Of a DNA stretch of 64,000 nt, positions 1 to 64,000 are shown piece by piece; the first letter of the stretch is position 1, and every line of letters begins with the position of its first letter. Made by a program: the position numbers and the translations under genes. Source of the stretch: an uncultured Akkermansia sp. (GTDB lineage Bacteria; Verrucomicrobiota; Verrucomicrobiia; Verrucomicrobiales; Akkermansiaceae); NCBI GenBank assembly GCA_949296365.1, contig CASFPZ010000002.1, positions 48,336 to 112,335 of the forward strand, given 5' to 3'. Under the pieces are notes generated by a model. The model searched no databases, was not told the origin of the DNA, and saw only the letters and a program-made list of their open reading frames with translations.

Positions 1-969
1 AGCCCCAGTGACGGCTCGACCATGACGGCCATTGTCGAATAGCGCATCAACAGCTTCCTGCAACATGCGTTTCTCGTTACGGATAATAACATCTGGTGTT
101 TTGAGACTTAACAGAGTTTTCAACCGATTATTACGGTTGATAACACGGCGATATAAGTCATTGAGGTCAGAAGTTGCAAATCGCCCAGCATCCAAGGGAA
201 CGAGCGGACGAAGATCTGGTGGAATTACGGGAAGAACCGTCAAAATCATCCATTCTGGACGAGTCCCGGAAGAGAGAAACCCTTGAACAAGCTTGAGGCG
301 TTTGGCAAGTTTACGCTTGTTTTGTTTGGAGTTGGTGCCATCCATTTCAGCCTGAAGTTCTTGGGCGAGTTGTACAAGATCGATATTCTTGAGCATCTTC
401 TGGATAGCTTCAGCTCCCATTCCAGCCTCAAAAGCATCGCTTCCGTATTCATCTTCATATTGGCGGAACTCTTCTTCAGTTAGGATCTGACCTTTTTCGA
501 GAGGTGTTTCGAGTGGATCGATGACGATGTAATCTTCATAATAAATGACGCGTTCAAGGTGGCGTGCCGTCATATCCAACATTAAACCAATACGGCTTGG
601 CATACATTTGTAAAACCAGATGTGAGAAACTGGTACTGCCAATTCAATGTGACCCATGCGTTCACGACGAACACGGGAGTTCGTGACTTCGACCCCACAA
701 CGGTCGCAAATCACGCCTTTATGCTTAATGCGTTTATACTTGCCGCAAGCACACTCCATATCTCTAGTAGGGCCGAAAATACGTTCGCAGAACAAACCTC
801 CTTTTTCAGGTTTGAAGGTGCGGTAATTAATAGTTTCCGGATTAGTGACTTCACCGTGAGACCAACTGCGAATAACATCTGGATTGGCAACGGTGATGGA
901 CACTTGATCGAACGATTTGGGATGGTCGCTCAAACCATGGAGTTCCCGAATGGAAGGGGCTTCAGACAT
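1..969 (-). CDS. rpoC: RNA polymerase beta' subunit (N-terminal part)
   Basis: This is the first 323 residues of the beta' subunit, which with beta forms the catalytic cleft of RNA polymerase. The start [12 protein letters not shown] is at 969, and the frame runs off the left edge of the window. Visible landmarks are the zinc-ribbon [20 protein letters not shown] (about residues 65-85), the segment [11 protein letters not shown], and the lid/rudder-proximal stretch ending in [20 protein letters not shown]. It lies 112 bases downstream of rpoB on the same strand, the standard rpoBC order. The active-site NADFDGD motif lies beyond the window edge. Confidence 0.97.
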
Positions 970-1081
970 ATCTTATTGGGGCGTAAAGTGGTAGGTTGTG
1001 TCTTGCTGTCTTTATAATTTTAAGTCCAGCAAGACGGAGTCAATTTGATTGTTCTGATTGTTGAAAAACGAATACAAGAAT

Positions 1082-4000
1082 TTACTGTTCATCTTTCTCG
1101 GCGGAAGGATCTGAATCATCATCACCCTCGTCTTCATCATCATCGGAATCGCCTGAGAATGAATCAGAATGAAAACCGTCATCATCATCATCATCATCGC
1201 TATACGAATTCCGCGACGTAGGCGAATAGTTAAGGTCATCAAAGGAATCGACTGAAAGCTCATCTATGCCCCCAAACGCCAGAGAATCATTGGCTTCGGC
1301 ACTACCGAAGTTGAAATTGGCCAACTCGTCAGCAGGCTGTTTCAATGAATCCTTGGAACCCGGGCGAACATCCAAGCCTAAGGATTGCATTTCTTTGATG
1401 AGAACATTAAAGGATTCCGGCGTTCCGGCCTCTAAAGAATTATCCCCTTTGACGATCGATTCGTAGATCCTAGTACGACCTTGAACGTCGTCGGATTTGA
1501 CTGTCAATAATTCCTGGAGAGTATATGCAGCTCCATAGGCTTCAAGGGCCCAAACTTCCATTTCTCCGAAACGTTGGCCACCATATTGAGCTTTGCCACC
1601 AAGAGGTTGTTGTGTCACCAAACTGTATGGCCCTACTGCTCTTGCGTGAATCTTGTCGGCGACCAAATGGTTCAGTTTCAACATGTAGGTATAACCGACA
1701 ACGACCGGGTTATGAAAAGCTTCACCTGTCAAACCATCATACAAGATACTCTTACCCGCAATTGTACCATCTTTACCATCTCCAATCCAGGTAAAGCCAT
1801 CAACTTTCTTAGCTTGAGACATATAATCCCAGATTTTGGATTCGTCAATACCGTCGAAGACTGGCGTCGCCACCTTAAATCCTAAGGCTTTGGCTGCAAC
1901 TCCCAAGTGAGCTTCAAGAACCTGCCCTACATTCATTCGAGAAGGCACGCCCAATGGGTTTAAGACGATATCAACTGGTGTACCATCAGCTAAAAATGGC
2001 ATATCTGCTTCTGGGACAATTTTTGCGACAACACCCTTGTTACCGTGACGACCTGCCATCTTGTCGCCTACTCCCAATTTACGCTTAGCGGCAATATAGA
2101 CTTTTACTTCCTTGATACCACCTGGTTCGGCTTCATCGCCAGCTTCCATTTGGTCGAGACGGTGTTCGCGTTCTGCATCCAGTTCAGTAAAACGACCATC
2201 AAAAGAAGTAATAATTTCGAAAATTTTGTTACGTACTGGACTGGGATCAATTTCAATATGATCGTGGACAAGAGCCAATTTACGCAACAATGTTTTGGTA
2301 ATTTTACGATTAGCTGGAATGATGATTTCGCCAGTTTGAGCATTGACTACATCGAGCGGAATCTTTTCTCCTAAGAGAATATCAGAAAGCTTTTTCGTTA
2401 ATTGATCAACGAGTTGGTCGATTTTCTTTTTGTGTTCATCGTTGATCTTTTTTAGTTGTTTTTTCTTTTCAGCAGTGTCGACCATCAGGTCATCGTGGCT
2501 TCCACGTACTGTTGTATGTGCAGAACGTCGCACATCCATGACAATACCTGTACATCCAGATGGTACACGCAGTGAGGTATCTTTAACATCAGCGGCTTTT
2601 TCACCGAAAATAGCACGAAGAAGACGTTCTTCGGGAGCTAACTCAGTCTCGGATTTAGGGGTGATTTTACCGACGAGGATATCACCTGGCTTTACTTCTG
2701 CACCAATGCGAACAATACCGTCGTGATCAAGATTTTTCAATGCTTCATCACCAGCATTCGGAATATCACGAGTTATTTCTTCTGGTCCCAATTTCGTGTC
2801 GCGTGCCTGAATCTCAAATTCAGAGATGTGAATTGACGTATAGGTATCGTTCATCACAACACGCTGTGAAATAACAATGGCGTCTTCGAAGTTGTACCCG
2901 TTCCAGGGCATGTAAGCGACTAATACGTTACGGCCAAGAGCTAGTTCTCCTCCATCTGTATTGGGACCATCAGCTAGAACATCGCCAACTCGCACCGCTT
3001 GTCCGCGGCGTACAATTGGTTTCTGGTTGATACAGGTACCAGCATTCGAACGCATGAATTTACGCAACGGATACATATAGATACCTTTGTCTTTTTCAGT
3101 GTGAATGCTTTCTGGATCAGACAAGAAAACTTCTGGAGCTACAGGCAACTGGCCGTCAAGTGTCGTTACAATGAATTCAGCCGTTGCGGCTGCAACAATA
3201 CCGTCCGCTTCTGCAAGGACTACAGAACGAGAATCGCGAGCTGATTTCCCCTCTAATCCCGTTCCAACGAGCGGGGCTTCTGCTACCATTAAAGGCACGC
3301 CTTGGCGCTGCATGTTCGATCCCATCAAAGCACGGTTAGCATCATCATGTTCAAGGAAAGGAATCAAACCAGCGGCAATAGAAACAAGCTGCTTCGGAGA
3401 GACATCCATGAAGGTTACTTCTTTAGGATCGACTTCAATGAAGTCCCCTGCGAGACGAGCAGTAACATGCTCAGTTAAGAAGTTCCCGTCTTGGTCAATT
3501 GGGTTATTGGCCTGAGCGACATAATGCCCTTCTTCTTCATCTGCTGTGACATACTGAATCTCATTAGTTACTCGACCGTTAACAACTTTGCGGTATGGGG
3601 TTTCGATGAATCCGAATTCGTTAATCCGGGCATAAGTACACATTGAATTAATCAAACCGATGTTGGGCCCTTCAGGGGTCTCAATCGGGCAGATACGGCC
3701 ATAATGTGAAGGGTGAACATCTCGCACCTCAAATCCAGCACGATCTCGATTTAACCCTCCTGGCCCAAGTGCAGATAAACGACGTTTGTGTGTCAATTCC
3801 GCCAAAGGATTAATCTGATCCATAAACTGACTCAGTTGCGAACGACCAAAGAAGTCGCGGACAACCGCACTGAGTGCTTTGGGATTAATCAATTTACTAG
3901 GAGTTACACTCTCAATGTTTTGATCGATTAACGTCATGCGTTCTTTAACGAGACGCTCTGTTCGCGCTAGTCCAATACGACATTGATTGGCCATCAATTC

Positions 4001-5167
4001 TCCAACAGCTCGGACTCGACGACTGCCAAGATGGTCGATATCGTCAACCATGCCTTCGCCTTTTTTCAATTTGAGCAAATATTTCAATGCGCACAAGAAA
4101 TCTTCTGACGTCATCAAACGCTGGTCGAGCGATGTATTCAGACCCAATTTCTGGTTGATCTTATAACGACCAACTCGAGTTAAATCGTATTTCTTGGGAT
4201 CGCCAAATAAACGGTTTAACAGCGAACGAGCTTGATTAGCTGTTGGTGGATCGCCAGGGCGCAAACGCTTGTAGATTTCCTTAAGCGCAGAGTCTTCATC
4301 GTGTGTAGGATCTTTCTTGAGCGTTTTGATCAAAATATCTTCCTGAGATTGATCGATTACTTCAATTTCATCAATGTTGAATTGAAGTAATTGCAAAACT
4401 ACGCCTTTCGTGACAGCATCATAGGCTTTGACTATTGTGCGACCATCACAAATCAAAGGCTCAAATACAACTAAATTAGAAAGCTCATCTTCCGTCAGGT
4501 CTTCCGACAACTTCAGCTTTTTGATATCATAAAACTGTTGAACGATGTCTCGATCGCTCGTAAAACCTAAATAACGCATGAATGTCGTTGCTAGGAATTT
4601 ACGGCGACGACGACGACGGTCAAGATATACATAAAGTAAGTCGTTTGTGTCGAACTGGACTTCAACCCACGACCCACGGTCTGGGATAATACGGAAAGAA
4701 TGTAAGGTTTTACCATTGAGGTGCTGAGTACTCTCAAAGCAAATACCAGGCGAACGATGTAACTGGGAAACAATTACTCGTTCAGCGCCGTTGATCACAA
4801 AGGTTCCCCGATTGGTCATCATGGGGAGCTCGCCCATGTAAACCTTTTCTGTTTTCGACTCATCCTCTGCTTTTAGTCGGAACTCTACCTGAAGTGCTGC
4901 TCCATAGGTTTCACCTGAACGAATAGCTTCGTAATCGCTGATTTTAGGATCCTCTATCTCGTAGGAAACAAAATCAAGCTCGATGTTTTCGTCATAGCTT
5001 TTGATAGGAAAGATTTCCTTCATAACACCTTGAAGACCAATGTTTTCCCGTTCTGCAGCGGGTGTGTCTTTCTGAAGAAAATCAAAATACGATTTGAGTT
5101 GAATTTCAATCAGATTGGGTGGTTCAATAACTTCCTTAATATTCCCGAAGTAAAGTCGTTGTGACAT
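1082..5167 (-). CDS. rpoB: RNA polymerase beta subunit
   Basis: The 1361-residue beta subunit is complete from [10 protein letters not shown]. The rifampicin-pocket segment reads [20 protein letters not shown], so the residues equivalent to E. coli D516, H526 and S531 are the sensitive type. The region [17 protein letters not shown] and the C-terminal [19 protein letters not shown] are canonical. The end is odd: after the usual terminus ([11 protein letters not shown]) there is an extension of roughly 85 residues whose last 40 contain about 18 Asp and 4 Glu, encoded partly by a GAT/GAC repeat. The gene follows rplL, separated by 200 bases containing a hairpin. Confidence 0.98.
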
Positions 5168-5320
5168 GGACGCGGTAGGGGAGATGTTACAGGTTGCATC
5201 CCTTGTGCCTGGATGCTGGGATCGATTCCTTGCTGATAGAACCGACTGGAACGTATATGCCTTATTTCAAACAGCAGACAAGCTCCAGTCGATTGTATCT
5301 AGATGTTTATGCACACAAAC

Positions 5321-5352
5321 GCAGCAGGAGAAGGATTCCCTTCTTCTGCTGC
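5321..5352 (-). promoter_or_regulatory. Hairpin between rplL and rpoB
   Basis: Arms of 14 bases (5321-5334 and 5339-5352) pair with one mismatch around a four-base loop. The downstream side has no T-tract, so it does not look like a simple intrinsic terminator. Its position, in the rplL-rpoB gap, is where E. coli has an attenuator and an RNase III site that adjust the ratio of ribosomal to polymerase proteins. A similar role here is inference. Confidence 0.5.
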
Positions 5353-5367
5353 GCTGTTGGGAAATAT

Positions 5368-5739
5368 TTACTTGATTTCCGTCTTAGCACCAGCGGCTTC
5401 AAGCTTAGCTTTGCCAGCTTCAGCTTCTTCTTTGGAGACACCTTCAAGCACGATTGCAGGAGCGCCTTCAACGAGTTTCTTAGCATCAGCCAGACCAAGA
5501 CCTGCCTTAACTTCACGAACTGCCTTAATAACGGCAATTTTATTGCCACCGCATTCGGCAAGAACGAGGTTAAATTCTGTCTTTTCTTCGACGGCTTCTG
5601 CTGGGGCAACAGCTGCAGCGGCAGCGACAGGAGCAGCAGCAGAAACACTCCATTTTTCTTCGAGGAGTTTAACGAGTTCGGCAGCTTCCAAAATGGTCAG
5701 CGTCCCGAGTTCTTCAGCAATTTTGTTAATGTCAGCCAT
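5368..5739 (-). CDS. rplL: Ribosomal protein bL12 (L7/L12)
   Basis: This 123-residue stalk protein recruits translation factors to the ribosome. The start is [12 protein letters not shown] at 5739; a 16-codon in-frame upstream extension lacks family similarity. It has the N-terminal dimerisation helix region, an Ala-rich hinge ([18 protein letters not shown]) and the globular domain with [19 protein letters not shown]. It lies between rplJ and rpoB in the conserved operon. Confidence 0.97.
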
Positions 5740-5794
5740 TGTTGTAATATGATTTAGGTTCAAGTCGCGCGGGGAGCCCCCCGGCATTTCAGTT

Positions 5795-5806
5795 CTCCGG
5801 CCGGAG
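5795..5806. other. GC-rich palindrome in the rplJ-rplL gap
   Basis: A perfect 12-base palindrome, CTCCGGCCGGAG, lies in the 157-base gap between rplJ and rplL, 56 bases upstream of the rplL start, next to a GC-rich patch. It could fold in the leader RNA and influence rplL translation or processing. No function is demonstrated by the sequence. Confidence 0.35.
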
Positions 5807-5896
5807 TTCCGACAAAGGAACCATTAGGAGATACATTTAGATCTGCTTGGACCTACAATTATAGGGCAATTAGATCTTCCGGTCAAGTGGTTTATT

Positions 5897-6406
5897 TTAG
5901 ACAGCAGGCGCTTCTTCCGAAGAACCGCCATTTTCTTTGTCGACATATGCTTGGATGACTCGAGCAAGAGCAGAGCCAACCGCATTGATTGTACCAAGAA
6001 GTTTGGCAAGCAAGGCATCGCGAGATGGGAGCTCGCCAAGAGCTTGAATGGCTTCAGGAGTTAAAACCGAACCATCGACGAGGGCAACCTTGTAGGCAGC
6101 TTTTTTGGAGGTTTTTGCGAACGTATTGACAGCTTTAGCTGCTGCAATGACGTCGTTCTGCCCAGTAATAAAGGCAGTTTGCCCAGCGAGGTGCTCGCTG
6201 ATGTCTGGCAATCCAGCTTGGCTCAAAGCCTTTCGCATAAAATTGTTTTTTGCGACATGGCATTGGGCGCCAGATTCGGCGAGCTTAGCACGAAGCTCCG
6301 AAAATTCAGGTACCGTAACCTTAGTATAATCGATGACGATTAAGAAAGGAGAGGCGTTGACGCGTGCAAGCAAATCATCAATAATAATGCTCTTATCAGG
6401 ATTCAT
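5897..6406 (-). CDS. rplJ: Ribosomal protein uL10
   Basis: The 169-residue protein forms the base of the ribosomal stalk and carries bL12 dimers on its C-terminal helix. The start is MNPDKSIIIDDLL. The family segments VAKNNFMRKAL and GTINAVGSALARVIQAYV are visible. It lies 20 bases after rplA and 157 bases before rplL on the same strand. The short acidic end (GGSSEEAPAV) is typical of the family. Confidence 0.96.
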   Translation of the reverse strand: MNPDKSIIIDDLLARVNASPFLIVIDYTKVTVPEFSELRAKLAESGAQCHVAKNNFMRKALSQAGLPDISEHLAGQTAFITGQNDVIAAAKAVNTFAKTSKKAAYKVALVDGSVLTPEAIQALGELPSRDALLAKLLGTINAVGSALARVIQAYVDKENGGSSEEAPAV

Positions 6407-6426
6407 GATAACTTTCCAGCTGGAGT

Positions 6427-7125
6427 TTACATTTTGAATTCGACTGGATCAACGCTTAAACCTGGGCACATGGCACAAGAGAGCGTTGCGGACTGAATAT
6501 AGGCACCTTTAGCAGAAGACGGGCGAGCCTTGACAACAGAATCAATAAAAGCACGTACATTATCAAGGAGCTTTTCATCATCAAAGGAAATCTTGCCAAC
6601 GGCGGCAGAAATATTGGCGTTTTTGTCAACCTTATAATCGACACGTCCGGCCTTGACTTCTCTGACGGCTTTGGCTGTATCATCAGTAACTGTCCCTGTT
6701 TTAGGATTAGGCATTAAGCCGCGTGGACCAAGGATGCGGGCCACTTTACGAACCTCCGTCATGGCCTCGGGGGTTGCTATAGCAGAGTCAAAGTCAGTAA
6801 ACCCATCGCGGATTTTGGCAATCAGGTCTTCAAAACCTACATAATCAGCTCCGGCTTCTTCTGCTGCCTTAGCAGCTTCGCCACGTGCAAAAACAAGAAC
6901 GCGAACATTTTTACCGGTCCCATGTGGCATAGAAACACTGCCGCGCACCATCTGGTCAGATTTGCGGGGATCAACCGTCAAGTGAAATGAAATTGTAACG
7001 GTTGCGTCGAACTTGGGAGCAGGGAACGACTTCATTGTCGTAATAGCTTCCCGAATACTGTAACTTTTGCCAGGAGTCACGAGTTTAGCGGCTTCCTGGT
7101 ATCGCTTGCTGCGTGTTTTGGACAT
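6427..7125 (-). CDS. rplA: Ribosomal protein uL1
   Basis: The 232-residue protein forms the L1 stalk, which helps release deacylated tRNA from the E site. The start [15 protein letters not shown] at 7125 was chosen because nine further upstream residues do not resemble the family. Diagnostic segments include [31 protein letters not shown] and [15 protein letters not shown]. It follows rplK by 97 bases. In E. coli uL1 represses its own operon by binding leader RNA; no clear L1-binding mimic was identified here. Confidence 0.97.
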
Positions 7126-7222
7126 ATGTAGATAAGCAGTGCGTTCGGACAAGTACTATAAATTAGATATTGCAAACATCTAATAAGCTGAGTACCGATC
7201 CTCCTGCGATGATTAAGTGAAA

Positions 7223-7651
7223 TTACATCCCTTCGATTTCGATACCCATTTGGCGGGCTTGGCCTGCTAGGATGCGAGCGGCCTTTTCCGGATCCTTCGT
7301 GTTAAGGTCAGGCATCTTCGCCTGAACAACTTCCATTAGTTTAGCTTTGCTCAATGTAGCTACCTTGGTTTTATTCGGTTCACCAGAACCAGAAGCAATA
7401 CCAGCTGCTTTCTTGAGCAATACAGCGCCGGGGGGCTGCTTGGTTACGAATGAGAAGGATTTATCTTTGTAGACAGTAATCACGACTGGAAGGATATCGC
7501 CTGCTTGCTTTTGCGTAGCAGCATTAAATTCCTTACAAAACGCCATGATATTGACCCCTGCTTGACCAAGAGCTGGGCCCACGGGTGGAGACGGATTAGC
7601 CGCTCCCGCAGGGATTTGGAGTTTGATGATTTTTGTTACTTCTTTTGCCAT
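7223..7651 (-). CDS. rplK: Ribosomal protein uL11
   Basis: The 142-residue protein of the GTPase-associated centre has the expected length. It starts [20 protein letters not shown] and contains [15 protein letters not shown] and [17 protein letters not shown], the rRNA- and thiostrepton-binding surface. It lies between nusG and rplA on the reverse strand. Confidence 0.98.
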
Positions 7652-7763
7652 GGTTTGAATGAATTAACAGAGAAGAGGGATATGCCAGGAACTGGCAATG
7701 TAAAATAAAGATGTCTTATATGCAATGGTATTTACCAGATTTCGCCGAAGAAAATGTGAAAAA

Positions 7764-8351
7764 TTACTGCTTTTCCACTTTCCAAAATTCAAGATCAAGA
7801 GGAGTCATGCGATCGAAAATAGTAATGCTGACTCGCAATTTACCTTTTTCATGGTCTACTTCTTCAATTTTGCCTTCCTGATCAGCAAAAGCCCCTTCAA
7901 GCACACGTACCATATCGCCTACCTTGAAGTCAACACTAGGACGCGATTGTTCTGAGCGTTCTTTAATCTGCGCGAGCATTTCTTGTACTTCTTTCTCGCG
8001 CATGGGCATCGGCTTATCGCGTGATCCAGCAAAACCAATTACTCCGTCTGTTTGTAACATGAAATACCAAACTTTCTTATTTAAGTCGCCATCTGGCAAC
8101 AGAAGGTTCATATTAACAAGAACGTAGCCAGGATAAAACTTTCTTTTTACTTCACGACGAACAGGAGTAGCATTAGTTTTTCCTTTACGGATTTCGGTGA
8201 CCTTTTCAGTGGGGACAATAATGTCAAAAATATCATCGCCCATTTCCTCGGCTTCGACTTTACGGCGGAGGCGTTCGCATACACGTTCTTCCTGGCCGGA
8301 AAGTACATGCATCACATACCATTGATTCCTAGCGTCTGGAATGCGGCTCAT
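7764..8351 (-). CDS. nusG: Transcription termination/antitermination factor NusG
   Basis: NusG (195 residues) binds the beta' clamp helices and couples RNA polymerase to Rho or to ribosomes. The N-terminal NGN domain (about residues 9-125) begins WYVMHVLSGQEERV and includes KRKFYPGYVLVNM. The C-terminal KOW domain starts at DFKVGDMVRVLEGAFADQEG. It lies 29 bases downstream of secE and 112 bases before rplK, the usual order. Confidence 0.97.
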   Translation of the reverse strand: MSRIPDARNQWYVMHVLSGQEERVCERLRRKVEAEEMGDDIFDIIVPTEKVTEIRKGKTNATPVRREVKRKFYPGYVLVNMNLLLPDGDLNKKVWYFMLQTDGVIGFAGSRDKPMPMREKEVQEMLAQIKERSEQSRPSVDFKVGDMVRVLEGAFADQEGKIEEVDHEKGKLRVSITIFDRMTPLDLEFWKVEKQ

Positions 8352-8380
8352 AGTTTCAGGAAATTAAATCTGGAGACAAA

Positions 8381-8608
8381 TCAACTGGCAACACTAATGA
8401 GCCAGTTGACAATGTAAGAAAGAATTACGTCGAATGTTGCAACGTAAGCACCTAAGAAAATCATTGCAACCAAAACAACTAAAGTAGATCCCCAAAGTTC
8501 GCGATACTTTTTAAATCCTCGAGCATTTGGATTACTATCCCAGGGCCAGGTTGTTTTTTTTAATTCGCCTTTGACTTCAGCAATGTATTGGGAAATTCTG
8601 CGAAACAT
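8381..8608 (-). CDS. secE: Preprotein translocase subunit SecE
   Basis: This short (75-residue), single-span SecE stabilises SecY in the inner membrane. The amphipathic helix contains the conserved EVKGELKKTTWPW, followed by one membrane segment of about 22 residues (TLVVLVAMIFLGAYVATFDVIL). It lies between tRNA-Trp and nusG. The lack of the two extra N-terminal spans of E. coli SecE is normal outside enterobacteria. Confidence 0.95.
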   Translation of the reverse strand: MFRRISQYIAEVKGELKKTTWPWDSNPNARGFKKYRELWGSTLVVLVAMIFLGAYVATFDVILSYIVNWLISVAS

Positions 8609-8640
8609 GATAAGTGGAAAAAAGGGGATCTAAGGAAGAA

Positions 8641-8716
8641 TGGCAGGGTAGGAGGGATTCGAACCCCCAACTTGCGGTTTTGGAGACCGCTGCTCTACCA
8701 ATTGAACTACTACCCT
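8641..8716 (-). tRNA. trpT: tRNA-Trp (CCA anticodon)
   Basis: The transcript begins AGGGTAG and ends CTACCCT-G-CCA, giving a 7-bp acceptor stem and an encoded CCA end. The anticodon arm is GCGGT-CTCCAAA-ACCGC, so the anticodon is CCA, reading UGG. The T-loop TTCGAAT is standard. It lies between tuf and secE and is probably processed from their common transcript. Confidence 0.97.
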
Positions 8717-8750
8717 ATATTAACGATGTGATTCTTCGATGTGCGGTATA

Positions 8751-8776
8751 TTGGGGGCCCCATAACGAGCCCCCAA
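8751..8776 (-). other. Perfect hairpin between tuf and tRNA-Trp
   Basis: Arms TTGGGGGC (8751-8758) and GCCCCCAA (8769-8776) form an 8-bp perfect stem in the tuf to tRNA-Trp spacer. No T-tract follows on the reverse strand, so it is more likely an RNA-processing or partial-attenuation structure than a full terminator. Confidence 0.45.
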
Positions 8777-8824
8777 CATGACCAAGGGTGCAGATCCTAG
8801 ATACTGCAGCCCAGTTTAAAGGGT

Positions 8825-10012
8825 TTATTCGATGATGGAAGCAACACGACCAGCACCGACCGTGCGACCACCTTCACGAATAGCGAAACGCATGCGTTCT
8901 TCCATCGCGATTGGAGTGATGAGCTCAATCGTCATGGTCACATTATCGCCAGGCATTACCATTTCAGTGCCTTCCTGCAACGTGATGCAACCAGTTACGT
9001 CCGTTGTACGGAAGTAGAACTGAGGACGATAATTATTGAAGAACGGCGTGTGACGTCCACCTTCTTCTTTGGAAAGGATATAGACTTCAGCCGTGAACTT
9101 CTTGTGAGGAGTAACAGTACCAGGTTTAGCGATTACCTGACCACGTTCCACGTCTTCCTTCTTGAGACCACGAAGAAGCAAGCCGACATTATCACCTGCA
9201 CGGCCTTCGTCAAGCAATTTACGGAACATTTCAATATCCGTAACAGCTGTCTTCTGGGTTTCTTTGATGCCGACGATTTCAACTTCTTCCATTTTCTTGA
9301 TAATACCACGTTCGATACGGCCTGTGGCAACAGTACCACGTCCAGAAATCGAGAATACGTCTTCAACTGGCATCAAGAATGGTTGATCAAGCGGACGAAC
9401 TGGTTCTGGAATGTATGCATCTACAGCATCCATCAAGTCAAGAATCTTCTGTTCGTTTTCAGGATCGCCTTCAAGTGCTTTTAAAGCAGAACCAGAAATG
9501 ATCGGAATATCGTCACCTGGGAATTCGTAAGAAGAAAGAAGTTCGCGGATTTCCATTTCGACGAGTTCAAGAAGTTCAGGATCGTCGACCTGGTCGGCCT
9601 TGTTCATAAATACCACAATTGCAGGAACACCCACTTGGCGAGCAAGCAAAATGTGTTCTTTTGTCTGCGGCATTGCACCGTCAGCAGCAGATACGACCAA
9701 GATTGCTCCGTCCATCTGAGCTGCACCCGTGATCATGTTCTTCACGTAGTCAGCGTGCCCAGGGCAGTCGACGTGGGCATAGTGGCGGTTCTTGGTTTCG
9801 TATTCGACGTGAGCGGTAGAAATTGTAATGCCACGTTCCTTTTCTTCAGGAGCAGCATCAATTTCGTCGTACTTCTTAGCGGTGGAATTAAATCCATTCT
9901 TAGCGAGAACGGTCGTGATAGCGGCAGTAAGAGTCGTCTTGCCGTGGTCAACGTGACCGATAGTGCCCACATTGACGTGGGGCTTTGTGCGCTGGAATTG
10001 CTCTTTGGCCAT
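8825..10012 (-). CDS. tuf: Elongation factor Tu
   Basis: EF-Tu (395 residues) delivers aminoacyl-tRNA to the ribosome with GTP hydrolysis. The G motifs are GHVDHGKT (P-loop, about residues 19-26), the switch segment [17 protein letters not shown] and GSALKALEG. The final domain ends [11 protein letters not shown]. It is flanked by tRNA-Thr upstream and tRNA-Trp downstream, and the promoter at 10247-10275 probably drives the group. Confidence 0.99.
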
Positions 10013-10055
10013 GATTTTTGTTTGAATAATTTGGGCTGCTTGGTCTCGTGGCGAA

Positions 10056-10130
<75 letters not shown>

Positions 10131-10246
10131 TTGATTCGATCCACTACACTTTCGTTAGCATTCAGCTCGGTTTGACAAGCCGCCCAACCCTTCGGTTCAA
10201 GCGGATCTATGTCCTCCCGTATGAAGCCTGACGAAATGCGGGAATT

Positions 10247-10275
10247 AATTTGCCTATTTTTTTTGCTTCTGTCAA
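10247..10275 (-). promoter_or_regulatory. Promoter for tRNA-Thr/tuf operon
   Basis: On the reverse strand a perfect -35 box TTGACA (10270-10275) is followed after 17 A-rich bases by CAAATT (10247-10252) as a weak -10. The predicted start would give a leader of about 110 bases before tRNA-Thr. A perfect -35 with an A-rich spacer suits a strongly expressed translation operon. Confidence 0.6.
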
Positions 10276-10346
10276 CGATAAAGTCAATTTTTTTGATTTT
10301 TTCTGTTACTAAGGCTTAAACCTTTTTAGAGCTTCTCTGAAATCAG

Positions 10347-11444
10347 TTATTTTTCGGTTTTTGAGCGATTGGGGGCATTGGCCAATTTCAAATTGGGATC
10401 GACATCTTGTTCGAGAGGATGGAATTGGCCATGAATAGCGTGGTGATATGCTGCAAAAGCGATCATAGCGGCGTTATCAGTAGTCCATTGCGGTTGAGGC
10501 AGGATGAGTCTGATCCCTTTGCGGTAACATTGTTCAGACAGTTGCTGGCGCAATAAGGCATTACAGGAGACTCCGCCAGAAAGTGCCAATACACGATGTC
10601 CCGTTTTTTGGATAGCGCGGAAAGCTTTGATGGTGAGTGTATCGACAATAGCTTGACGCGCTGAGGCACAGAGATCGCATAGGACTCCGTCTGGAAGATC
10701 ATGAGGATCAGAGGAAGGTGTCAATTTGGGTAGAGTATAAAGTACGGCTGTTTTTAGACCAGAGAAACTGACATCGATTCCAGGATCTTTGATGAGCGCA
10801 CGAGGAAATTCAAAGGCTTTAGGGTTGCCTTTTTCGGCAAGCCGGTCGATTTCTGGACCTCCAGGGTAAGGAAGACCAAGCATTTTCCCAATTTTGTCGA
10901 ATGCTTCTCCGGCGGCATCATCTAAAGAACGACCGAGGAGTGTGTAATTGCCGAACCCCTGGACATCAATAAATAAAGTGTGTCCACCGGAGACGACTAA
11001 TGCTAGGTGTGGGATAATACCTTCTTCAAGACCGATAAATGGAGAGAGTAAATGACCCTCGAGATGATTAACTGAGACAAAAGGTTTTCCGGAGGCAGCG
11101 GAGAGGGCTTTTGCTGTGGTATTACCGACTAGGAGGGCTGACACAAGTCCGGGACCTGACGTAGCTGCAAATATATCGACTTGAGTGGGATCAATTTCTG
11201 CTTGATGGCATGCGTCTCGGATGAGGCGTGGAAGGGCAGTAGAGTGACATCGTGAAGCGAGTTCTGGCACAACGCCTCCGTATTCTCGGTGGAGGAGAAT
11301 TTGCGTTGAGATGACAGAGGCTAATAAACGAGGAGGGGTAAATGGCGATTGTGTTGTCCCGCGAATGATGGCGACGGCTGTTTCGTCGCAGGAAGATTCG
11401 ATGGCGAGGAGGGTGATTTCCTTTGAGGTGGTGCCAGTATCCAT
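10347..11444 (-). CDS. tsaD: tRNA N6-adenosine threonylcarbamoyltransferase TsaD
   Basis: TsaD transfers threonylcarbamoyl to A37 of ANN-decoding tRNAs, working with TsaB, TsaE and TsaC. The 365-residue protein has the ASKHA-fold signature AIESSCDETA, the metal-binding pair H127 and H131 (VNHLEGH), LVVSGGHT, LDDAAGEAFDKIGKMLG and a later LALSGGVSCNALLR. It follows clpX with a 27-base gap, so the two are probably co-transcribed. Length and motifs are normal. Confidence 0.95.
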   Translation of the reverse strand: MDTGTTSKEITLLAIESSCDETAVAIIRGTTQSPFTPPRLLASVISTQILLHREYGGVVPELASRCHSTALPRLIRDACHQAEIDPTQVDIFAATSGPGLVSALLVGNTTAKALSAASGKPFVSVNHLEGHLLSPFIGLEEGIIPHLALVVSGGHTLFIDVQGFGNYTLLGRSLDDAAGEAFDKIGKMLGLPYPGGPEIDRLAEKGNPKAFEFPRALIKDPGIDVSFSGLKTAVLYTLPKLTPSSDPHDLPDGVLCDLCASARQAIVDTLTIKAFRAIQKTGHRVLALSGGVSCNALLRQQLSEQCYRKGIRLILPQPQWTTDNAAMIAFAAYHHAIHGQFHPLEQDVDPNLKLANAPNRSKTEK

Positions 11445-11471
11445 AGAGCAAGAATGCCTGTTAAGGTAGAA

Positions 11472-12851
11472 TCAATCTTTTAATCCGATAGTTGGTTTCT
11501 TGCCTTTGGTGATAACTTCTTTGGTTATTGTTACAGATTCGACATTTTTCATGCTAGGAGCATCGAACATCACATCAAGCATTATTTCTTCAAAAATAGC
11601 ACGTAACGCTCGAGCTCCCGTGCCTCGTTCGACTGCTTTTTGAGCCATGGCTTTGAGAGCAGTAGGCTGGATGTTGAGCTGTACACCAGAGAGAGACAAT
11701 AATTTTGAATACTGCTTGACGAGGGCGTTTTTAGGTTCGGTAAGCAGGCGAACAAGTTGGTTCTCATCTAACGAGGTGAGAGCGGTAAAGATGGGGAAAC
11801 GTCCTACGAATTCGGGGATCATCCCGAATAAGAACAAATCTTCTGGCATGGCCTGGCTGAGGATTTCTTCTTCGGAGGCTTTTTTGCGGTTACGTTCGGC
11901 ATTGATGGCCGCGAATCCCATTTGACTGGAACCTAAACGTTTACGGATAATATCCTCAAGCCCTACGAAAGCTCCGCCACAGATAAAGAGGATTTTTTCT
12001 GTGTTGACTCGGATGTATTCTTGTTGGGGGTGTTTCCGGCCTCCCGAAGGCGGAACATTGCAGATCGTGCCCTCGACAATTTTGAGTAATGCTTGCTGAA
12101 CCCCTTCGCCAGAGACATCTCGTGTTACAGAGACATTTTGCGTTTTACGTCCAATTTTATCAATTTCATCGATGTAAATAATGCCTCGTTCTGCCTTTGC
12201 TACATCGAATTGCGCAGCTTGTAAAAGCCGTTGCACTACATTCTCTACGTCTTCTCCAACATATCCGGCTTCGGTTAAAGTTGTGGCGTCGACAATGCAG
12301 AACGGCACATCGAGAATTTTGGCTAGAGTTCGTGCTAAAAGTGTTTTCCCTGAACCAGTCGGCCCAGCCAGCATAATGTTTGATTTTTCAATTTCGACTT
12401 CGCTATCGTCTTGAGAATTGGCAACAGCATGTTGACGCAGGCGTTGATAGTGGTTGTAGACGGCAACAGAGAGAACTTTCTTTGCTCTAGTTTGTCCAAT
12501 GACGTAATCATCGAGGGCCTTGCAGAGTTCTGCGGGCGTGGGAAGCGGGCGATTCAGAAATGCATCGTCTCCATTTTGAGTTTGGCTGGGCCTGTCATCA
12601 TAACCTTCAAGGGAAACTGGGTGATTCCTCTGTAAAAATTTGGCAAGAGATTCAGGACGAAACCTGGCGACTATGTCGAGAATACGATCGCCTTCTTTTT
12701 CTCCAAGTTCTCTGAGAAAGACGGCAGAACAAGCAGCAGAACAATTGTTGCACATGCAAATTGTTTCTGTCATCTGGATGATTTTAGGAACCTCCTTTTC
12801 TGTCTTTCCGCAAAAGGAACACCGTAAATAAGATCGAGTGTGGCTAGGCAT
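11472..12851 (-). CDS. clpX: ATP-dependent unfoldase ClpX
   Basis: ClpX (459 residues) unfolds substrates and feeds them to ClpP. It has the N-terminal zinc-binding domain ([11 protein letters not shown] ... [10 protein letters not shown], about residues 11-45), a Walker A motif GPTGSGKT, a Walker B motif [10 protein letters not shown], the pore loop GYVGEDVE and sensor 2 GARALRAI. It lies 73 bases after clpP on the same strand. A longer than usual linker separates the zinc domain from the AAA+ module. Confidence 0.97.
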
Positions 12852-12924
12852 GAGTTGAATATAAAATCGAGTTGATCGGTGCCCTGGACAATAAAGACTA
12901 CCCAGGGGAAGCTATTGAATGAGT

Positions 12925-13584
12925 TTATCTGGCAGAAGGATCACTGTTTTTTTTCGTAGATACGAGTATTTGGTCGACTAAACCGTAAGCTACTGCTTCC
13001 TCGGCAGTCATATAATTGTCACGGTCGGCATCGTGTTCAATCTGTTCAATTGTTTTGCCAGAGTGTTTGGCCAAAATACCATTGAGGCGTTTTTTGAGAT
13101 TAAACATAAAACCTACCGTGCGTTCAACGTCTGAAGCTGTCCCTTGTGCTCCGCCCGAAACTTGGTGGATCATCACATGAGAATTAGGTAAACAAAAACG
13201 CTTGCCTTTGGTACCAGCTGACAATAGGACGGATCCCATTGAAGCTGCAATACCTAGACAGTACGTATTTACATCGCAGGATACAAACTGCATCGTATCG
13301 TAAATGGCTAATCCTGCTGTTACTGAACCTCCCGGAGAATTGATGTAAATGTGGATGTCCTTCTTGGGATCTGTCATCTGCAAAAACAATAATTGGGCAA
13401 TTACTGAATTGGCAACTGCATCGTCGATGCCAGAACCAATAAAAATGACTCGGTCTTTTAGTAGACGTGAATAAATATCAAAAGCTCGTTCGCCACGTCC
13501 ATCTTGTTCCACGACCATGGGAACATAATAGGAATTGCGTATGAGGTCATTTTTGTTGGCGCGAAAATCTGAATACATATTCAT
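12925..13584 (-). CDS. clpP: ATP-dependent Clp protease proteolytic subunit
   Basis: ClpP forms the tetradecameric serine-protease chamber. In this 219-residue protein the catalytic triad is S115 (in AASMGS), H140 (in VMIHQ) and an Asp near residue 189 (DADRDNYM). The oxyanion segment is [10 protein letters not shown]. The start [12 protein letters not shown] is the only plausible one. The upstream terminator after tig suggests that clpP-clpX-tsaD can be expressed separately from tig. Confidence 0.97.
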
Positions 13585-13620
13585 CGGTAACTTGAGGGTT
13601 GTTTAATGGGGATTCAATAT

Positions 13621-13657
13621 GAAAAAGAGGAGACGGAAGCCAAGCTCCCATCTCCTC
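13621..13657 (-). terminator. Rho-independent terminator after tig
   Basis: On the reverse strand a 13-bp stem with two G-T pairs (arms 13645-13657 and 13627-13639) and a five-base loop is followed by a run of five T. It lies 34 bases past the tig stop codon and 37 bases before the clpP start. Confidence 0.8.
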
Positions 13658-13690
13658 CTGTAAAAACAGATTTAGGCTATGTGCTTGATC

Positions 13691-15100
13691 TTATTTGTCC
13701 CTGTTGTCCGTTTCGGTTTTTGCTGTTGGAGCTTCTGTGGTCGGAGCTTCATCGGCAGAGGTTTCAGTCGATGTTTCAACAGCCGGAGCCTCTGCTTCTT
13801 TTACTTTAGCGTTCTTTACAAGGAAGTCGAGCGTCTTGGCTGTCAGTATGCTCATGCGGATTCCTTGAATGCGGCCCTCCTTCTGTAATTGCTTAACGAA
13901 TGTTTTGGGGTTTTGCCTGGCATACTGAGCCTGCTTCATGATTTCCATGTATAGCTCTTGTTCGGAAACATTGATGTTTTCGAGGCGAGCGATTTCTAAC
14001 AGGAGGAAGTAAACTTGCAGGTTCCTGCGTGCGTCTTTCTTTGCATCTGCATCGATGGATTCTTTGAGTGGCTCAAGGTCTTCTGGGCTTGACACTTTGC
14101 CTTCTTCAAACATATCCTGAATGATCTGGTACTTGACATTGTATGTTTCGTTTTCAATCAATTGTTCAGGAATGTCGAAATCAATTTTTTCGGCAAGCAT
14201 TTCCGTGATTTGATCAGCGCGAGCGTTGTCGTTTTCGAGTTTCTTGCGTCTAACCAAGTCATTCTTCTGCATGGTTTTGAATTGTTCCAATGTCGTATCT
14301 GGCATGATACGTGCAACCAAGGCTTCATCTACAGCAGGAATAATTTGTTCGCGTACTTCTTTGATGGTTACATTGAAAGTAACATCTTTACCACGAAGGT
14401 CGGTAATGGGGAAGGTGTCTGGCATTGTGACTGTCACCTCTTTTGTATCACCGGCTTTCAAACCTGTTAAACCTGCTGCCAACCCGGGGACGAAACGATC
14501 ATCTTGCAGGCGCATCCAGTGATCGTTGCGGCCTTCGAGGAAACCAACGGGTTTACCAACTGCTTCTGCGGTGGGTACTCCATTAAGGGTCGTCTTGAAA
14601 TCGATCACAACAGTATCGCCTTCTTTAGATTCCCGTTCGACTGGTTCAAAATCCGAGAAATTACGGGCGATATTGTTAAGTGCTTCATCGACTTCTGCGT
14701 CAGTTACCTCATCAGAGAGCGCATCGATTTCTAACCCCTTGTATTCAGGAATTTCAAAATGCGGGACGATTGTCATTGTGGTTGTGATGACCATAGAACC
14801 ATCTTCCTGCGAATTGAATTCGGGTTTTCCGAAGCTCAGAACTCGTAGATCCAGATCTTTCTGCAATGCTTCCGCACAAGCAGCTTCGAACAAATCATTG
14901 CGCAGTTCTTCGGCGATTTCATTCTTAAAACGTTTGGCGATAATAGAAAAGGGGACCTTGCCGGGGCGAAAGCCGGGGAGTTTAGCATGGTTGGCATAGG
15001 ACTGAATAATAACATTGCGACGCGATGCCGTATCATCAGCTGATACGACTGCCTTTAACGCAGCCTGGCATTCAGGTTTGTTCTCAACGGTAATGTCCAT
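13691..15100 (-). CDS. tig: Trigger factor chaperone
   Basis: Trigger factor binds the ribosome exit tunnel and shields nascent chains. The 469-residue protein shows the ribosome-binding signature PGFRPGKVPF (about residues 44-53), a central FKBP-like peptidyl-prolyl isomerase domain (around KEGDTVVIDF ... LRGKDVTFNVTIKEV) and the helical C-domain. It ends in a roughly 40-residue Thr/Glu/Ala-rich low-complexity tail that is probably disordered. It precedes clpP and clpX, a common arrangement. Confidence 0.95.
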   Translation of the reverse strand: MDITVENKPECQAALKAVVSADDTASRRNVIIQSYANHAKLPGFRPGKVPFSIIAKRFKNEIAEELRNDLFEAACAEALQKDLDLRVLSFGKPEFNSQEDGSMVITTTMTIVPHFEIPEYKGLEIDALSDEVTDAEVDEALNNIARNFSDFEPVERESKEGDTVVIDFKTTLNGVPTAEAVGKPVGFLEGRNDHWMRLQDDRFVPGLAAGLTGLKAGDTKEVTVTMPDTFPITDLRGKDVTFNVTIKEVREQIIPAVDEALVARIMPDTTLEQFKTMQKNDLVRRKKLENDNARADQITEMLAEKIDFDIPEQLIENETYNVKYQIIQDMFEEGKVSSPEDLEPLKESIDADAKKDARRNLQVYFLLLEIARLENINVSEQELYMEIMKQAQYARQNPKTFVKQLQKEGRIQGIRMSILTAKTLDFLVKNAKVKEAEAPAVETSTETSADEAPTTEAPTAKTETDNRDK

Positions 15101-15187
15101 AATATGGTGTGGATAAGAAATATTTCCTCTGAATCGGTCAGTAAACCGGTATAGTACCCCGTAAAAAGCGTAAATTACGGCGGGGAG

Positions 15188-15216
15188 ACAGTAAAACGTA
15201 GCTATCTCCCTGACAA
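15188..15216 (-). promoter_or_regulatory. Candidate promoter for tig
   Basis: Reverse-strand boxes TTGTCA (15211-15216) and TACTGT (15188-15193) are separated by 17 bases, about 90 bases upstream of the tig start. The match to the sigma70 consensus is good in the -35 and fair in the -10. Confidence 0.5.
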
Positions 15217-15277
15217 GAGCCTAAAAAGTAGATGACACGATTGGCAGGTAAAAATGAGGGCAGGCGCATTTCGTGCC

Positions 15278-15307
15278 TTGACTAGGAACACGGAAAAGTC
15301 CTCAATA
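15278..15307 (+). promoter_or_regulatory. Candidate promoter for bamA operon
   Basis: TTGACT (15278-15283) and TCAATA (15302-15307) are 18 bases apart, about 50 bases upstream of the bamA ATG. The -35 is good and the -10 is weak, so this is tentative. Confidence 0.35.
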
Positions 15308-15359
15308 CGTCGTCGTTATTGTTTTGCCCTCTACCTATTACGTATCCCAGACTGATTTT

Positions 15360-17813
15360 ATGTCCCTGACCCATTATTGTAAAAAGGCTTGTTCCGTTTT
15401 AGCTGTGTCTCCTCTGCTGGCCAGTACAGCAGCGCAAGAAGCAGCGCCAATGCCAGAAACTCTTTCCCAGCCTGCTCCCTTTTCTGGACGAGTGATGTCT
15501 CGCGAGGAAGTAATGAAGGAGTTAGGTCCAACGACAGGACTTTTTTCGGCAGATGCAGCTTACAAGGATTATACGGTGTCCGATGTCGTGGTTCGTTACA
15601 AAGGCTCTGGTGGTCAAGTAGACCGTTCGCGCATTCTTGACCGCATTGCCACTCGCCGTGGTAGTAAATATAATGCCGATGTTGTCAATCGCGACCTGGA
15701 GCGTCTTGTCGAAGATGGCCTTGTTTCTGGGGATACGGTTGTGATTGCAGAGCCGACGGGAGGTAATTCTGTCCGAGTTGTGTTTGAAGTCAGTTCTCAG
15801 AAGTTAATGGGTGGTGTTGGGTTTACGGGTAATTCTTCATTTGACTCTGACGATTTGGCTGAAGAAACTGGTTTAGTAGGTGGACAGGTCCTCAGTGATC
15901 TTGCTATTAGTGAGGCGATCACCAAACTGCGTCGGTACTACCAGGATTCTCGTTATCCCGACGCGGTCATTCAATACCGTTTTATCCCAACTCCTCGAGA
16001 GGGGTATGTCGATGTGATTTTTGATATTCAGGAAGGTAAGCACATCAATGTGACTGATATTGATTTTACTGGCAATACTCATTACGATGACAAGCAGCTT
16101 CGCAATGTTCTTGAAACGAAGGAACGCGGTTGGCTTACTTGGATTACAAAATCCGGCATGATGGATCGTGAACGATGGGAAGACGATCTAGCGGCTCTTG
16201 TCAGTTTTTACCGCAATGAGGGTTATCTCCGTGCTCGTATTGTCAAAGTCGAACAATACGTTAACGAATCAGACAATGATCAAGATCTTCGTTTTAATAT
16301 TGTGATTGATGAAGGTAAGCGCTATCGCGTGCGAAACGTTGCTTTCGGACCAACTAAGGTCTTTACCGCAGAAGAGCTTGTCCCGGGTCTTAGCATGTAC
16401 AATGGGGATGCTTATTCAGGGCAGAAGGTTGCTGACGACGTCACGATGATCCGGCGTTACTATGGTTCTCGCGGTTACGCCGACGCTTCGGTTTCTCCCG
16501 ACATTCAGGAAGTTGGGACCGATGCTAATGGTTATGGATTGATTGACATAGTTTACCGTATTGAAGAAGGGGACCACTACCGGGTTGGCAATATTTCCAT
16601 TACTGGCAATACAAAATCAAAAGACTACGTTATCCGCCGCGAATTGCCGTTGCAGTCGAATGATCCCCTGAATACTGTCGATTTGGAAATTGCTCAAAAA
16701 CGGTTGAATAACCTTAATTATTACGATGATGTTTCTGTTCAGCAAGCAAGCTCGCTGAGGCCGGGGTACCGCGACGTCAATATTGAAGTAACAGAACGCC
16801 GTACCGGCACGTTCAATATTGGTGTGGCTTTTTCATCAGTGGAGAGTGTTTACTTATTTGCTGGGGTAACTCAATCGAACTTTGATTTGTACGACTGGAA
16901 CAGTTTTGTTGGTGGTGGTCAGCGTTTTGCTCTCAATACTCGTATTGGTTCCGAAACCAAGGATGCAACATTATCTTGGCTTGACCCTTGGTTCCTCGAT
17001 CGGCAGTTGGCTTTCGAAACGAGTCTTTTCTATGCAGATTCAACTTATTACTCCGATTTTTACGATCAGGTTAACTATGGTTTCGCGGTTTCTCTGCGTA
17101 AACCTTTAGGTGATCTTGACTCAATCAAGCTCGAATACCGTCTAGAAAACTATTCAATCGACACCCACTATGGGGCCCCGCTTTACTTCTTATCGGAGGA
17201 CGGGGATTCTGTACGTAGCCACATCGAATTGTCCTACCGCTATGACAGCCGAGATGCACAGATTTTCCCTCGAAAAGGTGGTAAATTCGAGGTTCTTGCA
17301 GGTTATTCTGGTTTAGGTGGCGACGCCAAAACCTACAACTTGGGCATTAACTTTGCCTATTATTGGAATTTGAGGTGGGATACCATTTTCAGTATCAACG
17401 GTGGCCTGGCGACTGTCAAGGGAGTCGACGACGATTATGTGCCTATTTACGAGCGTCTCTACTTGGGCGGGCCTTACAACATGCGTGGGTTCCGCTTCCG
17501 GGATGTAGGTGTTCATGACGAGATATTGACGGGTGATGAAACAATGGGGGGGCGTTCCTCTGCTTATTGCCAGTTCGAACTTTCGATTCCGGTGATCGAA
17601 GAAGTTCGCGTTGCTGTCTTTTACGATATTGGTTTCATCCATGAAGACGCATTTGATTTTTCTGGCGATACAGTTGCTTCTGACTTCGGTGTTGGTTTGC
17701 GCTTGAATATGCCCATGGGACCTCTGGCTGTCGACTACGCTATACCGATTCAGACGGGCAACGCAATTGACAGCAATGGCCGATTCCAGTTTTATCTGAA
17801 CTATTCGTACTAA
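15360..17813 (+). CDS. bamA: Outer membrane protein assembly factor BamA
   Basis: BamA inserts beta-barrel proteins into the outer membrane. The ATG at 15360 is preferred over a TTG 36 bases upstream because it begins a signal peptide (MSLTHYCKK plus a hydrophobic stretch, with cleavage near STAAQ-EA). Five POTRA-type repeats are suggested by recurring segments such as VGFTGNSSFD, IDFTGNTHYD and ISITGNTKSK. The barrel holds the conserved lid motif MRGFRFRDVG and ends in an aromatic residue (YLNYSY). The mature part is normal length. It heads a forward-strand group with three downstream genes. Confidence 0.95.
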   Translation: MSLTHYCKKACSVLAVSPLLASTAAQEAAPMPETLSQPAPFSGRVMSREEVMKELGPTTGLFSADAAYKDYTVSDVVVRYKGSGGQVDRSRILDRIATRRGSKYNADVVNRDLERLVEDGLVSGDTVVIAEPTGGNSVRVVFEVSSQKLMGGVGFTGNSSFDSDDLAEETGLVGGQVLSDLAISEAITKLRRYYQDSRYPDAVIQYRFIPTPREGYVDVIFDIQEGKHINVTDIDFTGNTHYDDKQLRNVLETKERGWLTWITKSGMMDRERWEDDLAALVSFYRNEGYLRARIVKVEQYVNESDNDQDLRFNIVIDEGKRYRVRNVAFGPTKVFTAEELVPGLSMYNGDAYSGQKVADDVTMIRRYYGSRGYADASVSPDIQEVGTDANGYGLIDIVYRIEEGDHYRVGNISITGNTKSKDYVIRRELPLQSNDPLNTVDLEIAQKRLNNLNYYDDVSVQQASSLRPGYRDVNIEVTERRTGTFNIGVAFSSVESVYLFAGVTQSNFDLYDWNSFVGGGQRFALNTRIGSETKDATLSWLDPWFLDRQLAFETSLFYADSTYYSDFYDQVNYGFAVSLRKPLGDLDSIKLEYRLENYSIDTHYGAPLYFLSEDGDSVRSHIELSYRYDSRDAQIFPRKGGKFEVLAGYSGLGGDAKTYNLGINFAYYWNLRWDTIFSINGGLATVKGVDDDYVPIYERLYLGGPYNMRGFRFRDVGVHDEILTGDETMGGRSSAYCQFELSIPVIEEVRVAVFYDIGFIHEDAFDFSGDTVASDFGVGLRLNMPMGPLAVDYAIPIQTGNAIDSNGRFQFYLNYSY

Positions 17814-17863
17814 TAATAAGACTAGGCGAATGATTTTTTGACTCCCATATCCGTGCTAAAACT

Positions 17864-18652
17864 ATGAACAAGACTCGGATCCTCATTTTAGCTGTATTGG
17901 TCCTCTGCCTTTTGGGCTTGGGTAGTCTTTTTGTTTGGAATTCGATCAGATTACAAGAGGTACAAGCCCAGCAGGAAGAAGCAAAACAGCTCGAAACAAT
18001 CGAACAAAAGCAAGCGGAGGTGGAAAAACTCCGCAACCAGCATCGTTCACCGCTGGAACGAGAGTCCGGTTCGTTTCAGCAGGGGAGAAGTAATGCTGTT
18101 CCGGGTACATCGACAAACTCGGGCGCCCAAGAAACCGACCAAGATAAAATCAAAGCGCTTGAAGCTGAAATTGAACGATTGAAGAATCAAAAGGATCTCG
18201 CAGAAGAAGAAAAAGCTGTCATTGAATCACATGAAGCCGGGCAGAAGAACCCTAAACTGAAAGAGGTTAATCAGGTGATGGATGCACGCCTTGTTGGAAA
18301 AGTGGAATTTTATGACCGCGAGCAGAATTTGCTCGTTTTCAAACCTATTGGCCAACCAGGGCTCAAAAATGATCAAGAATTGGCAATTCGTCGGCGAGGA
18401 GCTATTTTTGTAACGATTGTGCTTGATGAACTTGATTCGGAATCCGGTGCGTGGACTGCTGAAGTGAAACGTAACGATCTCTATGATAAGAATACTCAGA
18501 CTTCTGTTGAAGTAGGAGATGAAATTATCATTCCGCCACCAACATTTCAGACAGAGTTGCCAGAACTCAAGATGAATCCGCTGAACACCAATCTCCCTCC
18601 TATTCCGATGGAGCCTGATTATACGGTTGATCCTTTGAAAGAGACCCATTAA
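17864..18652 (+). CDS. Membrane-anchored coiled-coil protein, function unknown
   Basis: This 262-residue protein has one N-terminal membrane segment (residues 5-26, TRILILAVLVLCLLGLGSLF). A Gln/Glu/Lys-rich predicted coiled coil follows (about residues 27-130, interrupted by a Ser/Gly/Asn-rich linker), then a compact region (about 140-225: VGKVEFYDREQNLLVFKPIG ... VEVGDEIIIPPP) resembling a small beta domain, then a Pro-rich end. It most likely projects into the periplasm. The place after bamA is where many bacteria have the coiled-coil chaperone skp, but no Skp similarity is recognised. Confidence 0.8.
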   Translation: MNKTRILILAVLVLCLLGLGSLFVWNSIRLQEVQAQQEEAKQLETIEQKQAEVEKLRNQHRSPLERESGSFQQGRSNAVPGTSTNSGAQETDQDKIKALEAEIERLKNQKDLAEEEKAVIESHEAGQKNPKLKEVNQVMDARLVGKVEFYDREQNLLVFKPIGQPGLKNDQELAIRRRGAIFVTIVLDELDSESGAWTAEVKRNDLYDKNTQTSVEVGDEIIIPPPTFQTELPELKMNPLNTNLPPIPMEPDYTVDPLKETH

Positions 18653-18720
18653 TTATGGTTGAGATCTGAAGAAAAGATTGCTTAGAAGTTCCTCCTTATT
18701 ACCTTATTATTCTGTCAGCC

Positions 18721-19659
18721 GTGCATTTTCTCGATATGCTTGCTGCCCATACCGGGCCAACGTTTTCCTTTGAATTCTTCCCTCCCAAAAACCAAGAGGC
18801 GGCCGTTCAGTTATATCAGACAATTAAAGAACTCGAGGACTATAAACCGGCTTTTGTGAGTGTAACTTATGGTGCAGGTGGTTCTACGCGGGAGTTGACG
18901 CGAGAAGTAGTCATGCGTATTCACGAGCAAACTAACCTGTTGACTGTCGCTCATCTTACTTGTGTCAAACATACAAAAGAAGAGATTGATCATGTGCTCA
19001 TGCGTTATGCTAAGGCTGGAGTGACTGCTGTGTTGGCATTGAGGGGAGACCCTCCTCGAGACATGCCTGGATATGACCGTTCGCAAGATGCCTATCAGCA
19101 TGCGGCTGGGCTCGTGGCTGCCATCCGTGCTTTTAGTTCTTCAGGAGCTTGCCCGGATCCTCGTGGCTTTGCTATTGGCGTAGCAGGGTTCCCGGAAGGC
19201 CATCCTGAGATGCCCAATCGGTTGTTGGAAATGGACTACCTCAAAGCAAAGGTCGACGCGGGTGCTAATTACATTTGTACTCAGCTTTTCTTTGATAATC
19301 ATGCCTTTTTTGATTATCGAGAACGTTGCGCTTTAGCTGGTATTAACGTTCCCATTTTGGCAGGGATTATGCCTATTACTAGTTTGGCGGGTTTATACCG
19401 TATGGCTGAACTGTCTGGCGGTACTTGTTTCCCAGCTCGGCTTCTTAAAGCGTTAAAACGGGCGGGTAATGATCCAGAGGCTATCCGAGAAGTGGGTATT
19501 CAGTATGCCTCTGCCCAATGCGCAGAACTTCTTGATAATGGGGTGGACGGTATTCATTTTTATACACTTAATCAATCTGGCGCTACGCGCCGTATCTACC
19601 GTAATCTGGGACTCAAAGATTCTTGTCAGTTGATGCAAGCGAACGGTACGTCCCAGTAA
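18721..19659 (+). CDS. metF: Methylenetetrahydrofolate reductase
   Basis: MetF reduces 5,10-methylene-THF to 5-methyl-THF for methionine synthesis, using FAD. The TIM-barrel landmarks are TFSFEFFPPKN (catalytic Glu), VSVTYGAGGSTR, LTCVKHTKEEI, LRGDPPRD, GVAGFPEGHPE and CTQLFFDN. The start used is GTG at 18721 (312 residues); an ATG 15 bases downstream is an alternative that also retains all motifs. It lies between two membrane-anchored proteins of unknown role. Confidence 0.95.
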   Translation: MHFLDMLAAHTGPTFSFEFFPPKNQEAAVQLYQTIKELEDYKPAFVSVTYGAGGSTRELTREVVMRIHEQTNLLTVAHLTCVKHTKEEIDHVLMRYAKAGVTAVLALRGDPPRDMPGYDRSQDAYQHAAGLVAAIRAFSSSGACPDPRGFAIGVAGFPEGHPEMPNRLLEMDYLKAKVDAGANYICTQLFFDNHAFFDYRERCALAGINVPILAGIMPITSLAGLYRMAELSGGTCFPARLLKALKRAGNDPEAIREVGIQYASAQCAELLDNGVDGIHFYTLNQSGATRRIYRNLGLKDSCQLMQANGTSQ

Positions 19660-19735
19660 GATTTGCTTAGATGAACGAAAACATCATTGATTTTGCTCAT
19701 TATTACAATTAAGACTAATCCCTGTCTAAATATTT

Positions 19736-20584
19736 ATGAACAAGAGTCCCCAAAACGTTGACGATCTATTTACAGCAGAAGGAGTGCGCCCAGTTGCAGA
19801 AATCGAAGTAGGGCCAACCAAACATGAAAAATTCCTCGATCAGAATTATAAAAAAATCGCGCTTGCCGTCATAGGCATCGGTCTCGTATGTAGTGGATTT
19901 ATCGTTTGGAATGGTATTGCTCGCGATAAGGAACTTACAGCAGGAAATCTTCTTGTTCAGACGCTTGACCCAAATGGCCAAATTAATGAGGACAAGCTTC
20001 ACCAGATTACGTCTAGTTATGCTGGTACGGATTCAGCTGTTACAGCCGCGTATCTTGAAGCTCTTGCTCTTTGGAACCAAGGGAAAGACAAAGAAGGCTG
20101 CGCTAAAATGGAAGCTTTTATTCAAAGTGTTCCATCTCCCGAGTGGGTAAATCAAGCTTCCGTTATTCTAGGGAGTCATTATATGAAATCTGGTCAACTC
20201 GCTGATGCTGAACGCCTTTTCAAATCTATAGTAGATCTTCAGCAAAAAGGCCTTTATTCGCCGCTTGCCTATCTTAGCCTGGGTGATATTGCCCGTAGTA
20301 AAGGCGATTATGCCACGGCAAAACGTTATTACGATGATCTTGCCACTCTCTTCCCTGAGAGTAATTTCGTCATTTCTCAGCTTGGTTTGCCTGCTCGTCG
20401 TGAACTCCTCGAAGTCAAGGCTCCAGAGAAAGTGGCACCACCTGCAACGGTAAAGAAAGATGCCGGTACAAAAACTGCGGCAGAGACTGCTAAACAACCG
20501 GTCTCTTCTGATTCGGCAACGGGTAAATCGGAACAACCATCCGAATCTTCTCAGCCCACGCAACCTGCAGCCCCACAGCAATAG
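19736..20584 (+). CDS. Membrane-anchored TPR-like protein (YfgM/BamD-like)
   Basis: The 282-residue protein has a short cytoplasmic N-terminus, one membrane span (about residues 40-60, IALAVIGIGLVCSGFIVWNG) and helical repeats resembling TPRs (about 95-220, with QASVILGSHYMKSGQLADAERLFKSI and AYLSLGDIARSKGDYATAKRYYDDL). A Pro/Lys/Ser-rich disordered tail follows. The organisation recalls YfgM, a SecYEG-associated ancillary chaperone, and tol-pal/Bam-linked TPR proteins. With bamA in the same forward group, a role in envelope biogenesis is a reasonable inference. Confidence 0.75.
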   Translation: MNKSPQNVDDLFTAEGVRPVAEIEVGPTKHEKFLDQNYKKIALAVIGIGLVCSGFIVWNGIARDKELTAGNLLVQTLDPNGQINEDKLHQITSSYAGTDSAVTAAYLEALALWNQGKDKEGCAKMEAFIQSVPSPEWVNQASVILGSHYMKSGQLADAERLFKSIVDLQQKGLYSPLAYLSLGDIARSKGDYATAKRYYDDLATLFPESNFVISQLGLPARRELLEVKAPEKVAPPATVKKDAGTKTAAETAKQPVSSDSATGKSEQPSESSQPTQPAAPQQ

Positions 20585-20629
20585 ATCTTTAGAAATAGAC
20601 AATACGGATTTACCTTCTCTATAGTTATA

Positions 20630-20671
20630 ATCCTCTCCTTGGGTTCTGTCCCAAGGAGAGGATTTGTTTTT
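20630..20671 (+). terminator. Rho-independent terminator of bamA-metF group
   Basis: A 14-bp perfect stem (20630-20643 and 20650-20663) with a six-base loop is followed by a T-rich run. It lies 46 bases after the TPR gene and ends the forward-strand group. Confidence 0.92.
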
Positions 20672-20795
20672 ACACGCAATCTATTGACCAGGTAGACGAC
20701 ATTAAAATGATAAGAGAAATACCTAGTCCTAAGTGAAGATTCTCTGGAAGAAAAACTCACGATGGAAAATCTGTTAATGCCAATTTGCGCCTATA

Positions 20796-20833
20796 CATAA
20801 AAAACGCCCACCTACCTATATAGATGGACGTTT
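20796..20833 (-). terminator. Rho-independent terminator of rpsF
   Basis: On the reverse strand AAACGTCCA (20825-20833) pairs with TGGGCGTTT (20802-20810), with one G-T pair, followed by a T-tract. It lies 33 bases downstream of the rpsF stop. Confidence 0.75.
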
Positions 20834-20866
20834 CTTATAAAAACAAGAAAGGTGTATGCTCGAATA

Positions 20867-21148
20867 TTAAAGAGCTTTGTAATATTGAAGATGGATTACA
20901 GGATTGATGCGAAGATGTTCGCGGATGGAACGAATCGCGGAAGGTTCGGCATCAAATGCGAAAGTGACATATTGCCCCGCCTTGAGATGATTAGACTCAT
21001 AGGCGAATTCACGGCGTCCCATATCCTTAGTATCGGTGATTTGAGCCCCTTGTGAGGTCATTTCCCCAGCGATTTCCTTGATGAGTGTTTCAACGGGTAC
21101 TTCCGACCCCTTCATGTTGAAAACGATAAGAGCTTCGTACTTTCTCAT
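20867..21148 (-). CDS. rpsF: Ribosomal protein bS6
   Basis: The 93-residue small-subunit protein starts MRKYEALIVFNMKG and contains GRREFAYESNHLKAGQYVTF, the family pattern. In most bacteria rpsF neighbours rpsR, ssb and rplI. Here rpsF is alone between hemL and its own terminator, while rpsR lies about 35 kb away with rpmG. Confidence 0.95.
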   Translation of the reverse strand: MRKYEALIVFNMKGSEVPVETLIKEIAGEMTSQGAQITDTKDMGRREFAYESNHLKAGQYVTFAFDAEPSAIRSIREHLRINPVIHLQYYKAL

Positions 21149-21284
21149 GATTGTATGATTCTAAATAAAATGCGTGCGTGCTGCTTCCACCACGTGTTCC
21201 GTGGCCGCACAGCATGCACTTGTTTATGTCGTATGGCAAGTCTGTTTTTGTAGAATGCAACGAATTTTGGCAAATAAGCGGCAG

Positions 21285-22562
21285 TTACAAGGATTTAAAG
21301 ACTTTTTCAGCAGCACGGCATGTGGCTTCGATATCTTCTTCTGTATGCGCTAGCGAGATAAAACCGGTTTCGAAGGGCGAAGGCGCCATATAGATACCTT
21401 GTTCTAACATACTCCAAAAATATTTCTTATACAGGCATTTATCCGCTTTGAGAGCATCTTGAAGGTTGTAGACGGGAGCTTCGGTGAAGAACAGACCAAA
21501 CATCGATCCTGAACGATAAAAGGTAAAAGAATGGCCGCTAGATTGCATAGCCTGTTTCATCCCTTCTTCCAAAAGGGCGCCTAGTTGTTCTAACCGGGCG
21601 TATCCATCTAGTCGTTTGAGTTCGTGAAGTTGAGCTAGACCTGCCTCCATAGCGACTGGGTTACCTGAAAGTGTCCCAGCCTGGTAGACAGGACCGAGCG
21701 GAGATATACAGTCCATGATGTCGGAGCGGCCGCCAAAGGCTCCGACAGGAAGCCCGCCGCCAATGATTTTGCCCATACAAGTGAGGTCTGGGCTGATACC
21801 GTGAATTTGTTGAACTCCTCCCGGGGCAACGCGGAACCCCGTCATGACTTCATCGAAGATCAATAGAGAATCGTATTGCTCAGTAATCGATCGCAGAAAT
21901 TCCAAAAAACCATTTCGAGGAAGATAAAATCCTGCGTTACCGGGGTAGGGCTCTACTATAACGGTTGCAATATCATTGCCATATTGTGCAAATACCTGAG
22001 AGACTGCTTCTTGATCGTTGTAGGGTACTGTCAATGTCAATTGGGCAAATTCGCGAGGAACACCTGCGCTGTCTGGTTCTCCGAATGTTAAAGCTCCGGA
22101 ACCAGCAGATACAAGAAGAGAATCGACATGACCGTGGTAACAACCTTCAAATTTGAGAATTTTGCTACGATGGGTATATCCACGAGCCAAACGAATTGCC
22201 GACATAGTGGCTTCTGTACCGCTATTGACCATACGTACTTTTTGAACAGAAGGTACCCACGAAACGATGGTTTCTGCCATGTCAACTTCGGCTGGCGTGG
22301 GGATACCAAATCCTAGACCGTGGTTGATGGCTTGATGGACTGCTTGGAGTACCGTTTGTGGGGCATGCCCTAGGATGGCAGGCCCCCACGTGCCAACGTA
22401 GTCGATAAGTTCGCGACCGTCGACATCGGTGATATGCGAACCTTGGGCGGACTGAACAAAAAAAGGTTCACCCCCGACATTGCGAAAAGCCCGAACGGGA
22501 GAATTGACTCCGCCTGGGATGACCTGACACGCGCGTTTGAAAAGTTGAGATGAGCGATTCAT
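21285..22562 (-). CDS. hemL: Glutamate-1-semialdehyde 2,1-aminomutase
   Basis: HemL converts glutamate-1-semialdehyde to 5-aminolevulinate with PLP or PMP. The start MNRSSQLFKRACQVIPGG at 22562 matches the family; nine upstream residues are disregarded. The PLP lysine is K265 in MGKIIGGGLPVGAFGG, with VNSGTEATMSAIRLARG and IFDEVMTGFR also present. At 425 residues it has the usual length. It completes the C5 heme route with hemA and hemC about 35 kb to the right. Its leader overlaps the rpsU terminator, so transcription may depend on read-through. Confidence 0.96.
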   Translation of the reverse strand: MNRSSQLFKRACQVIPGGVNSPVRAFRNVGGEPFFVQSAQGSHITDVDGRELIDYVGTWGPAILGHAPQTVLQAVHQAINHGLGFGIPTPAEVDMAETIVSWVPSVQKVRMVNSGTEATMSAIRLARGYTHRSKILKFEGCYHGHVDSLLVSAGSGALTFGEPDSAGVPREFAQLTLTVPYNDQEAVSQVFAQYGNDIATVIVEPYPGNAGFYLPRNGFLEFLRSITEQYDSLLIFDEVMTGFRVAPGGVQQIHGISPDLTCMGKIIGGGLPVGAFGGRSDIMDCISPLGPVYQAGTLSGNPVAMEAGLAQLHELKRLDGYARLEQLGALLEEGMKQAMQSSGHSFTFYRSGSMFGLFFTEAPVYNLQDALKADKCLYKKYFWSMLEQGIYMAPSPFETGFISLAHTEEDIEATCRAAEKVFKSL

Positions 22563-22583
22563 GATAAAAAGGGAGGAAGTATA

Positions 22584-22619
22584 GAACAAAACGAGGATAC
22601 CGAATCAAGGTATCCTCGT
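22584..22619 (-). terminator. Rho-independent terminator of rpsU
   Basis: A perfect 10-bp stem (22591-22600 and 22610-22619) is followed on the reverse strand by TTTTGTT. It lies 86 bases past rpsU and only about 20 bases before the hemL start, so it could also limit expression of hemL. Confidence 0.85.
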
Positions 22620-22704
22620 CAAAAGCTGTTTAAGGCTTGATTGGGTTCATCAGTAACGGGAGTATTTTCCCGAATCGAAAAACTGAACTTACCCGCAACA
22701 GAAT

Positions 22705-22953
22705 TTATTCTTCGCTAGTAGTAGATGAAACATCTTCCACATCTGCGGAAGTTTCTTCACGGTTGCTGTAGCGCCACTTGACTTTGTAACGCTTGGATGC
22801 GGAACGTGCTTTACGACGCTTTTCATCCATAGGGGTTTCGAAAGCGCGACGACGACGCATTTCGTCGAGGATGCCCTCGGTATCTAATTTTGTTTTCAGC
22901 CTTTTGAGGGCACGATCGATTGGTTCTCCTTTTCTTACGATAACTTCACGCAT
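22705..22953 (-). CDS. rpsU: Ribosomal protein bS21
   Basis: The 82-residue protein starts MREVIVRKGEPIDRALKRLK, the typical bS21 beginning, followed by the basic segment RRRRAFETPMDEKRRKARSA. The last 20 residues form an acidic Ser/Glu/Asp-rich tail that extends beyond the usual core. bS21 assists recognition of the mRNA start region on the 30S subunit. Confidence 0.93.
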   Translation of the reverse strand: MREVIVRKGEPIDRALKRLKTKLDTEGILDEMRRRRAFETPMDEKRRKARSASKRYKVKWRYSNREETSADVEDVSSTTSEE

Positions 22954-23063
22954 GATTAATACTTCCTTTACTGATTGATCGGGAATGGATGAAGCCCATA
23001 TACCTTTATGGAGGTTCAGTCAAGATTTTTGTGCTGACCTTTTAGAAATAAGTACAAAATAGT

Positions 23064-24155
23064 TTAAGAGCGGAACCCGAGGAGTTCTTGTTGCCAGTGC
23101 ATCAGGGAAGTACTGGCGAGTTCCTCTTGATCGGCGATGGTCTCTAAAACTGCCCGAGAGGCGATAATTGAGGGGTCTATGTCTAGGCTTTCAGCGACCT
23201 GATTGCGGATAGAGATCAGTTGATCTAAGCGAGTCTCGAATGAATCTTTTTTAGGATGGCGGGGGAGGTGAAGCCGTTGCGGGTATTCATCTTCGTCCAT
23301 GCGGTAGAAATGTTGGATTGCCGCCTGGAATCGCGCACGGCGATGGTTGTGAAATCGGTTGGGCGGGCAAATAGCCCCTTGATCTTGTAAAATGATGCTC
23401 CAGTCAATTAGCTCGGCATTTGAACAAATCATGAAAACGGGTTTATCGCGAACGGCTGCTTCTAAATCTCGCCAAGTCCAAAGCTCTTTGAGAGCAGCAA
23501 GGCCTCGGCGGTTAAGCTTCCCTGAACCCTGGATGCGCCATGGCTCTGGGTTCCCTGCGGCGAAACGTTCCCTTGCGCGTGCCATGTCGTGTTGACAACT
23601 TTCAAGGAACCAATGGTAACGTTTTTTGGCTCGAAGTTCTTCGACAAGTCGTTCTGCCATATCAGGCATATAGTTGACATCATTGAGGGCATAATTGAGC
23701 ATATTGGGGGGCAAGGGCCGTTGCCCCCAATCGGCTTTTTGAGAAGATTTGCTGAGTTTGACTCCGTAGAAATGTTCGACGAGCGCGGCGAGCCCAAATT
23801 GACGAAAACCTAGAAGGCGAGCTGCTGTTTGTGTATCCAGGATGATTTTGGGCAATATGCCCCACGTGTGAAGGAATAAAAACATATCGTAATCAGCCCC
23901 ATGCATCCAGACTTCGGCTTGTGAAAGCCAGTTGGTGAATGGGGCCATGTTTTCAATACTCAAGGGGTCGAGCATGCATGAATAATCTCCATCGGCATAT
24001 TGAATGAGACAAAGTCGTTCATGGTATCTGTGCAAACTGTCTGCCTCGAGGTCTAGGGCGACTTTCCCCGAGGGCTGTTGTAAAGCTCGCTCTTTCCACT
24101 CTAGCAGCGCTTCCTGAGTATCGATCATAGTATAGGAGGTTGTCGTGTCGCTCAT
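23064..24155 (-). CDS. rnd: Ribonuclease D family 3'-5' exonuclease
   Basis: A 363-residue DEDDy exonuclease that trims the 3' ends of structured RNAs such as tRNA precursors. Catalytic residues are D35 and E37 (ALDLEAD), D90 (HGADYDM) and the pair Y155/D159 (YALNDV). Two HRDC-like helical regions follow (about 205-285 and 300-360). It lies 54 bases downstream of the aminomutase gene on the same strand. Confidence 0.92.
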   Translation of the reverse strand: MSDTTTSYTMIDTQEALLEWKERALQQPSGKVALDLEADSLHRYHERLCLIQYADGDYSCMLDPLSIENMAPFTNWLSQAEVWMHGADYDMFLFLHTWGILPKIILDTQTAARLLGFRQFGLAALVEHFYGVKLSKSSQKADWGQRPLPPNMLNYALNDVNYMPDMAERLVEELRAKKRYHWFLESCQHDMARARERFAAGNPEPWRIQGSGKLNRRGLAALKELWTWRDLEAAVRDKPVFMICSNAELIDWSIILQDQGAICPPNRFHNHRRARFQAAIQHFYRMDEDEYPQRLHLPRHPKKDSFETRLDQLISIRNQVAESLDIDPSIIASRAVLETIADQEELASTSLMHWQQELLGFRS

Positions 24156-24209
24156 GGGCCTTAAAAGTGTCTATGTTGTGATTGGTAATAAAGGAAATGT
24201 CGCGGTAAT

Positions 24210-25421
24210 TTAGGGGTGTGTAGAGGTCGCTTCTTGAAGGGAACTCATGAGAGCATTTCTTTCCTGGATTGATCGTTCTCGGGGTTCTGGGTAGATGAAT
24301 TGTTTGCCTTGATAATTGGTTAAAGTGGTTTGTTGGGCGGTCTGTTCGACAATATAGGGGGGATTCAGGGGGATTTTACCTCCGCCGCCAGGCCCATCGA
24401 GAACGTATTGAGGAACAGCATATCCTGAGGTAAAACCGCGTAGACCGGCAATAATGTCTAGGCCTGTTTGGATTGAAGTCCGGAAGTGTGAAGAGCCTTT
24501 GATCAAATCACATTGGTAAAGATAATATGGTTTGACTCGGCACATCAACAATTTGTGGACAAGTTCACGTTGAATGCTGAGTGAATCATTAATCCCTTTG
24601 AGCAGAACACTTTGGTTCCCAAGCGGAATACCTGCATCAGCCAGCCTTGCTAAGGCGAGCCTCGATTCCTGCGTAAGTTCTCTAGGGTGATTGGTGTGAA
24701 TGGAGATCAAAAGCGGAGCATGTGTGCGAAGCATGCAACACAAATTAGGTGTGATTCGCTGGGGTAGAAAAATGGGAACCCGAGAACCAATTCTCAGAAT
24801 TTCGATATGAGGAATCTTGCGCAGCTCCGTCAAAATAGAGTTGAGTTTTTGATCGGAAAGCAACAAGGGGTCCCCTCCCGACAACAAGACATCGCGGATT
24901 TGAGGAGTTCGGCGTAGATAATCGAGTGCCGCGGGCAAGTCGAGCGTCAGTCGTTTGGGGCCAATCCCAGACACTCCTCTTGAACGAGTACAATGCCGAC
25001 AATATGAGGCGCATCGATTCGTTACTAACATCAATGCTCGATCTGGATAGCGGTGTACGAGACCAGGAACGACCATATCTTTGTCTTCTCCACAGGGATC
25101 TTCCATTTCCTGTGGATCCTGGAAGGCTTCATCAACGCGTGGAATAACTTGTTTGCGGATTGGACACTCCGAATCATCCTTGTCGATCAACGTGAAAAAA
25201 TAGGGCGTAATCAACAATGCAAGGCGAGAATGAGTGGCAAATTGGATTCCTGCTCGCTCCGAGTCTGTTAATTCAAGGTATTCTCCCAATTCTTTCATGG
25301 TTCGAATGCCATGGCGCAACTGCCATTGGGCATCATTCCATAATTCGTCGGGAACATGCGCCCATATACCCCGAGAATACGAGGGAAATCGTTGAGACTG
25401 AGGAACGGATGCCTGTGTCAT
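24210..25421 (-). CDS. kamA: Lysine 2,3-aminomutase
   Basis: This radical-SAM/PLP enzyme interconverts L-lysine and L-beta-lysine. The [4Fe-4S] motif is C137-xxx-C141-xx-C144 (CASYCRHC). The PLP lysine is K349 in GPGGGGK, and D305 and D342 lie exactly 44 and 7 residues before it, the same spacing as the substrate epsilon-amino ligands D293 and D330 relative to K337 in the Clostridium subterminale enzyme. This favours true lysine 2,3-aminomutase over EpmB. At 403 residues it is close to full length. No beta-lysine acetyltransferase gene (ablB) is adjacent. Confidence 0.88.
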   Translation of the reverse strand: MTQASVPQSQRFPSYSRGIWAHVPDELWNDAQWQLRHGIRTMKELGEYLELTDSERAGIQFATHSRLALLITPYFFTLIDKDDSECPIRKQVIPRVDEAFQDPQEMEDPCGEDKDMVVPGLVHRYPDRALMLVTNRCASYCRHCTRSRGVSGIGPKRLTLDLPAALDYLRRTPQIRDVLLSGGDPLLLSDQKLNSILTELRKIPHIEILRIGSRVPIFLPQRITPNLCCMLRTHAPLLISIHTNHPRELTQESRLALARLADAGIPLGNQSVLLKGINDSLSIQRELVHKLLMCRVKPYYLYQCDLIKGSSHFRTSIQTGLDIIAGLRGFTSGYAVPQYVLDGPGGGGKIPLNPPYIVEQTAQQTTLTNYQGKQFIYPEPRERSIQERNALMSSLQEATSTHP

Positions 25422-25565
25422 GAGATGTACAGACGATATGGGTAGTCGGGATTGTTTGATAAGTCAAACGTCTGTTGCGGCTTGATTGGGGTTATTGGCG
25501 TTTGTAACTGATGAAAATTTTCAATTTTGGTTGAACAAGTTCGAGGATTAAGGCATTTCAGAGTC

Positions 25566-25907
25566 ATGGACGAAATATCGGAAGCTCAAGGCAGGAATCA
25601 TGGAGATCAGCCGTTAATGGCATTGATGCAGCAATGGAGACTTTCCAATCACGATTTAGTAGCAGTTTCTTCGGAACAATTAACGCATCGTCAAGTGCAG
25701 AGAGCGAAGCAGGGACGGCAGCTGACTTTACGTATGATGCAGAAAGTGACTCGCGCTTTTAATGTGGCTATTTGGAATCGCTTGTCCCAGGCCCAACAAG
25801 AGGATTTTATCGAATATCAACATAAACGACTTTTCAATTATGCCAAGGGATATCAGGCCGATTGGCAAGACCCAAATGAGGAGTTGATGGATGCAGTGTG
25901 GAAATGA
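25566..25907 (+). CDS. Conserved small protein with HTH-like region
   Basis: The ATG at 25566 gives 113 residues; a longer TTG start at 25527 is less likely. The central region (about residues 17-65, MALMQQWRLSNHDLVAVSSE ... RAKQGRQLTLRMMQKVTRAF) has the helical pattern of an XRE-like DNA-binding fold, with no recognised effector domain. It is divergent from kamA and convergent with mazG. The function is unknown; regulation of a neighbour is possible but unsupported. Confidence 0.7.
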   Translation: MDEISEAQGRNHGDQPLMALMQQWRLSNHDLVAVSSEQLTHRQVQRAKQGRQLTLRMMQKVTRAFNVAIWNRLSQAQQEDFIEYQHKRLFNYAKGYQADWQDPNEELMDAVWK

Positions 25908-25935
25908 CGCCTACACCGCATCCATTTGCGACACC

Positions 25936-26763
25936 TCAGGCTTGTGGGGTATTGCTCTCTTGTTGTTTAGCTTGCTGCCAACTGGCTTCTTGAGTTTCTA
26001 AATCAGCCTGATTGAGCGCGATCCCTTGCTGACTGAGCAAATCTTCCATGCGATTAAAGCGCGATTCGAATTTGCGGTTAGCTGCTGCTAAGGCTATTTC
26101 CGGGTTGATGCCGCGTTTCCGGCAGACATTGACGACGGAGAATAAAAGGTCTCCCAATTCTTCTTGAACGCGAGGATCGGCGTCAGAAATCGAACTAAGT
26201 TCTTGGCATTCGCTGAGTTCTTCTTGGACTTTATCAAGGGCGCCAGCGACGTTAGGCCAATCGAAACCAACTCGCGCTGCTTTTTTCTGGAGTTTGGCTG
26301 CACGGAGTAAGGCAGGAAGCCCCTTGCCGATTCCGTCTAAGTAGTGGGCCTTTTCTGCATGTCGCTCTTGGCGTTTGATTTGATCCCATTGGGTCAGAAC
26401 ACCTTCGGTGTCTCGAACTGTCGAAGTAGCAAAAACGTGAGGATGGCGTCTTACGAGTTTATCATTCAAATCGCAGGCAATGTCTTCTAGTGTGTATAGC
26501 CCGTCTTCTTGAGCTATTTGAGCATGAAAAACAACTTGTAATAGCACATCACCCAATTCTTCTCTCAGATGGGTCCAATCCCGTTGTTGAATACAGTCTA
26601 CTGCTTCGTAGGCTTCCTCAATCATTTCTCCTACGATAGATTCGTGGGTTTGTTCCGCGTCCCATGGGCAACCGCCTTGGCCTCTCAATCGTTGCATGAT
26701 TGCTTTAAGTCGTTCAATTTGACGAGCGGGTTCTTTACAAGAAATCATTTCATGGTCTGTCAT
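25936..26763 (-). CDS. mazG: Nucleoside triphosphate pyrophosphohydrolase MazG
   Basis: MazG hydrolyses (d)NTPs to monophosphates and can lower (p)ppGpp in some bacteria. The 275-residue protein has two tandem MazG folds: the first with GCPWDAEQTHES, EMIEEAYEAVD and REELGDVLLQVVFHAQI, the second with KVQEELSECQEL and VQEELGDLLFSVVNVCRKRG. The metal-binding EExxE and ExxD residues are retained in both. It is divergent from the 26850 gene. Confidence 0.95.
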   Translation of the reverse strand: MTDHEMISCKEPARQIERLKAIMQRLRGQGGCPWDAEQTHESIVGEMIEEAYEAVDCIQQRDWTHLREELGDVLLQVVFHAQIAQEDGLYTLEDIACDLNDKLVRRHPHVFATSTVRDTEGVLTQWDQIKRQERHAEKAHYLDGIGKGLPALLRAAKLQKKAARVGFDWPNVAGALDKVQEELSECQELSSISDADPRVQEELGDLLFSVVNVCRKRGINPEIALAAANRKFESRFNRMEDLLSQQGIALNQADLETQEASWQQAKQQESNTPQA

Positions 26764-26849
26764 GGCAGGCGTATCCTGCCGCGATAATTCCCTCTTGCCC
26801 AGAAAAAATTCTCTTTACCGAATGCTACCTGGCTTGCAGAGTATGCCTT

Positions 26850-27116
26850 ATGGAAACTCATTCATGGAAAGAACGAGGGGAAGACGGCGTCATCCTGTAT
26901 CGAGCCAATTATCAGGGCGGAAAGTGGTCGTTGGAATCTTGCCCCAAAGTTGGGCGTTCTATGCGTGATGCCGTTAGCTGGACTCCTGTAGAAATGTCTC
27001 GCGGGCATTGGGAAACGTTGCGTGAGATTCTTTGGCGCAAATACCAACGCAAACGTTGCCCTTGGCATTTTATCGAAGAAATTGACAAAATGCTTGCTGA
27101 AACTGAAGAATCTTAA
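26850..27116 (+). CDS. Small hypothetical protein upstream of comF
   Basis: An 88-residue protein rich in Trp, Arg and Glu (about five Trp), starting METHSWKERGEDG. It has no signal peptide or membrane segment. Its stop codon is only three bases before the comF-like start, so the two genes are almost certainly co-transcribed and perhaps translationally coupled. No family was recognised. Confidence 0.65.
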   Translation: METHSWKERGEDGVILYRANYQGGKWSLESCPKVGRSMRDAVSWTPVEMSRGHWETLREILWRKYQRKRCPWHFIEEIDKMLAETEES

Positions 27117-27119
27117 CAA

Positions 27120-27920
27120 ATGACTGGCGCAATGGAGGAATTCTTTACTCGAATCAGTGAATTGTTTCCGAGGTCGACGAGATCTTGGTGGAATGAATTG
27201 ACTGGGTGGATTTTCCCATGCGCTTGCGCTCTATGTGGAGAGGGCCCCTTGGAGCATGGATATTTGTGCGAGGCTTGTCGGGAGAAGTTACCTATGGTGC
27301 AGGCCCCCATGTGTCCTCATTGCGGGGAACCCCTTGGTGGGGCTGCTGCCATGGGGTTTGTATGTTCTTATTGCGCTGAAAGCAAATATTACGATTTCGC
27401 TCGTTCGGCTTGCCTCAATGTAGAACCTGTAACCTCGCTGATTCTCCAATACAAATACGGAAATCGATTGCATCTGGCTTCTACCTTGGCGGAACTCATG
27501 GTCTCATTGTGGGAAACCTCGGATGATAAACTGAATGGAAATGATTGGATCCTCGTCCCCGTGCCGCTCTACTGGAAGAAATTGAAAAAACGCGGGTTTA
27601 ACCAAGCTGAAGAACTGGCCTGTTTTTTGTCCAAACGATTTGGCTTTCCGCTTGTGAATGCGCTGAAACGCAAAAATGATTCGGTTAATCAAGCATCGTT
27701 AGGCCGTCAAGAACGCGTGCGTCATGCCAAAGGGTTGTATTATGTGAATCCTGTGATGGCAAAGCGTGGTGTGTTGGATGGGCGGCGCGTTTTGTTAATC
27801 GACGATATTATGACAACTGGCAGCACGGTGGAGGCTTGCGCCGCTGCATTGAAGAAAGAAGGCCGGGTCTCTTGCGTTGGGGTTTTGTCTCTGGCTCGCA
27901 CGCCACAACGTTACTCTTGA
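27120..27920 (+). CDS. comF: ComF family phosphoribosyltransferase-like protein
   Basis: The 266-residue protein has a double zinc-ribbon region (CACALCGEGP ... CEAC and CPHCGEP ... CSYC, about residues 34-85) followed by a PRTase-type I fold with the PRPP loop VLLIDDIMTTGST (about 223-235). ComF proteins are needed for DNA uptake at the inner membrane in naturally competent bacteria, and related proteins exist in non-competent species. All metal-binding Cys pairs are intact. Confidence 0.9.
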   Translation: MTGAMEEFFTRISELFPRSTRSWWNELTGWIFPCACALCGEGPLEHGYLCEACREKLPMVQAPMCPHCGEPLGGAAAMGFVCSYCAESKYYDFARSACLNVEPVTSLILQYKYGNRLHLASTLAELMVSLWETSDDKLNGNDWILVPVPLYWKKLKKRGFNQAEELACFLSKRFGFPLVNALKRKNDSVNQASLGRQERVRHAKGLYYVNPVMAKRGVLDGRRVLLIDDIMTTGSTVEACAAALKKEGRVSCVGVLSLARTPQRYS

Positions 27921-28002
27921 ATCGATTGGGAACTGGTTTGTTGACTTGTGGTCTGACCGATTGTAATATTAAGCCCTAACAGCGTAGAAAGAAGAAAAAA
28001 CG

Positions 28003-28431
28003 ATGGAATCGCTAACTCAAACATTGCGGCGTGACGTCATGTTTTATGATACGGACTGTGGCGGGGTGGTTCACAATCTGGCTTATCTCCGGATGATAGA
28101 AGAATGCCGTACTTTGTTGGGATGGAAATTGGGCATGAGACATATCAATACGGATCCGGATCCGGTGTTTGCCATGGTGGTTCGCCATGAAATCGATTAT
28201 ATTCGTCCTGCTTTTATGGGAGATGCCATCCTTGTAAAGGGATGGGTCGCGTCGTTGGAAAAAGCTTCATTTTGGTGCGACTTTGAAATGCGGAGAGAGT
28301 CTGATAACGTTCTTCTCGTCAAGGCGCATCAGCGTCTTGCTCTGGTGCGCTCTTCAACTAAAAAGCCCACTCGCGTGCCTGCTGAATGGGCTTCGATGAT
28401 CTTTCATGTCTCCTCCAATTGTTGCAAATGA
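28003..28431 (+). CDS. Acyl-CoA thioesterase, hot-dog fold (YbgC/FadM type)
   Basis: The 142-residue protein matches the 4HBT thioesterase pattern: VMFYDTDCGGVVHNLAYLRM contains the catalytic Asp and the conserved HN, and the later segment RHEIDYIRPAFMGDAILVKGWV is typical. Substrates of this family are short- to medium-chain or aromatic acyl-CoA. It lies 82 bases after comF and 85 bases before tRNA-Lys. Confidence 0.88.
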   Translation: MESLTQTLRRDVMFYDTDCGGVVHNLAYLRMIEECRTLLGWKLGMRHINTDPDPVFAMVVRHEIDYIRPAFMGDAILVKGWVASLEKASFWCDFEMRRESDNVLLVKAHQRLALVRSSTKKPTRVPAEWASMIFHVSSNCCK

Positions 28432-28516
28432 ATAAAAAATGAAAATTTTTCAATTTTAGTCTTGCTAAGTCAGTGAAAATGGTGTTTATTCCTTTCCGCA
28501 CTTCGGTGCCTAACGT

Positions 28517-28592
28517 GCTTGGGTAGCTCAGTTGGTAGAGCAGTAGACTTTTAATCTATTGGTCCCGGGTTCGAGTCCCGGTCCAAGTACCA
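28517..28592 (+). tRNA. lysT: tRNA-Lys (TTT anticodon)
   Basis: The anticodon arm is GTAGA-CTTTTAA-TCTAT, anticodon UUU. The D-arm TAGCTCAGTTGGTAGAGCA and T-arm CCGGG-TTCGAGT-CCCGG are standard, and the CCA end is encoded. The acceptor stem GCTTGGG/TCCAAGT has G-T pairs at both ends, a minor oddity. A strong terminator follows directly. Confidence 0.95.
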
Positions 28593-28597
28593 TTATA

Positions 28598-28640
28598 AAC
28601 CACTGCGAATGATTGTTCGCAGTGGTTTTCCTTTTTCCCT
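28598..28640 (+). terminator. Rho-independent terminator after tRNA-Lys
   Basis: A perfect 12-bp stem (28598-28609 and 28616-28627) with a six-base loop is followed by TTCCTTTTT. It begins 5 bases after the tRNA 3' end and separates the forward group from the convergent signalling operon. Confidence 0.92.
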
Positions 28641-28775
28641 AACTAGAAAAAGTAATGTCCCTGGTTTTACTGGGCGAACGTGAAAACGGTAAATCTCTCC
28701 TTTTGAGAGGTTGTCAAAAGAGGAGGGAAATTTCTACTCTATAACTGAGAAAAGTAAATGCTTGTCGGCAGCCGG

Positions 28776-30476
28776 TTAACGGAAGACGAGTGTGACTCGG
28801 CCTAGAACGATTTGATCTTTTTTGCGGAGTTTCATGTATGTGTTAGGTTGCAGCCGACTCCCATTGATATAAGTGCCATTTGATGAACCGCAATCGCCGA
28901 GCAACAAGGCTCCATTCCGCACTTTCAAGGCTGCGTGGTGAGAGGACACTGTATTGTCCGGGATGCAGAGATTGTTGTCGTTTGCTCGTCCGATGGTATA
29001 CGAATGCGTAGCTAACAGATCTTGGAAATGAATCGAATAAAAAACCGCTTGGCCTGTAGAGAGGTACCCTTGCAAGTATAGGCCTGTTGCACTGCTCGCT
29101 ACTCCGGAACTGGACTGGGGTTGCGAAACGGCTACTGGATGGAGTGATGGCGATTGAGTGTTGTCGGCTTTTGTCAATGGTGACTGCTGTGAGACGGGGA
29201 CCGGACTTGGCAGTCGGGGCATGCGAGTGAGCTCTTCCCGCTGAGCTTGTTGTTCTTTTCGGACGTCGTGAATCCCCTGATTCGCTAGTACGATAACTGT
29301 GCCGTAGGCAATGAGCCCCCAGAGAAGAATCCGGAAAATTCCCAGATTGCCTAGAAAATGGGCGTTCCAAGAATAATGCAAGGCGATGGGAATGATGAAG
29401 AAGAGGAGAAAACGTGGATGAAAAAATCCTAAAAAAGCAGATTTTCCTGCCGAAGCTTTCCAAAAAGCTCCAGCGGCAATTGCTGTCCAAACGACGTGTG
29501 AGACTGGGGATGATATTGCACGGATAAAGAGAGTGGAGTTTATCCCTCCTAAGCGAGAAATTAATGATGAGTGTATATTATTAATGAATTGATTCAATAA
29601 ATCTTTGTTAGAAATGAGTTGCGCAATTTGTTCGGCAGGATGAACATCTTTAAAGAAATCGTTTAAAGTTATTAGAAACATGTTAATAATAATAGAGAAT
29701 ATATCAAATTTAAATATATATCCGAATGTTTCAAAAATAGCAAAACCAGCACCGACTGCGGCTCCGCAAAGAAGCCCTGTCAACGCACTTCCATTTTTGT
29801 ATTTTCTGGCTAAGTAAATAACAGCAAGGAGTTTTGCTGGTTCTTCCGTGAATGCAGCCCATGGTGCTGATGAAGCACTAATGAAATTATGAAAAATCAT
29901 AGTACAAACGAACGAGATGAAGGCGCCTGCAAACAGGAGTTTCAGGATGATGTACCAAGGGATATTGCGTTTGATATTGAGCTCAGCAAACATGACTAAG
30001 AAAGCCAATGGAAATGCCGCACCACCAATGATCAATAGAGCGGGTATATCTGGTTGAAATTTTAATGAAAATAATATATATCCTATAAATAAAACGATAC
30101 TCCAAAACAATACTCGCGAGAAGATCCACAGGGAGGGCCAGGTGGGTTTAATCTGGTCGAGTGGCGGGGTTGTGTAGCGAGAACCAGCGCAGAAGAAATC
30201 AATAATTTCATCTGTGTGATGCCGCCGGAAAATGTCCCTGAAAATGGCGGATAGATCGAAATGTCTGATTTTCTCCAATCCTGCTAATGTAGCTAGAGGA
30301 TTGAAGAGTCCGGCCAGGAGGCCTCCGGAATCGAAATATTCACGGACCGGGAGCCAGGACGGCATGCCTTGCTCCCAGATCATGGAGTCAGGGGGTAGAT
30401 GGCCAGATTCATAGAGATCCTTGATTTGGTCTTCTGAATAAGGACCTTCTTGTTGCTGGTTTCGTAGTAAATACAT
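28776..30476 (-). CDS. GYF_2 - PrsW-like intramembrane protease - FHA fusion protein
   Basis: A 566-residue protein with three parts. Residues 1-46 form a GYF_2 domain (EGPYSEDQIKDLYESGHLPP ... WEQGMPSWLPV). Residues about 115-400 hold several membrane segments with PrsW (M82) features: E211-E212 in FTEEPAK, E249 in AIFETFGY, H327 in SHVVWTA and H367 in ALHYSWNA. After a Pro/Ser/Gln-rich linker (about 405-465), residues 490-566 form an FHA domain with G496-R497, S511/S512-H513 and GSSNGTYING. PrsW enzymes cleave membrane anti-sigma factors, and FHA domains bind phosphothreonine. It is the last gene of the kinase/phosphatase operon, suggesting a protease steered by phosphorylation. The protease assignment is by motif only. 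Confidence 0.82.
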   Translation of the reverse strand: MYLLRNQQQEGPYSEDQIKDLYESGHLPPDSMIWEQGMPSWLPVREYFDSGGLLAGLFNPLATLAGLEKIRHFDLSAIFRDIFRRHHTDEIIDFFCAGSRYTTPPLDQIKPTWPSLWIFSRVLFWSIVLFIGYILFSLKFQPDIPALLIIGGAAFPLAFLVMFAELNIKRNIPWYIILKLLFAGAFISFVCTMIFHNFISASSAPWAAFTEEPAKLLAVIYLARKYKNGSALTGLLCGAAVGAGFAIFETFGYIFKFDIFSIIINMFLITLNDFFKDVHPAEQIAQLISNKDLLNQFINNIHSSLISRLGGINSTLFIRAISSPVSHVVWTAIAAGAFWKASAGKSAFLGFFHPRFLLFFIIPIALHYSWNAHFLGNLGIFRILLWGLIAYGTVIVLANQGIHDVRKEQQAQREELTRMPRLPSPVPVSQQSPLTKADNTQSPSLHPVAVSQPQSSSGVASSATGLYLQGYLSTGQAVFYSIHFQDLLATHSYTIGRANDNNLCIPDNTVSSHHAALKVRNGALLLGDCGSSNGTYINGSRLQPNTYMKLRKKDQIVLGRVTLVFR

Positions 30477-30559
30477 GGGAAAAATCGCTAGTGGAGAGAT
30501 TAGATCCTGACAGCCAAAAGGGTTGGTCGTTAATGGCTGTCAGGAGATGAGAAGGATGG

Positions 30560-33500
30560 CTATTCGAAATATCCTTCGATTTCTTGCATGATTAACTTGG
30601 CCGACTGTTCGAGGATATCTTTGTCGTCTAAGCGATTGACCCCTTCGAGGGATTCATAGGTATTCTCCAACTTCGTGTTGACGGTACCCATTTGTCCTTT
30701 GATTTGAGCTGTACTCCTCTTGACATTATTAATGAGATTGTCAGCGGCGCTTAAATTATTACGATATTGTTCTGGGTTACTTCTGCCTGTTAACGGATTG
30801 GCTTGTAGCCAGGAACCGGCATTGGCGCGAAGCCGCTGGGCTTTAGCTATATCTGCTTTGTTACGCTTGACAGCTCTTCTAGTATTGGCAAGAAGTTGAT
30901 ATAATTCTGTAATAGTGGTTTTTAACTGGGAGAGAACCATTTTATCCTTGGTGTCATTGGATTGTTGAACGTAGGCCTCGATAGCTTTAATGGCTTTGCC
31001 TGCGTCGGAAGGTTTGCCAGACATCATGACCCCAATGACGGCTGGTTTGCTTTCCTCATCGGCACTGTGGTCCTCATTATCACTGACTCCGAACAAATCT
31101 TGGATACTACTATCGGGATATTCCTTAAGTTTGGCAAGCGCTTGGGAATCTGGTTGAGATATTCCAGCCGCTTTTAGATGGCGAATGCAAGCCAGGGCAT
31201 TTCGGCTGTCGGATTTATATTCAGGGATGGCATGCCATAGAGGAGTTTTCCCATTTTTATCGGCTTTATCGGCTTTGGCTCCATGTTCCAGGAGGAATTT
31301 GACTGCGTCTGGGTTGTGCTGAGCGCAGGCGCTACAAAGCAGTTCAGTCATTTTACTCTCAATTTCTGATTGGGGGATGGATTCCAGAAGAGAATTGGCC
31401 AGGTCGTCTTTTTCGTTGGAAACCAAGTTTCCGAGTAAAGAAGAGAAATCACTGTCGTCTAGGTTTTTAGTCGCTCCTTTGTTGCACAAAAGATTGAAGG
31501 CTTCCTTCTGGCTGTGTTTGTCCCACTTCGAATTGTTAGCGAGGAGGATGAGCGGAGTTTGCTTACCGTCGACTTTGAGGGCAGGATCTGCACCATGATC
31601 CAGAAGATGGTGCATGATTTCACTGGCTTGGCTACTGTTGTCTTCCGTGGCACAGGAGATAACAATTCCAAGAGGTGTTAACCGATTATTAGATGCTCCT
31701 CCGGATATTTCACTGCTCCCATATCCGTAACCTCTCGATTGCTTGCCAGATAATGGTTTGTTGGGATCAGCCTTATGCTCTAACATTATTTTTACCAGAT
31801 CTGCTTTTTGTGTGGAAAGTGCCAGATAGAACGGTGTCTCTGGAGAATCCTTCAATGTCACATTGCAGTCGGCATCTTTGTCCAGGAGTAATTTAGCAAT
31901 AGGATCTAATCCGTTTTTGACAGCAAGATACAAAGCTGTTTCTCCTGTTTCCGGAATAGAATAATTAGGGTTTGCTTGGTGATCTAGCGCTAGTTTGACA
32001 AATTGTTCCATGAAGTTTTTATTATTACCTGTGTCTAACGCAAAAGTTAATAGATCATAGGTTTTATCCAATTTGTCGAGATGCAATGTATTGGTTGCAG
32101 GAACTCCGGCCTCAAATAAAAGATAGGCAAGGTCGAGGAACTGGGGCGACTCTTTTGTTTGTAACAAAAATAGCGCATTCTGATCATTAGCCATGTCCGG
32201 CAAAAGATTATTGTTTTTTAGTTCCCGGAATCCATCTGGGTAAGCTTCATCAATACATGTGTACAATAATTGCAATTTATCCTCTTGTGTGTAGTTGATA
32301 TTTTGCTTGGCGAAGAAACTGATGAGTTCTCGGTTACGTTTTCTTATAGCATTCCTAATGCAACCAGGGTCAAGAAGGGCTTTGTTAGTGATTAAGAGCT
32401 CGATCATTTCACGATTTTCATTCGCGATAGCGAGGTGAAGAGGGGGAGTTTGATTAGGACCAACAGGATAATTGGGATCTGCCGAACATTGTAGCAATAA
32501 TTTTGCCGCCTGCAGATCATTATTGGCAACAGCGATTCCCAGAGGCGTTATCAGAGATTCATCATTCGAAACTAAATTGACGTTTTTTAAAGATGAGAGT
32601 GCACTTTCGAGTTTTTGTTGGTCCATGTTATATGTGGCTAATACATCGAACAAATGTTGTTCCTCTGAGGTACTAACTGGTTGAGTTTCTGTGCTCCAGG
32701 ATTTATTGCTTATATTCCAGACAATAAAACCAGCCAAGAGAAGTATGACTGCGGAAGCAGTAATGGTGATTCGTTTGAGGGTTTTGTTAGAGGTTTTCCG
32801 TTGCGGTTTCCCAACAGGTGGCATTGTTGTATGAGGTGACTGAACCTGGGTTGGGGGAATAGGAGGAACCCCTGGGATAGTTCCGGCCATGTTTTGCGAC
32901 ATTGCAGGAGTTGAAAAAGGGATTTCGGGGGGAGGGATACGACCCTCTAGGCAATCGAGCCATTCGTTTGCATTTTGCCAGCGGGTTTCTGGTTGGATGG
33001 CGAATGCCTTATCGATGGATGATAGGAGTTTGTATGAATAGCCCTTAAGGTCTAGACGATGAGCGAGTGGAATGTAATTTGTGTCGCTAATGCGATCAAC
33101 ACTTTGAGGAGGATTTTCTCCTGTGAGGAGTTTATAAACCGTGCCAGCTAGGGAATAGACATCTGACCAGGGACCTGTATTACCGCGTGCCTGTAATTGT
33201 TCGAGAGGCGCGTATCCTTGGGTGGCAAGGATTGTTTGGGTTTTTTCGCTGACGATTTGGCGGGCCGATCCAAAGTCGATCAATTCGGGGATCCCATCTT
33301 GGGTTAGCAGGATATTGCCTGGTTTGATATCGCGGTGTAGGAGGTTATGGCTATGAATGTAATCCAAAGCACTTAACATGCGCTTTAGAAAATCAACAAG
33401 CCATTCTTCATTAGGTGCTCCGTATGTGTCGCGGAATTCGGATAACGAAATGCCTTCGATGTAGGGCATGACGTAGTAGGAAGTTCCGTTCGCGTTGAAA

Positions 33501-34723
33501 AACTGGAGGACTCGTACAATGTTAGGATGATTAAGATTGGCGAGAAGTTCGGCCTCATGCCGAAAATTGTTAAGATACCAGTCAAAGGAAACTTCTGTTT
33601 TCTTCTGCGTGAGTCTGGTTTGAACCTGATATTCTGCGTCTCTATGTACGAATTCTGTTGGAAAGTTTTCTTTGATGACGACTTTGTGGTGCAGATTATG
33701 ATCTTCAGCTAGGTAGGTAATACCAAATCCACCTTGACCAATAGTTTTAATGATAGTGTACCCATTGAGCACATAACCATCGGGAAGGCTCTCTCCTATC
33801 GAAGAGGCCGTTTTTGTCGGCTCAGAAGTGGTAGCAGGAGTTGGTTTCAATGCATTGAGCCATTCTTGGGCGTTTTGGTAGCGTTGACGATGATCGGAAA
33901 TTAGGGCATGATCGATAGTTTGCAACAATTGCGGAGAATAGAGCGCTAAACATTCGGGCCTGCGGCTTAGTGGAACGTATGGGTCAGAACCATCCATTGT
34001 AATACGGTTAAGACTTGGGATAGGGGGCTCTCCGGCAACGAGGTCGTACATTGTTGCGCCTAGTGAGTATAGATCACTCCACGGGCCTATTTCTCCATTA
34101 GTTTGCATTTGCTCAAAAGGAGCGTACTTTGGCGTGCCTATCTTGGTAAATGGATTGGCAGAGTTGAGTTCTCGCACGGTTCCGAAGTCAAGCAGCATTG
34201 GTTTGAGATCAGAAGTCAGCAGAATATTCTCTGGTTTGATGTCTCGGTGAATTCTTTGGCGTTGATGCAAGAAATTCAATGCATCCAAGATGTCGGTGAG
34301 AATGTTGACAAGATCCTGTTCTAGAAATGGTCCATTTTCTTGGCGGACGTCACCAAGAGATTTGCCTTCAACGTAAGGCATAACGTAGTAACTGGTATTG
34401 TTAGCCTTGAAATATTCCTTGACATTAACGATGCAGGGATGTGCCAAACTACTCAAAGTCTGAACCTCGGTGAAGAATTTTTTGGATATGTATTCGAAAT
34501 CATCTTCTTTACCTGGAAGAGGGCAAACTTGATAATCCTCGATTCGCGTGGCTGCATCTTTGGGAAAATTTTCCTTGATAACGACTTGTTCCTGTGAAGA
34601 CGATTCTAGGTTGGTTGCTAGGTAGGTGATACCAAACCCGCCCTGGCCTAATACCTTGACGATTTTGTATTTGCCCAGGATATAATCAACGGGCAATTGG
34701 GAAGATAATGGTGAGGATGACAT
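30560..34723 (-). CDS. Tandem Ser/Thr kinase with membrane segment and ankyrin-repeat tail
   Basis: A 1387-residue protein. Kinase 1 (about 18-292) has GQGGFG, K50 (VVIKENFP), H159-R160-D161 and D179-F-G. Kinase 2 (about 320-592) has GQGGFG, K351, H463-R464-D465 and D483-F-G. Both appear catalytically complete. A Pro-rich linker leads to one membrane span (about 653-670). The rest (about 690-1200) holds degenerate ankyrin repeats such as TPLGIAVANNDLQAAKLLLQ and TALYLAVKNGLDPIAKLLLD. A Gly/Ser insert lies near 995-1012, and a helical probable coiled coil occupies about 1235-1387. The predicted topology puts the ankyrin region outside the cytoplasm. It lies 15 bases after the preceding kinase gene. 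Confidence 0.93.
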   Translation of the reverse strand: MSSSPLSSQLPVDYILGKYKIVKVLGQGGFGITYLATNLESSSQEQVVIKENFPKDAATRIEDYQVCPLPGKEDDFEYISKKFFTEVQTLSSLAHPCIVNVKEYFKANNTSYYVMPYVEGKSLGDVRQENGPFLEQDLVNILTDILDALNFLHQRQRIHRDIKPENILLTSDLKPMLLDFGTVRELNSANPFTKIGTPKYAPFEQMQTNGEIGPWSDLYSLGATMYDLVAGEPPIPSLNRITMDGSDPYVPLSRRPECLALYSPQLLQTIDHALISDHRQRYQNAQEWLNALKPTPATTSEPTKTASSIGESLPDGYVLNGYTIIKTIGQGGFGITYLAEDHNLHHKVVIKENFPTEFVHRDAEYQVQTRLTQKKTEVSFDWYLNNFRHEAELLANLNHPNIVRVLQFFNANGTSYYVMPYIEGISLSEFRDTYGAPNEEWLVDFLKRMLSALDYIHSHNLLHRDIKPGNILLTQDGIPELIDFGSARQIVSEKTQTILATQGYAPLEQLQARGNTGPWSDVYSLAGTVYKLLTGENPPQSVDRISDTNYIPLAHRLDLKGYSYKLLSSIDKAFAIQPETRWQNANEWLDCLEGRIPPPEIPFSTPAMSQNMAGTIPGVPPIPPTQVQSPHTTMPPVGKPQRKTSNKTLKRITITASAVILLLAGFIVWNISNKSWSTETQPVSTSEEQHLFDVLATYNMDQQKLESALSSLKNVNLVSNDESLITPLGIAVANNDLQAAKLLLQCSADPNYPVGPNQTPPLHLAIANENREMIELLITNKALLDPGCIRNAIRKRNRELISFFAKQNINYTQEDKLQLLYTCIDEAYPDGFRELKNNNLLPDMANDQNALFLLQTKESPQFLDLAYLLFEAGVPATNTLHLDKLDKTYDLLTFALDTGNNKNFMEQFVKLALDHQANPNYSIPETGETALYLAVKNGLDPIAKLLLDKDADCNVTLKDSPETPFYLALSTQKADLVKIMLEHKADPNKPLSGKQSRGYGYGSSEISGGASNNRLTPLGIVISCATEDNSSQASEIMHHLLDHGADPALKVDGKQTPLILLANNSKWDKHSQKEAFNLLCNKGATKNLDDSDFSSLLGNLVSNEKDDLANSLLESIPQSEIESKMTELLCSACAQHNPDAVKFLLEHGAKADKADKNGKTPLWHAIPEYKSDSRNALACIRHLKAAGISQPDSQALAKLKEYPDSSIQDLFGVSDNEDHSADEESKPAVIGVMMSGKPSDAGKAIKAIEAYVQQSNDTKDKMVLSQLKTTITELYQLLANTRRAVKRNKADIAKAQRLRANAGSWLQANPLTGRSNPEQYRNNLSAADNLINNVKRSTAQIKGQMGTVNTKLENTYESLEGVNRLDDKDILEQSAKLIMQEIEGYFE

Positions 34724-34738
34724 GATAATAAGATGAGG

Positions 34739-36649
34739 TTAATTATTTAGATAAAAGATGATGCTAGCAATTATGAAAATTGCGATAATAATAATCTGTA
34801 AACACGATTGAGATTGATGTGTTGGAATTCCGGAGCTGGGAACACTGGCTTTGAGAAATTGAATCCAATCTACGGCGTTTAACCAGCGATTGGTGGGATC
34901 GAGTTCAAGCGCTTTGTCTATAGACCATAACAAAGGTTGAGGAAAGCTAGAGAGTAACTCTGCTTTTTGACTGAGCGACTCAAAGGGGACATGCTGAAGG
35001 AAACGTTGTCGGCTGTTGGTCGGAGTAGTGCCTGTTAACAACTTGTACATAGTAGCTCCTAGCGCATAGATATCTGACCAGGGGCCTAAGGGAGAGATAG
35101 AAATAAATTGTTCTGGCGGGGCATAACCTGGAGTACCAGATTGAGCTTTGGAGGATAACGGGTCTTCTTTCGACAAATCGCAAACAATGCTGAAATCTGT
35201 CAACATCATGTTCCCGTCAGGGAGCATAAGGATGTTGCTGGGCTTTAAATTGCGATGGATACAATTTTGGCTGTGTAAATATTGAAGAATATCCAGCAAC
35301 TTGAGCAGCATGTCGAGAAGTCGGCTGGCGTCTCTAATAGGCCCAGATTGCCCCAAGAGATGGCTGAGAGATTGCCCTTCTATATGAGGCATGACGTAGT
35401 AATCAACTCCATTAAAGTGAAAGGTTTGAAGGCATTTTATAATGCCCGGATGATCCCAAGAACCTAATAATTGAGCTTCAAAGCGAAAACGTTGGAGAGT
35501 AAGTCCGAACATATATTCCTGGCCACGTTTGGGAATAATGGAACCCTTGTTTGTTCGTATTGCCCAGGCCTCTGGAAAGTTTTCCTTGAGTTGTATTAGA
35601 TTGTTTTGCGAAATATCAAGCGCCAGGTAAGTGATACTTGTAGAACCTTGTTTTAATACCTGTTGAATGATGAAATTGCCGAGCTGAGTGTTTTGAGAAA
35701 GGCAATTAGAATTCGCATAAGGAGATGAAATAGTTTGGGTGGAATTAGAAGGTTGGGGCTGGCTTGAACGCCCCGCGAGAAAAGCTAGCCACTCATCTGC
35801 CGATTGCCAGCGATTTTCTGGCATGAGTTCCATAGCTTTGTCAATCGACCACAACAACAACTTAGAGTACTCAGAGGAGACGGAAGTGTCGCTGGTTAAG
35901 TCAATTGAGGAAGAGCGGTGGCCGAGGCGATCTGACCAGAGAGGTGGTGTGGTACCCATGATCAGATAATACATTGAGGCGCCTAAAGCGTAAAGATCGC
36001 TCCAGGGCCCAAGATTCCCATGAGTATTCGTTTCCTGTTCGATAGGGGAATATCCTTGTGTAACAATGGACGTTTGCGATTTGTTAGCAACAACTCGTTT
36101 AGCAGAACCGAAGTCAATCAATAACGGAGTATTTTGAGGCGTTAGCAGGATATTTTCAGGTTTAATGTCTCGATGCAGGAGATTTCTTGTATGTAAATAG
36201 GAAAGAGCATTTAGTAGCTGCGTCAAAAGCTTAATAATCCAATCTGAGGTGAGTTGGCCATTTTGAGAACGATATTGAGCTAAGGAAATACCTTCGACAT
36301 GTGGCATCACAAAATACGATGTATTGTTAGCCTTGAAGTATTCAATGATGCGAACTATATTAGGATGGTTAAGGCTGGTTAAAGTTTGAGCTTCTTTATA
36401 GAAGTTGTCGGTGTACCATTCGAAGGAATAAGGGTGATTGCCTGTTTCCCGTGCTCGCAATTTGTTTGAATTGGGTTCCCGGTAAGCTAGTGAAAAAGGA
36501 AAGTTTTCTTTGATGACGACGCGAGCATTCGTTTCCCTGTTGAGCGCCAGATAAGTAATGCCGAACCCTCCTTGTCCCAGTGTACCAAGGATGGTATACT
36601 TGCCTAAGCGGAATTGTTCAGGAAGATTTTGAGAACAGGAAACGGACAT
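34739..36649 (-). CDS. Ser/Thr kinase fused to a pseudokinase, tail-anchored
   Basis: A 636-residue protein with two kinase folds. The first (about 17-293) is intact: GQGGFG, K47 in VVIKENFP, H159-R160-D161 and D179-F-G. The second (about 324-600) keeps K355 (IQLKENFPE) but has QGST instead of the glycine loop, H465-R466-N467 instead of HRD, and D485-F-S instead of DFG, so catalysis is unlikely. A hydrophobic C-terminal helix (about 618-634) looks like a tail anchor. It lies between the PP2C gene and the ankyrin kinase. The second domain may be an allosteric or scaffold partner for the first. Confidence 0.92.
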   Translation of the reverse strand: MSVSCSQNLPEQFRLGKYTILGTLGQGGFGITYLALNRETNARVVIKENFPFSLAYREPNSNKLRARETGNHPYSFEWYTDNFYKEAQTLTSLNHPNIVRIIEYFKANNTSYFVMPHVEGISLAQYRSQNGQLTSDWIIKLLTQLLNALSYLHTRNLLHRDIKPENILLTPQNTPLLIDFGSAKRVVANKSQTSIVTQGYSPIEQETNTHGNLGPWSDLYALGASMYYLIMGTTPPLWSDRLGHRSSSIDLTSDTSVSSEYSKLLLWSIDKAMELMPENRWQSADEWLAFLAGRSSQPQPSNSTQTISSPYANSNCLSQNTQLGNFIIQQVLKQGSTSITYLALDISQNNLIQLKENFPEAWAIRTNKGSIIPKRGQEYMFGLTLQRFRFEAQLLGSWDHPGIIKCLQTFHFNGVDYYVMPHIEGQSLSHLLGQSGPIRDASRLLDMLLKLLDILQYLHSQNCIHRNLKPSNILMLPDGNMMLTDFSIVCDLSKEDPLSSKAQSGTPGYAPPEQFISISPLGPWSDIYALGATMYKLLTGTTPTNSRQRFLQHVPFESLSQKAELLSSFPQPLLWSIDKALELDPTNRWLNAVDWIQFLKASVPSSGIPTHQSQSCLQIIIIAIFIIASIIFYLNN

Positions 36650-36703
36650 ACAGCGTCGACATGTAGAGAGAAAGGTAAAAATGAGATTAGGGTGATGGTA
36701 AGA

Positions 36704-38371
36704 TTAGCCCTTGCGTAAAACGCTTCTAAACAAAGAATGGCAACGCTGAACCAATGACTTAAACACATTCCCCGAACTTGCAGAAGGTTGAGCGGTGGTC
36801 GGTGACGTTTCCCCTACCGAATTGATCCAGATTGCTGTGACGTTATCGGATTCCCCGTGTTTGGCTCTGACGGAGGCTTTCACCATTTTTTGGAGAGTTT
36901 GCGTGGCATGCGGTGTCCATTGTTGGACTGGCCATAATTCGTCAGGCAATTGGTTCCAAAGTCCGTCGCAACACAGTAAAAATTGGTCGCCTGGTTTCCA
37001 GCGACCAGAATTGATGTGCGGGACTGGGGCTCTGTCTCCTCCCAGGGCCTGAGTTAAATGGCTTTGGTCAGGGTGACCTTTGAGTTCTTCTTCCTTGATT
37101 TGCCCCATTAACATGAGTTTCCACGCTAATGAATCATCCTGGGTGATGCGTTTCCATTTCTGGCCGTCGTTGTGGTAGAGTCGGCAGTCTCCCGCGTTCA
37201 AACAAACGTATTTCCCTTGGCAGGCATAGAGAATAACAATGGCGCATTTGCCGCATAGATCGGGATTGTTGTGGCCGCTTTCGAGAATGTTGTCGTGAAT
37301 GAATTGTAGCTGAACTCGTAACAATTTTACGGCTTCAGATGGGGGGACATTGTACTGGAGTTTGCTCTCCCATAGTTCTTCCATCATGCGGACGGCTCGT
37401 TGAGCTGCTTCCGCGCCGCCTTGATGACCTCCTGCTCCATCGGCAACGACTGCTAGAAGTGCTCGTTCTGATTGGCGAAACGTACAGGCATCCTGCTGCG
37501 AATCTCGATCACCTTGATCCGATATGTGGCAAGCAGAACAATCAATGGGCCCATATTGACGGCGGAACCATTCTAAACGTTTCAGAACATCAATGACGAT
37601 GACTGTCGTGTTGTCTTGGTTGGGGCGTTTCTGTTCTTCTACGAGCTTTAACAAGAAGGAACAAACTTGTTCTGGTGTGTATTGAGCTATCTGTTCCTTC
37701 TGCAGAATCGACTCCAATTCTTCCTTGATTGTGTTGAGCCCGTCTGAGGCAATGATGAAACGGTCTCCAGGTTTTAAAACATAGGATTTACTTTCATCGA
37801 TATCGTCAGGGTGTCCAAGTCGCAATGGGTCACCACAGACTGCTGTATACAAAGCTTGAGGAGTTGTACAATCTTCTAGTTGTTTGGGGGGTGCTAACCC
37901 CTGTTTGATTTGCCTTTGTAAAACATTGTTCCAAGTATGTTTGAAATTCAGCGAGTAGAGTTTACCATCCCGGAATAAATAGAGTAGCGAATCTCCAACG
38001 CTGACCCAGGAATACTGGTCTTCTTTAATATAAAGGCAGATTAGCGTGGCTCCAGCATCATCCCCAACAAGTTTTAAATCCTTCAAATTCCGAATAGCTG
38101 CATTGGCATCGATCAAGGCTTGGGATAGGTTTTTCCCTTTTGCCTGGGATATGATCGAGGTCGCCAATGTTTTGACGATTTCTTGGCTGGCAAGATTTCC
38201 TCCAGAGTGACCCCCCATCCCGTCGGATAGAATGCTAATGACTTCCGTCGCATCCAATAGGTCACTTTCGTTAGTTGTGTCGGATGGAATAAGAAGAAAA
38301 GAATCTTCCTGGCGGCTACGAGTACCCTGAATTTGCTTTCCTTCCAGAAGGAAGATAAATTTCTCGTTCAT
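36704..38371 (-). CDS. Tandem PP2C-type Ser/Thr phosphatase
   Basis: The start MNEKFIFLLEGKQ at 38371 (555 residues) was chosen because the longer frame overlaps the upstream FHA gene and lacks family similarity there. Domain 1 (1-262) has QEDSF, D50-GMGGH, D127 (VGDS), D210-G and D253-N. Domain 2 (about 275-518) has QQDACTF, D311-GAGGH, D395 (AGDCR), D469-G and D509-N. All metal-coordinating Asp are present in both, so two active PP2C folds are expected. There is no membrane segment. It presumably reverses phosphorylation by the neighbouring kinases. Confidence 0.94.
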   Translation of the reverse strand: MNEKFIFLLEGKQIQGTRSRQEDSFLLIPSDTTNESDLLDATEVISILSDGMGGHSGGNLASQEIVKTLATSIISQAKGKNLSQALIDANAAIRNLKDLKLVGDDAGATLICLYIKEDQYSWVSVGDSLLYLFRDGKLYSLNFKHTWNNVLQRQIKQGLAPPKQLEDCTTPQALYTAVCGDPLRLGHPDDIDESKSYVLKPGDRFIIASDGLNTIKEELESILQKEQIAQYTPEQVCSFLLKLVEEQKRPNQDNTTVIVIDVLKRLEWFRRQYGPIDCSACHISDQGDRDSQQDACTFRQSERALLAVVADGAGGHQGGAEAAQRAVRMMEELWESKLQYNVPPSEAVKLLRVQLQFIHDNILESGHNNPDLCGKCAIVILYACQGKYVCLNAGDCRLYHNDGQKWKRITQDDSLAWKLMLMGQIKEEELKGHPDQSHLTQALGGDRAPVPHINSGRWKPGDQFLLCCDGLWNQLPDELWPVQQWTPHATQTLQKMVKASVRAKHGESDNVTAIWINSVGETSPTTAQPSASSGNVFKSLVQRCHSLFRSVLRKG

Positions 38372-38405
38372 GTTTAATAGCAGAGTATGAGCTGGAGTGA
38401 TGGAT

Positions 38406-39071
38406 TTAAGACCATGCAAATGATTCGTCGCAGAATGGGACAAATCGTAGTGTGGTATCGTCAGATAGACGGATGGTATCTCCTCGCTTGAGTTGTGTAG
38501 GCATTTCGAGCAATTCGTCATTGAGGTCGGCAATGCCAGAACCATCTGATCCCGGACGAGCACTGAAACGATTCCTTCGTTGATCATATGTCACGACGAC
38601 GTGGCCTTTACGGGAAATTCCTGAGTCATCAGGGAGGCATATCCGGTTGCTGGGATCTCTGCCAATTTGGTTTTGGCCAAATCCTAAAGAAAAAGTTTTC
38701 CCTTTCATGGGGCCTGTGATGGCAACTAGCCAACCAACGATAAAGTCGCCGGTAACCTGAATTTCCTGACTTGTGGTATGAGGGCGAACGAGAATTGTTC
38801 TTTCGTCGTCTTTAGAGGGACGCCGAACGATGACTGTTTTGTCATTGTCTGAAGTTGCATTTTCCCTACCCGAGGGCGAATGAGAAACAAGAGTTGTTGG
38901 ATTGTTGCCTGAAGTAGCAGGAGTGATGGGTGGCATGTCGATAGGGGGGATATGAACTACCTCAATAGGTGTAGACATATTGGGTGGGGTATCTGGAGAA
39001 GGTATGTAGATTGTTTGATCTCCTGAATTATTGCCTCGTGAGACAATTCGCGTTGGTTCTTGGCCTTGCAT
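38406..39071 (-). CDS. FHA-domain protein with threonine-rich N-terminal tail
   Basis: This 221-residue soluble protein has a disordered N-terminal half and a C-terminal FHA domain (about 112-212: GR at 137-138, S153-R154-x-x-H157, then LKRGDTIRLSDDTTLRF). The tail contains four repeats of the form T-x-x-[VI] in polar context: T7-RIV, T20-IYI, T79-VIV and T92-ILV. FHA domains select phosphothreonine and the +3 residue, so these look like phospho-acceptor/docking sites, as in GarA/Fha-type proteins. It lies between the vWA-FHA and PP2C genes. Confidence 0.88.
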   Translation of the reverse strand: MQGQEPTRIVSRGNNSGDQTIYIPSPDTPPNMSTPIEVVHIPPIDMPPITPATSGNNPTTLVSHSPSGRENATSDNDKTVIVRRPSKDDERTILVRPHTTSQEIQVTGDFIVGWLVAITGPMKGKTFSLGFGQNQIGRDPSNRICLPDDSGISRKGHVVVTYDQRRNRFSARPGSDGSGIADLNDELLEMPTQLKRGDTIRLSDDTTLRFVPFCDESFAWS

Positions 39072-39092
39072 AAGATGAAATTGGGTGACAAG

Positions 39093-40856
39093 TTAGAAAA
39101 TAGTACGGAGACGAAGTGTGACATCTCCTAGTTCGACGATGTCTCCATCGACGAGTTGAATAGACTCTTTTCTGTAAGTCTTTCCTTTGAAATAGAGTCC
39201 GTTGGAAGAGCCGACATCAGTGAGAGACCACTGTTTGTCGCGACCTTGTTTCAGAATGCAGTGGAACGATGATACCGATTGATCCTGAATGCAGATGTTA
39301 TTATTTGTGTTTCGACCAATAGAAGTTGAGGGTAACCTAATTTCCCAGATCTGGCCAGTCTTGACGTTTTCCAATCGGCACAAGACTGGGGCATTCATAA
39401 CTGTAGGGTTTACAGTTGGCGGCTCAGGAAGAGGGTCGGCAGGAGGAATCGTTTCATAAGATGAGGAAGGTGTTTTAGGAGGATTGTTATCTGGAACTGG
39501 ATCTGGTATAGCAAACGGTTTCTTCTTCCGGGTTGCTATAACAATTCCGATAATGACAATAAGAAGGATGACTCCTCCGACGATATACCAAAGATAGGCT
39601 GATAGACCTTCCTCAACGACAGGTTGTTTCGGGGTGGACTCTGGTGTGGGTTGGCCTTCAGGTTGTCCTTCAATAATTGGTGAATCATTATCTGTAATGG
39701 GAATGTCTGTGTCAGGGGGAAGTTTCCCTTCCATGAAATTTTGAATGATGGAGGCAGGGATGTAGAGAACACCTGATTGATTATTGTTCCCATTAAGAGT
39801 GATTTGAATCTCTTCTGCTTCGTTGGGCAAAGCAATTTCCAAATGAATACGGCATGGGTGAGCAGAGGCAATTAGTTTTTCTTCAGGTTTATTCTTCTCT
39901 GGTTGGGCTGTCCCTGTGTATTGCCAATATTTCCCCTGTGTGTCTTGAGCGATGTGTTGTAGATGCGGGAAGCCCTGTCTTAAGGCCTCGTTGTTGTGGG
40001 CAAACGCAAGGGTATAAATTGGAATTTGATTCTTTTTGGCTGTTTCGATGAGTTTGTTTTTAATGGAATTTTGGGCCTCGTGTTGCTTCGCGTCATTGCC
40101 ACCTGTTTCGTCGACTCCGTCAGACACAAGAACTAACGCCGTGTTTCCCTTGTTGCTACGAACCTCATCGCTTGTTAAGATGTTGAGCGTATTGGTGAAA
40201 ATGAGACTACTTTGCCTGAATTGAGGGGATTCGCTGAATTTCTTGTTTTTAGAGCGCGACAGGAGTTGTTCATGAAGAATCTTACGGCTTGGGTCGTTGG
40301 GAGGAGATGAAAACCATTTTTCAGTGCTAGCCCCTAACCCATATACAGTAATGGCATCCTGTTCAGGAAGAACTGAAATAATCTGTGCGGCGGTATTGAT
40401 CTCAGTTTGGACTGTTGTATTTCTGGAACTGCCACCGGATACATCAATGATAAAATGCCAATAATAAGAGGCTATGGGCATTTGACTAAACTTAACACCT
40501 AGGTTTGAATTACTGGGTACGGTTTTAGCATCAATCCTTGGAATGTTTTTAGCTCCAGGAACGCCAATGTTTTCTATGACGAGTTTTTTGGTAGTTTTAT
40601 TGAACGAGAGTATAGGCTTCCCGGAAACTGTGTTTCGTGCGTCTCCTGTGTAAGCAAGCGGCTGATTAGCTGGTGTGGAGTTGCTCGTTGCTGACGCACT
40701 TGGCGGAGCTTGAGCGGTAGATTCGTTAGGCGAGGCACAAACGAGAACTGCGCAACAACAAATGCTCCAGACAAACGCAGAGCGAAAAAGACGACGTTTG
40801 CCGACGCGGAAAATTGTTTTCTCTCTGCCGAGATAGTTTGAAAGCGAGTTGTACAT
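39093..40856 (-). CDS. Membrane protein with extracytoplasmic vWA domain and cytoplasmic FHA domain
   Basis: The ATG at 40856 (587 residues) is used because a TTG at 40898 would lie within the promoter. Residues about 22-50 form a signal peptide/anchor (FRSAFVWSICCCAVLVCA). A vWA-like domain (about 133-315) has D138-V-S140-G-G-S in place of the usual MIDAS DxSxS, and a later D246 in LVSDGVD. A span at about 420-441 leads to a Pro-rich linker and an FHA domain (about 508-580) with G514-R515, S529/S530-H532 and GSSNGLYFKG. It is the first gene of the operon and a plausible sensor: ligand binding outside, phosphothreonine reading inside. Confidence 0.88.
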   Translation of the reverse strand: MYNSLSNYLGREKTIFRVGKRRLFRSAFVWSICCCAVLVCASPNESTAQAPPSASATSNSTPANQPLAYTGDARNTVSGKPILSFNKTTKKLVIENIGVPGAKNIPRIDAKTVPSNSNLGVKFSQMPIASYYWHFIIDVSGGSSRNTTVQTEINTAAQIISVLPEQDAITVYGLGASTEKWFSSPPNDPSRKILHEQLLSRSKNKKFSESPQFRQSSLIFTNTLNILTSDEVRSNKGNTALVLVSDGVDETGGNDAKQHEAQNSIKNKLIETAKKNQIPIYTLAFAHNNEALRQGFPHLQHIAQDTQGKYWQYTGTAQPEKNKPEEKLIASAHPCRIHLEIALPNEAEEIQITLNGNNNQSGVLYIPASIIQNFMEGKLPPDTDIPITDNDSPIIEGQPEGQPTPESTPKQPVVEEGLSAYLWYIVGGVILLIVIIGIVIATRKKKPFAIPDPVPDNNPPKTPSSSYETIPPADPLPEPPTVNPTVMNAPVLCRLENVKTGQIWEIRLPSTSIGRNTNNNICIQDQSVSSFHCILKQGRDKQWSLTDVGSSNGLYFKGKTYRKESIQLVDGDIVELGDVTLRLRTIF

Positions 40857-41517
40857 ATGAATGTGGTCTTTAGAGTGGAAAACAGTATACCCCGGCAAGA
40901 ATACATGCCAACAGGGAATCCTGACGATACTATTGACATGGCGACAAAATTACGTCAATAAAAAAAAAGTGTAAAAACATGTTTTTTCTATGTGGATTAT
41001 GATATTTCTCGCTGTTGAGAGAAATGTTAATTACTTAGTAACTTCCATTAATTTTGTTGGATTGAATAATTAATAGGTGAAATAATGATATCTAAAATAT
41101 TATTATTAGAGTGTTAGTGATATACGCTATGAAGTGATATTAGGTCAAACAATATATGGCTTTTATTAATTATTTTACGAAATTTTGCGAGGCGAATCAA
41201 TAAGCAAGAGAATGGAGAATATTTCTTGAATTTACAATGCATATTGAAACATTGGAGCGATTGTTTTGATAATAAATTGCCTAAATATTGAATGTTTTAA
41301 TGGAGTGACCATCCATTGATTTACAATCACTTATAATAACATGGTGATTTTCAATTTGAAAAGGTATGAAGAGAAATATAAACAAGTAATCAACAAGAAG
41401 GCTTAGACTGGCAATAGAACCTACCATTGAGGCAAGAGTATATATGATTTCATAAATTTTCAATACTGTCGAATAATTGTATTGCCGATATTAATTAAGA
41501 GGGCTATAAAGCCCGAC
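40857..41517. other. AT-rich divergent intergenic region
   Basis: This 661-base gap separates the two divergent signalling transcription units. The left 60 bases hold the strong reverse-strand promoter. The remainder is markedly more AT-rich than the flanks. It contains no convincing gene: one 60-codon reverse ORF (41281-41463) encodes a hydrophobic peptide but lacks supporting signals. No clear -35/-10 pair for the forward unit could be picked out. Confidence 0.6.
40884..40911 (-). promoter_or_regulatory. Sigma70-type promoter of the signalling operon
   Basis: Reverse-strand TTGGCA (40906-40911) and TATACT (40884-40889) are separated by 16 bases. The expected start is near 40877, giving a leader of about 20 bases before the ATG at 40856. 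No terminator is evident between the six downstream genes, whose gaps are 15-83 bases, so it probably drives all of them. Confidence 0.7.
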
Positions 41518-41871
41518 ATGGATGAAGTGAATCAGGATGAGTTGAAAATGAATGTCAAGTTGTGGCTTAAAGCTAACAACTTTAATTATGCATGGCTCGC
41601 TGAGAAATGTTTCGTCTCTGAAGCGACTGTCCGCAACTGGATGGCCCGGAAACCAATTCCCGCGGCCAAGGAATATATTATCCGCGAGTTAATCAAGAAA
41701 TTGCCTTTGACTCTGCCCAGTCGTGTTAGTGTCGAGGAAGAAACGCGCATTACTCTTAAGTTGGGAGCCGAAACTCGCAAAGAGCTGGAGAAAAAAGCTT
41801 TTTCACAGGGCAAAACTCTGGCAGAATTCATTGCGGACGAGGTGCCCAAGTTAGGTGGTAGCAGTGAGTAA
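41518..41871 (+). CDS. Small DNA-binding protein with HTH and RHH-like segments
   Basis: The ATG at 41518 gives 117 residues; a TTG at 41482 is a less likely start. The N-terminal half contains a helix-turn-helix-like stretch (NYAWLAEKCFVSEATVRNWM). The C-terminal part (TRITLKLGAETRKELEKKAF then GKTLAEFIADEV) resembles a ribbon-helix-helix fold. Its end overlaps the following kinase gene by up to 17 bases, indicating translational coupling. It is divergent from the FHA/kinase operon and could be the local transcriptional regulator; this is inference from position. Confidence 0.78.
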   Translation: MDEVNQDELKMNVKLWLKANNFNYAWLAEKCFVSEATVRNWMARKPIPAAKEYIIRELIKKLPLTLPSRVSVEEETRITLKLGAETRKELEKKAFSQGKTLAEFIADEVPKLGGSSE

Positions 41872-44530
41872 AATATCGCAACAATCAGATCATGGAGAAA
41901 CGGTAAATTCTCCTCAAAAAGCCCAACCTCCTGCGGGAGAGGAGGTTGGCGATGTTGTTGTCGCGGCGTTAGAAGTTAATGGCACAGTGGAAGTTGCTTT
42001 GCCGCCGGGAACGGTACTGGGGGATAAGTACAAGATTCTTAAAGAGTTAGGGCAAGGGGGATTTGGTATTACCTATTTGGGGTGGGATTGCAAACAGGCC
42101 TGCAATATTGTATTGAAAGAATGGTTTGCTCCCGAGTTGTGTTTTCGAGATTCGGAGACATTGGAGGTAAAACGTTTGCCTCATGTTGCTAGCCAGATTT
42201 TTGACCGGGCCTGGGGGGCTATGTGGAAAGAAGCTCAAGTGTTGGGGAAGTTACAACACAAGAGGATTGTGCCGATGTACGATGTTTTTGCTTCAAACGG
42301 TAGCATCTTTTACGTGATGCCGTACATTGCAGGCGGATCGCTGCAGGATCGGATAGAGCAGAATAAGGGCCGGACGATAGTGGATCCCGATCAAGCGAGA
42401 ACGTGGCTGAGAGAGCTGTTGGAGGCTCTCAAGTATTTGCATAAAAAGCAAATTTACCACCGTGACATCAAACCGGGAAATATCTTGTTTGACGATGATG
42501 ACATGCCCGTATTGATCGATTTTGGGGCAGCTCTTGATATGCCAGAAGTTACGTCGACTATTACTCAGGGCCCTTTGTCGTTGGAATATGCGGCGCCCGA
42601 GCAAGTTTTAGGCGACAAGGATATTGGCGCATGGACTGATTTTTATGCCTTGGCGGCGACTTGGTATCGTTTGATTTCCGGAATTCCTCTTCCGAATGCC
42701 AGGAGACGTCTGGAGGGCGAACCAATCATGCCGTTGGTTGATTTGATGGCGGGTAGCGCATGGCCATGTGAGTTATTGAGGTCAATAGACCATAATTTGA
42801 GCATCAACCCTCATATGCGATGCCAAAATGCGACTGAATGGTTGGGTATGCTTGAGGTTGAGAATGAGGCGCTACAAGATTTGGCGGCTGTAGAGTATGT
42901 AGGATTGCCACCCCATTCTCGTTTAGAGAATGGTAGTTATGAAATTCTTCGCGTGTTGGGGCAGGGCGGATATGGCATTACTTATTTAGGGCTTGATCTG
43001 AAATTACAGCGTAACATTGTCCTAAAAGAATGCTTTTTGAATGGCATGTGCATGCGCATTCCGGGGTCGCCTCAAGTGAAACGCATTCCTCATGTGCCCC
43101 CTCGTGTATATGAGAAGATGATGGAGACAATGAGGCGTGAAGCAAGAGTGTTGGCCAAGTTGCACCATGAAAGCATCATCCCCGTGTATGAGGTTTTTGA
43201 GGAAAACGGAACCGTTTATTATGTGATGCCTTATTTGTCGGGCGGCTCTCTTAAAAAGAGGTTGGCGCAACGAAACACAGGGAAGGAAATTGAGCCTCAA
43301 CAAGTGGTGGAGTGGTTGACAGTTGTTTTGGCGGCGCTTCGGTATTTGCATGCAAGAAAGGTTTATCACCGCGATATTAAACCTGATAACATTTTATTTG
43401 ATGAAACGGGTAAACCGGTGTTGATTGACTTTGGCGCCTCTTCGTCTATGGCTGATGCCTCGATGACGGTAAGTCGTAGCCCATGTTCACCCCAATATGC
43501 CGCGCCAGAACAAATTACGGGTGGAAAGATTGGGGCGTGGACTGATTTCTATTCATTGGCTGCAACCTGGTACTACCTGATTACTGGGCAACAGGCCGTT
43601 GACGCTGGGAATCGGATGCTGAATGACACGCTGACGCCTCTTGTTGATTTGATGAAGGACAGTTCATGGCCCCAGGGGCTACTGAAGGCGATTGATGTCA
43701 ATTTAGCTCTTGCGCCTCAGCTTCGATGCCAGAATGTTGACGAGTGGTTGCATTTGTTATCAACTTCTCCTCATGATAGCGCTCCTCCTGAGATCACGGC
43801 CTCAAAGGATGCGAAAGCCGGTGAAAAACATTGGAGGCTTGCCATTGGCGTGGTTGCCTCGTTGGGAATTTTAATAACTAGCACGATTGTTCTTTGGAAG
43901 TTGACCTCAAACGAGGTTTTACCTGTCAAAGAAGAACAGAGTGAGAAAAAAACTCAGGAAACACCTGATTCTTCAAGTATAAGAAGTAGTGATCTGCGTG
44001 ATTATCAGGATATTTTATATCAAAAAGTTTATGATTATTATAAGATAGATGACTATTTGTTTAAGAAACGACAGTATGAGCAGAGAACCGATCGCGTGAA
44101 GTTGAATTTGCGACGCGAACTAGAAGGATTGTGTTGGAAGTATGAACGCTATATTGGAGCCGCTGTTTCTCCAGAGGAAGTCCAGGAAATTCTAAGTCAA
44201 ATTAACCAAAGCTATGATGATTGGAATGATAAATGGAGAAAAGAAGTCGAGCAACTTTATAGACAGTATATAGATGAGGTGATGAGACCGTTTGCCGATA
44301 TCAGGAGTGATTTACTCAAAAATTATCCGGTGGCCAATAAGGATGAACTGCAGATGTTACCTGCAATTAAGGAACGCTTGTCTGATGATTTGAACGAGAC
44401 TGAGGTTGCTCCTTTTCTTACATACCATTTTTCTGACAGCTTGTCTGAATGGGGTCAACAAATAATGAATTCATTGCGAGAACAAGCCATGGCTCGAGCC
44501 CAACAATTAGCGCTTGCTGGGAATCGATAA
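41855..44530 (+). CDS. Tandem Ser/Thr kinase, single-pass membrane protein
   Basis: Starts at GTG 41855, or GTG 41864, both inside the upstream regulator gene; 891 residues from the first. Kinase 1 (about 59-335) has GQGGFG, K88 (IVLKEWF), H202-R203-D204 and D222-F-G. Kinase 2 (about 362-637) has GQGGYG, K391, H505-R506-D507 and D525-F-G. Both look active. A membrane span (about 661-682) leads to a 200-residue highly charged, helical, probably periplasmic domain of unknown fold. The kinase domains resemble each other more than those of the reverse operon (both carry the PYxxGGSL segment), suggesting internal duplication. Confidence 0.93.
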   Translation: MVAVSKISQQSDHGETVNSPQKAQPPAGEEVGDVVVAALEVNGTVEVALPPGTVLGDKYKILKELGQGGFGITYLGWDCKQACNIVLKEWFAPELCFRDSETLEVKRLPHVASQIFDRAWGAMWKEAQVLGKLQHKRIVPMYDVFASNGSIFYVMPYIAGGSLQDRIEQNKGRTIVDPDQARTWLRELLEALKYLHKKQIYHRDIKPGNILFDDDDMPVLIDFGAALDMPEVTSTITQGPLSLEYAAPEQVLGDKDIGAWTDFYALAATWYRLISGIPLPNARRRLEGEPIMPLVDLMAGSAWPCELLRSIDHNLSINPHMRCQNATEWLGMLEVENEALQDLAAVEYVGLPPHSRLENGSYEILRVLGQGGYGITYLGLDLKLQRNIVLKECFLNGMCMRIPGSPQVKRIPHVPPRVYEKMMETMRREARVLAKLHHESIIPVYEVFEENGTVYYVMPYLSGGSLKKRLAQRNTGKEIEPQQVVEWLTVVLAALRYLHARKVYHRDIKPDNILFDETGKPVLIDFGASSSMADASMTVSRSPCSPQYAAPEQITGGKIGAWTDFYSLAATWYYLITGQQAVDAGNRMLNDTLTPLVDLMKDSSWPQGLLKAIDVNLALAPQLRCQNVDEWLHLLSTSPHDSAPPEITASKDAKAGEKHWRLAIGVVASLGILITSTIVLWKLTSNEVLPVKEEQSEKKTQETPDSSSIRSSDLRDYQDILYQKVYDYYKIDDYLFKKRQYEQRTDRVKLNLRRELEGLCWKYERYIGAAVSPEEVQEILSQINQSYDDWNDKWRKEVEQLYRQYIDEVMRPFADIRSDLLKNYPVANKDELQMLPAIKERLSDDLNETEVAPFLTYHFSDSLSEWGQQIMNSLREQAMARAQQLALAGNR

Positions 44531-44601
44531 ACAGAGAATCGCCAAATTCTACGGGGATGGGGCAGATTTTAGCGATTCCCCGGAAAAACGTATGAGCATA
44601 T

Positions 44602-44766
44602 TTACTGTTGATTGTTGTTGGGGGTGGTAGCAATTTGAATAATACCCCATACGATGAGGCCGGCTCCTACGACCATGAGCGCTCCGGAACTGTCAGTCCC
44701 CCGGAGTACGAAATTGCCGCTGCAGCCGCCAATGATGAATGCGATTCCTATAATGATGTTCCACAT
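44602..44766 (-). CDS. 54-residue two-span membrane protein
   Basis: The ATG at 44766 fits a promoter 26 bases upstream. The peptide has two hydrophobic stretches (NIIIGIAFIIGGCSGNFV and GALMVVGAGLIVWGIIQIA) separated by LRGTDSS, a pattern seen in small uncharacterised bacterial membrane proteins. It is convergent with the tandem kinase and may be functionally linked only by position. Confidence 0.6.
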   Translation of the reverse strand: MWNIIIGIAFIIGGCSGNFVLRGTDSSGALMVVGAGLIVWGIIQIATTPNNNQQ

Positions 44767-44791
44767 GGCCCGATTAAAAAGTGAGGTTGAA

Positions 44792-44820
44792 ATATAAATA
44801 AGAGTCTGTAGCAATCACAA
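44792..44820 (-). promoter_or_regulatory. Candidate promoter of the 54-residue membrane protein
   Basis: Reverse-strand TTGTGA (44815-44820) and TTATAT (44792-44797) have a 17-base spacer. The predicted start near 44785 would give a leader of about 19 bases to the ATG at 44766, supporting that start. Confidence 0.5.
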
Positions 44821-45019
44821 ACTTTGGCCTTGATGACAAATGGGCTGTCACAGGGGCGTTGAATCTTTTATTCGAGAAAAAATACCCCTTGTGATTGATA
44901 TGTATTTCAACTGTTGATTGCAACGAGATCTTACAAAAGGCATACTAAGAGATTCTGTGGCGTCAAGTCAATATGAAAATCGCAACAATGATAAAAGAAG
45001 GAGAAAATTTTTCTAAAAT

Positions 45020-45838
45020 CTAGTTAATGTGTTTGATTTTGACGAGGTACTTAGCGATGTAAACATCGCTGCACTTCGAGAGCGCGTAGTTCATGTGGTC
45101 ATAGATGTAGAGATCGCTGGCGATAGTGAGATGCTTTTGCTCTAGTGATTGCAAGAATGCGGTAAGGGCGAGCTGGTGATCCTCGATGGTTCCTCGATGA
45201 AACCAATAGGCATATGTTCCTTGGGTTTGTTGTGTTTGTAGAGCGTCATCGTGGTATTTGGACATAAGCAGGTAATGAACCTGAAAATCGAACTGGATTG
45301 CATGGATCATGGGAATAATCATTCCTAAAGGAGGGTAAATGGTGTTCCCGCAAATAAGGTCGTTGATCATGCATTCTGAATAGCATTCGACACATTCTTC
45401 CCGGCGTGTCATTTTCCGCGGGTCGACGGGGAAGAGATTGAAAACAGTTTCGTTACGAGACTCGAACAAAAGGCAATCGAAAGGGGAATGGAGTGTTTGT
45501 TCTGTGATTTGTACGAGATCTTCGAGCATGGTAATACGACGGGAGAGTTTATCTTCTTCCTCGCGAAGTCGAGAAAGTTGATCGATGAGAAAGTCCAACG
45601 ATTCTTGGGATTCGCTGTTGGTCTTGTAGTCTTTGATTTGTTCAAGTTTGCTACCTGTAACTTTCATGAGCGAAATGAGGTCGAATTCAAAGAATTGTTC
45701 AATCCCGTAAAATCGAGTCCCATCGATCGTCGTATATTTAGGCTTTAGTATGCCCTTGCGATCGTAATGGAGGATGGTTTCTTTAGTCGTATGACAAAGT
45801 TTGGCAAATTCTCCTGTTTTTAATAAATTCTTGATCAT
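45020..45838 (-). CDS. MerR family transcriptional regulator with effector-binding domain
   Basis: The 272-residue protein has an N-terminal MerR winged HTH (LLKTGEFAKLCHTTKETILHYDRKGIL ... FYGIEQFFEFDLISLMKVTG), a dimerisation coiled coil (about 75-115, QESLDFLIDQLSRLREEEDK) and a C-terminal region of about 150 residues consistent with a GyrI-like drug-binding domain as in BmrR/BltR. It is divergent from an MFS exporter gene, the typical multidrug regulator arrangement. A dyad sits in the gap between them. Confidence 0.88.
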   Translation of the reverse strand: MIKNLLKTGEFAKLCHTTKETILHYDRKGILKPKYTTIDGTRFYGIEQFFEFDLISLMKVTGSKLEQIKDYKTNSESQESLDFLIDQLSRLREEEDKLSRRITMLEDLVQITEQTLHSPFDCLLFESRNETVFNLFPVDPRKMTRREECVECYSECMINDLICGNTIYPPLGMIIPMIHAIQFDFQVHYLLMSKYHDDALQTQQTQGTYAYWFHRGTIEDHQLALTAFLQSLEQKHLTIASDLYIYDHMNYALSKCSDVYIAKYLVKIKHIN

Positions 45839-45847
45839 AAAAAAATC

Positions 45848-45878
45848 TTGACCATTGTGTTACACAATAGTTTAGCCT
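45848..45878 (+). promoter_or_regulatory. MerR-type promoter/operator upstream of the MFS gene
   Basis: TTGACC (45848-45853) and TAGCCT (45873-45878) are separated by 19 bases, the long spacing typical of MerR-activated promoters. Within the spacer is the perfect inverted repeat ATTGTG-TTA-CACAAT (45854-45868). The site lies immediately upstream of the merR start on the other strand, allowing control of both genes. Confidence 0.62.
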
Positions 45879-45958
45879 GTCGAAACTTTGTTGGCAAGCA
45901 TTTGGCAAGATGGTGAATGCAGCGCCATGAAGGGAATAAGAAAGAGTAGGAGAACGAT

Positions 45959-47134
45959 ATGAAGTGGTCAGAATTGACAATAGCTCGGTTGGCATGCGCG
46001 TGTTTTTTTATATGTCCAGGGATAACCTATGGGGTTTTGACCTCGCGATTACCTGCCCTTAAAGCTCAGACTGGGGCAAGTGATGGGCAAATTGGCATGT
46101 TTTTGTTGAGTTTGGGTGGGGCTAGTCTTATAGCTTTATTCAGCAGCAGCTGGTTGATTTCGCAGTGGAATAGCCGTGTTGTGTTAAAAACTGGGACTGC
46201 GCTTTTACTTGTTTCGACAATTTTGGCGGGAGTATGTCATGAGCCCTTGCAGTTAACAGGAGTTTTTATCGTCTATGGATTGGGGACGGGATTAGTAGAT
46301 GTTTCGATGAACGTACAAGGGTTGCTAGTAGAACGCCGGTATAAAGAACCTAGTATGTCTCTGATGCATGCATTTTTTAGTTTGGGCGTTATTCTGGGGG
46401 CGTTGAGCGGATCATTGTTTGCAGCGTTAGAAATACCCTACTTACTTAATGCATTGTGCGCATTGGGTATTTATGCCTGTTGTTTACCTTGGGCTTCTCG
46501 AAGACTTCTCGCCGAGGTGCCAATGGGTTCCAATTGCCATCGAGAAGGCAGGAAGAATTCGTCGGGAGTCCCTTTCTTTGTTATTTTATGCGGTTTAGTA
46601 TCCATGATGGCCTATGCGGCGGAAGGTTCCGTGGCTGAGTGGGGGAGTTTGTTTTTACATAGTGTCAAAAATGCTCCTGAGGAGACTGCTGCATTGGTTT
46701 ATGCTGTGTTTTCTGCGGCAGCCTTAATATCTCGTTTGAGTGGAGACCGATTGAGAAAACAGTTCGGAGATTATTCCTTAGCATTAGGGGGAGCCATGAT
46801 GGCTGCGTGTGGCATGGCCTGTGTTTTATTTTCTTTGCACCCTGTCGCGTGTTTAGCTGGGTATACGATGATGGGGGTAGGGCTAGCTCCATTGGTTCCC
46901 ATGTTGTTTAGTCGTGCCGGTAGATGTCGTGGGGTAAGTGCAAGTAAGGCTAGTGCAATCGTATCGGTGTTGTCTTATAGCGGGATGTTGTTTTTCCCTC
47001 CATTGTTGGGGTTGCTGGCTAATGAACGAGGGCTTGAGAATGCATTGCTGGTTGTGTTGTGTTTGTGTGGTTTGTTGTGTGTCGGTTCATTCATTTTCTG
47101 GAGACCTCGACGTAGACGCCGGAGTGTGAAGTAA
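45959..47134 (+). CDS. MFS transporter (YbjJ/FucP-like)
   Basis: A 391-residue, approximately 12-span major facilitator protein. It begins MKWSELTIARLACACFFICP after a good Shine-Dalgarno (AGGAGA, 6 bases upstream). Features include GTGLVDVSMNVQGLLVERRY in the fourth/fifth-span region and a second-half segment GVGLAPLVPMLFSRAG, as in the YbjJ group. With the divergent MerR regulator it may export a drug or metabolite. Its C-terminus is basic (RRRRRSVK). Confidence 0.88.
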   Translation: MKWSELTIARLACACFFICPGITYGVLTSRLPALKAQTGASDGQIGMFLLSLGGASLIALFSSSWLISQWNSRVVLKTGTALLLVSTILAGVCHEPLQLTGVFIVYGLGTGLVDVSMNVQGLLVERRYKEPSMSLMHAFFSLGVILGALSGSLFAALEIPYLLNALCALGIYACCLPWASRRLLAEVPMGSNCHREGRKNSSGVPFFVILCGLVSMMAYAAEGSVAEWGSLFLHSVKNAPEETAALVYAVFSAAALISRLSGDRLRKQFGDYSLALGGAMMAACGMACVLFSLHPVACLAGYTMMGVGLAPLVPMLFSRAGRCRGVSASKASAIVSVLSYSGMLFFPPLLGLLANERGLENALLVVLCLCGLLCVGSFIFWRPRRRRRSVK

Positions 47135-47199
47135 TATTCAAGGCCAAGAGTCAACACGATGATTTTTTAGGTAGTCGTGTTGGCTCAAGAAAAATTGAT

Positions 47200-48230
47200 T
47201 TACGATCCTCCAATGGAGATTTTCATGACGCCATCGAGTTGACGTTCGAATAGGGTGTAGGCATGGTCGATATCCCTCAAAGCAAATTGATGAGTGGAGT
47301 GGTATCGATGTGGCCATCAGCGATGAGTTTTAGGATATCTGCGCAGTTGCATCCATCGACGCCTCCTGTTTTGAAGGTGAGGTTTTTGCCATACATTTCT
47401 GGCAATGGGAGGATTTGGGGGCGATCATACAAAGCGACAAGTGTGACGATGGCATTCGGGCGAGCTGCTTGCCATGCTAGCTGGAAACTCGATTGTGAAC
47501 CAGCGACGTCAAGAACTGAATCAGCTCCTCCGTGCTCACTATACTGAGAAACGCATTTGAGACATGTATTTGGGCTTGTGACGATAAGGTCGGGATAAAG
47601 ACGTTGAATGAATTGGCGGCGTTGTGCCGATTGTTCGCAAACGATGATTTGGCGTGGGTGATGGAGTCGGGCGCATTGCATGGTGCAAAAACCTGTTGGA
47701 CCTGCTCCGATGATGAGAACGGTATCGTCGGAAGTAATTTCTGCCAGCCTGGCAGCCCAAAATCCCGTAGCTAGGATGTCACCTACGAATAAGGCTTGCG
47801 AATCGCTGACGGAGTCGGGTATGCGGGTTAGTCCTTGGTCAGCAAAGGGGACGCGAACATATTCAGCCTGGCCGCCGTCGATGCGGCACCCCAAGGCCCA
47901 ACCTCCGTCAGGATGCGTACAGTTGTTAACATAACCTTTTTGGCAGAAGAAGCATGATCCGCAAAATGTTTCTACATTAACAACCACTCGATCTCCTGGG
48001 ACGACGGTACTAATGTCTTCTCCGATTTGCTCAACAATACCGACCATTTCGTGTCCCACGGTGATTCCTGGAACGGCTCTTGGAACGCTGCCGTGTTTAA
48101 TGTGCAGATCGCTGGTACAGATACTGCTCATGGTAACACGAACGATAGCGTCACGAGGATGTTGGAGTACAGGATAGGGCTTTTGAAGTAATTCAAATTG
48201 ATGGGGGGCTGTGTATGTGTAAGCAAACAT
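47200..48230 (-). pseudogene. Zinc-dependent alcohol dehydrogenase, frameshifted near the C-terminus
   Basis: The open frame 48230-47277 (317 codons) encodes a medium-chain dehydrogenase: catalytic zinc ligands CTSD and GHEMVG, structural zinc cluster CGSCFFCQKGYVNNC and the NAD-binding IIGAGPTG. It ends prematurely after DTTPLI. The missing end (FALRDIDHAYTLFERQLDGV then MKISIGGS) is encoded in another reverse frame down to 47200. Compared with the usual TTPLITHRF, about 7 bases are missing near 47288-47292. Activity may be lost, since this tail packs on the catalytic domain. A sequencing error is an alternative explanation. Confidence 0.8.
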
Positions 48231-48290
48231 AGAGGGTTGACCGAAAGTTAAAGTTTGTGAATGACCAAACGAAATGAATTGATATAGGAA

Positions 48291-49121
48291 TTAATTGAAT
48301 TCCTCCATATAGAGGCATTCTGGCAACTGGTTGAGCGAGGCTTTCTCATGATGGCTAGCTGCAAACAATGCGGTTGATAAGGCCTCCCCCTCTGTAGCGG
48401 TGACAGTGACTACAGAGACACGATGTTTCCCTGGTATATAATTAAACGTTTTGGGATGGATAATATGTTGGCGCCCCATGGTATTGTTGCCTGAGGTTGT
48501 AAGGCATTGGTTGTGCAGATTGTATGTGTAAAGAGCGTCGCCTTGTTGAGTTTCACCCATGCCGACGGGCCAACCCAAACCATTAGGATGATTTCCCCTA
48601 GCCATGATGGAACTGTTCCCAAAATTGAGCAGAGCATCTTCAACCCCTTCAATATCTAGAAGTTTTTTGCATGCATCAAGGGCGTATCCCTTGGCAAGTC
48701 CACCCAAATCCAGGATTAATCCGCAGTGCAGGCGAGTGATCGTGCGTTGTTTTTGATCGAGTTCCCAACAAGCCATTCGGTTGGTTAATGTCTTGTCGGA
48801 TTGAATAGCAATATCAAATAATCCGTTGGTTTTCTGATGCCATTGGCGGGCTAGTTCTAGGATGTTAAACATATCCTGAGAAATGGAAACAGGGAAATCA
48901 ATTGCTGCTGAGTTGATGGCAGATAATTCACTTTGCGAATCAAAGCGATTGAATAGAGTCTCGAGACGTTGTGTCTCCATGAGAATGAGAGAGGCCAGGT
49001 TTTCGGCTTGTTCTGAGGATTGGTTACAAAATAGAAGATCCATCCTAGAATGCATGACAGAAAACCATGCATAATTAATAGTTGAACCATTAGGTAATTC
49101 TTTGTGGATAACTGGAATCAT
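48291..49121 (-). CDS. apbE: ApbE-like FAD:protein FMN transferase
   Basis: The 276-residue protein shows the ApbE pattern: LETLFNRFDSQSELSAIN, FDIAI, LDLGGLAKGYALDACKKLL, ALLNFGNSSIMARG and a C-terminal VTVTATEGEALSTALFA. The family attaches FMN to threonines of partner proteins such as Rnf/Nqr subunits. No signal peptide or lipobox is evident, so it would act in the cytoplasm unless exported unconventionally. No flavoprotein partner is adjacent. Confidence 0.85.
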   Translation of the reverse strand: MIPVIHKELPNGSTINYAWFSVMHSRMDLLFCNQSSEQAENLASLILMETQRLETLFNRFDSQSELSAINSAAIDFPVSISQDMFNILELARQWHQKTNGLFDIAIQSDKTLTNRMACWELDQKQRTITRLHCGLILDLGGLAKGYALDACKKLLDIEGVEDALLNFGNSSIMARGNHPNGLGWPVGMGETQQGDALYTYNLHNQCLTTSGNNTMGRQHIIHPKTFNYIPGKHRVSVVTVTATEGEALSTALFAASHHEKASLNQLPECLYMEEFN

Positions 49122-49145
49122 GAAACAACCATCTCGAGAATTTTC

Positions 49146-49191
49146 ATAAAAAAAAGCGGATGGAAAAGGCCTTTGCTACAACCATCCGCTT
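49146..49191 (-). terminator. Rho-independent terminator after DUF1080 gene
   Basis: A 10-bp perfect stem (49182-49191 and 49154-49163) is followed on the reverse strand by a T-run. It lies 31 bases past the DUF1080 stop codon. Confidence 0.88.
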
Positions 49192-49221
49192 GAATGACAA
49201 TAGGGTGTCGACTAACTCAGT

Positions 49222-50586
49222 TTAGTCAAGTTCTCTGAGCTTAATGTTTTTGAAGGAAACTTCGTCCCCATGGTCTTGAAGAAGAATGTTCCCTTCTTGG
49301 GCTTCGCCGAAATTGGGCCATACTTTATACTTACTGCCGGCGACAAGATCTTTCCACGCCTTGTTACCACGGGTGTATTCAATGAGTTTTTTACCATTGA
49401 GCCAATGTTCGACATGATTGCCTTTGACGACGATTCGGGCCGTATTCCAGCCTTTCTTGTTAAATGGTTTTTTCTCAGGAGCCGGGATAAGGTCGTAGAG
49501 AGAACCCAATTTGCGGTTACCGTTTTTGCCTAACTTGGCATCAGGGTGTTTCTGGTCGTCGAGAATCTGAAATTCACAGCCGATTGAGGAACCGGCGCCT
49601 TTGTTCAACTCGGTGTCGACAAAATACTTGATGCCGCTATTAGCTCCTTCGGTAATGCGGAAGTCTACCGTTAACTCGAAGTTCTTGTATTTTTTTACTG
49701 TGACGATATCGCCTCCGTTGGCAGATTCGGCGCCGCCGGATTTGATAACTTTCAAAATCCCTTGTTTCTGATCGATTGCCCAGCCTTTATCTGGGAATTT
49801 GTCTAACTTGGCGCCACGCCAACCGTTGGTCGTTTGTCCGTCCCAGAGGAGCTTCCAACCATGAGCTGCTTCACGTGGCGAGAGGTAATTATCAATCAAG
49901 TTGATTTGAGGGATTTCTCCTTTGTCAGGCGTGGCTTTTTCTGCCAGATTTTCAGTTGCGATACGGATGTTTTTCCAAGAGATCGTTTTGTTCTCGAGTT
50001 TTTTGTTGCCGCCAATACCATGTACTTGCAGAGCAATGAACCCTTCGAGAGTCTTGTTGTCAAGCAAATTGGCGCAAGGAGTCCCATTCAACCAAGTGCG
50101 AAGTGAGTTGCCAATGGCTTCAATGCGAACTTTATTCCATTCTCCTGCTTTGAATGCATTCTTGGCCGCTGGATTTTGACTCAATGGATAGAGCCAACCT
50201 CGCCTGGCTTCATCGTAGATGCCGGCGCTCCAGGCACGCTTTGAAGTATCAATTTCACACTGATATCCATGGACTCGTCCGTTGTTGTATTCTGGGTAAC
50301 TTTCGCTCCGGAATTGAACGCCGGAGTTGAGCCCATCGTCAACCTTGTATTCGTATTCAAGGATGAAATCCTTGTAGGTATTTTTAGTCGCCAGGAAGGA
50401 ATTCGGAGTATGTGTTTTGCTGACGCCTACGATGGCTCCGTCTTCAACTTTGAAGATGGCTGAACCATTGAGTGGTCGCCAATTGGAGAGGTCTTTCCCA
50501 TTAAAAAGAGGAGTCCATTCTCCAGCTGAAGCCCCAAACAAGAGGCATGCTGCATAGGCAGCTACAGTGATGTAATGCGATTTCAT
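49222..50586 (-). CDS. Secreted protein with two DUF1080 (3-keto-disaccharide hydrolase) domains
   Basis: A 454-residue protein with a signal peptide ([22 protein letters not shown]) and two LamG-like DUF1080 domains (about 22-210 and 238-452). Each starts with the family pattern: [15 protein letters not shown] and [15 protein letters not shown]. Other shared segments are GVQFRSE/GIKYFVD and [22 protein letters not shown]. Some family members hydrolyse 3-keto-glycosides. It is the last gene of an operon with an exported oxidoreductase, consistent with oxidation-then-cleavage of sugars. Confidence 0.9.
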
Positions 50587-50649
50587 TGTTGTGTGTGGTA
50601 TTGTAGATAGAAGAAAGAAAAAGGGAGGGTGAAAACAATCGCTCAGGAG

Positions 50650-50907
50650 TCAATTGTCGTTTTTGCCTTTAAAAGGTAAAAATAACAAAAAAATAATCGC
50701 TCTGACAACAAGTTGAAAAAACAAGATGATGGCATAAAGAATGAGCGTGATGAGGCAGATAAATGGCAACATCGTGAAAAGCTCGGACCATGGCGCCTCA
50801 TAATAAGTGATTGAGTAAACATTGAAGGAAAAGGCCGCCACAAAACAGGCGAGTAAAATTCCCAGTTCGATCAATTGACGTTGTTTGGTAATGACAAAAT
50901 CTTTCAT
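50650..50907 (-). CDS. Small two-span membrane protein
   Basis: An 85-residue protein with membrane segments at about 11-32 (IELGILLACFVAAFSFNVYS) and 45-76 (LPFICLITLILYAIILFFQLV). Its ATG overlaps the stop of the upstream oxidoreductase gene by four bases (ATGA), so expression is coupled. The function is unknown. Confidence 0.75.
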   Translation of the reverse strand: MKDFVITKQRQLIELGILLACFVAAFSFNVYSITYYEAPWSELFTMLPFICLITLILYAIILFFQLVVRAIIFLLFLPFKGKNDN

Positions 50908-52193
50908 AAAGATTGTTCAGAGTTAGAAACTGGAGCCTGATGGTTAAGATAATCGATTTTATATTGATCTGGGAATGTAATGACCCGTTGTTCCTCCATC
51001 GCTTGGTGCCCTAACAAGCACAACATACTAGAATAGTAGCCTTCTTCAATGAGCGTAGGTACTCGCTTGCCGGTGATAACTGATTCGACAAAGGCGTTCA
51101 AAAGTAGGTCGGAACCATCGGTTTTGGCTGGTTTATCAAGAATGAATTCTCCTTTGTTGGCTTTGGCCGTTTCTGGAGCCCAACTGGCTCCTGCAAATGG
51201 TACGGCCTCAAACAAATTGCGCTCCATCTTGTTGATCATCCTCAGAATAGCTTCCGCTGGTTTGGGATTTTCTAGATAATATTTTCCTTTCTCGGGTTCG
51301 ATGGTTCCTTTCTTACACAAGATCTGCTCTTCCAAACCATAGAATCTATTGGAATTAGTACTGGCAAAACTCATATTGACTCCGTTGTCATACATGTAAA
51401 TAACATGGACATCGTCGTAAACTTCCCGCCCGTCTTTGCGGTCGACGATGGCGCCAAAACCGGCAATTTTATTGGGAATGGACTTCATGACCCAATTGCC
51501 AACCTGGATTTGGTGGCTACCTAATTCTGTCATCAGCCCTCGAGAATATTCTTTATAAAGACGCCAGTTGATTTTGCGTTCTAACTCTGGCGAAGGGACT
51601 GGCCGACGCCAATCCGCATTGCGATCCCAAAAGGTTCGGATACATTGAACTGGCCCAAATTCTCCTTTGTGAATTCGATTCATGATGGAGATGTACGTGG
51701 GATCGTAGAGGCGTTGGTGGCCAATGAACATGACGCGGTCGCATTTCTTATAGGCCTGATACATTGCTAACACCTCGTCTTTATCAATAGAAAGAGCTTT
51801 TTCAACAAAGGCGTGTTTTCCCGCAGCAAATGCATCAATGAGCATAGGTGCATGCAAATAGGGCGGTGTCGCAATGACTACTGCATCAATGTCCTTGTCT
51901 TCCAGAAGCTTCCGATAATCAGAATAGGTCTTAGCTTGGGGCGCTAGCTTCAATCCTGCTTTCAAACTGGGCTCATAATCATCACATAGAGCTACAATTT
52001 GCGCTTTGGGATTACGAATGAGCCAGTTCATGAGATACCTCCCTCGCGATCCCGGTCCAATAATGCCGAGTCGGGCAACCGATCCGATGGTTTCTACCTC
52101 TTGAGCAAAGGCGCTGAACCAGGGACAAGCAGCCAGGAGAGAGGCGCTAAGAAAGGCTTTTCCTGTATTTTGAACGAATTCTCTTCGGTTCAT
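50904..52193 (-). CDS. Tat-exported Gfo/Idh/MocA family oxidoreductase
   Basis: A 429-residue protein starting MNRREFVQNTGKAFLSASLL, a twin-arginine signal. The NAD(P)-binding Rossmann motif is GIIGPGSRGR. The conserved EKALS, with the usual catalytic-region lysine (FVEKALSIDKDE), and a GFO_IDH C-terminal fold with ELGSHQIQVGNWV follow. Related Tat-exported members act on sugars, including the GH109 glycosidases of Akkermansia. Operon partners are a small membrane protein and a DUF1080 protein. Confidence 0.88.
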   Translation of the reverse strand: MNRREFVQNTGKAFLSASLLAACPWFSAFAQEVETIGSVARLGIIGPGSRGRYLMNWLIRNPKAQIVALCDDYEPSLKAGLKLAPQAKTYSDYRKLLEDKDIDAVVIATPPYLHAPMLIDAFAAGKHAFVEKALSIDKDEVLAMYQAYKKCDRVMFIGHQRLYDPTYISIMNRIHKGEFGPVQCIRTFWDRNADWRRPVPSPELERKINWRLYKEYSRGLMTELGSHQIQVGNWVMKSIPNKIAGFGAIVDRKDGREVYDDVHVIYMYDNGVNMSFASTNSNRFYGLEEQILCKKGTIEPEKGKYYLENPKPAEAILRMINKMERNLFEAVPFAGASWAPETAKANKGEFILDKPAKTDGSDLLLNAFVESVITGKRVPTLIEEGYYSSMLCLLGHQAMEEQRVITFPDQYKIDYLNHQAPVSNSEQSL

Positions 52194-52311
52194 GTGTGTC
52201 GGTAAAAAAATTTCTTTTGAAAGATTAAACGTTCTTGAATAGGAAATTCTTTCACATGAACATCATAAAATGAAAAAAACAGGCCTCATCCTCTCAAAAA
52301 TAAACACGTAG

Positions 52312-52370
52312 ATAAAAAATCGCAGCATTTTCACACTGTGTTCCTGAAAGGTTGTGTGAAACATGCTGCG
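52312..52370 (-). terminator. Long rho-independent terminator after the Pro-rich protein gene
   Basis: A 16-bp stem with a single bulged C (52321-52336 and 52354-52370) and a 17-base loop is followed on the reverse strand by a T-run. It lies 24 bases past the stop of the secreted protein gene and upstream of the oxidoreductase operon. Confidence 0.88.
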
Positions 52371-52394
52371 AGTGGGATGATCTAAATTCCGTGC

Positions 52395-52913
52395 TTAGCG
52401 ATCGTGGTGATGACCTCTTCTAGGAGGCGGAGCGGGCCGAAAAGCTCCAGGTCCTGGATGTTTTGGTCGCGGTGGACGTTGCATTCTAGGAGGAGGTCCG
52501 GGCCGATGAAATCCTGGATGGTGGGGCCCTCCGGGACGAGGCGGTGGCATTGGGCGAAACCTGGGTGGAGGAAGCGGACGTGGATAAGCGCATCGGAGTA
52601 CTCCCGTTGGCCATATGTAACTGCCACGGTAATAAGCTGCTGGAGCCCATGGCGGCACGTAGCATCCCCGGACGATTCCTGCTGTTGTTAAAATAGGGAG
52701 TCCTGATGCCGAATAAGCATAGATAGGAAATCCCGCTGTTGTATACCCCCATATGGGGAATCCGCAAGAATCATAACGAACTGTAATGGCCCCCCCTCCA
52801 GTATGGGCGCCAATGGCAATGGTGAAGCTAGCATGTGCTTCCGGGGCTAGTACGCTGACTCCTAGCAATAGGCTAGACAATACTGTAATGATCCATGTCG
52901 ATTTCTTGTTCAT
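52395..52913 (-). CDS. Small secreted Pro/His-rich protein
   Basis: The start MNKKSTWIITVLSSLLLG at 52913 begins a signal peptide with likely cleavage after EAHA; upstream in-frame codons are ignored. The 172-residue protein has a short repeat region of about ten-residue units (GFPIWGYTTA, GFPIYAYSAS, GLPILTTAG). It ends in about 70 residues rich in Pro, Arg, His and Gly. No enzymatic domain is seen; surface or metal binding is possible. A terminator isolates it from the oxidoreductase operon. Confidence 0.75.
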   Translation of the reverse strand: MNKKSTWIITVLSSLLLGVSVLAPEAHASFTIAIGAHTGGGAITVRYDSCGFPIWGYTTAGFPIYAYSASGLPILTTAGIVRGCYVPPWAPAAYYRGSYIWPTGVLRCAYPRPLPPPRFRPMPPPRPGGPHHPGFHRPGPPPRMQRPPRPKHPGPGAFRPAPPPRRGHHHDR

Positions 52914-52986
52914 GATGTTATGTGTGGTGAGAGTAAGAACGGATAAAAATAAGACAATCGAAATGGATAAAATGTTGAACGTATGA

Positions 52987-53025
52987 TAAAAAAGTGGATT
53001 CCTCATACCATGCCGATGAGGAATC
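52987..53025 (-). terminator. Rho-independent terminator of the tryptophanase-like gene
   Basis: A perfect 10-bp stem (52997-53006 and 53016-53025) is followed on the reverse strand by CACTTTTTT. It lies 50 bases past the stop. Confidence 0.88.
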
Positions 53026-53075
53026 CTCTGTGCTAAATTATTTATATCGTGCTGATTATCAACGCGATATTCGAT

Positions 53076-54539
53076 TTATAGACTTTGGCCGAAATCTTGA
53101 CGGAATTTGGCAGCAAGTTTGTCGGGCCAATCAGAAGTTGGTTTGAGCCGCCCCATGAAGAAACGAAGAACTGGCGGTTCTTCGACGAATTCGAGCCCTC
53201 CAATCAGGTCTCTATTGTCATAGAGCCACTTCATACGGTCGATGACATATCGGATTTGAGAGAGGGTGAAAACTCGTCTTGGGAAGGCAAGTCGAAGAAG
53301 CTCTACATTAGCAGGGACATCGTTACCTTGTTCATCGCGAACGCTGGAAATTGTTCCTCGTTCCATACCGCGAACTCCGGAAGCGATAAAGAATGCTGCC
53401 GCAAGAGCTCCAGCGGGATATTGCGACTGAGGAATGTGCGGTAAGAACGAACCTGCGTCGATGTGGGCCCCTAATCCGCCTGCTGGTGTGACGCAAGGAA
53501 TGCCCAGGCGAACCATTTCTCGGATAAAATACTCAATGAAGGATGGGCTTTGTGAGATAACGGTTTCATCCGTGGTTTCATACAAACCTACTGCCATGGC
53601 TTCGATTTCGCGGACAGAGATACCGCCGTAGGTGAGGAACCCTTCGAAAAGTGGGATGAGGTGCTGCATCTCCTTAATAATGTCCAAATTATTGGTGCAG
53701 ATGCCGCCCCCACGCGCTGAAGATACTTTGCGAGCCGAAAAGTAGACAATGTCTGCTAGTTCACACATTGTCTTCAGAATCTCCGCACAGGAGGAATTTT
53801 TGAATTCAGCTTCGCGGGTTTTGACAAAATAAGCGTTTTCGCCAATGAGCGAAGCATCCAGGACGAGCCGAAGCCCGAATTCATCGCAAACGGCACGAAC
53901 TTCACGAAGGTTGGCAATTGAGAATGGTTGGCCTCCAATGAGATTGGTGGAAGCCTCCATGCGGACAAATGGAATTTTATCAACTCCATAGAGAGAAATG
54001 CAGTCGCGGAGTTTGGCAATATCCATGTTGCCTTTGAATGGATTGTCACTGGCTAGTTGTAGGGCTTCGTCAGCTACAAGTTCTTCAATTTTGCCTCCAT
54101 TGAGGTCGATGAGGGCATGAGTCGTCGTGAAATGATAGTTCATCGGTACGACATCCCCGGGCTTTACATAGGCATGAGCGAGAATATTTTCAGCGGCACG
54201 CCCTTGGTGGGCTGGCAGTAAGTACTTTTTCCCGAAGACTTCCTTAACTGCTTCTTCAAGCCGCGCAAAACTTTGAGAACCTGCATAAGCATCGTCAGCG
54301 CGGAGCATTGCGGCAATTTGGTTGTCGCTCATGGCATTGACTCCCGAATCTGTCAACATGTCCAAATACACGTCGCGAGTACTGAGCTGGAATGTATTGT
54401 ATCCTGCTTCTCCAATGGCTGCTAACCGTCTTTCAACTGGAACAAGGTATAACTTTTGGACAACACGTACTTTGTGGAGCTCAAGAGGTATTTGTTCCCC
54501 TGTGTAAAATTGGACTACGTTGGATGTTTGTTGATTCAT
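53076..54539 (-). CDS. Tryptophanase / tyrosine phenol-lyase family PLP enzyme
   Basis: Start MNQQTSNVVQFYTGEQIPLE at 54539; 487 residues. Family landmarks: LTDSGVNAMSD, DAYAGSQSF, THQGR-like PAHQGRAAEN, FTTTH, STNLIGGQPFSIANL, PLP lysine K271 (SARK) and GVRGMERGTIS. The order of motifs favours the tyrosine phenol-lyase branch, but L231 replaces the Arg that contacts the cofactor O3' in that family (C. freundii R217), and the usual GGHA is GGLG. The substrate therefore cannot be assigned; a different beta-elimination may be catalysed. No tnaC-like leader or permease is adjacent. Confidence 0.85.
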   Translation of the reverse strand: MNQQTSNVVQFYTGEQIPLELHKVRVVQKLYLVPVERRLAAIGEAGYNTFQLSTRDVYLDMLTDSGVNAMSDNQIAAMLRADDAYAGSQSFARLEEAVKEVFGKKYLLPAHQGRAAENILAHAYVKPGDVVPMNYHFTTTHALIDLNGGKIEELVADEALQLASDNPFKGNMDIAKLRDCISLYGVDKIPFVRMEASTNLIGGQPFSIANLREVRAVCDEFGLRLVLDASLIGENAYFVKTREAEFKNSSCAEILKTMCELADIVYFSARKVSSARGGGICTNNLDIIKEMQHLIPLFEGFLTYGGISVREIEAMAVGLYETTDETVISQSPSFIEYFIREMVRLGIPCVTPAGGLGAHIDAGSFLPHIPQSQYPAGALAAAFFIASGVRGMERGTISSVRDEQGNDVPANVELLRLAFPRRVFTLSQIRYVIDRMKWLYDNRDLIGGLEFVEEPPVLRFFMGRLKPTSDWPDKLAAKFRQDFGQSL

Positions 54540-54692
54540 GTGTAGATAAAAAGAAAGTAAAACTCTAGCATTTTGAATAGTGAGCTCAATCATAAAATGC
54601 GCATGTAAATTGAATTAGTAGTTTTATTGAAAGATAAAAAAGAAAGAAGGAATAAAACAGGAAAAGGCTGACAAAGAAGATGAGAATTATTC

Positions 54693-54720
54693 TTGAATTA
54701 GAAAAAAAATCGAGTAAAGT
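54693..54720 (+). promoter_or_regulatory. Candidate promoter of dksA-like/rpmG/rpsR operon
   Basis: TTGAAT (54693-54698) and TAAAGT (54715-54720) are 16 bases apart with an A-rich spacer, about 65 bases upstream of the first start codon. Moderate match only. Confidence 0.4.
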
Positions 54721-54786
54721 GCCAGACAATGGCCGAAGGGCGGTCGCTATATTATTTATCGAACAAAAAACCTGACATCAATTACC

Positions 54787-55386
54787 ATGGCAACTTCGCA
54801 GGATTCAAAAAACAAAACAAATAAAATGGATCCCCCTGGGAAGGGGAATGCCCAAACCGGTAAGAATGCATTGCCTCCTGCTATGATCAAGGCGATGGAG
54901 GAACTGAAAAAAAATGAGGAATGGCAAAGATTTGTGGAGGTACAGCGGCAACATTTGTTAGACTTGAGAGATAACATTCTCGATTCGATGCACGGCGTGA
55001 CGCGAGATACATTGAAAACGCATCCAGAGGGTAGCGAGGCGTCTGGCGCTGGAGAACACCATGCTGACGCTGGGAGCGATGCTTACGATCGAGACTTTGC
55101 GTTGAGTCTATTGGCCAATGGACAAAATGCTTTGGCTGAAGTGGAAGAAGCCCTAAGGCGCATCGAGTTGGGTACATATGGGATTTGCGAAATGTCGTTC
55201 AAACCTATTCCCATCCCCAGGCTTGAGGCTATTCCTTTTGCTCGGTTGACGGTTGAGTGCCAAGCTAAATGGGAAAAGGAAAAAGGACGAAGCACGAAAT
55301 TTACTTCTCGCGACACAATCGGATTTTCCGGAAATATGCAAAATGATCCAGAATTTACAGTTCCGCTTGACGAAGACGAAGAATAG
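54787..55386 (+). CDS. DksA/TraR family protein with degenerate zinc finger
   Basis: A 199-residue protein: Lys/Pro-rich N-terminus, a long coiled coil (about 35-120) and the DksA C-terminal finger region (YGICEMSFKPIPIPRLEAIP ... VECQAKW). Only two of the four zinc Cys remain (in GICE and VECQ); Met/Ser and Thr-type residues replace the others. DksA proteins act in the secondary channel of RNA polymerase, and some non-zinc forms retain function. It heads an operon with rpmG and rpsR. Confidence 0.85.
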   Translation: MATSQDSKNKTNKMDPPGKGNAQTGKNALPPAMIKAMEELKKNEEWQRFVEVQRQHLLDLRDNILDSMHGVTRDTLKTHPEGSEASGAGEHHADAGSDAYDRDFALSLLANGQNALAEVEEALRRIELGTYGICEMSFKPIPIPRLEAIPFARLTVECQAKWEKEKGRSTKFTSRDTIGFSGNMQNDPEFTVPLDEDEE

Positions 55387-55420
55387 TGTATAAACCCCTC
55401 TCCCGAAACTTTTATTCATC

Positions 55421-55594
55421 ATGCCCAGAGACATCATTATCCTCGAATGTACCGAGGCCAAGGCCGAAGGAAAGCCGACCTCTCGTTATGTGACAACACG
55501 CAACAAAAAGAGCCCTCGGACGCCTGGCCGACTCGAGAAAATCAAGTATAATCCTTTCCTGAAGCGCCGCACTCTGCATCGCGAGATGCGTTAA
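55421..55594 (+). CDS. rpmG: Ribosomal protein bL33
   Basis: A 57-residue protein beginning [20 protein letters not shown], with [21 protein letters not shown] in the central region, matching bL33. Of the zinc-binding Cys found in C+ forms only one is present, so this is a C- (zinc-free) type. It lies 34 bases after the dksA-like gene and 31 bases before rpsR. Confidence 0.93.
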
Positions 55595-55625
55595 GTGTGT
55601 TTATCAACAGGTTATTCCAATAATT

Positions 55626-55871
55626 ATGTCTACAGAACCTAAGACTGTCGAACGTCGTATCCGTTTCCGTCGCTGCAATCGCACGATGCCGCGACGCCGC
55701 CATGATATCCCATTGGATCAGATCGATTACCTGAATCCAGAATTCCTTTCCAGATTTACGTCTGAGACTGGAAAGATTTTACCTCGTCGCGTAACGGGTG
55801 TTTCTGCTAAGTTGCATCGTAAAATTACTCGTGAGATCAGACGAGCTAGAGCCGTTAACTTGTTGCCCTAA
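55626..55871 (+). CDS. rpsR: Ribosomal protein bS18
   Basis: An 81-residue protein with the bS18 core DQIDYLNPEFLSRFTSETGK and ILPRRVTGVSAKLHRKITRE, followed by IRRARAVNLLP. bS18 binds next to bS6 on the 30S platform. The pairing with rpmG rather than rpsF is notable, as rpsF is about 35 kb away on the other strand. Confidence 0.95.
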   Translation: MSTEPKTVERRIRFRRCNRTMPRRRHDIPLDQIDYLNPEFLSRFTSETGKILPRRVTGVSAKLHRKITREIRRARAVNLLP

Positions 55872-55913
55872 TCTGGTTTCGGTAATCTTTCGGTAAATTT
55901 ATTTGTCTTGAAG

Positions 55914-55956
55914 ACGGGAGTTTTACTCGGTACTCCGGGAAAGCTCCCGTTTTTTC
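55914..55956 (+). terminator. Terminator or attenuator between rpsR and folE2
   Basis: ACGGGAG (55914-55920) pairs with CTCCCGT (55944-55950), extended by TTT/AAA, followed by a T-run. The T-run ends only a few bases before the folE2 ATG at 55960. It must terminate the rpsR transcript while also lying in the folE2 leader, so it may be a regulated terminator. Confidence 0.7.
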
Positions 55957-55959
55957 CTT

Positions 55960-56763
55960 ATGAAAACTATGCAGAATTTACGAGATACGCAAGCCGAACG
56001 CGATTCTCGTAACATATCCATCGATCGTGTTGGAGTAAAAGGGGTTCGATATCCTATCGTCATTAAGGATAAAGCCAACAGGACTCAATCGACTGTAGCC
56101 TTGTTGTCTATGGCGGTTGATTTACCCAAAGAATATAAGGGCACGCATATGAGCCGATTCCTGGAAGTGTTGCACAATCGCGGGCCTCAGATGGATGTTC
56201 ATTCTGCCGTATCTTTGCCCAAGGAATTATTAGCTCGCTTGTCAGCGGATCGATCGCATGTCGAGATGTGCTTCCCTTTCTTTAAGAGCAAAGTAGCCCC
56301 AGTAACAGGGATTCCGGGGCTCATGGACTACATGGTTAGTTTTGAAATGGAGGCTGAGCGCGAACGATTACTAGATTTTATTCTGTCGGTAAAAGTGCCT
56401 GTGACGACGCTATGTCCATGCTCGAAAGCTATGAGCGAACAAGGAGCTCACAATCAGCGAGGTATTGTTTCATACTCTGTACGGTTTGCGTCGCGCCCCA
56501 TATGGATCGAAGATTTGATTGAATTGGTGGAATCGTGTGCCAGCTGCGGGGTATACAGTATTCTCAAACGTCCCGATGAAAAATGGGTGACAGACCATGC
56601 TTACGAAAATCCTGTTTTTGTGGAGGATTTGGTGAGAAATGTTGCTATTAAAACCGAACAACATTCGGCCTTCAGCTGGTATCGCGTGGAAGCGGAAAAT
56701 TTTGAATCGATTCATAACCACCAAGCCTATGCCGTGATTGAACGCGATCTAAAAAACAGGTAA
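55960..56763 (+). CDS. folE2: GTP cyclohydrolase FolE2 (type IB)
   Basis: FolE2 makes dihydroneopterin triphosphate from GTP for folate and queuosine pathways, using a variable metal. The 267-residue protein contains RYPIVIKDKANRTQSTVA, GTHMSRFLEVL, the metal-site Cys region TLCPCSKAMSEQGAHNQRG and ESCASCGVYSILKRPDEKWV. The ATG at 55960 is used; a second ATG 9 bases downstream is possible. It lies 12 bases before the hemX-like gene, suggesting one transcript. Confidence 0.94.
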   Translation: MKTMQNLRDTQAERDSRNISIDRVGVKGVRYPIVIKDKANRTQSTVALLSMAVDLPKEYKGTHMSRFLEVLHNRGPQMDVHSAVSLPKELLARLSADRSHVEMCFPFFKSKVAPVTGIPGLMDYMVSFEMEAERERLLDFILSVKVPVTTLCPCSKAMSEQGAHNQRGIVSYSVRFASRPIWIEDLIELVESCASCGVYSILKRPDEKWVTDHAYENPVFVEDLVRNVAIKTEQHSAFSWYRVEAENFESIHNHQAYAVIERDLKNR

Positions 56764-56775
56764 CTTCCTTATGCT

Positions 56776-57546
56776 ATGAATAATGACCAATACTGGATGC
56801 TTGGGGCGTGTGTGGGGGCGCTGTGTATTTCTGTGTCTGGGATATCGGGACTGATTTATCATCGGCAGAAACGATTAATTCCTGTATGGGCGGCAATGCT
56901 TGTGTTATTGATACTCCAGACATGGCCTCTGCTGGAACGGGGAAATCTAGGGCAAACGTGCCCGATTCGGGGGCGCGCTGAGGTTCTTTTTTTCTTGGGC
57001 TGGGCGTTGAATGTTTTTTATTTGGTGTTGGGGCGTGCTTATCGAATTTCTGTCATTGGTGTGTTTACGGCTCCAGCTATAGCTGTTTTGTCGTTGTTGG
57101 CTGTTTTCTTTTATAGTCCGGCTATTATCTCGATGGCAGACCAACATTGGCTGAGTTGGCACATTGGGCTGGCGATGTTGGGGTATGGTGCATTGGGGTT
57201 GGCTGCAATGGCTGCCATAGCATTTTTTATCCAGAATTCGCTAATGAAGGCGAAAAAGTTGAGTGAAGTTGGGCGTAAATTGCCTCCGGTTCGGACATTG
57301 CAATCGAGTATGATTCGATTGATTGATTGTGGATTCCTCTTGTTGGCTATTGCTCAGTTATGTGGTTGGGTGGCGTTGGATGACTGGATGCCTGTCATGA
57401 AAGGGTGGGTGGCTGCCATGGTGACTGTGGGGTATTTCGTGTTGATTTTGGTGACTTACATTCGCGGGCTTCCTGGCAGAGTATTAGCCCTGTGGAGTCT
57501 TGTGTTGTATGCCGTATCCTTGAGTATTTTCTTTTTCTTGTCATGA
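56776..57546 (+). CDS. hemX: HemX/CcsA-like cytochrome c assembly membrane protein
   Basis: A 256-residue protein with about eight membrane segments. The conserved helix region is HWLSWHIGLAMLGYGALGLAA, with a second histidine-bearing loop MADQHW, as in the ResC/CcsA/HemX family. Such proteins handle heme during cytochrome c biogenesis, and HemX also modulates HemA level in Bacillus. It overlaps hemA by four bases (ATGA), supporting a link to heme metabolism. Confidence 0.85.
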   Translation: MNNDQYWMLGACVGALCISVSGISGLIYHRQKRLIPVWAAMLVLLILQTWPLLERGNLGQTCPIRGRAEVLFFLGWALNVFYLVLGRAYRISVIGVFTAPAIAVLSLLAVFFYSPAIISMADQHWLSWHIGLAMLGYGALGLAAMAAIAFFIQNSLMKAKKLSEVGRKLPPVRTLQSSMIRLIDCGFLLLAIAQLCGWVALDDWMPVMKGWVAAMVTVGYFVLILVTYIRGLPGRVLALWSLVLYAVSLSIFFFLS

Positions 57547-58556
57547 AGTTTGCATGTTTAGGACTCAACCATCGGACGACGCCGGTAGAGGTGCGAGAGT
57601 GTTTTTCGATTGCGAAGTCTCGTTTGGCAGAAAGAGGGGCAGAACTAAAACAATTGGATTCGATTGACCAATGTCTTGTGTTGTCAACATGCAATCGGAT
57701 GGAAATTTACTTTTGTTCGAACAATTTGGCTCAATCAATTGATGACATTCGAGCTTGTTTCATGAAAGAGCGTCAAGGGCTCGAGTGTAAAGATGGGTAT
57801 TTTTATGAGTATACTGGCATGGAGGCTGCGAGGCATTTATGCCGTGTACTCAGTGGCCTTGATTCGATGGTATTGGGGGAAACCCAGATCTTTGGCCAGG
57901 TGAAGGAGGCGTACCGTTTAGCTTTAGAGGCTGGGTTGACTGGTGGAATCCTCAATAAGATATTCCAAAAGTCATTCAGTATTGGCAAGCAAGTTCGGCG
58001 AAATACTAGTATCAATGCCGGCGCCACCTCGATCGGAGCTGTTGCCGTAGAACTGTCAGAACGAATTTTCGGAGACTTGGAGGGTTCTCAAGTGTTAATT
58101 TTGGGGGCTGGTGAAATGAGCCGGGTTACTGCACAATCGCTGAAATCTCGCGGAGCTCAAAGCATTTTTGTAGCCAACAGAACTCACGAACGTGCTGTTG
58201 AGTTAGCTAAATCGGTGGAGGGTGAAGCTATCCGTTATGAACAATGGATAGAATATTTGAAACGAATTGATATTGTAATCGCAGCAACTTCATCACCGCA
58301 TTACATAATTACTCGCGAATTGTTAGAACCATTGCGTGAGGCCAGGAAATACCGTTCGCTTTTTTTAATTGATATTTCTGTACCGCGCAATGTTGATCCG
58401 GCTGCGGCGGATATTGACGAGGTATATGTCTATGATATTGATACGCTAACAACGTTGGCTGATGAAGCTCGTAAACAACGAGAAAAGGAAATCGCTCATT
58501 GCGAGGAAATTATTGACCAGAACCTTGAAAAGAATTTTCATAACCTTATCATATGA
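57543..58556 (+). CDS. hemA: Glutamyl-tRNA reductase, lacking the C-terminal dimerisation domain
   Basis: HemA reduces glutamyl-tRNA to glutamate-1-semialdehyde, the first step of the C5 heme route. The start MKFACLGLNHRTTPVEVREC at 57543 overlaps the hemX stop. The catalytic Cys is C50 (STCNRME), with H98, RVLSGLDSMVLGETQI and the NADPH-binding ILGAGEMS. At 337 residues it stops after the connecting helix; family members are usually about 415-430 with a C-terminal helical dimerisation domain. It overlaps hemC by four bases, so the short form looks genuine. Confidence 0.92.
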   Translation: MKFACLGLNHRTTPVEVRECFSIAKSRLAERGAELKQLDSIDQCLVLSTCNRMEIYFCSNNLAQSIDDIRACFMKERQGLECKDGYFYEYTGMEAARHLCRVLSGLDSMVLGETQIFGQVKEAYRLALEAGLTGGILNKIFQKSFSIGKQVRRNTSINAGATSIGAVAVELSERIFGDLEGSQVLILGAGEMSRVTAQSLKSRGAQSIFVANRTHERAVELAKSVEGEAIRYEQWIEYLKRIDIVIAATSSPHYIITRELLEPLREARKYRSLFLIDISVPRNVDPAAADIDEVYVYDIDTLTTLADEARKQREKEIAHCEEIIDQNLEKNFHNLII

Positions 58557-59512
58557 TGGCTCAGAAGACGATTACGATAGGAACTCGGGGTAGCTCGTTA
58601 GCGCTTATCCAGGCTGAGATGACTCGGGAGGCGTTGAAACGGGTTTATCCGGAGTACAATGTTCAGATTCGTGTTATCACAACGACTGGTGATCGCCGGA
58701 CGGATTTACCACTTGATCAGGTTGCTAAAACAACGGGGTTGGGGGACAAGGGGGTGTTCATGAAGGAGATTGAACAGGAATTGGCTGAGGGTACTATTGA
58801 TTGTGCTGTCCACAGTTTAAAGGATATGCCTGGTGTTTTGGAAGATGAATTCGAGTTGGCTGCTGTATTGCCTCGTGCCAATGTGGAAGACGTCCTCGTA
58901 TTTAAACCTGAGTCGTTGTCATTGTGTCACAATATAGCTACGGGTAGTGTCCGTAGACGCTTGATGGGGCAGCTCTTTTGGGGGAATAAGGTTCATTTTG
59001 ATATGTTGCGGGGTAATGTGACGACGCGGTTGTCCAAGTTGGCGGTACATTCTGATTGGGATGCCATTATTCTTGCTAGAGCTGGGTTAGAACGTTTGGG
59101 TTTGTTCGATTCCAAATGCATGGTAGATGGTGTTCCTATGTCAATGGTGGTTCTGCCGCTTGACCATTTTGTCCCGGCGGCTGGGCAGGGGATCATCGGA
59201 ATCGAAATTCGAAAGAATGACAATAGAATGCGGGAAATCCTTACCTCAATCAATCACGTCTCTACCTATCGTCAAGCTTGTGCTGAGCGTGAATTCTTGC
59301 GTTTGCTTAATGCGGGGTGTTCAACTCCGGTGGGTGTTCATGCTTCCTGTGAGGGAGAATCTATGCTGTTGAGAGTACTTTACTTCCCAGATCAGTTAGC
59401 TCGACTCAGCGTTTTTTCTTCATGCTTGACTGGACCTGCAAATCAACCTGAATTGCTTGCTCAACAAATGTGGCATCGTTTTCAGGAGAGTCGAATTGTT
59501 AACGGTGATTGA
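58553..59512 (+). CDS. hemC: Hydroxymethylbilane synthase (porphobilinogen deaminase)
   Basis: HemC polymerises four porphobilinogens into hydroxymethylbilane. The 319-residue protein has IGTRGSSLALIQAE, HSLKDMP (catalytic Asp), LPRANVEDVLV, LRGNVTTRL, PAAGQGIIGIE and the dipyrromethane-carrying Cys in LNAGCSTPVGVHA. Two adjacent ATG codons (58553 and 58556) are possible starts. Its last bases overlap the convergent mutL. Confidence 0.95.
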   Translation: MMAQKTITIGTRGSSLALIQAEMTREALKRVYPEYNVQIRVITTTGDRRTDLPLDQVAKTTGLGDKGVFMKEIEQELAEGTIDCAVHSLKDMPGVLEDEFELAAVLPRANVEDVLVFKPESLSLCHNIATGSVRRRLMGQLFWGNKVHFDMLRGNVTTRLSKLAVHSDWDAIILARAGLERLGLFDSKCMVDGVPMSMVVLPLDHFVPAAGQGIIGIEIRKNDNRMREILTSINHVSTYRQACAEREFLRLLNAGCSTPVGVHASCEGESMLLRVLYFPDQLARLSVFSSCLTGPANQPELLAQQMWHRFQESRIVNGD

Positions 59513-61421
59513 GGAAAAATTTTCGATCGATTTCGGTCATCGAATACATGACGAGGGTAGGACGCCCTTGTGGGGTACAGTAAGGGATTTCGCAAGAGAG
59601 TAATTCTTCCAGGAGTTGTTCGGGGAAGACTAGCTGGTTCTTTTCAAGCCGGGCTGATTTTTGGGCTAATTCAGCAGCAAAAGTTTCGAATGTGACCTGG
59701 GCCATCTTTTTCCCAAGCTCCGAATCGCCAATACGTTCAATGAGGGCTAGAATAAATTCTTGGGTGTGCTCTGGTTTCAGTAAAGCTGGCAAACTTTCGA
59801 TGCGCATGACTTTTTGCCCGAAAGGAGACATAGAGATACCTGCTTGTTCAAAATAGGGAGTTAGTTCTTGCAAGGTGGCAAAATCCCTGGGATCGAGATC
59901 CAAAAGGACGGGATCAAGCAGGGGCTGGCCTTTTATGTCTTGCGGGGCTCGGCGCGTGAGCGATTCATAGATGATTCGTTCTCGAGCAGCTCGAGGATGA
60001 AGAATTGCTAGGCCGTCAGAGGCTTCGAATAATGCGTAGGCGCGATTGAGTATACCTAAATAGCGAAATTGATTCCCTTTATGTTGAGAGGAAGTGGGAG
60101 AACTGGCTTGCGGCTGTAATGGCAGGCTAGATTGCGTAGCGGGCAACGGACGAAATCGTATTGGCTGCTGGGAGGAAGATGCTTCTGGATTGGGAAAAGG
60201 ATTGCGAGATAGATGGGGCGTTGCAGCAGAGGGGGTGGGGCGTATAGAGCTATCAGCGGAAAGCGGTGTTGATGATCTGTCTGGGAACTTTTGAGGTGGA
60301 GTGGTTGTAATTGGCTGGGGGGCTGATGCTGGCAGAACGGTTTCAGGCGCTTGAATTGGTGGCTGATTGTGTACCTGAGGTGTTGGGCCTTGCGCGGACG
60401 CTGGGTCGATTGCAGATGATGGGCCGGAATGGAGTGGTACTGAAAGAGCCGATGAAATAGCCTCAATGATAGTAGCAACTACATCGCTTGGTCTCAAAAA
60501 ACGAACTTCTCGTTTCGCCGGGTGGACGTTGACGTCGACGAGTGCGGGTTCGATGTCCAGATAAAGATACAAAGCAGGGTGAAAACCTGCTGGAAATCCA
60601 CCGAAACCGTCTCGAATGGCTTTACCAACTAGTTGATCTTCTACTGGTCGCTTGTTGAGGAAAATGAACTGGCCTTTTTTGTTTCTACGCGCTTCTGTCA
60701 CGGGTAGTAAAAATCCGGATACGGCAATACCAGGGCCTAATGTTTCCGGGATAGAAATGAGCGCATTGGCCAAAGTTGGATTGGTTAATTGGACAATTCG
60801 CGCTTTCAGATCGTGTGTGGCTGGTAAATCGAATACAAGATGGGTGTCTTTTCGTAAGATAAAACGAACGTCTGGGAAGGCCAGGGCATGGAGCTTTAGC
60901 TGATGCTCAATGTGGGCATTCTCTGTCTCTTGAGATTTTAGGAATTTCTTACGAGCTGGTGTATTAAAGAAGAGCTCGCGAACTTCGATGCTGGTGCCAT
61001 GAGCAATCCCAGATGATTTAGGAGTTTCGGGTATACCGGCAACTACATTGAGTTCACTGCCTTCCAAGGCCCCTCGCTCGCGTGTCGACAATTTGAGCCT
61101 TGAAACACTGGCGATGCTTGGCAATGCTTCTCCACGAAATCCTAGGTGCTGAATGGAAAATAACCCCTCAATGGATGAAAGTTTGCTGGTGGCATGCCGC
61201 TCTAGGCTTAGCAGAGCGTCTTCTTGTGACATGCCTATCCCATCGTCTGTGACTTTGATCAATACCGAGCCTCCCTTCATAATTTCCACTAAAATGGTAT
61301 GAGCGTCTGCGTCGAGACTATTTTCAACGAGTTCTTTCACAACAGAAGCCGGTCGTTCTACGACTTCTCCAGCAGCTACTTGACTGGCCAGGATATCGGG
61401 CATGACTTGTATGTGGCTCAT
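59499..61421 (-). CDS. mutL: DNA mismatch repair protein MutL
   Basis: MutL links MutS mismatch recognition to strand removal. The 640-residue protein has the GHKL ATPase motifs ELVENSLDAD, DDGIGM, ATSKL and GFRGEAL in its first 110 residues. A Pro/Ser/Gln-rich linker occupies about 330-465, followed by the dimerisation domain. The endonuclease motif DQHA(x)2E is not present: the equivalent place reads LHPRAARERIIYE. This suggests a MutH-type, non-cleaving MutL, although no mutH is in the window. Confidence 0.93.
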   Translation of the reverse strand: MSHIQVMPDILASQVAAGEVVERPASVVKELVENSLDADAHTILVEIMKGGSVLIKVTDDGIGMSQEDALLSLERHATSKLSSIEGLFSIQHLGFRGEALPSIASVSRLKLSTRERGALEGSELNVVAGIPETPKSSGIAHGTSIEVRELFFNTPARKKFLKSQETENAHIEHQLKLHALAFPDVRFILRKDTHLVFDLPATHDLKARIVQLTNPTLANALISIPETLGPGIAVSGFLLPVTEARRNKKGQFIFLNKRPVEDQLVGKAIRDGFGGFPAGFHPALYLYLDIEPALVDVNVHPAKREVRFLRPSDVVATIIEAISSALSVPLHSGPSSAIDPASAQGPTPQVHNQPPIQAPETVLPASAPQPITTTPPQKFPDRSSTPLSADSSIRPTPSAATPHLSRNPFPNPEASSSQQPIRFRPLPATQSSLPLQPQASSPTSSQHKGNQFRYLGILNRAYALFEASDGLAILHPRAARERIIYESLTRRAPQDIKGQPLLDPVLLDLDPRDFATLQELTPYFEQAGISMSPFGQKVMRIESLPALLKPEHTQEFILALIERIGDSELGKKMAQVTFETFAAELAQKSARLEKNQLVFPEQLLEELLSCEIPYCTPQGRPTLVMYSMTEIDRKFFLNHR

Positions 61422-61636
61422 GTGATGTAAAATTGAGGAGGTTGGGTTTGATTGGACTAGAGGTCAGGGTACAATAGGAAAAAGTAGTTGGCGAGTAGAT
61501 AAAATGGGCAACTAAAGAAGTTGATTCTAAATGGCTGGATGATGGTTGACGAGAGGGGATGGAAATATGTTTTTTAATGTCAGACTTCTCATTTGCTCAT
61601 GTTTTTTTTACAGGTATACCCCTCTTGCCTATTGCT

Positions 61637-62797
61637 ATGAAGTCTATTGCTCGTCAGGTTGCTTTTCTCATGTCAGGGTTGTTGTTTTTGACGACGGTCT
61701 ATGCAGCGTTGAATACTGTTGTGCCGTTGTGGCTGAAGCAGCATGAGTTCTCTACTTCTTTGATTGGTGTGGCAAGTGCTACATTCTTTGTTGGTAACCT
61801 GGTTGGAACTCTCGTGGCGGGGAGGATTATTTCGGGGATCGGATATGGTATGAGTTATTTGGGAGCAAGCTTATTGTGTGTGCTGACTACCTTGTGTTTG
61901 ATCCCCGTGGATCACATCGTCGCATGGTTGGGTGTTCGTTTTGTCGGGGGGATTAGTTGCGCCTTGGTGTGGGTGATTGTGGAAAGCGCTCTGTTGCGCC
62001 TGGGAACAGGTAAATCCCGAGGAAAGTTGTTGGCGGCCTACATGGCTGTTTATTACACTGCTACTGTCATTGCGCAATTATTAATTACCGCTCTTCCTGA
62101 ATCCCAGCAAATGGCGAGTTTGTGGCTGGCTGGTATTGGTGCATTGGCGCTGATCCCAATGTTGGGCTTGAAATTTGACCCCCCAGAAGCGTTGCGCCCT
62201 ATGGCGGTGATATGGGCAATGTTGGTTCGCAAACGCCCAAGATTAAGTATTTTAGGTAGTGTGAGCTCTGGTATCCTTCTCGGAACAATTTATGGTATTA
62301 TGCCTTTGTTTTTAGCCCATCAAGGTTTTTCGAAATCGTGGGTGGGATATTGGATGGCCCTATTAGTGGCTGCTGGTATTGTGGGGCAGTGGCCATTGGG
62401 TAGGCTGGGAGAAGTACGCGGTAGGTTTTTTGTGTTGAAATTGCAATCGTTGTTGATTGTTTTTGCATGTATGCTTTTGGTTCTCGATGTGGGATTGGCT
62501 GGTGCTTTGCTGTTGTTGGGGTGCGCAGGATTTTCCCTCTATCCGGTGACTCTAGCTCTTGGTTGCGACCGATTGCCCAAAGATTACCTGGTGCCGATGA
62601 ATCAAACATTGTTACTGAGTTTTACAATAGGAACGTTGGTTGGACCATTATGCACATCGTTTCTGATGGATCATATCGCAGATTTTATGATGCCATTGTG
62701 TCTTGCAGGCGTTGCCCTGTTTTATTGGAGTCTCTTGGTCTTTCATGAAATGCGGCATAACCATGTTGTGGTGGCCTCGTTGTTCAAAAAATTATAA
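61637..62797 (+). CDS. ycaD: MFS transporter, YcaD-like
   Basis: The ATG at 61637 (386 residues, MKSIARQVAFLMSGLLFL) aligns with E. coli YcaD; a longer frame from 61559 is less likely. Closely matching segments are ALNTVVPLWLKQ, GNLVGTLVAGRI, LVWVIVESALL, GILLGTIYGIMPLFL, GQWPLGRL and MNQTLLLSFTIGTL. It is an inner membrane transporter with about 12 spans and unknown substrate. Its 3' end overlaps the convergent kinase gene by 55 bases. Confidence 0.9.
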   Translation: MKSIARQVAFLMSGLLFLTTVYAALNTVVPLWLKQHEFSTSLIGVASATFFVGNLVGTLVAGRIISGIGYGMSYLGASLLCVLTTLCLIPVDHIVAWLGVRFVGGISCALVWVIVESALLRLGTGKSRGKLLAAYMAVYYTATVIAQLLITALPESQQMASLWLAGIGALALIPMLGLKFDPPEALRPMAVIWAMLVRKRPRLSILGSVSSGILLGTIYGIMPLFLAHQGFSKSWVGYWMALLVAAGIVGQWPLGRLGEVRGRFFVLKLQSLLIVFACMLLVLDVGLAGALLLLGCAGFSLYPVTLALGCDRLPKDYLVPMNQTLLLSFTIGTLVGPLCTSFLMDHIADFMMPLCLAGVALFYWSLLVFHEMRHNHVVVASLFKKL

Positions 62798-64000
62798 ACA
62801 ACCTCTGAGGGCAGAAATACTTTGTTGAGCCAATCCCGGCGTGTCCGATTTCTCTCTAGGATAGCTATTAATTCATTTTCAAGCGCCTCCTGGGTGCCAT
62901 AGTATGCATCAAGCAGTTCCATACTTAGTATAGAATCTCTAATTCTGTGATTTGCTTCGTCCCTCTCCTCCTCGTCATTTATGAACCCTAGCATTATCCC
63001 TAAGCTTGTAAGGAGCTCCTCAAATGGATTTGATCCGAGCGCTTGCCCGAACACTTTCTTCAATAATTCAGTCTCGAATTTATAGCGATCAAAGTCCCGA
63101 TCAATTTGCTTCTCGTAGTCTTCAGGAAGAGAACCCACTCCTCTCCTCAAATTGTATAGAGCTTTTTGCAAAGCTATTGCTTTATGCTTGTCAGACACAT
63201 TCTCCCCGAGCCCAGCCCCAGAATACGCATTCCCAATTACTTTTTGCGGGTCAATATTCGATTTCAAGCCGGATCCGGGTTTATAGTCCGGCAGCAACTT
63301 TTTCAGATTGTTAGCAATCGTGTCAGTTTGCTCTTTGCTGAGTGGCTTTACGTCCGCCCCAAACCAGTTCGTAATGGGGTAGCGAATATACTTATCCCAA
63401 GCACTATTTACATCGTAAGGTGACTTGTCAGTTAAAGCAGCGGTACCTACGACGACTGCTGCCACCCAAGGAACTGCCCGGGCAGTATATTTAGGCCATT
63501 TTGACTTAAACGGTAAATCTAAAGTAATAACAGGCTTCAGACTCGCCCACAAATTCTTCCATGGCTCAAGCCAAGGACTAGTAGGAGAAGCTTGAGGTGT
63601 TGACTTTTCTTCTTCAAGGAAACGTTGCCATTCGTTGGCGCATTGCCAACGATCTTCAATCCTGATCGAAAACGCTTTGTCGATCGACTCCAATAAGCAC
63701 CTCGAATACTTACTCTGCAATTCTGGACGATTCGCAAGAGGAATATAAGCCTTGTCTCCGATACGATCAATAGATTGTGGTGGTTTTTCTCCGGTCAAGA
63801 GGTTGTAGAGCGTTGCACCCAATGCATAAAGATCTGTCCACGGGCCAGTGTGTCCATGCGTTTTGAGTTGTTCGATTGGCGCATAACCAGACGATGCTAT
63901 GATCGTTTGAGTCTTGTCGCTAACGATGGCTCGCGCCGATCCAAAATCAATCAATACGGGTTCTCCTGCTTTCGTCAGGAGGATATTGTTCGGTTTGATA
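62743..64000 (-). CDS. Ser/Thr kinase with short hydrophobic segment (5' end outside window)
   Basis: The frame is open through the right edge; 419 codons are visible. The first visible residues are IKPNNILLTKAGEPVLIDFG, the end of the catalytic loop and DFG, then YAPIEQ and GPWTDLYALGATLY, in the same subfamily as the central kinases. After the kinase lobe (ending near WQRFLEEEK) comes a weakly hydrophobic stretch (AVPWVAAVVVGTAAL) and about 200 charged, helical residues. The glycine loop, lysine and HRD are outside the window. Its stop lies 55 bases inside the convergent ycaD gene. Confidence 0.88.
   Translation of the reverse strand, partial: IKPNNILLTKAGEPVLIDFGSARAIVSDKTQTIIASSGYAPIEQLKTHGHTGPWTDLYALGATLYNLLTGEKPPQSIDRIGDKAYIPLANRPELQSKYSRCLLESIDKAFSIRIEDRWQCANEWQRFLEEEKSTPQASPTSPWLEPWKNLWASLKPVITLDLPFKSKWPKYTARAVPWVAAVVVGTAALTDKSPYDVNSAWDKYIRYPITNWFGADVKPLSKEQTDTIANNLKKLLPDYKPGSGLKSNIDPQKVIGNAYSGAGLGENVSDKHKAIALQKALYNLRRGVGSLPEDYEKQIDRDFDRYKFETELLKKVFGQALGSNPFEELLTSLGIMLGFINDEEERDEANHRIRDSILSMELLDAYYGTQEALENELIAILERNRTRRDWLNKVFLPSEVVYNFLNNEATTTWLCRIS

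Follow-up and report, generated by a model that had tools for sequence, protein, structure and literature searches.

What does a set of genes for kinases, a phosphatase and phosphothreonine readers do when a membrane protease is encoded among them? This question is raised by the window, a 64,000-nucleotide stretch of an uncultured Akkermansia sp. genome (GCA_949296365.1), in which six genes form a tight unit on the minus strand (28776-40898), from the vWA-TM-FHA gene to a GYF-PrsW-FHA fusion (Table 1). We see an even chance that these six genes act as an inside-out switch, where cytosolic threonine phosphorylation would gate membrane proteolysis. The initial annotation had described eight adjacent genes on two divergent units. 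We found every one of these open reading frames in that arrangement, and most of their domains scored over the Pfam cut-offs, with the exception of vWA, HTH and RHH. In two cases a start other than that of the longest ORF seems likelier: 38371 instead of 38587 for the PP2C gene, and 41518 for the HTH-RHH gene (unit as called, 41482-44530). The small gene said to follow them, described as a membrane gene, is also present; its sole Pfam match, to DUF3185, is below the cut-off.

Table 1. Features of the locus, in positions of the window
Feature	Position	Strand	Basis
tRNA-Lys, left boundary of cassette	28517..28592	+	ARAGORN
GYF-PrsW intramembrane protease-FHA fusion, 566 aa	28776..30476	-	Pfam GYF_2, PrsW-protease and FHA over cut-off
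Double Hanks-type kinase-TM-ankyrin tail, 1387 aa	30560..34723	-	Pfam over cut-off: two kinase domains and ankyrins
Kinase-pseudokinase (predicted)-C-terminal TM, 636 aa	34739..36649	-	Pfam over cut-off: two kinase domains
Double PP2C phosphatase, 555 aa from likely start	36704..38371 (longest ORF to 38587)	-	Two PP2C domains, Pfam over cut-off
Soluble FHA protein, 221 aa	38406..39071	-	Pfam FHA over cut-off
vWA-TM-FHA protein, 601 aa	39093..40898	-	Pfam FHA over cut-off; vWA via relatives
HTH-RHH-like regulator, separate module, outside cassette	41518..41871	+	Weak below-cut-off Pfam HTH match; RHH read from sequence
Double Hanks-type kinase, single TM, 891 aa, HTH-RHH partner, separate module	41855..44530	+	Pfam: two kinase domains over cut-off
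Small gene, 70 aa	44602-44814		DUF3185 match below Pfam cut-off only

On the left side, tRNA-Lys marks a break in gene order with respect to relatives: in three of 20 comF loci (G015, G017 and G004), it is followed by a gene of 296-300 aa instead. We discarded a classic genomic island, since the GC content is even (0.40-0.48 in 2-kb windows) and tRNA-Lys with the next 30 bases has no exact match of more than 13 bases elsewhere in the window.

Regarding the enzymes, the first kinase domain of the 34739-36649 protein carries HRD and DFG, and in the second one these are replaced by HRN and DFS, the motifs of a predicted pseudokinase. The other five kinase domains of the three kinase proteins keep HRD and DFG. 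The 34739-36649 protein has its transmembrane segment at about 612-630, and the 30560-34723 kinase at about 649-667; for the latter, the charge pattern predicts cytosolic kinase domains and ankyrins on the outside. Double PP2C proteins are also encoded in L299 (35-49% identity) and L300 (41%). The idea that they are confined to this genome, which came from a draw of 59 genomes, was refuted by G436 and G446, both outside the draw and each with a double PP2C.

The vWA-TM-FHA protein, with transmembrane segments at about 36-54 and 430-448, is the marker of the cluster family; 7 of the 76 Akkermansia genomes encode relatives. Pfam gave no vWA match in the window protein itself; in four of its relatives PF00092 scored 16-21 bits, under the 23.8-bit cut-off, and a fifth relative passed the cut-offs of two VWA models. 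The D-x-S and S/T-D motifs align among these relatives, the DxSxS motif of the window protein being degenerate. Searched against PDB sequences, the vWA profile returned a single insignificant match (E 0.18), a protein search gave a near-copy as sole match, and the AF2 model of the protein alone had a pLDDT of 40.7. When 387 genomes of the phylum were searched, FHA-only matches swamped the result, and among the matches listed just G000 and G241 extended into the vWA part. We predict that this protein is the sensor of the cassette, with an extracytoplasmic vWA domain. The soluble FHA protein and its standalone FHA counterparts from the other clusters form one clade (9 rows, support 100/100); in a pattern search, it lacked the canonical GR..S..H..NG motif.

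The GYF-PrsW-FHA protein is the predicted proteolytic output. PF13367 (PrsW family) scored over its cut-off, and the motif residues of PrsW, a known site-1 protease of regulated intramembrane proteolysis (RIP), are conserved: E211, E212, K215, F245, E249, H327 and H367 are invariant among 34 aligned sequences. Its AF2 model (pLDDT 82.1) is a helix bundle with GYF and FHA at opposite ends, and the FHA domain matches solved FHA domains. The toxin domain found C-terminal to PrsW in PrsW-dependent polymorphic toxins is absent, the C-terminus being FHA. The cassette holds no sigma, anti-sigma or substrate gene. The genome encodes three Sigma70_r2 proteins; after one of these, an ECF sigma factor on a different contig (C25), comes the gene for a 155-aa single-TM protein.

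Among the 76 Akkermansia genomes, seven carry a total of eight clusters, and all of them keep the gene order of the core (vWA-TM-FHA/FHA/PP2C) and have at least one kinase gene. Seven of the eight encode a membrane protease fused to FHA, belonging to three unrelated families: PrsW in the window, an HtrA-like trypsin in five clusters and an M12 metalloprotease in one. In the eighth (G436; L300/L301, whole contig) there was no protease-FHA match. The M12 protein has the HExxHxxGxxH motif, and the trypsin proteins have the H and D motifs in all five cases and GGxSGGP in four. SxxH is the usual form in FHA domains; in four of the five trypsin proteins the FHA domain has SRxQ instead. Three trypsin-type clusters have no flanking genes in common. 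All five genomes with HtrA-FHA also have vWA-FHA, a co-occurrence with a Fisher p of 3e-7 or 1e-6, kinship ignored, the first test taking G436 as without vWA-FHA and the second not. These results bear on the earlier proposal of a protease output. It is backed by the relatives, because an FHA-fused membrane protease occurs in seven of the eight clusters, but PrsW is not the conserved partner: PrsW-FHA was seen in this genome only among those examined.

We also built a tree of the FHA domains, with each cluster used once (L122, L255 and L277 were left out as duplicates of L278, L276 and L298) and background FHA domains with E < 1e-5 only (n=31). The tails of PrsW-FHA and M12-FHA, 37% identical over 136 aa, group together (87/94). 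Those of the trypsin proteins fall apart from them: the protease label requires two changes, and one single group appeared in 0% of the bootstrap trees, with long branches flagged by the tool. Hence, one reader with exchanged heads is not supported for all three proteases.

According to these results, the cassette likely converts intracellular phosphorylation into predicted envelope proteolysis, because some sister species hold the same core with a different protease fused to a reader. In the mechanism that we propose, the membrane topology, the signal and its direction, the gating and the substrate are all putative. The kinases would be switched on by a signal from the envelope, for which the vWA domain or the ankyrin tail facing outward is the probable sensor, and would then modify threonines of one another or of a substrate. 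At the resulting phosphothreonine the protease would bind through its FHA tail and so meet the transmembrane substrate; PP2C would erase the mark again. Several results speak against this mechanism: the eighth cluster without a protease-FHA match, PrsW-FHA in one genome only, the separate position of the trypsin tails on the tree, the atypical motifs in trypsin and soluble FHA proteins, and a cassette with no sigma, anti-sigma or substrate gene. A role in envelope stress or surface sensing, as proposed in the initial annotation, is likewise putative. For the whole class of clusters we are somewhat more tentative, a little short of even: kinases and PP2C would write and erase a phosphothreonine code, vWA-TM-FHA would be the sensor, and a protease-FHA ‘output slot’ would have been refilled (PrsW intramembrane, HtrA-like periplasmic, or M12) around a constant core, so that proteolysis across the inner membrane would be gated by phosphorylation. 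DegS and other site-1 proteases detect outside stress. If our proposal is true, a protease under a cytosolic phosphothreonine reader is the inverse of DegS logic, bacterial Ser/Thr kinases gain a proteolytic output, and the cassette is a candidate envelope-control system in Akkermansia. Besides, since nature has already combined one signalling core with different protease families, the model can be tested by domain exchange.

One could argue that the HTH-RHH protein and its kinase control the cassette, as part of the eight-gene system of the initial annotation. The two units are adjacent and divergent, some 580 bases apart, and HTH-RHH/kinase pairs elsewhere also adjoin divergent operons, two of them with PrsW in the flank. 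Upstream of HTH-RHH there is a promoter-like TTGC...TGCTA pattern, and no shared operator was seen. We nevertheless hold such control to be very improbable. HTH-RHH relatives occur in 35 of the 37 Akkermansia genomes and in 2 of the 22 others of the draw, beside other cargo, and the stretches fetched around the seven other clusters gave no HTH-RHH match. At 53 HTH-RHH places (tblastn matches with E <= 1e-6 in fetched loci, the window's own not included), a related kinase begins at most 1 kb downstream in 39, and the flanks gave no FHA, PP2C or vWA match. The pair belongs to a genus-wide family with its own associations, and the view of the eight genes as a self-contained island is not supported.

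Another explanation is an accessory conflict or anti-phage module, in which the kinases would respond to infection or attack, with the FHA-protease as an exchangeable effector that would harm or reshape the envelope of its own cell. The patchy occurrence (7/76 genomes), the unrelated flanks and the change of protease family would fit, and the kinases match kinase models of PADLOC, mad6 and PD-T4-6 among them. Such matches, however, are expected for any Hanks kinase, and with the NCBIfam MAD6 model the two cassette kinases reached 239-253 bits and the third kinase, that of the HTH-RHH pair, 221, far under the cut-off of 460. PMC7159879 describes conflict systems (vWA-MoxR/VMAP and related) that draw on vWA, trypsin-like, kinase and FHA domains, as the clusters do, and one theme that unites kinase and PP2C genes with a free-standing vWA gene. 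In the cassette type, by contrast, the vWA protein and the protease lie in the membrane and carry FHA tails, and Pfam gave no MoxR/AAA match among nine cluster proteins, nor a nuclease or NTPase match in the cluster. Neither did the phage collection yield a match of vWA-FHA (E 1e-5) or the plasmid collection one of the PP2C protein (E 1e-20), and beta-barrels or ExbB-like proteins, encoded in several clusters, point to envelope physiology. We consider this module unlikely. A chance fusion or neighbourhood, where the core regulates some cytosolic or envelope process and PrsW-FHA is one of several phosphorylated clients and not the output, would account for the G436 cluster, for a PrsW-FHA in a single genome and for the FHA-less PrsW relatives that are common in the genus. 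It is hard to reconcile with the recurrence of FHA-proteases from three families, or with HtrA-FHA never being found outside vWA-FHA genomes among the 76, and we judge it quite unlikely.

To contextualize the proposed phosphorylation-gated proteolysis, we compared the cassette with known systems. The initial annotation saw no T6SS or tellurite-resistance gene nearby, which was borne out: the sheath protein VipB/TssC (PF05943) and TerD (PF02342) had 0 matches in this 99.6% complete genome, the controls matching in E. coli and in two genomes, respectively, and both links were set aside. The H1-T6SS threonine phosphorylation pathway (PpkA/PppA/Fha1) responds to envelope injury (PMC12133291). As in that pathway, Pfam finds a membrane kinase, a PP2C-type phosphatase and an FHA protein encoded together; unlike it, the cassette has FHA tails on the protease and the vWA protein, and several, doubled kinases. 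TerY-P triads consist of vWA, PP2C and kinase, and all three are present here, vWA via relatives only; in contrast to the triads, the vWA of the cassette belongs to a TM protein that ends in FHA. DegS is an HtrA relative. Both PrsW (on RsiW, B. subtilis) and DegS (on RseA, E. coli) are site-1 proteases of anti-sigma factors in RIP (PMC10202637). The cassette PrsW belongs to the same family as the former, and the trypsin version of the relatives is HtrA-like; they differ in their FHA reader tails, in place of the PDZ sensor of DegS, and in having no linked sigma or anti-sigma gene. A literature search found no paper that connects Akkermansia to an FHA domain, a protein kinase and a phosphatase, and none on eukaryotic-like Hanks-type kinases in Akkermansia by title and start of the abstract among the matches listed. 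Finally, trypsin-FHA proteins are also encoded in other phyla (P0087-P0115; some named Eubacteriales, Pseudomonadota or Miltoncostaeaceae), most of them as Trypsin_2 plus FHA, with 24-34% identity to those from Akkermansia.

ORF calling reproduced the gene list of the initial annotation, with six genes on the minus strand (28776-40898, the cassette) and two on the plus strand (41482-44530), and the observed feature is real. With the double PP2C start taken at 38371, the gaps across the six cassette genes are only 15-83 bases, which is consistent with one transcript. HRD and DFG are kept in five kinase domains, and HRN and DFS are found in the second domain of the kinase-pseudokinase protein. 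Pfam detected no vWA in the window's 601-aa protein; D-x-S and S/T-D motifs are common to the aligned vWA-TM-FHA family, and the relative at locus L300 scores 30.4 for VWA_2 (cut-off 27) and 28.2 for VWA (cut-off 23.8). The host genome comprises 2.67 Mb in 86 contigs, with a completeness of 99.6%. As the protein database entry of PrsW-FHA represents two member sequences on five contigs, the evidence argues against an assembly artefact.

Genes of the cassette and the plus-strand kinase (window positions; domains by Pfam)
Feature	Position	Strand	Description
GYF-PrsW-FHA protein	28776-30476	-	566 aa; GYF_2, PrsW, FHA
Ankyrin double kinase	30560-34723	-	1387 aa; paired kinase domains and ankyrins
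Kinase-pseudokinase protein	34739-36649	-	paired kinase domains
Double PP2C	start taken at 38371 for gap sizes	-	ORF of 627 aa; two PP2C domains
FHA protein	38406-39071	-	221 aa; FHA
vWA-TM-FHA protein	39093-40898	-	601 aa; FHA
TM double kinase of the plus-strand pair	41855-44530	+	paired kinase domains

Gene order breaks at the tRNA-Lys gene (28517-28592). On its left the genes are conserved in genome G015, and on its right G015, G017 and G004 carry a gene of 296-300 aa where the window has the cassette; that of G015 is a xylose-isomerase-like TIM barrel.

Scanning 84,980 named species genomes, with the window's own record possibly excluded, gave vWA-TM-FHA relatives at four loci (three Akkermansia and one Verrucomicrobiales record) and missed genomes G438, G441 and G436, which were found later. 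At E <= 1e-15, seven of the 76 Akkermansia genomes matched. Six of them carry the full-length protein (G000, G241, G002, G438, G441 and G446). In addition, G446 has a second locus and G436 has one. The eight clusters have a core in common, with the genes for vWA-TM-FHA, FHA and PP2C following one another on one strand, and each has one or more kinase genes. Three of them (window, L299 and L300) encode a double PP2C, and the other five a single one. MotA/TolQ/ExbB-family genes occur in three clusters (L299 1821-2579, L300 5238-5993 and L121 2306-3208) and not in the window's.

The protease, in turn, differs among the clusters. Five clusters encode a Trypsin_2-TM-FHA protein (two over the Pfam cut-off, three by profile or phmmer match), whose closest solved structures by sequence are the HhoA and HtrA proteases; all five have the H and D motifs, and four have GGxSGGP. 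In the L299 cluster the protease is M12 reprolysin-TM-FHA (30.0 bits against a cut-off of 27) with HExxHxxGxxH, and in the window's GYF-PrsW-FHA the motif residues are invariant across 34 aligned sequences. No protease-FHA match was obtained in the eighth cluster (L300/L301, whole contig). HtrA-FHA was found in five of the 76 Akkermansia genomes, each of which also carries vWA-FHA (Fisher test, p 3e-7; 1e-6 if G436 is scored as vWA-FHA-positive, kinship of genomes being ignored). Three trypsin-type clusters had no flank genes in common (6, 6 and 8 flank ORFs compared), so a single conserved neighbourhood does not account for their linkage. Next to the kinases of these clusters lie genes for small proteins, two or three per cluster, that resemble outer-membrane beta-barrels (L278 16261-17682, L277 15571-17171 and L276 17570-20266). 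The FHA-fused proteases of related clusters (Trypsin_2, M12) strengthen the proteolytic output that had been proposed for the island.

PrsW-FHA itself appears to be a chimera. At least 13 of the 36 congeners in the first draw have PrsW relatives, and the host genome a further copy; seven Akkermansia PrsW copies (ORFs in fetched loci, six genomes) gave no FHA match. The fusion as such is not unique, since a protein database search identified two others (P0046 and P0059) outside the vWA-FHA cluster family. Its tail is 37% identical to the M12-FHA tail over 136 aa (E 4e-20) and groups with it at 87/94; HtrA-FHA tails form a separate clade (100/97). As the tails of all proteases are not one group (2 changes on the tree, 0% of bootstrap trees, with a long-branch warning), a single reader tail behind the three proteases is not supported by the phylogeny. 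A clade of nine (100/100) unites the standalone FHA proteins, and within it the window's joins those of L299 and L300 (99/88), and vWA-FHA tails also form one clade (83/96).

The eight genes had been proposed as one unit, which was not supported: the HTH-RHH/kinase pair is a family separate from the cassette. HTH-RHH matched in 35 of the 37 Akkermansia genomes first drawn (all but G005 and G029) and in two of 22 others, with no match in the regions retrieved for the seven other vWA-FHA clusters. At 39 of its 53 places in fetched loci, a related kinase belonging to one cluster begins within 1 kb downstream. The divergent genes vary (GYF, ankyrin and small membrane proteins, among others, and, judged by eye, SPFH-like, dynamin-like and radical-SAM-like proteins); flanks of the 53 places gave no FHA, PP2C or vWA match, and PrsW at two. 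This genus-wide module (window 41482-44530; L116-L133, L138, L146, L154-L157, L168-L169 and L173-L199) diverges from mostly membrane-protein cargo, some species having several copies in one genome, and may be a diversifying system in its own right.

Regarding known systems, T6SS pathways have kinase, phosphatase and FHA in common with the cassette (PMC12133291); VipB and TerD are absent from the host genome. Domains of the vWA, trypsin, kinase or FHA type are combined in conflict systems, many of which centre on MoxR (PMC7159879); the window's cluster has no AAA match. The available part of PMC1262709, on kinase architectures, describes no comparable cluster. In literature searches, with subscription journals mostly outside their reach, the pairing of PrsW with FHA turned up a single paper, on polymorphic toxins; no such system was apparent for trypsin-like/FHA/PP2C by title and abstract start, or for HtrA/vWF/FHA among the 10 matches listed of 41, and FHA combined with PP2C, vWF and the two protease kinds gave nothing. 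We class the cassette as an apparently new form of kinase/PP2C/FHA signalling.

In the mechanism we propose, the kinase/PP2C balance would set phosphothreonine marks, and these would bring the FHA-protease to a putative membrane substrate. Charge patterns favour a cytosolic side for the catalytic part of the ankyrin kinase and the FHA tail of the vWA protein (prediction), and are weak for the other proteins. The AF2 model of PrsW-FHA (pLDDT 82.1, from 34 sequences) places GYF and FHA at opposite ends of a helix bundle, and its 50 best PDB matches are mostly FHA domains, several solved with phosphopeptides. Counting against the proposal, SRxQ replaces SxxH in four of the five trypsin FHA domains and the soluble FHA protein is without the canonical FHA motif, so some readers may not recognise phosphothreonine. 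In its favour, both PrsW and DegS act on anti-sigma factors as site-1 proteases (PMC10202637). The host genome encodes three Sigma70_r2 proteins. On host contig C25 (L281 1414-2588), the gene after one ECF-like sigma factor encodes a single-TM protein of 155 aa that resembles an anti-sigma factor and is a candidate substrate only. On host contig C4 (L280 1408-3202), the gene of another ECF-like sigma factor precedes a GITY-type-family kinase gene with HGL and LSG, its catalytic motifs apparently lost, possibly a pseudokinase-sigma pair.
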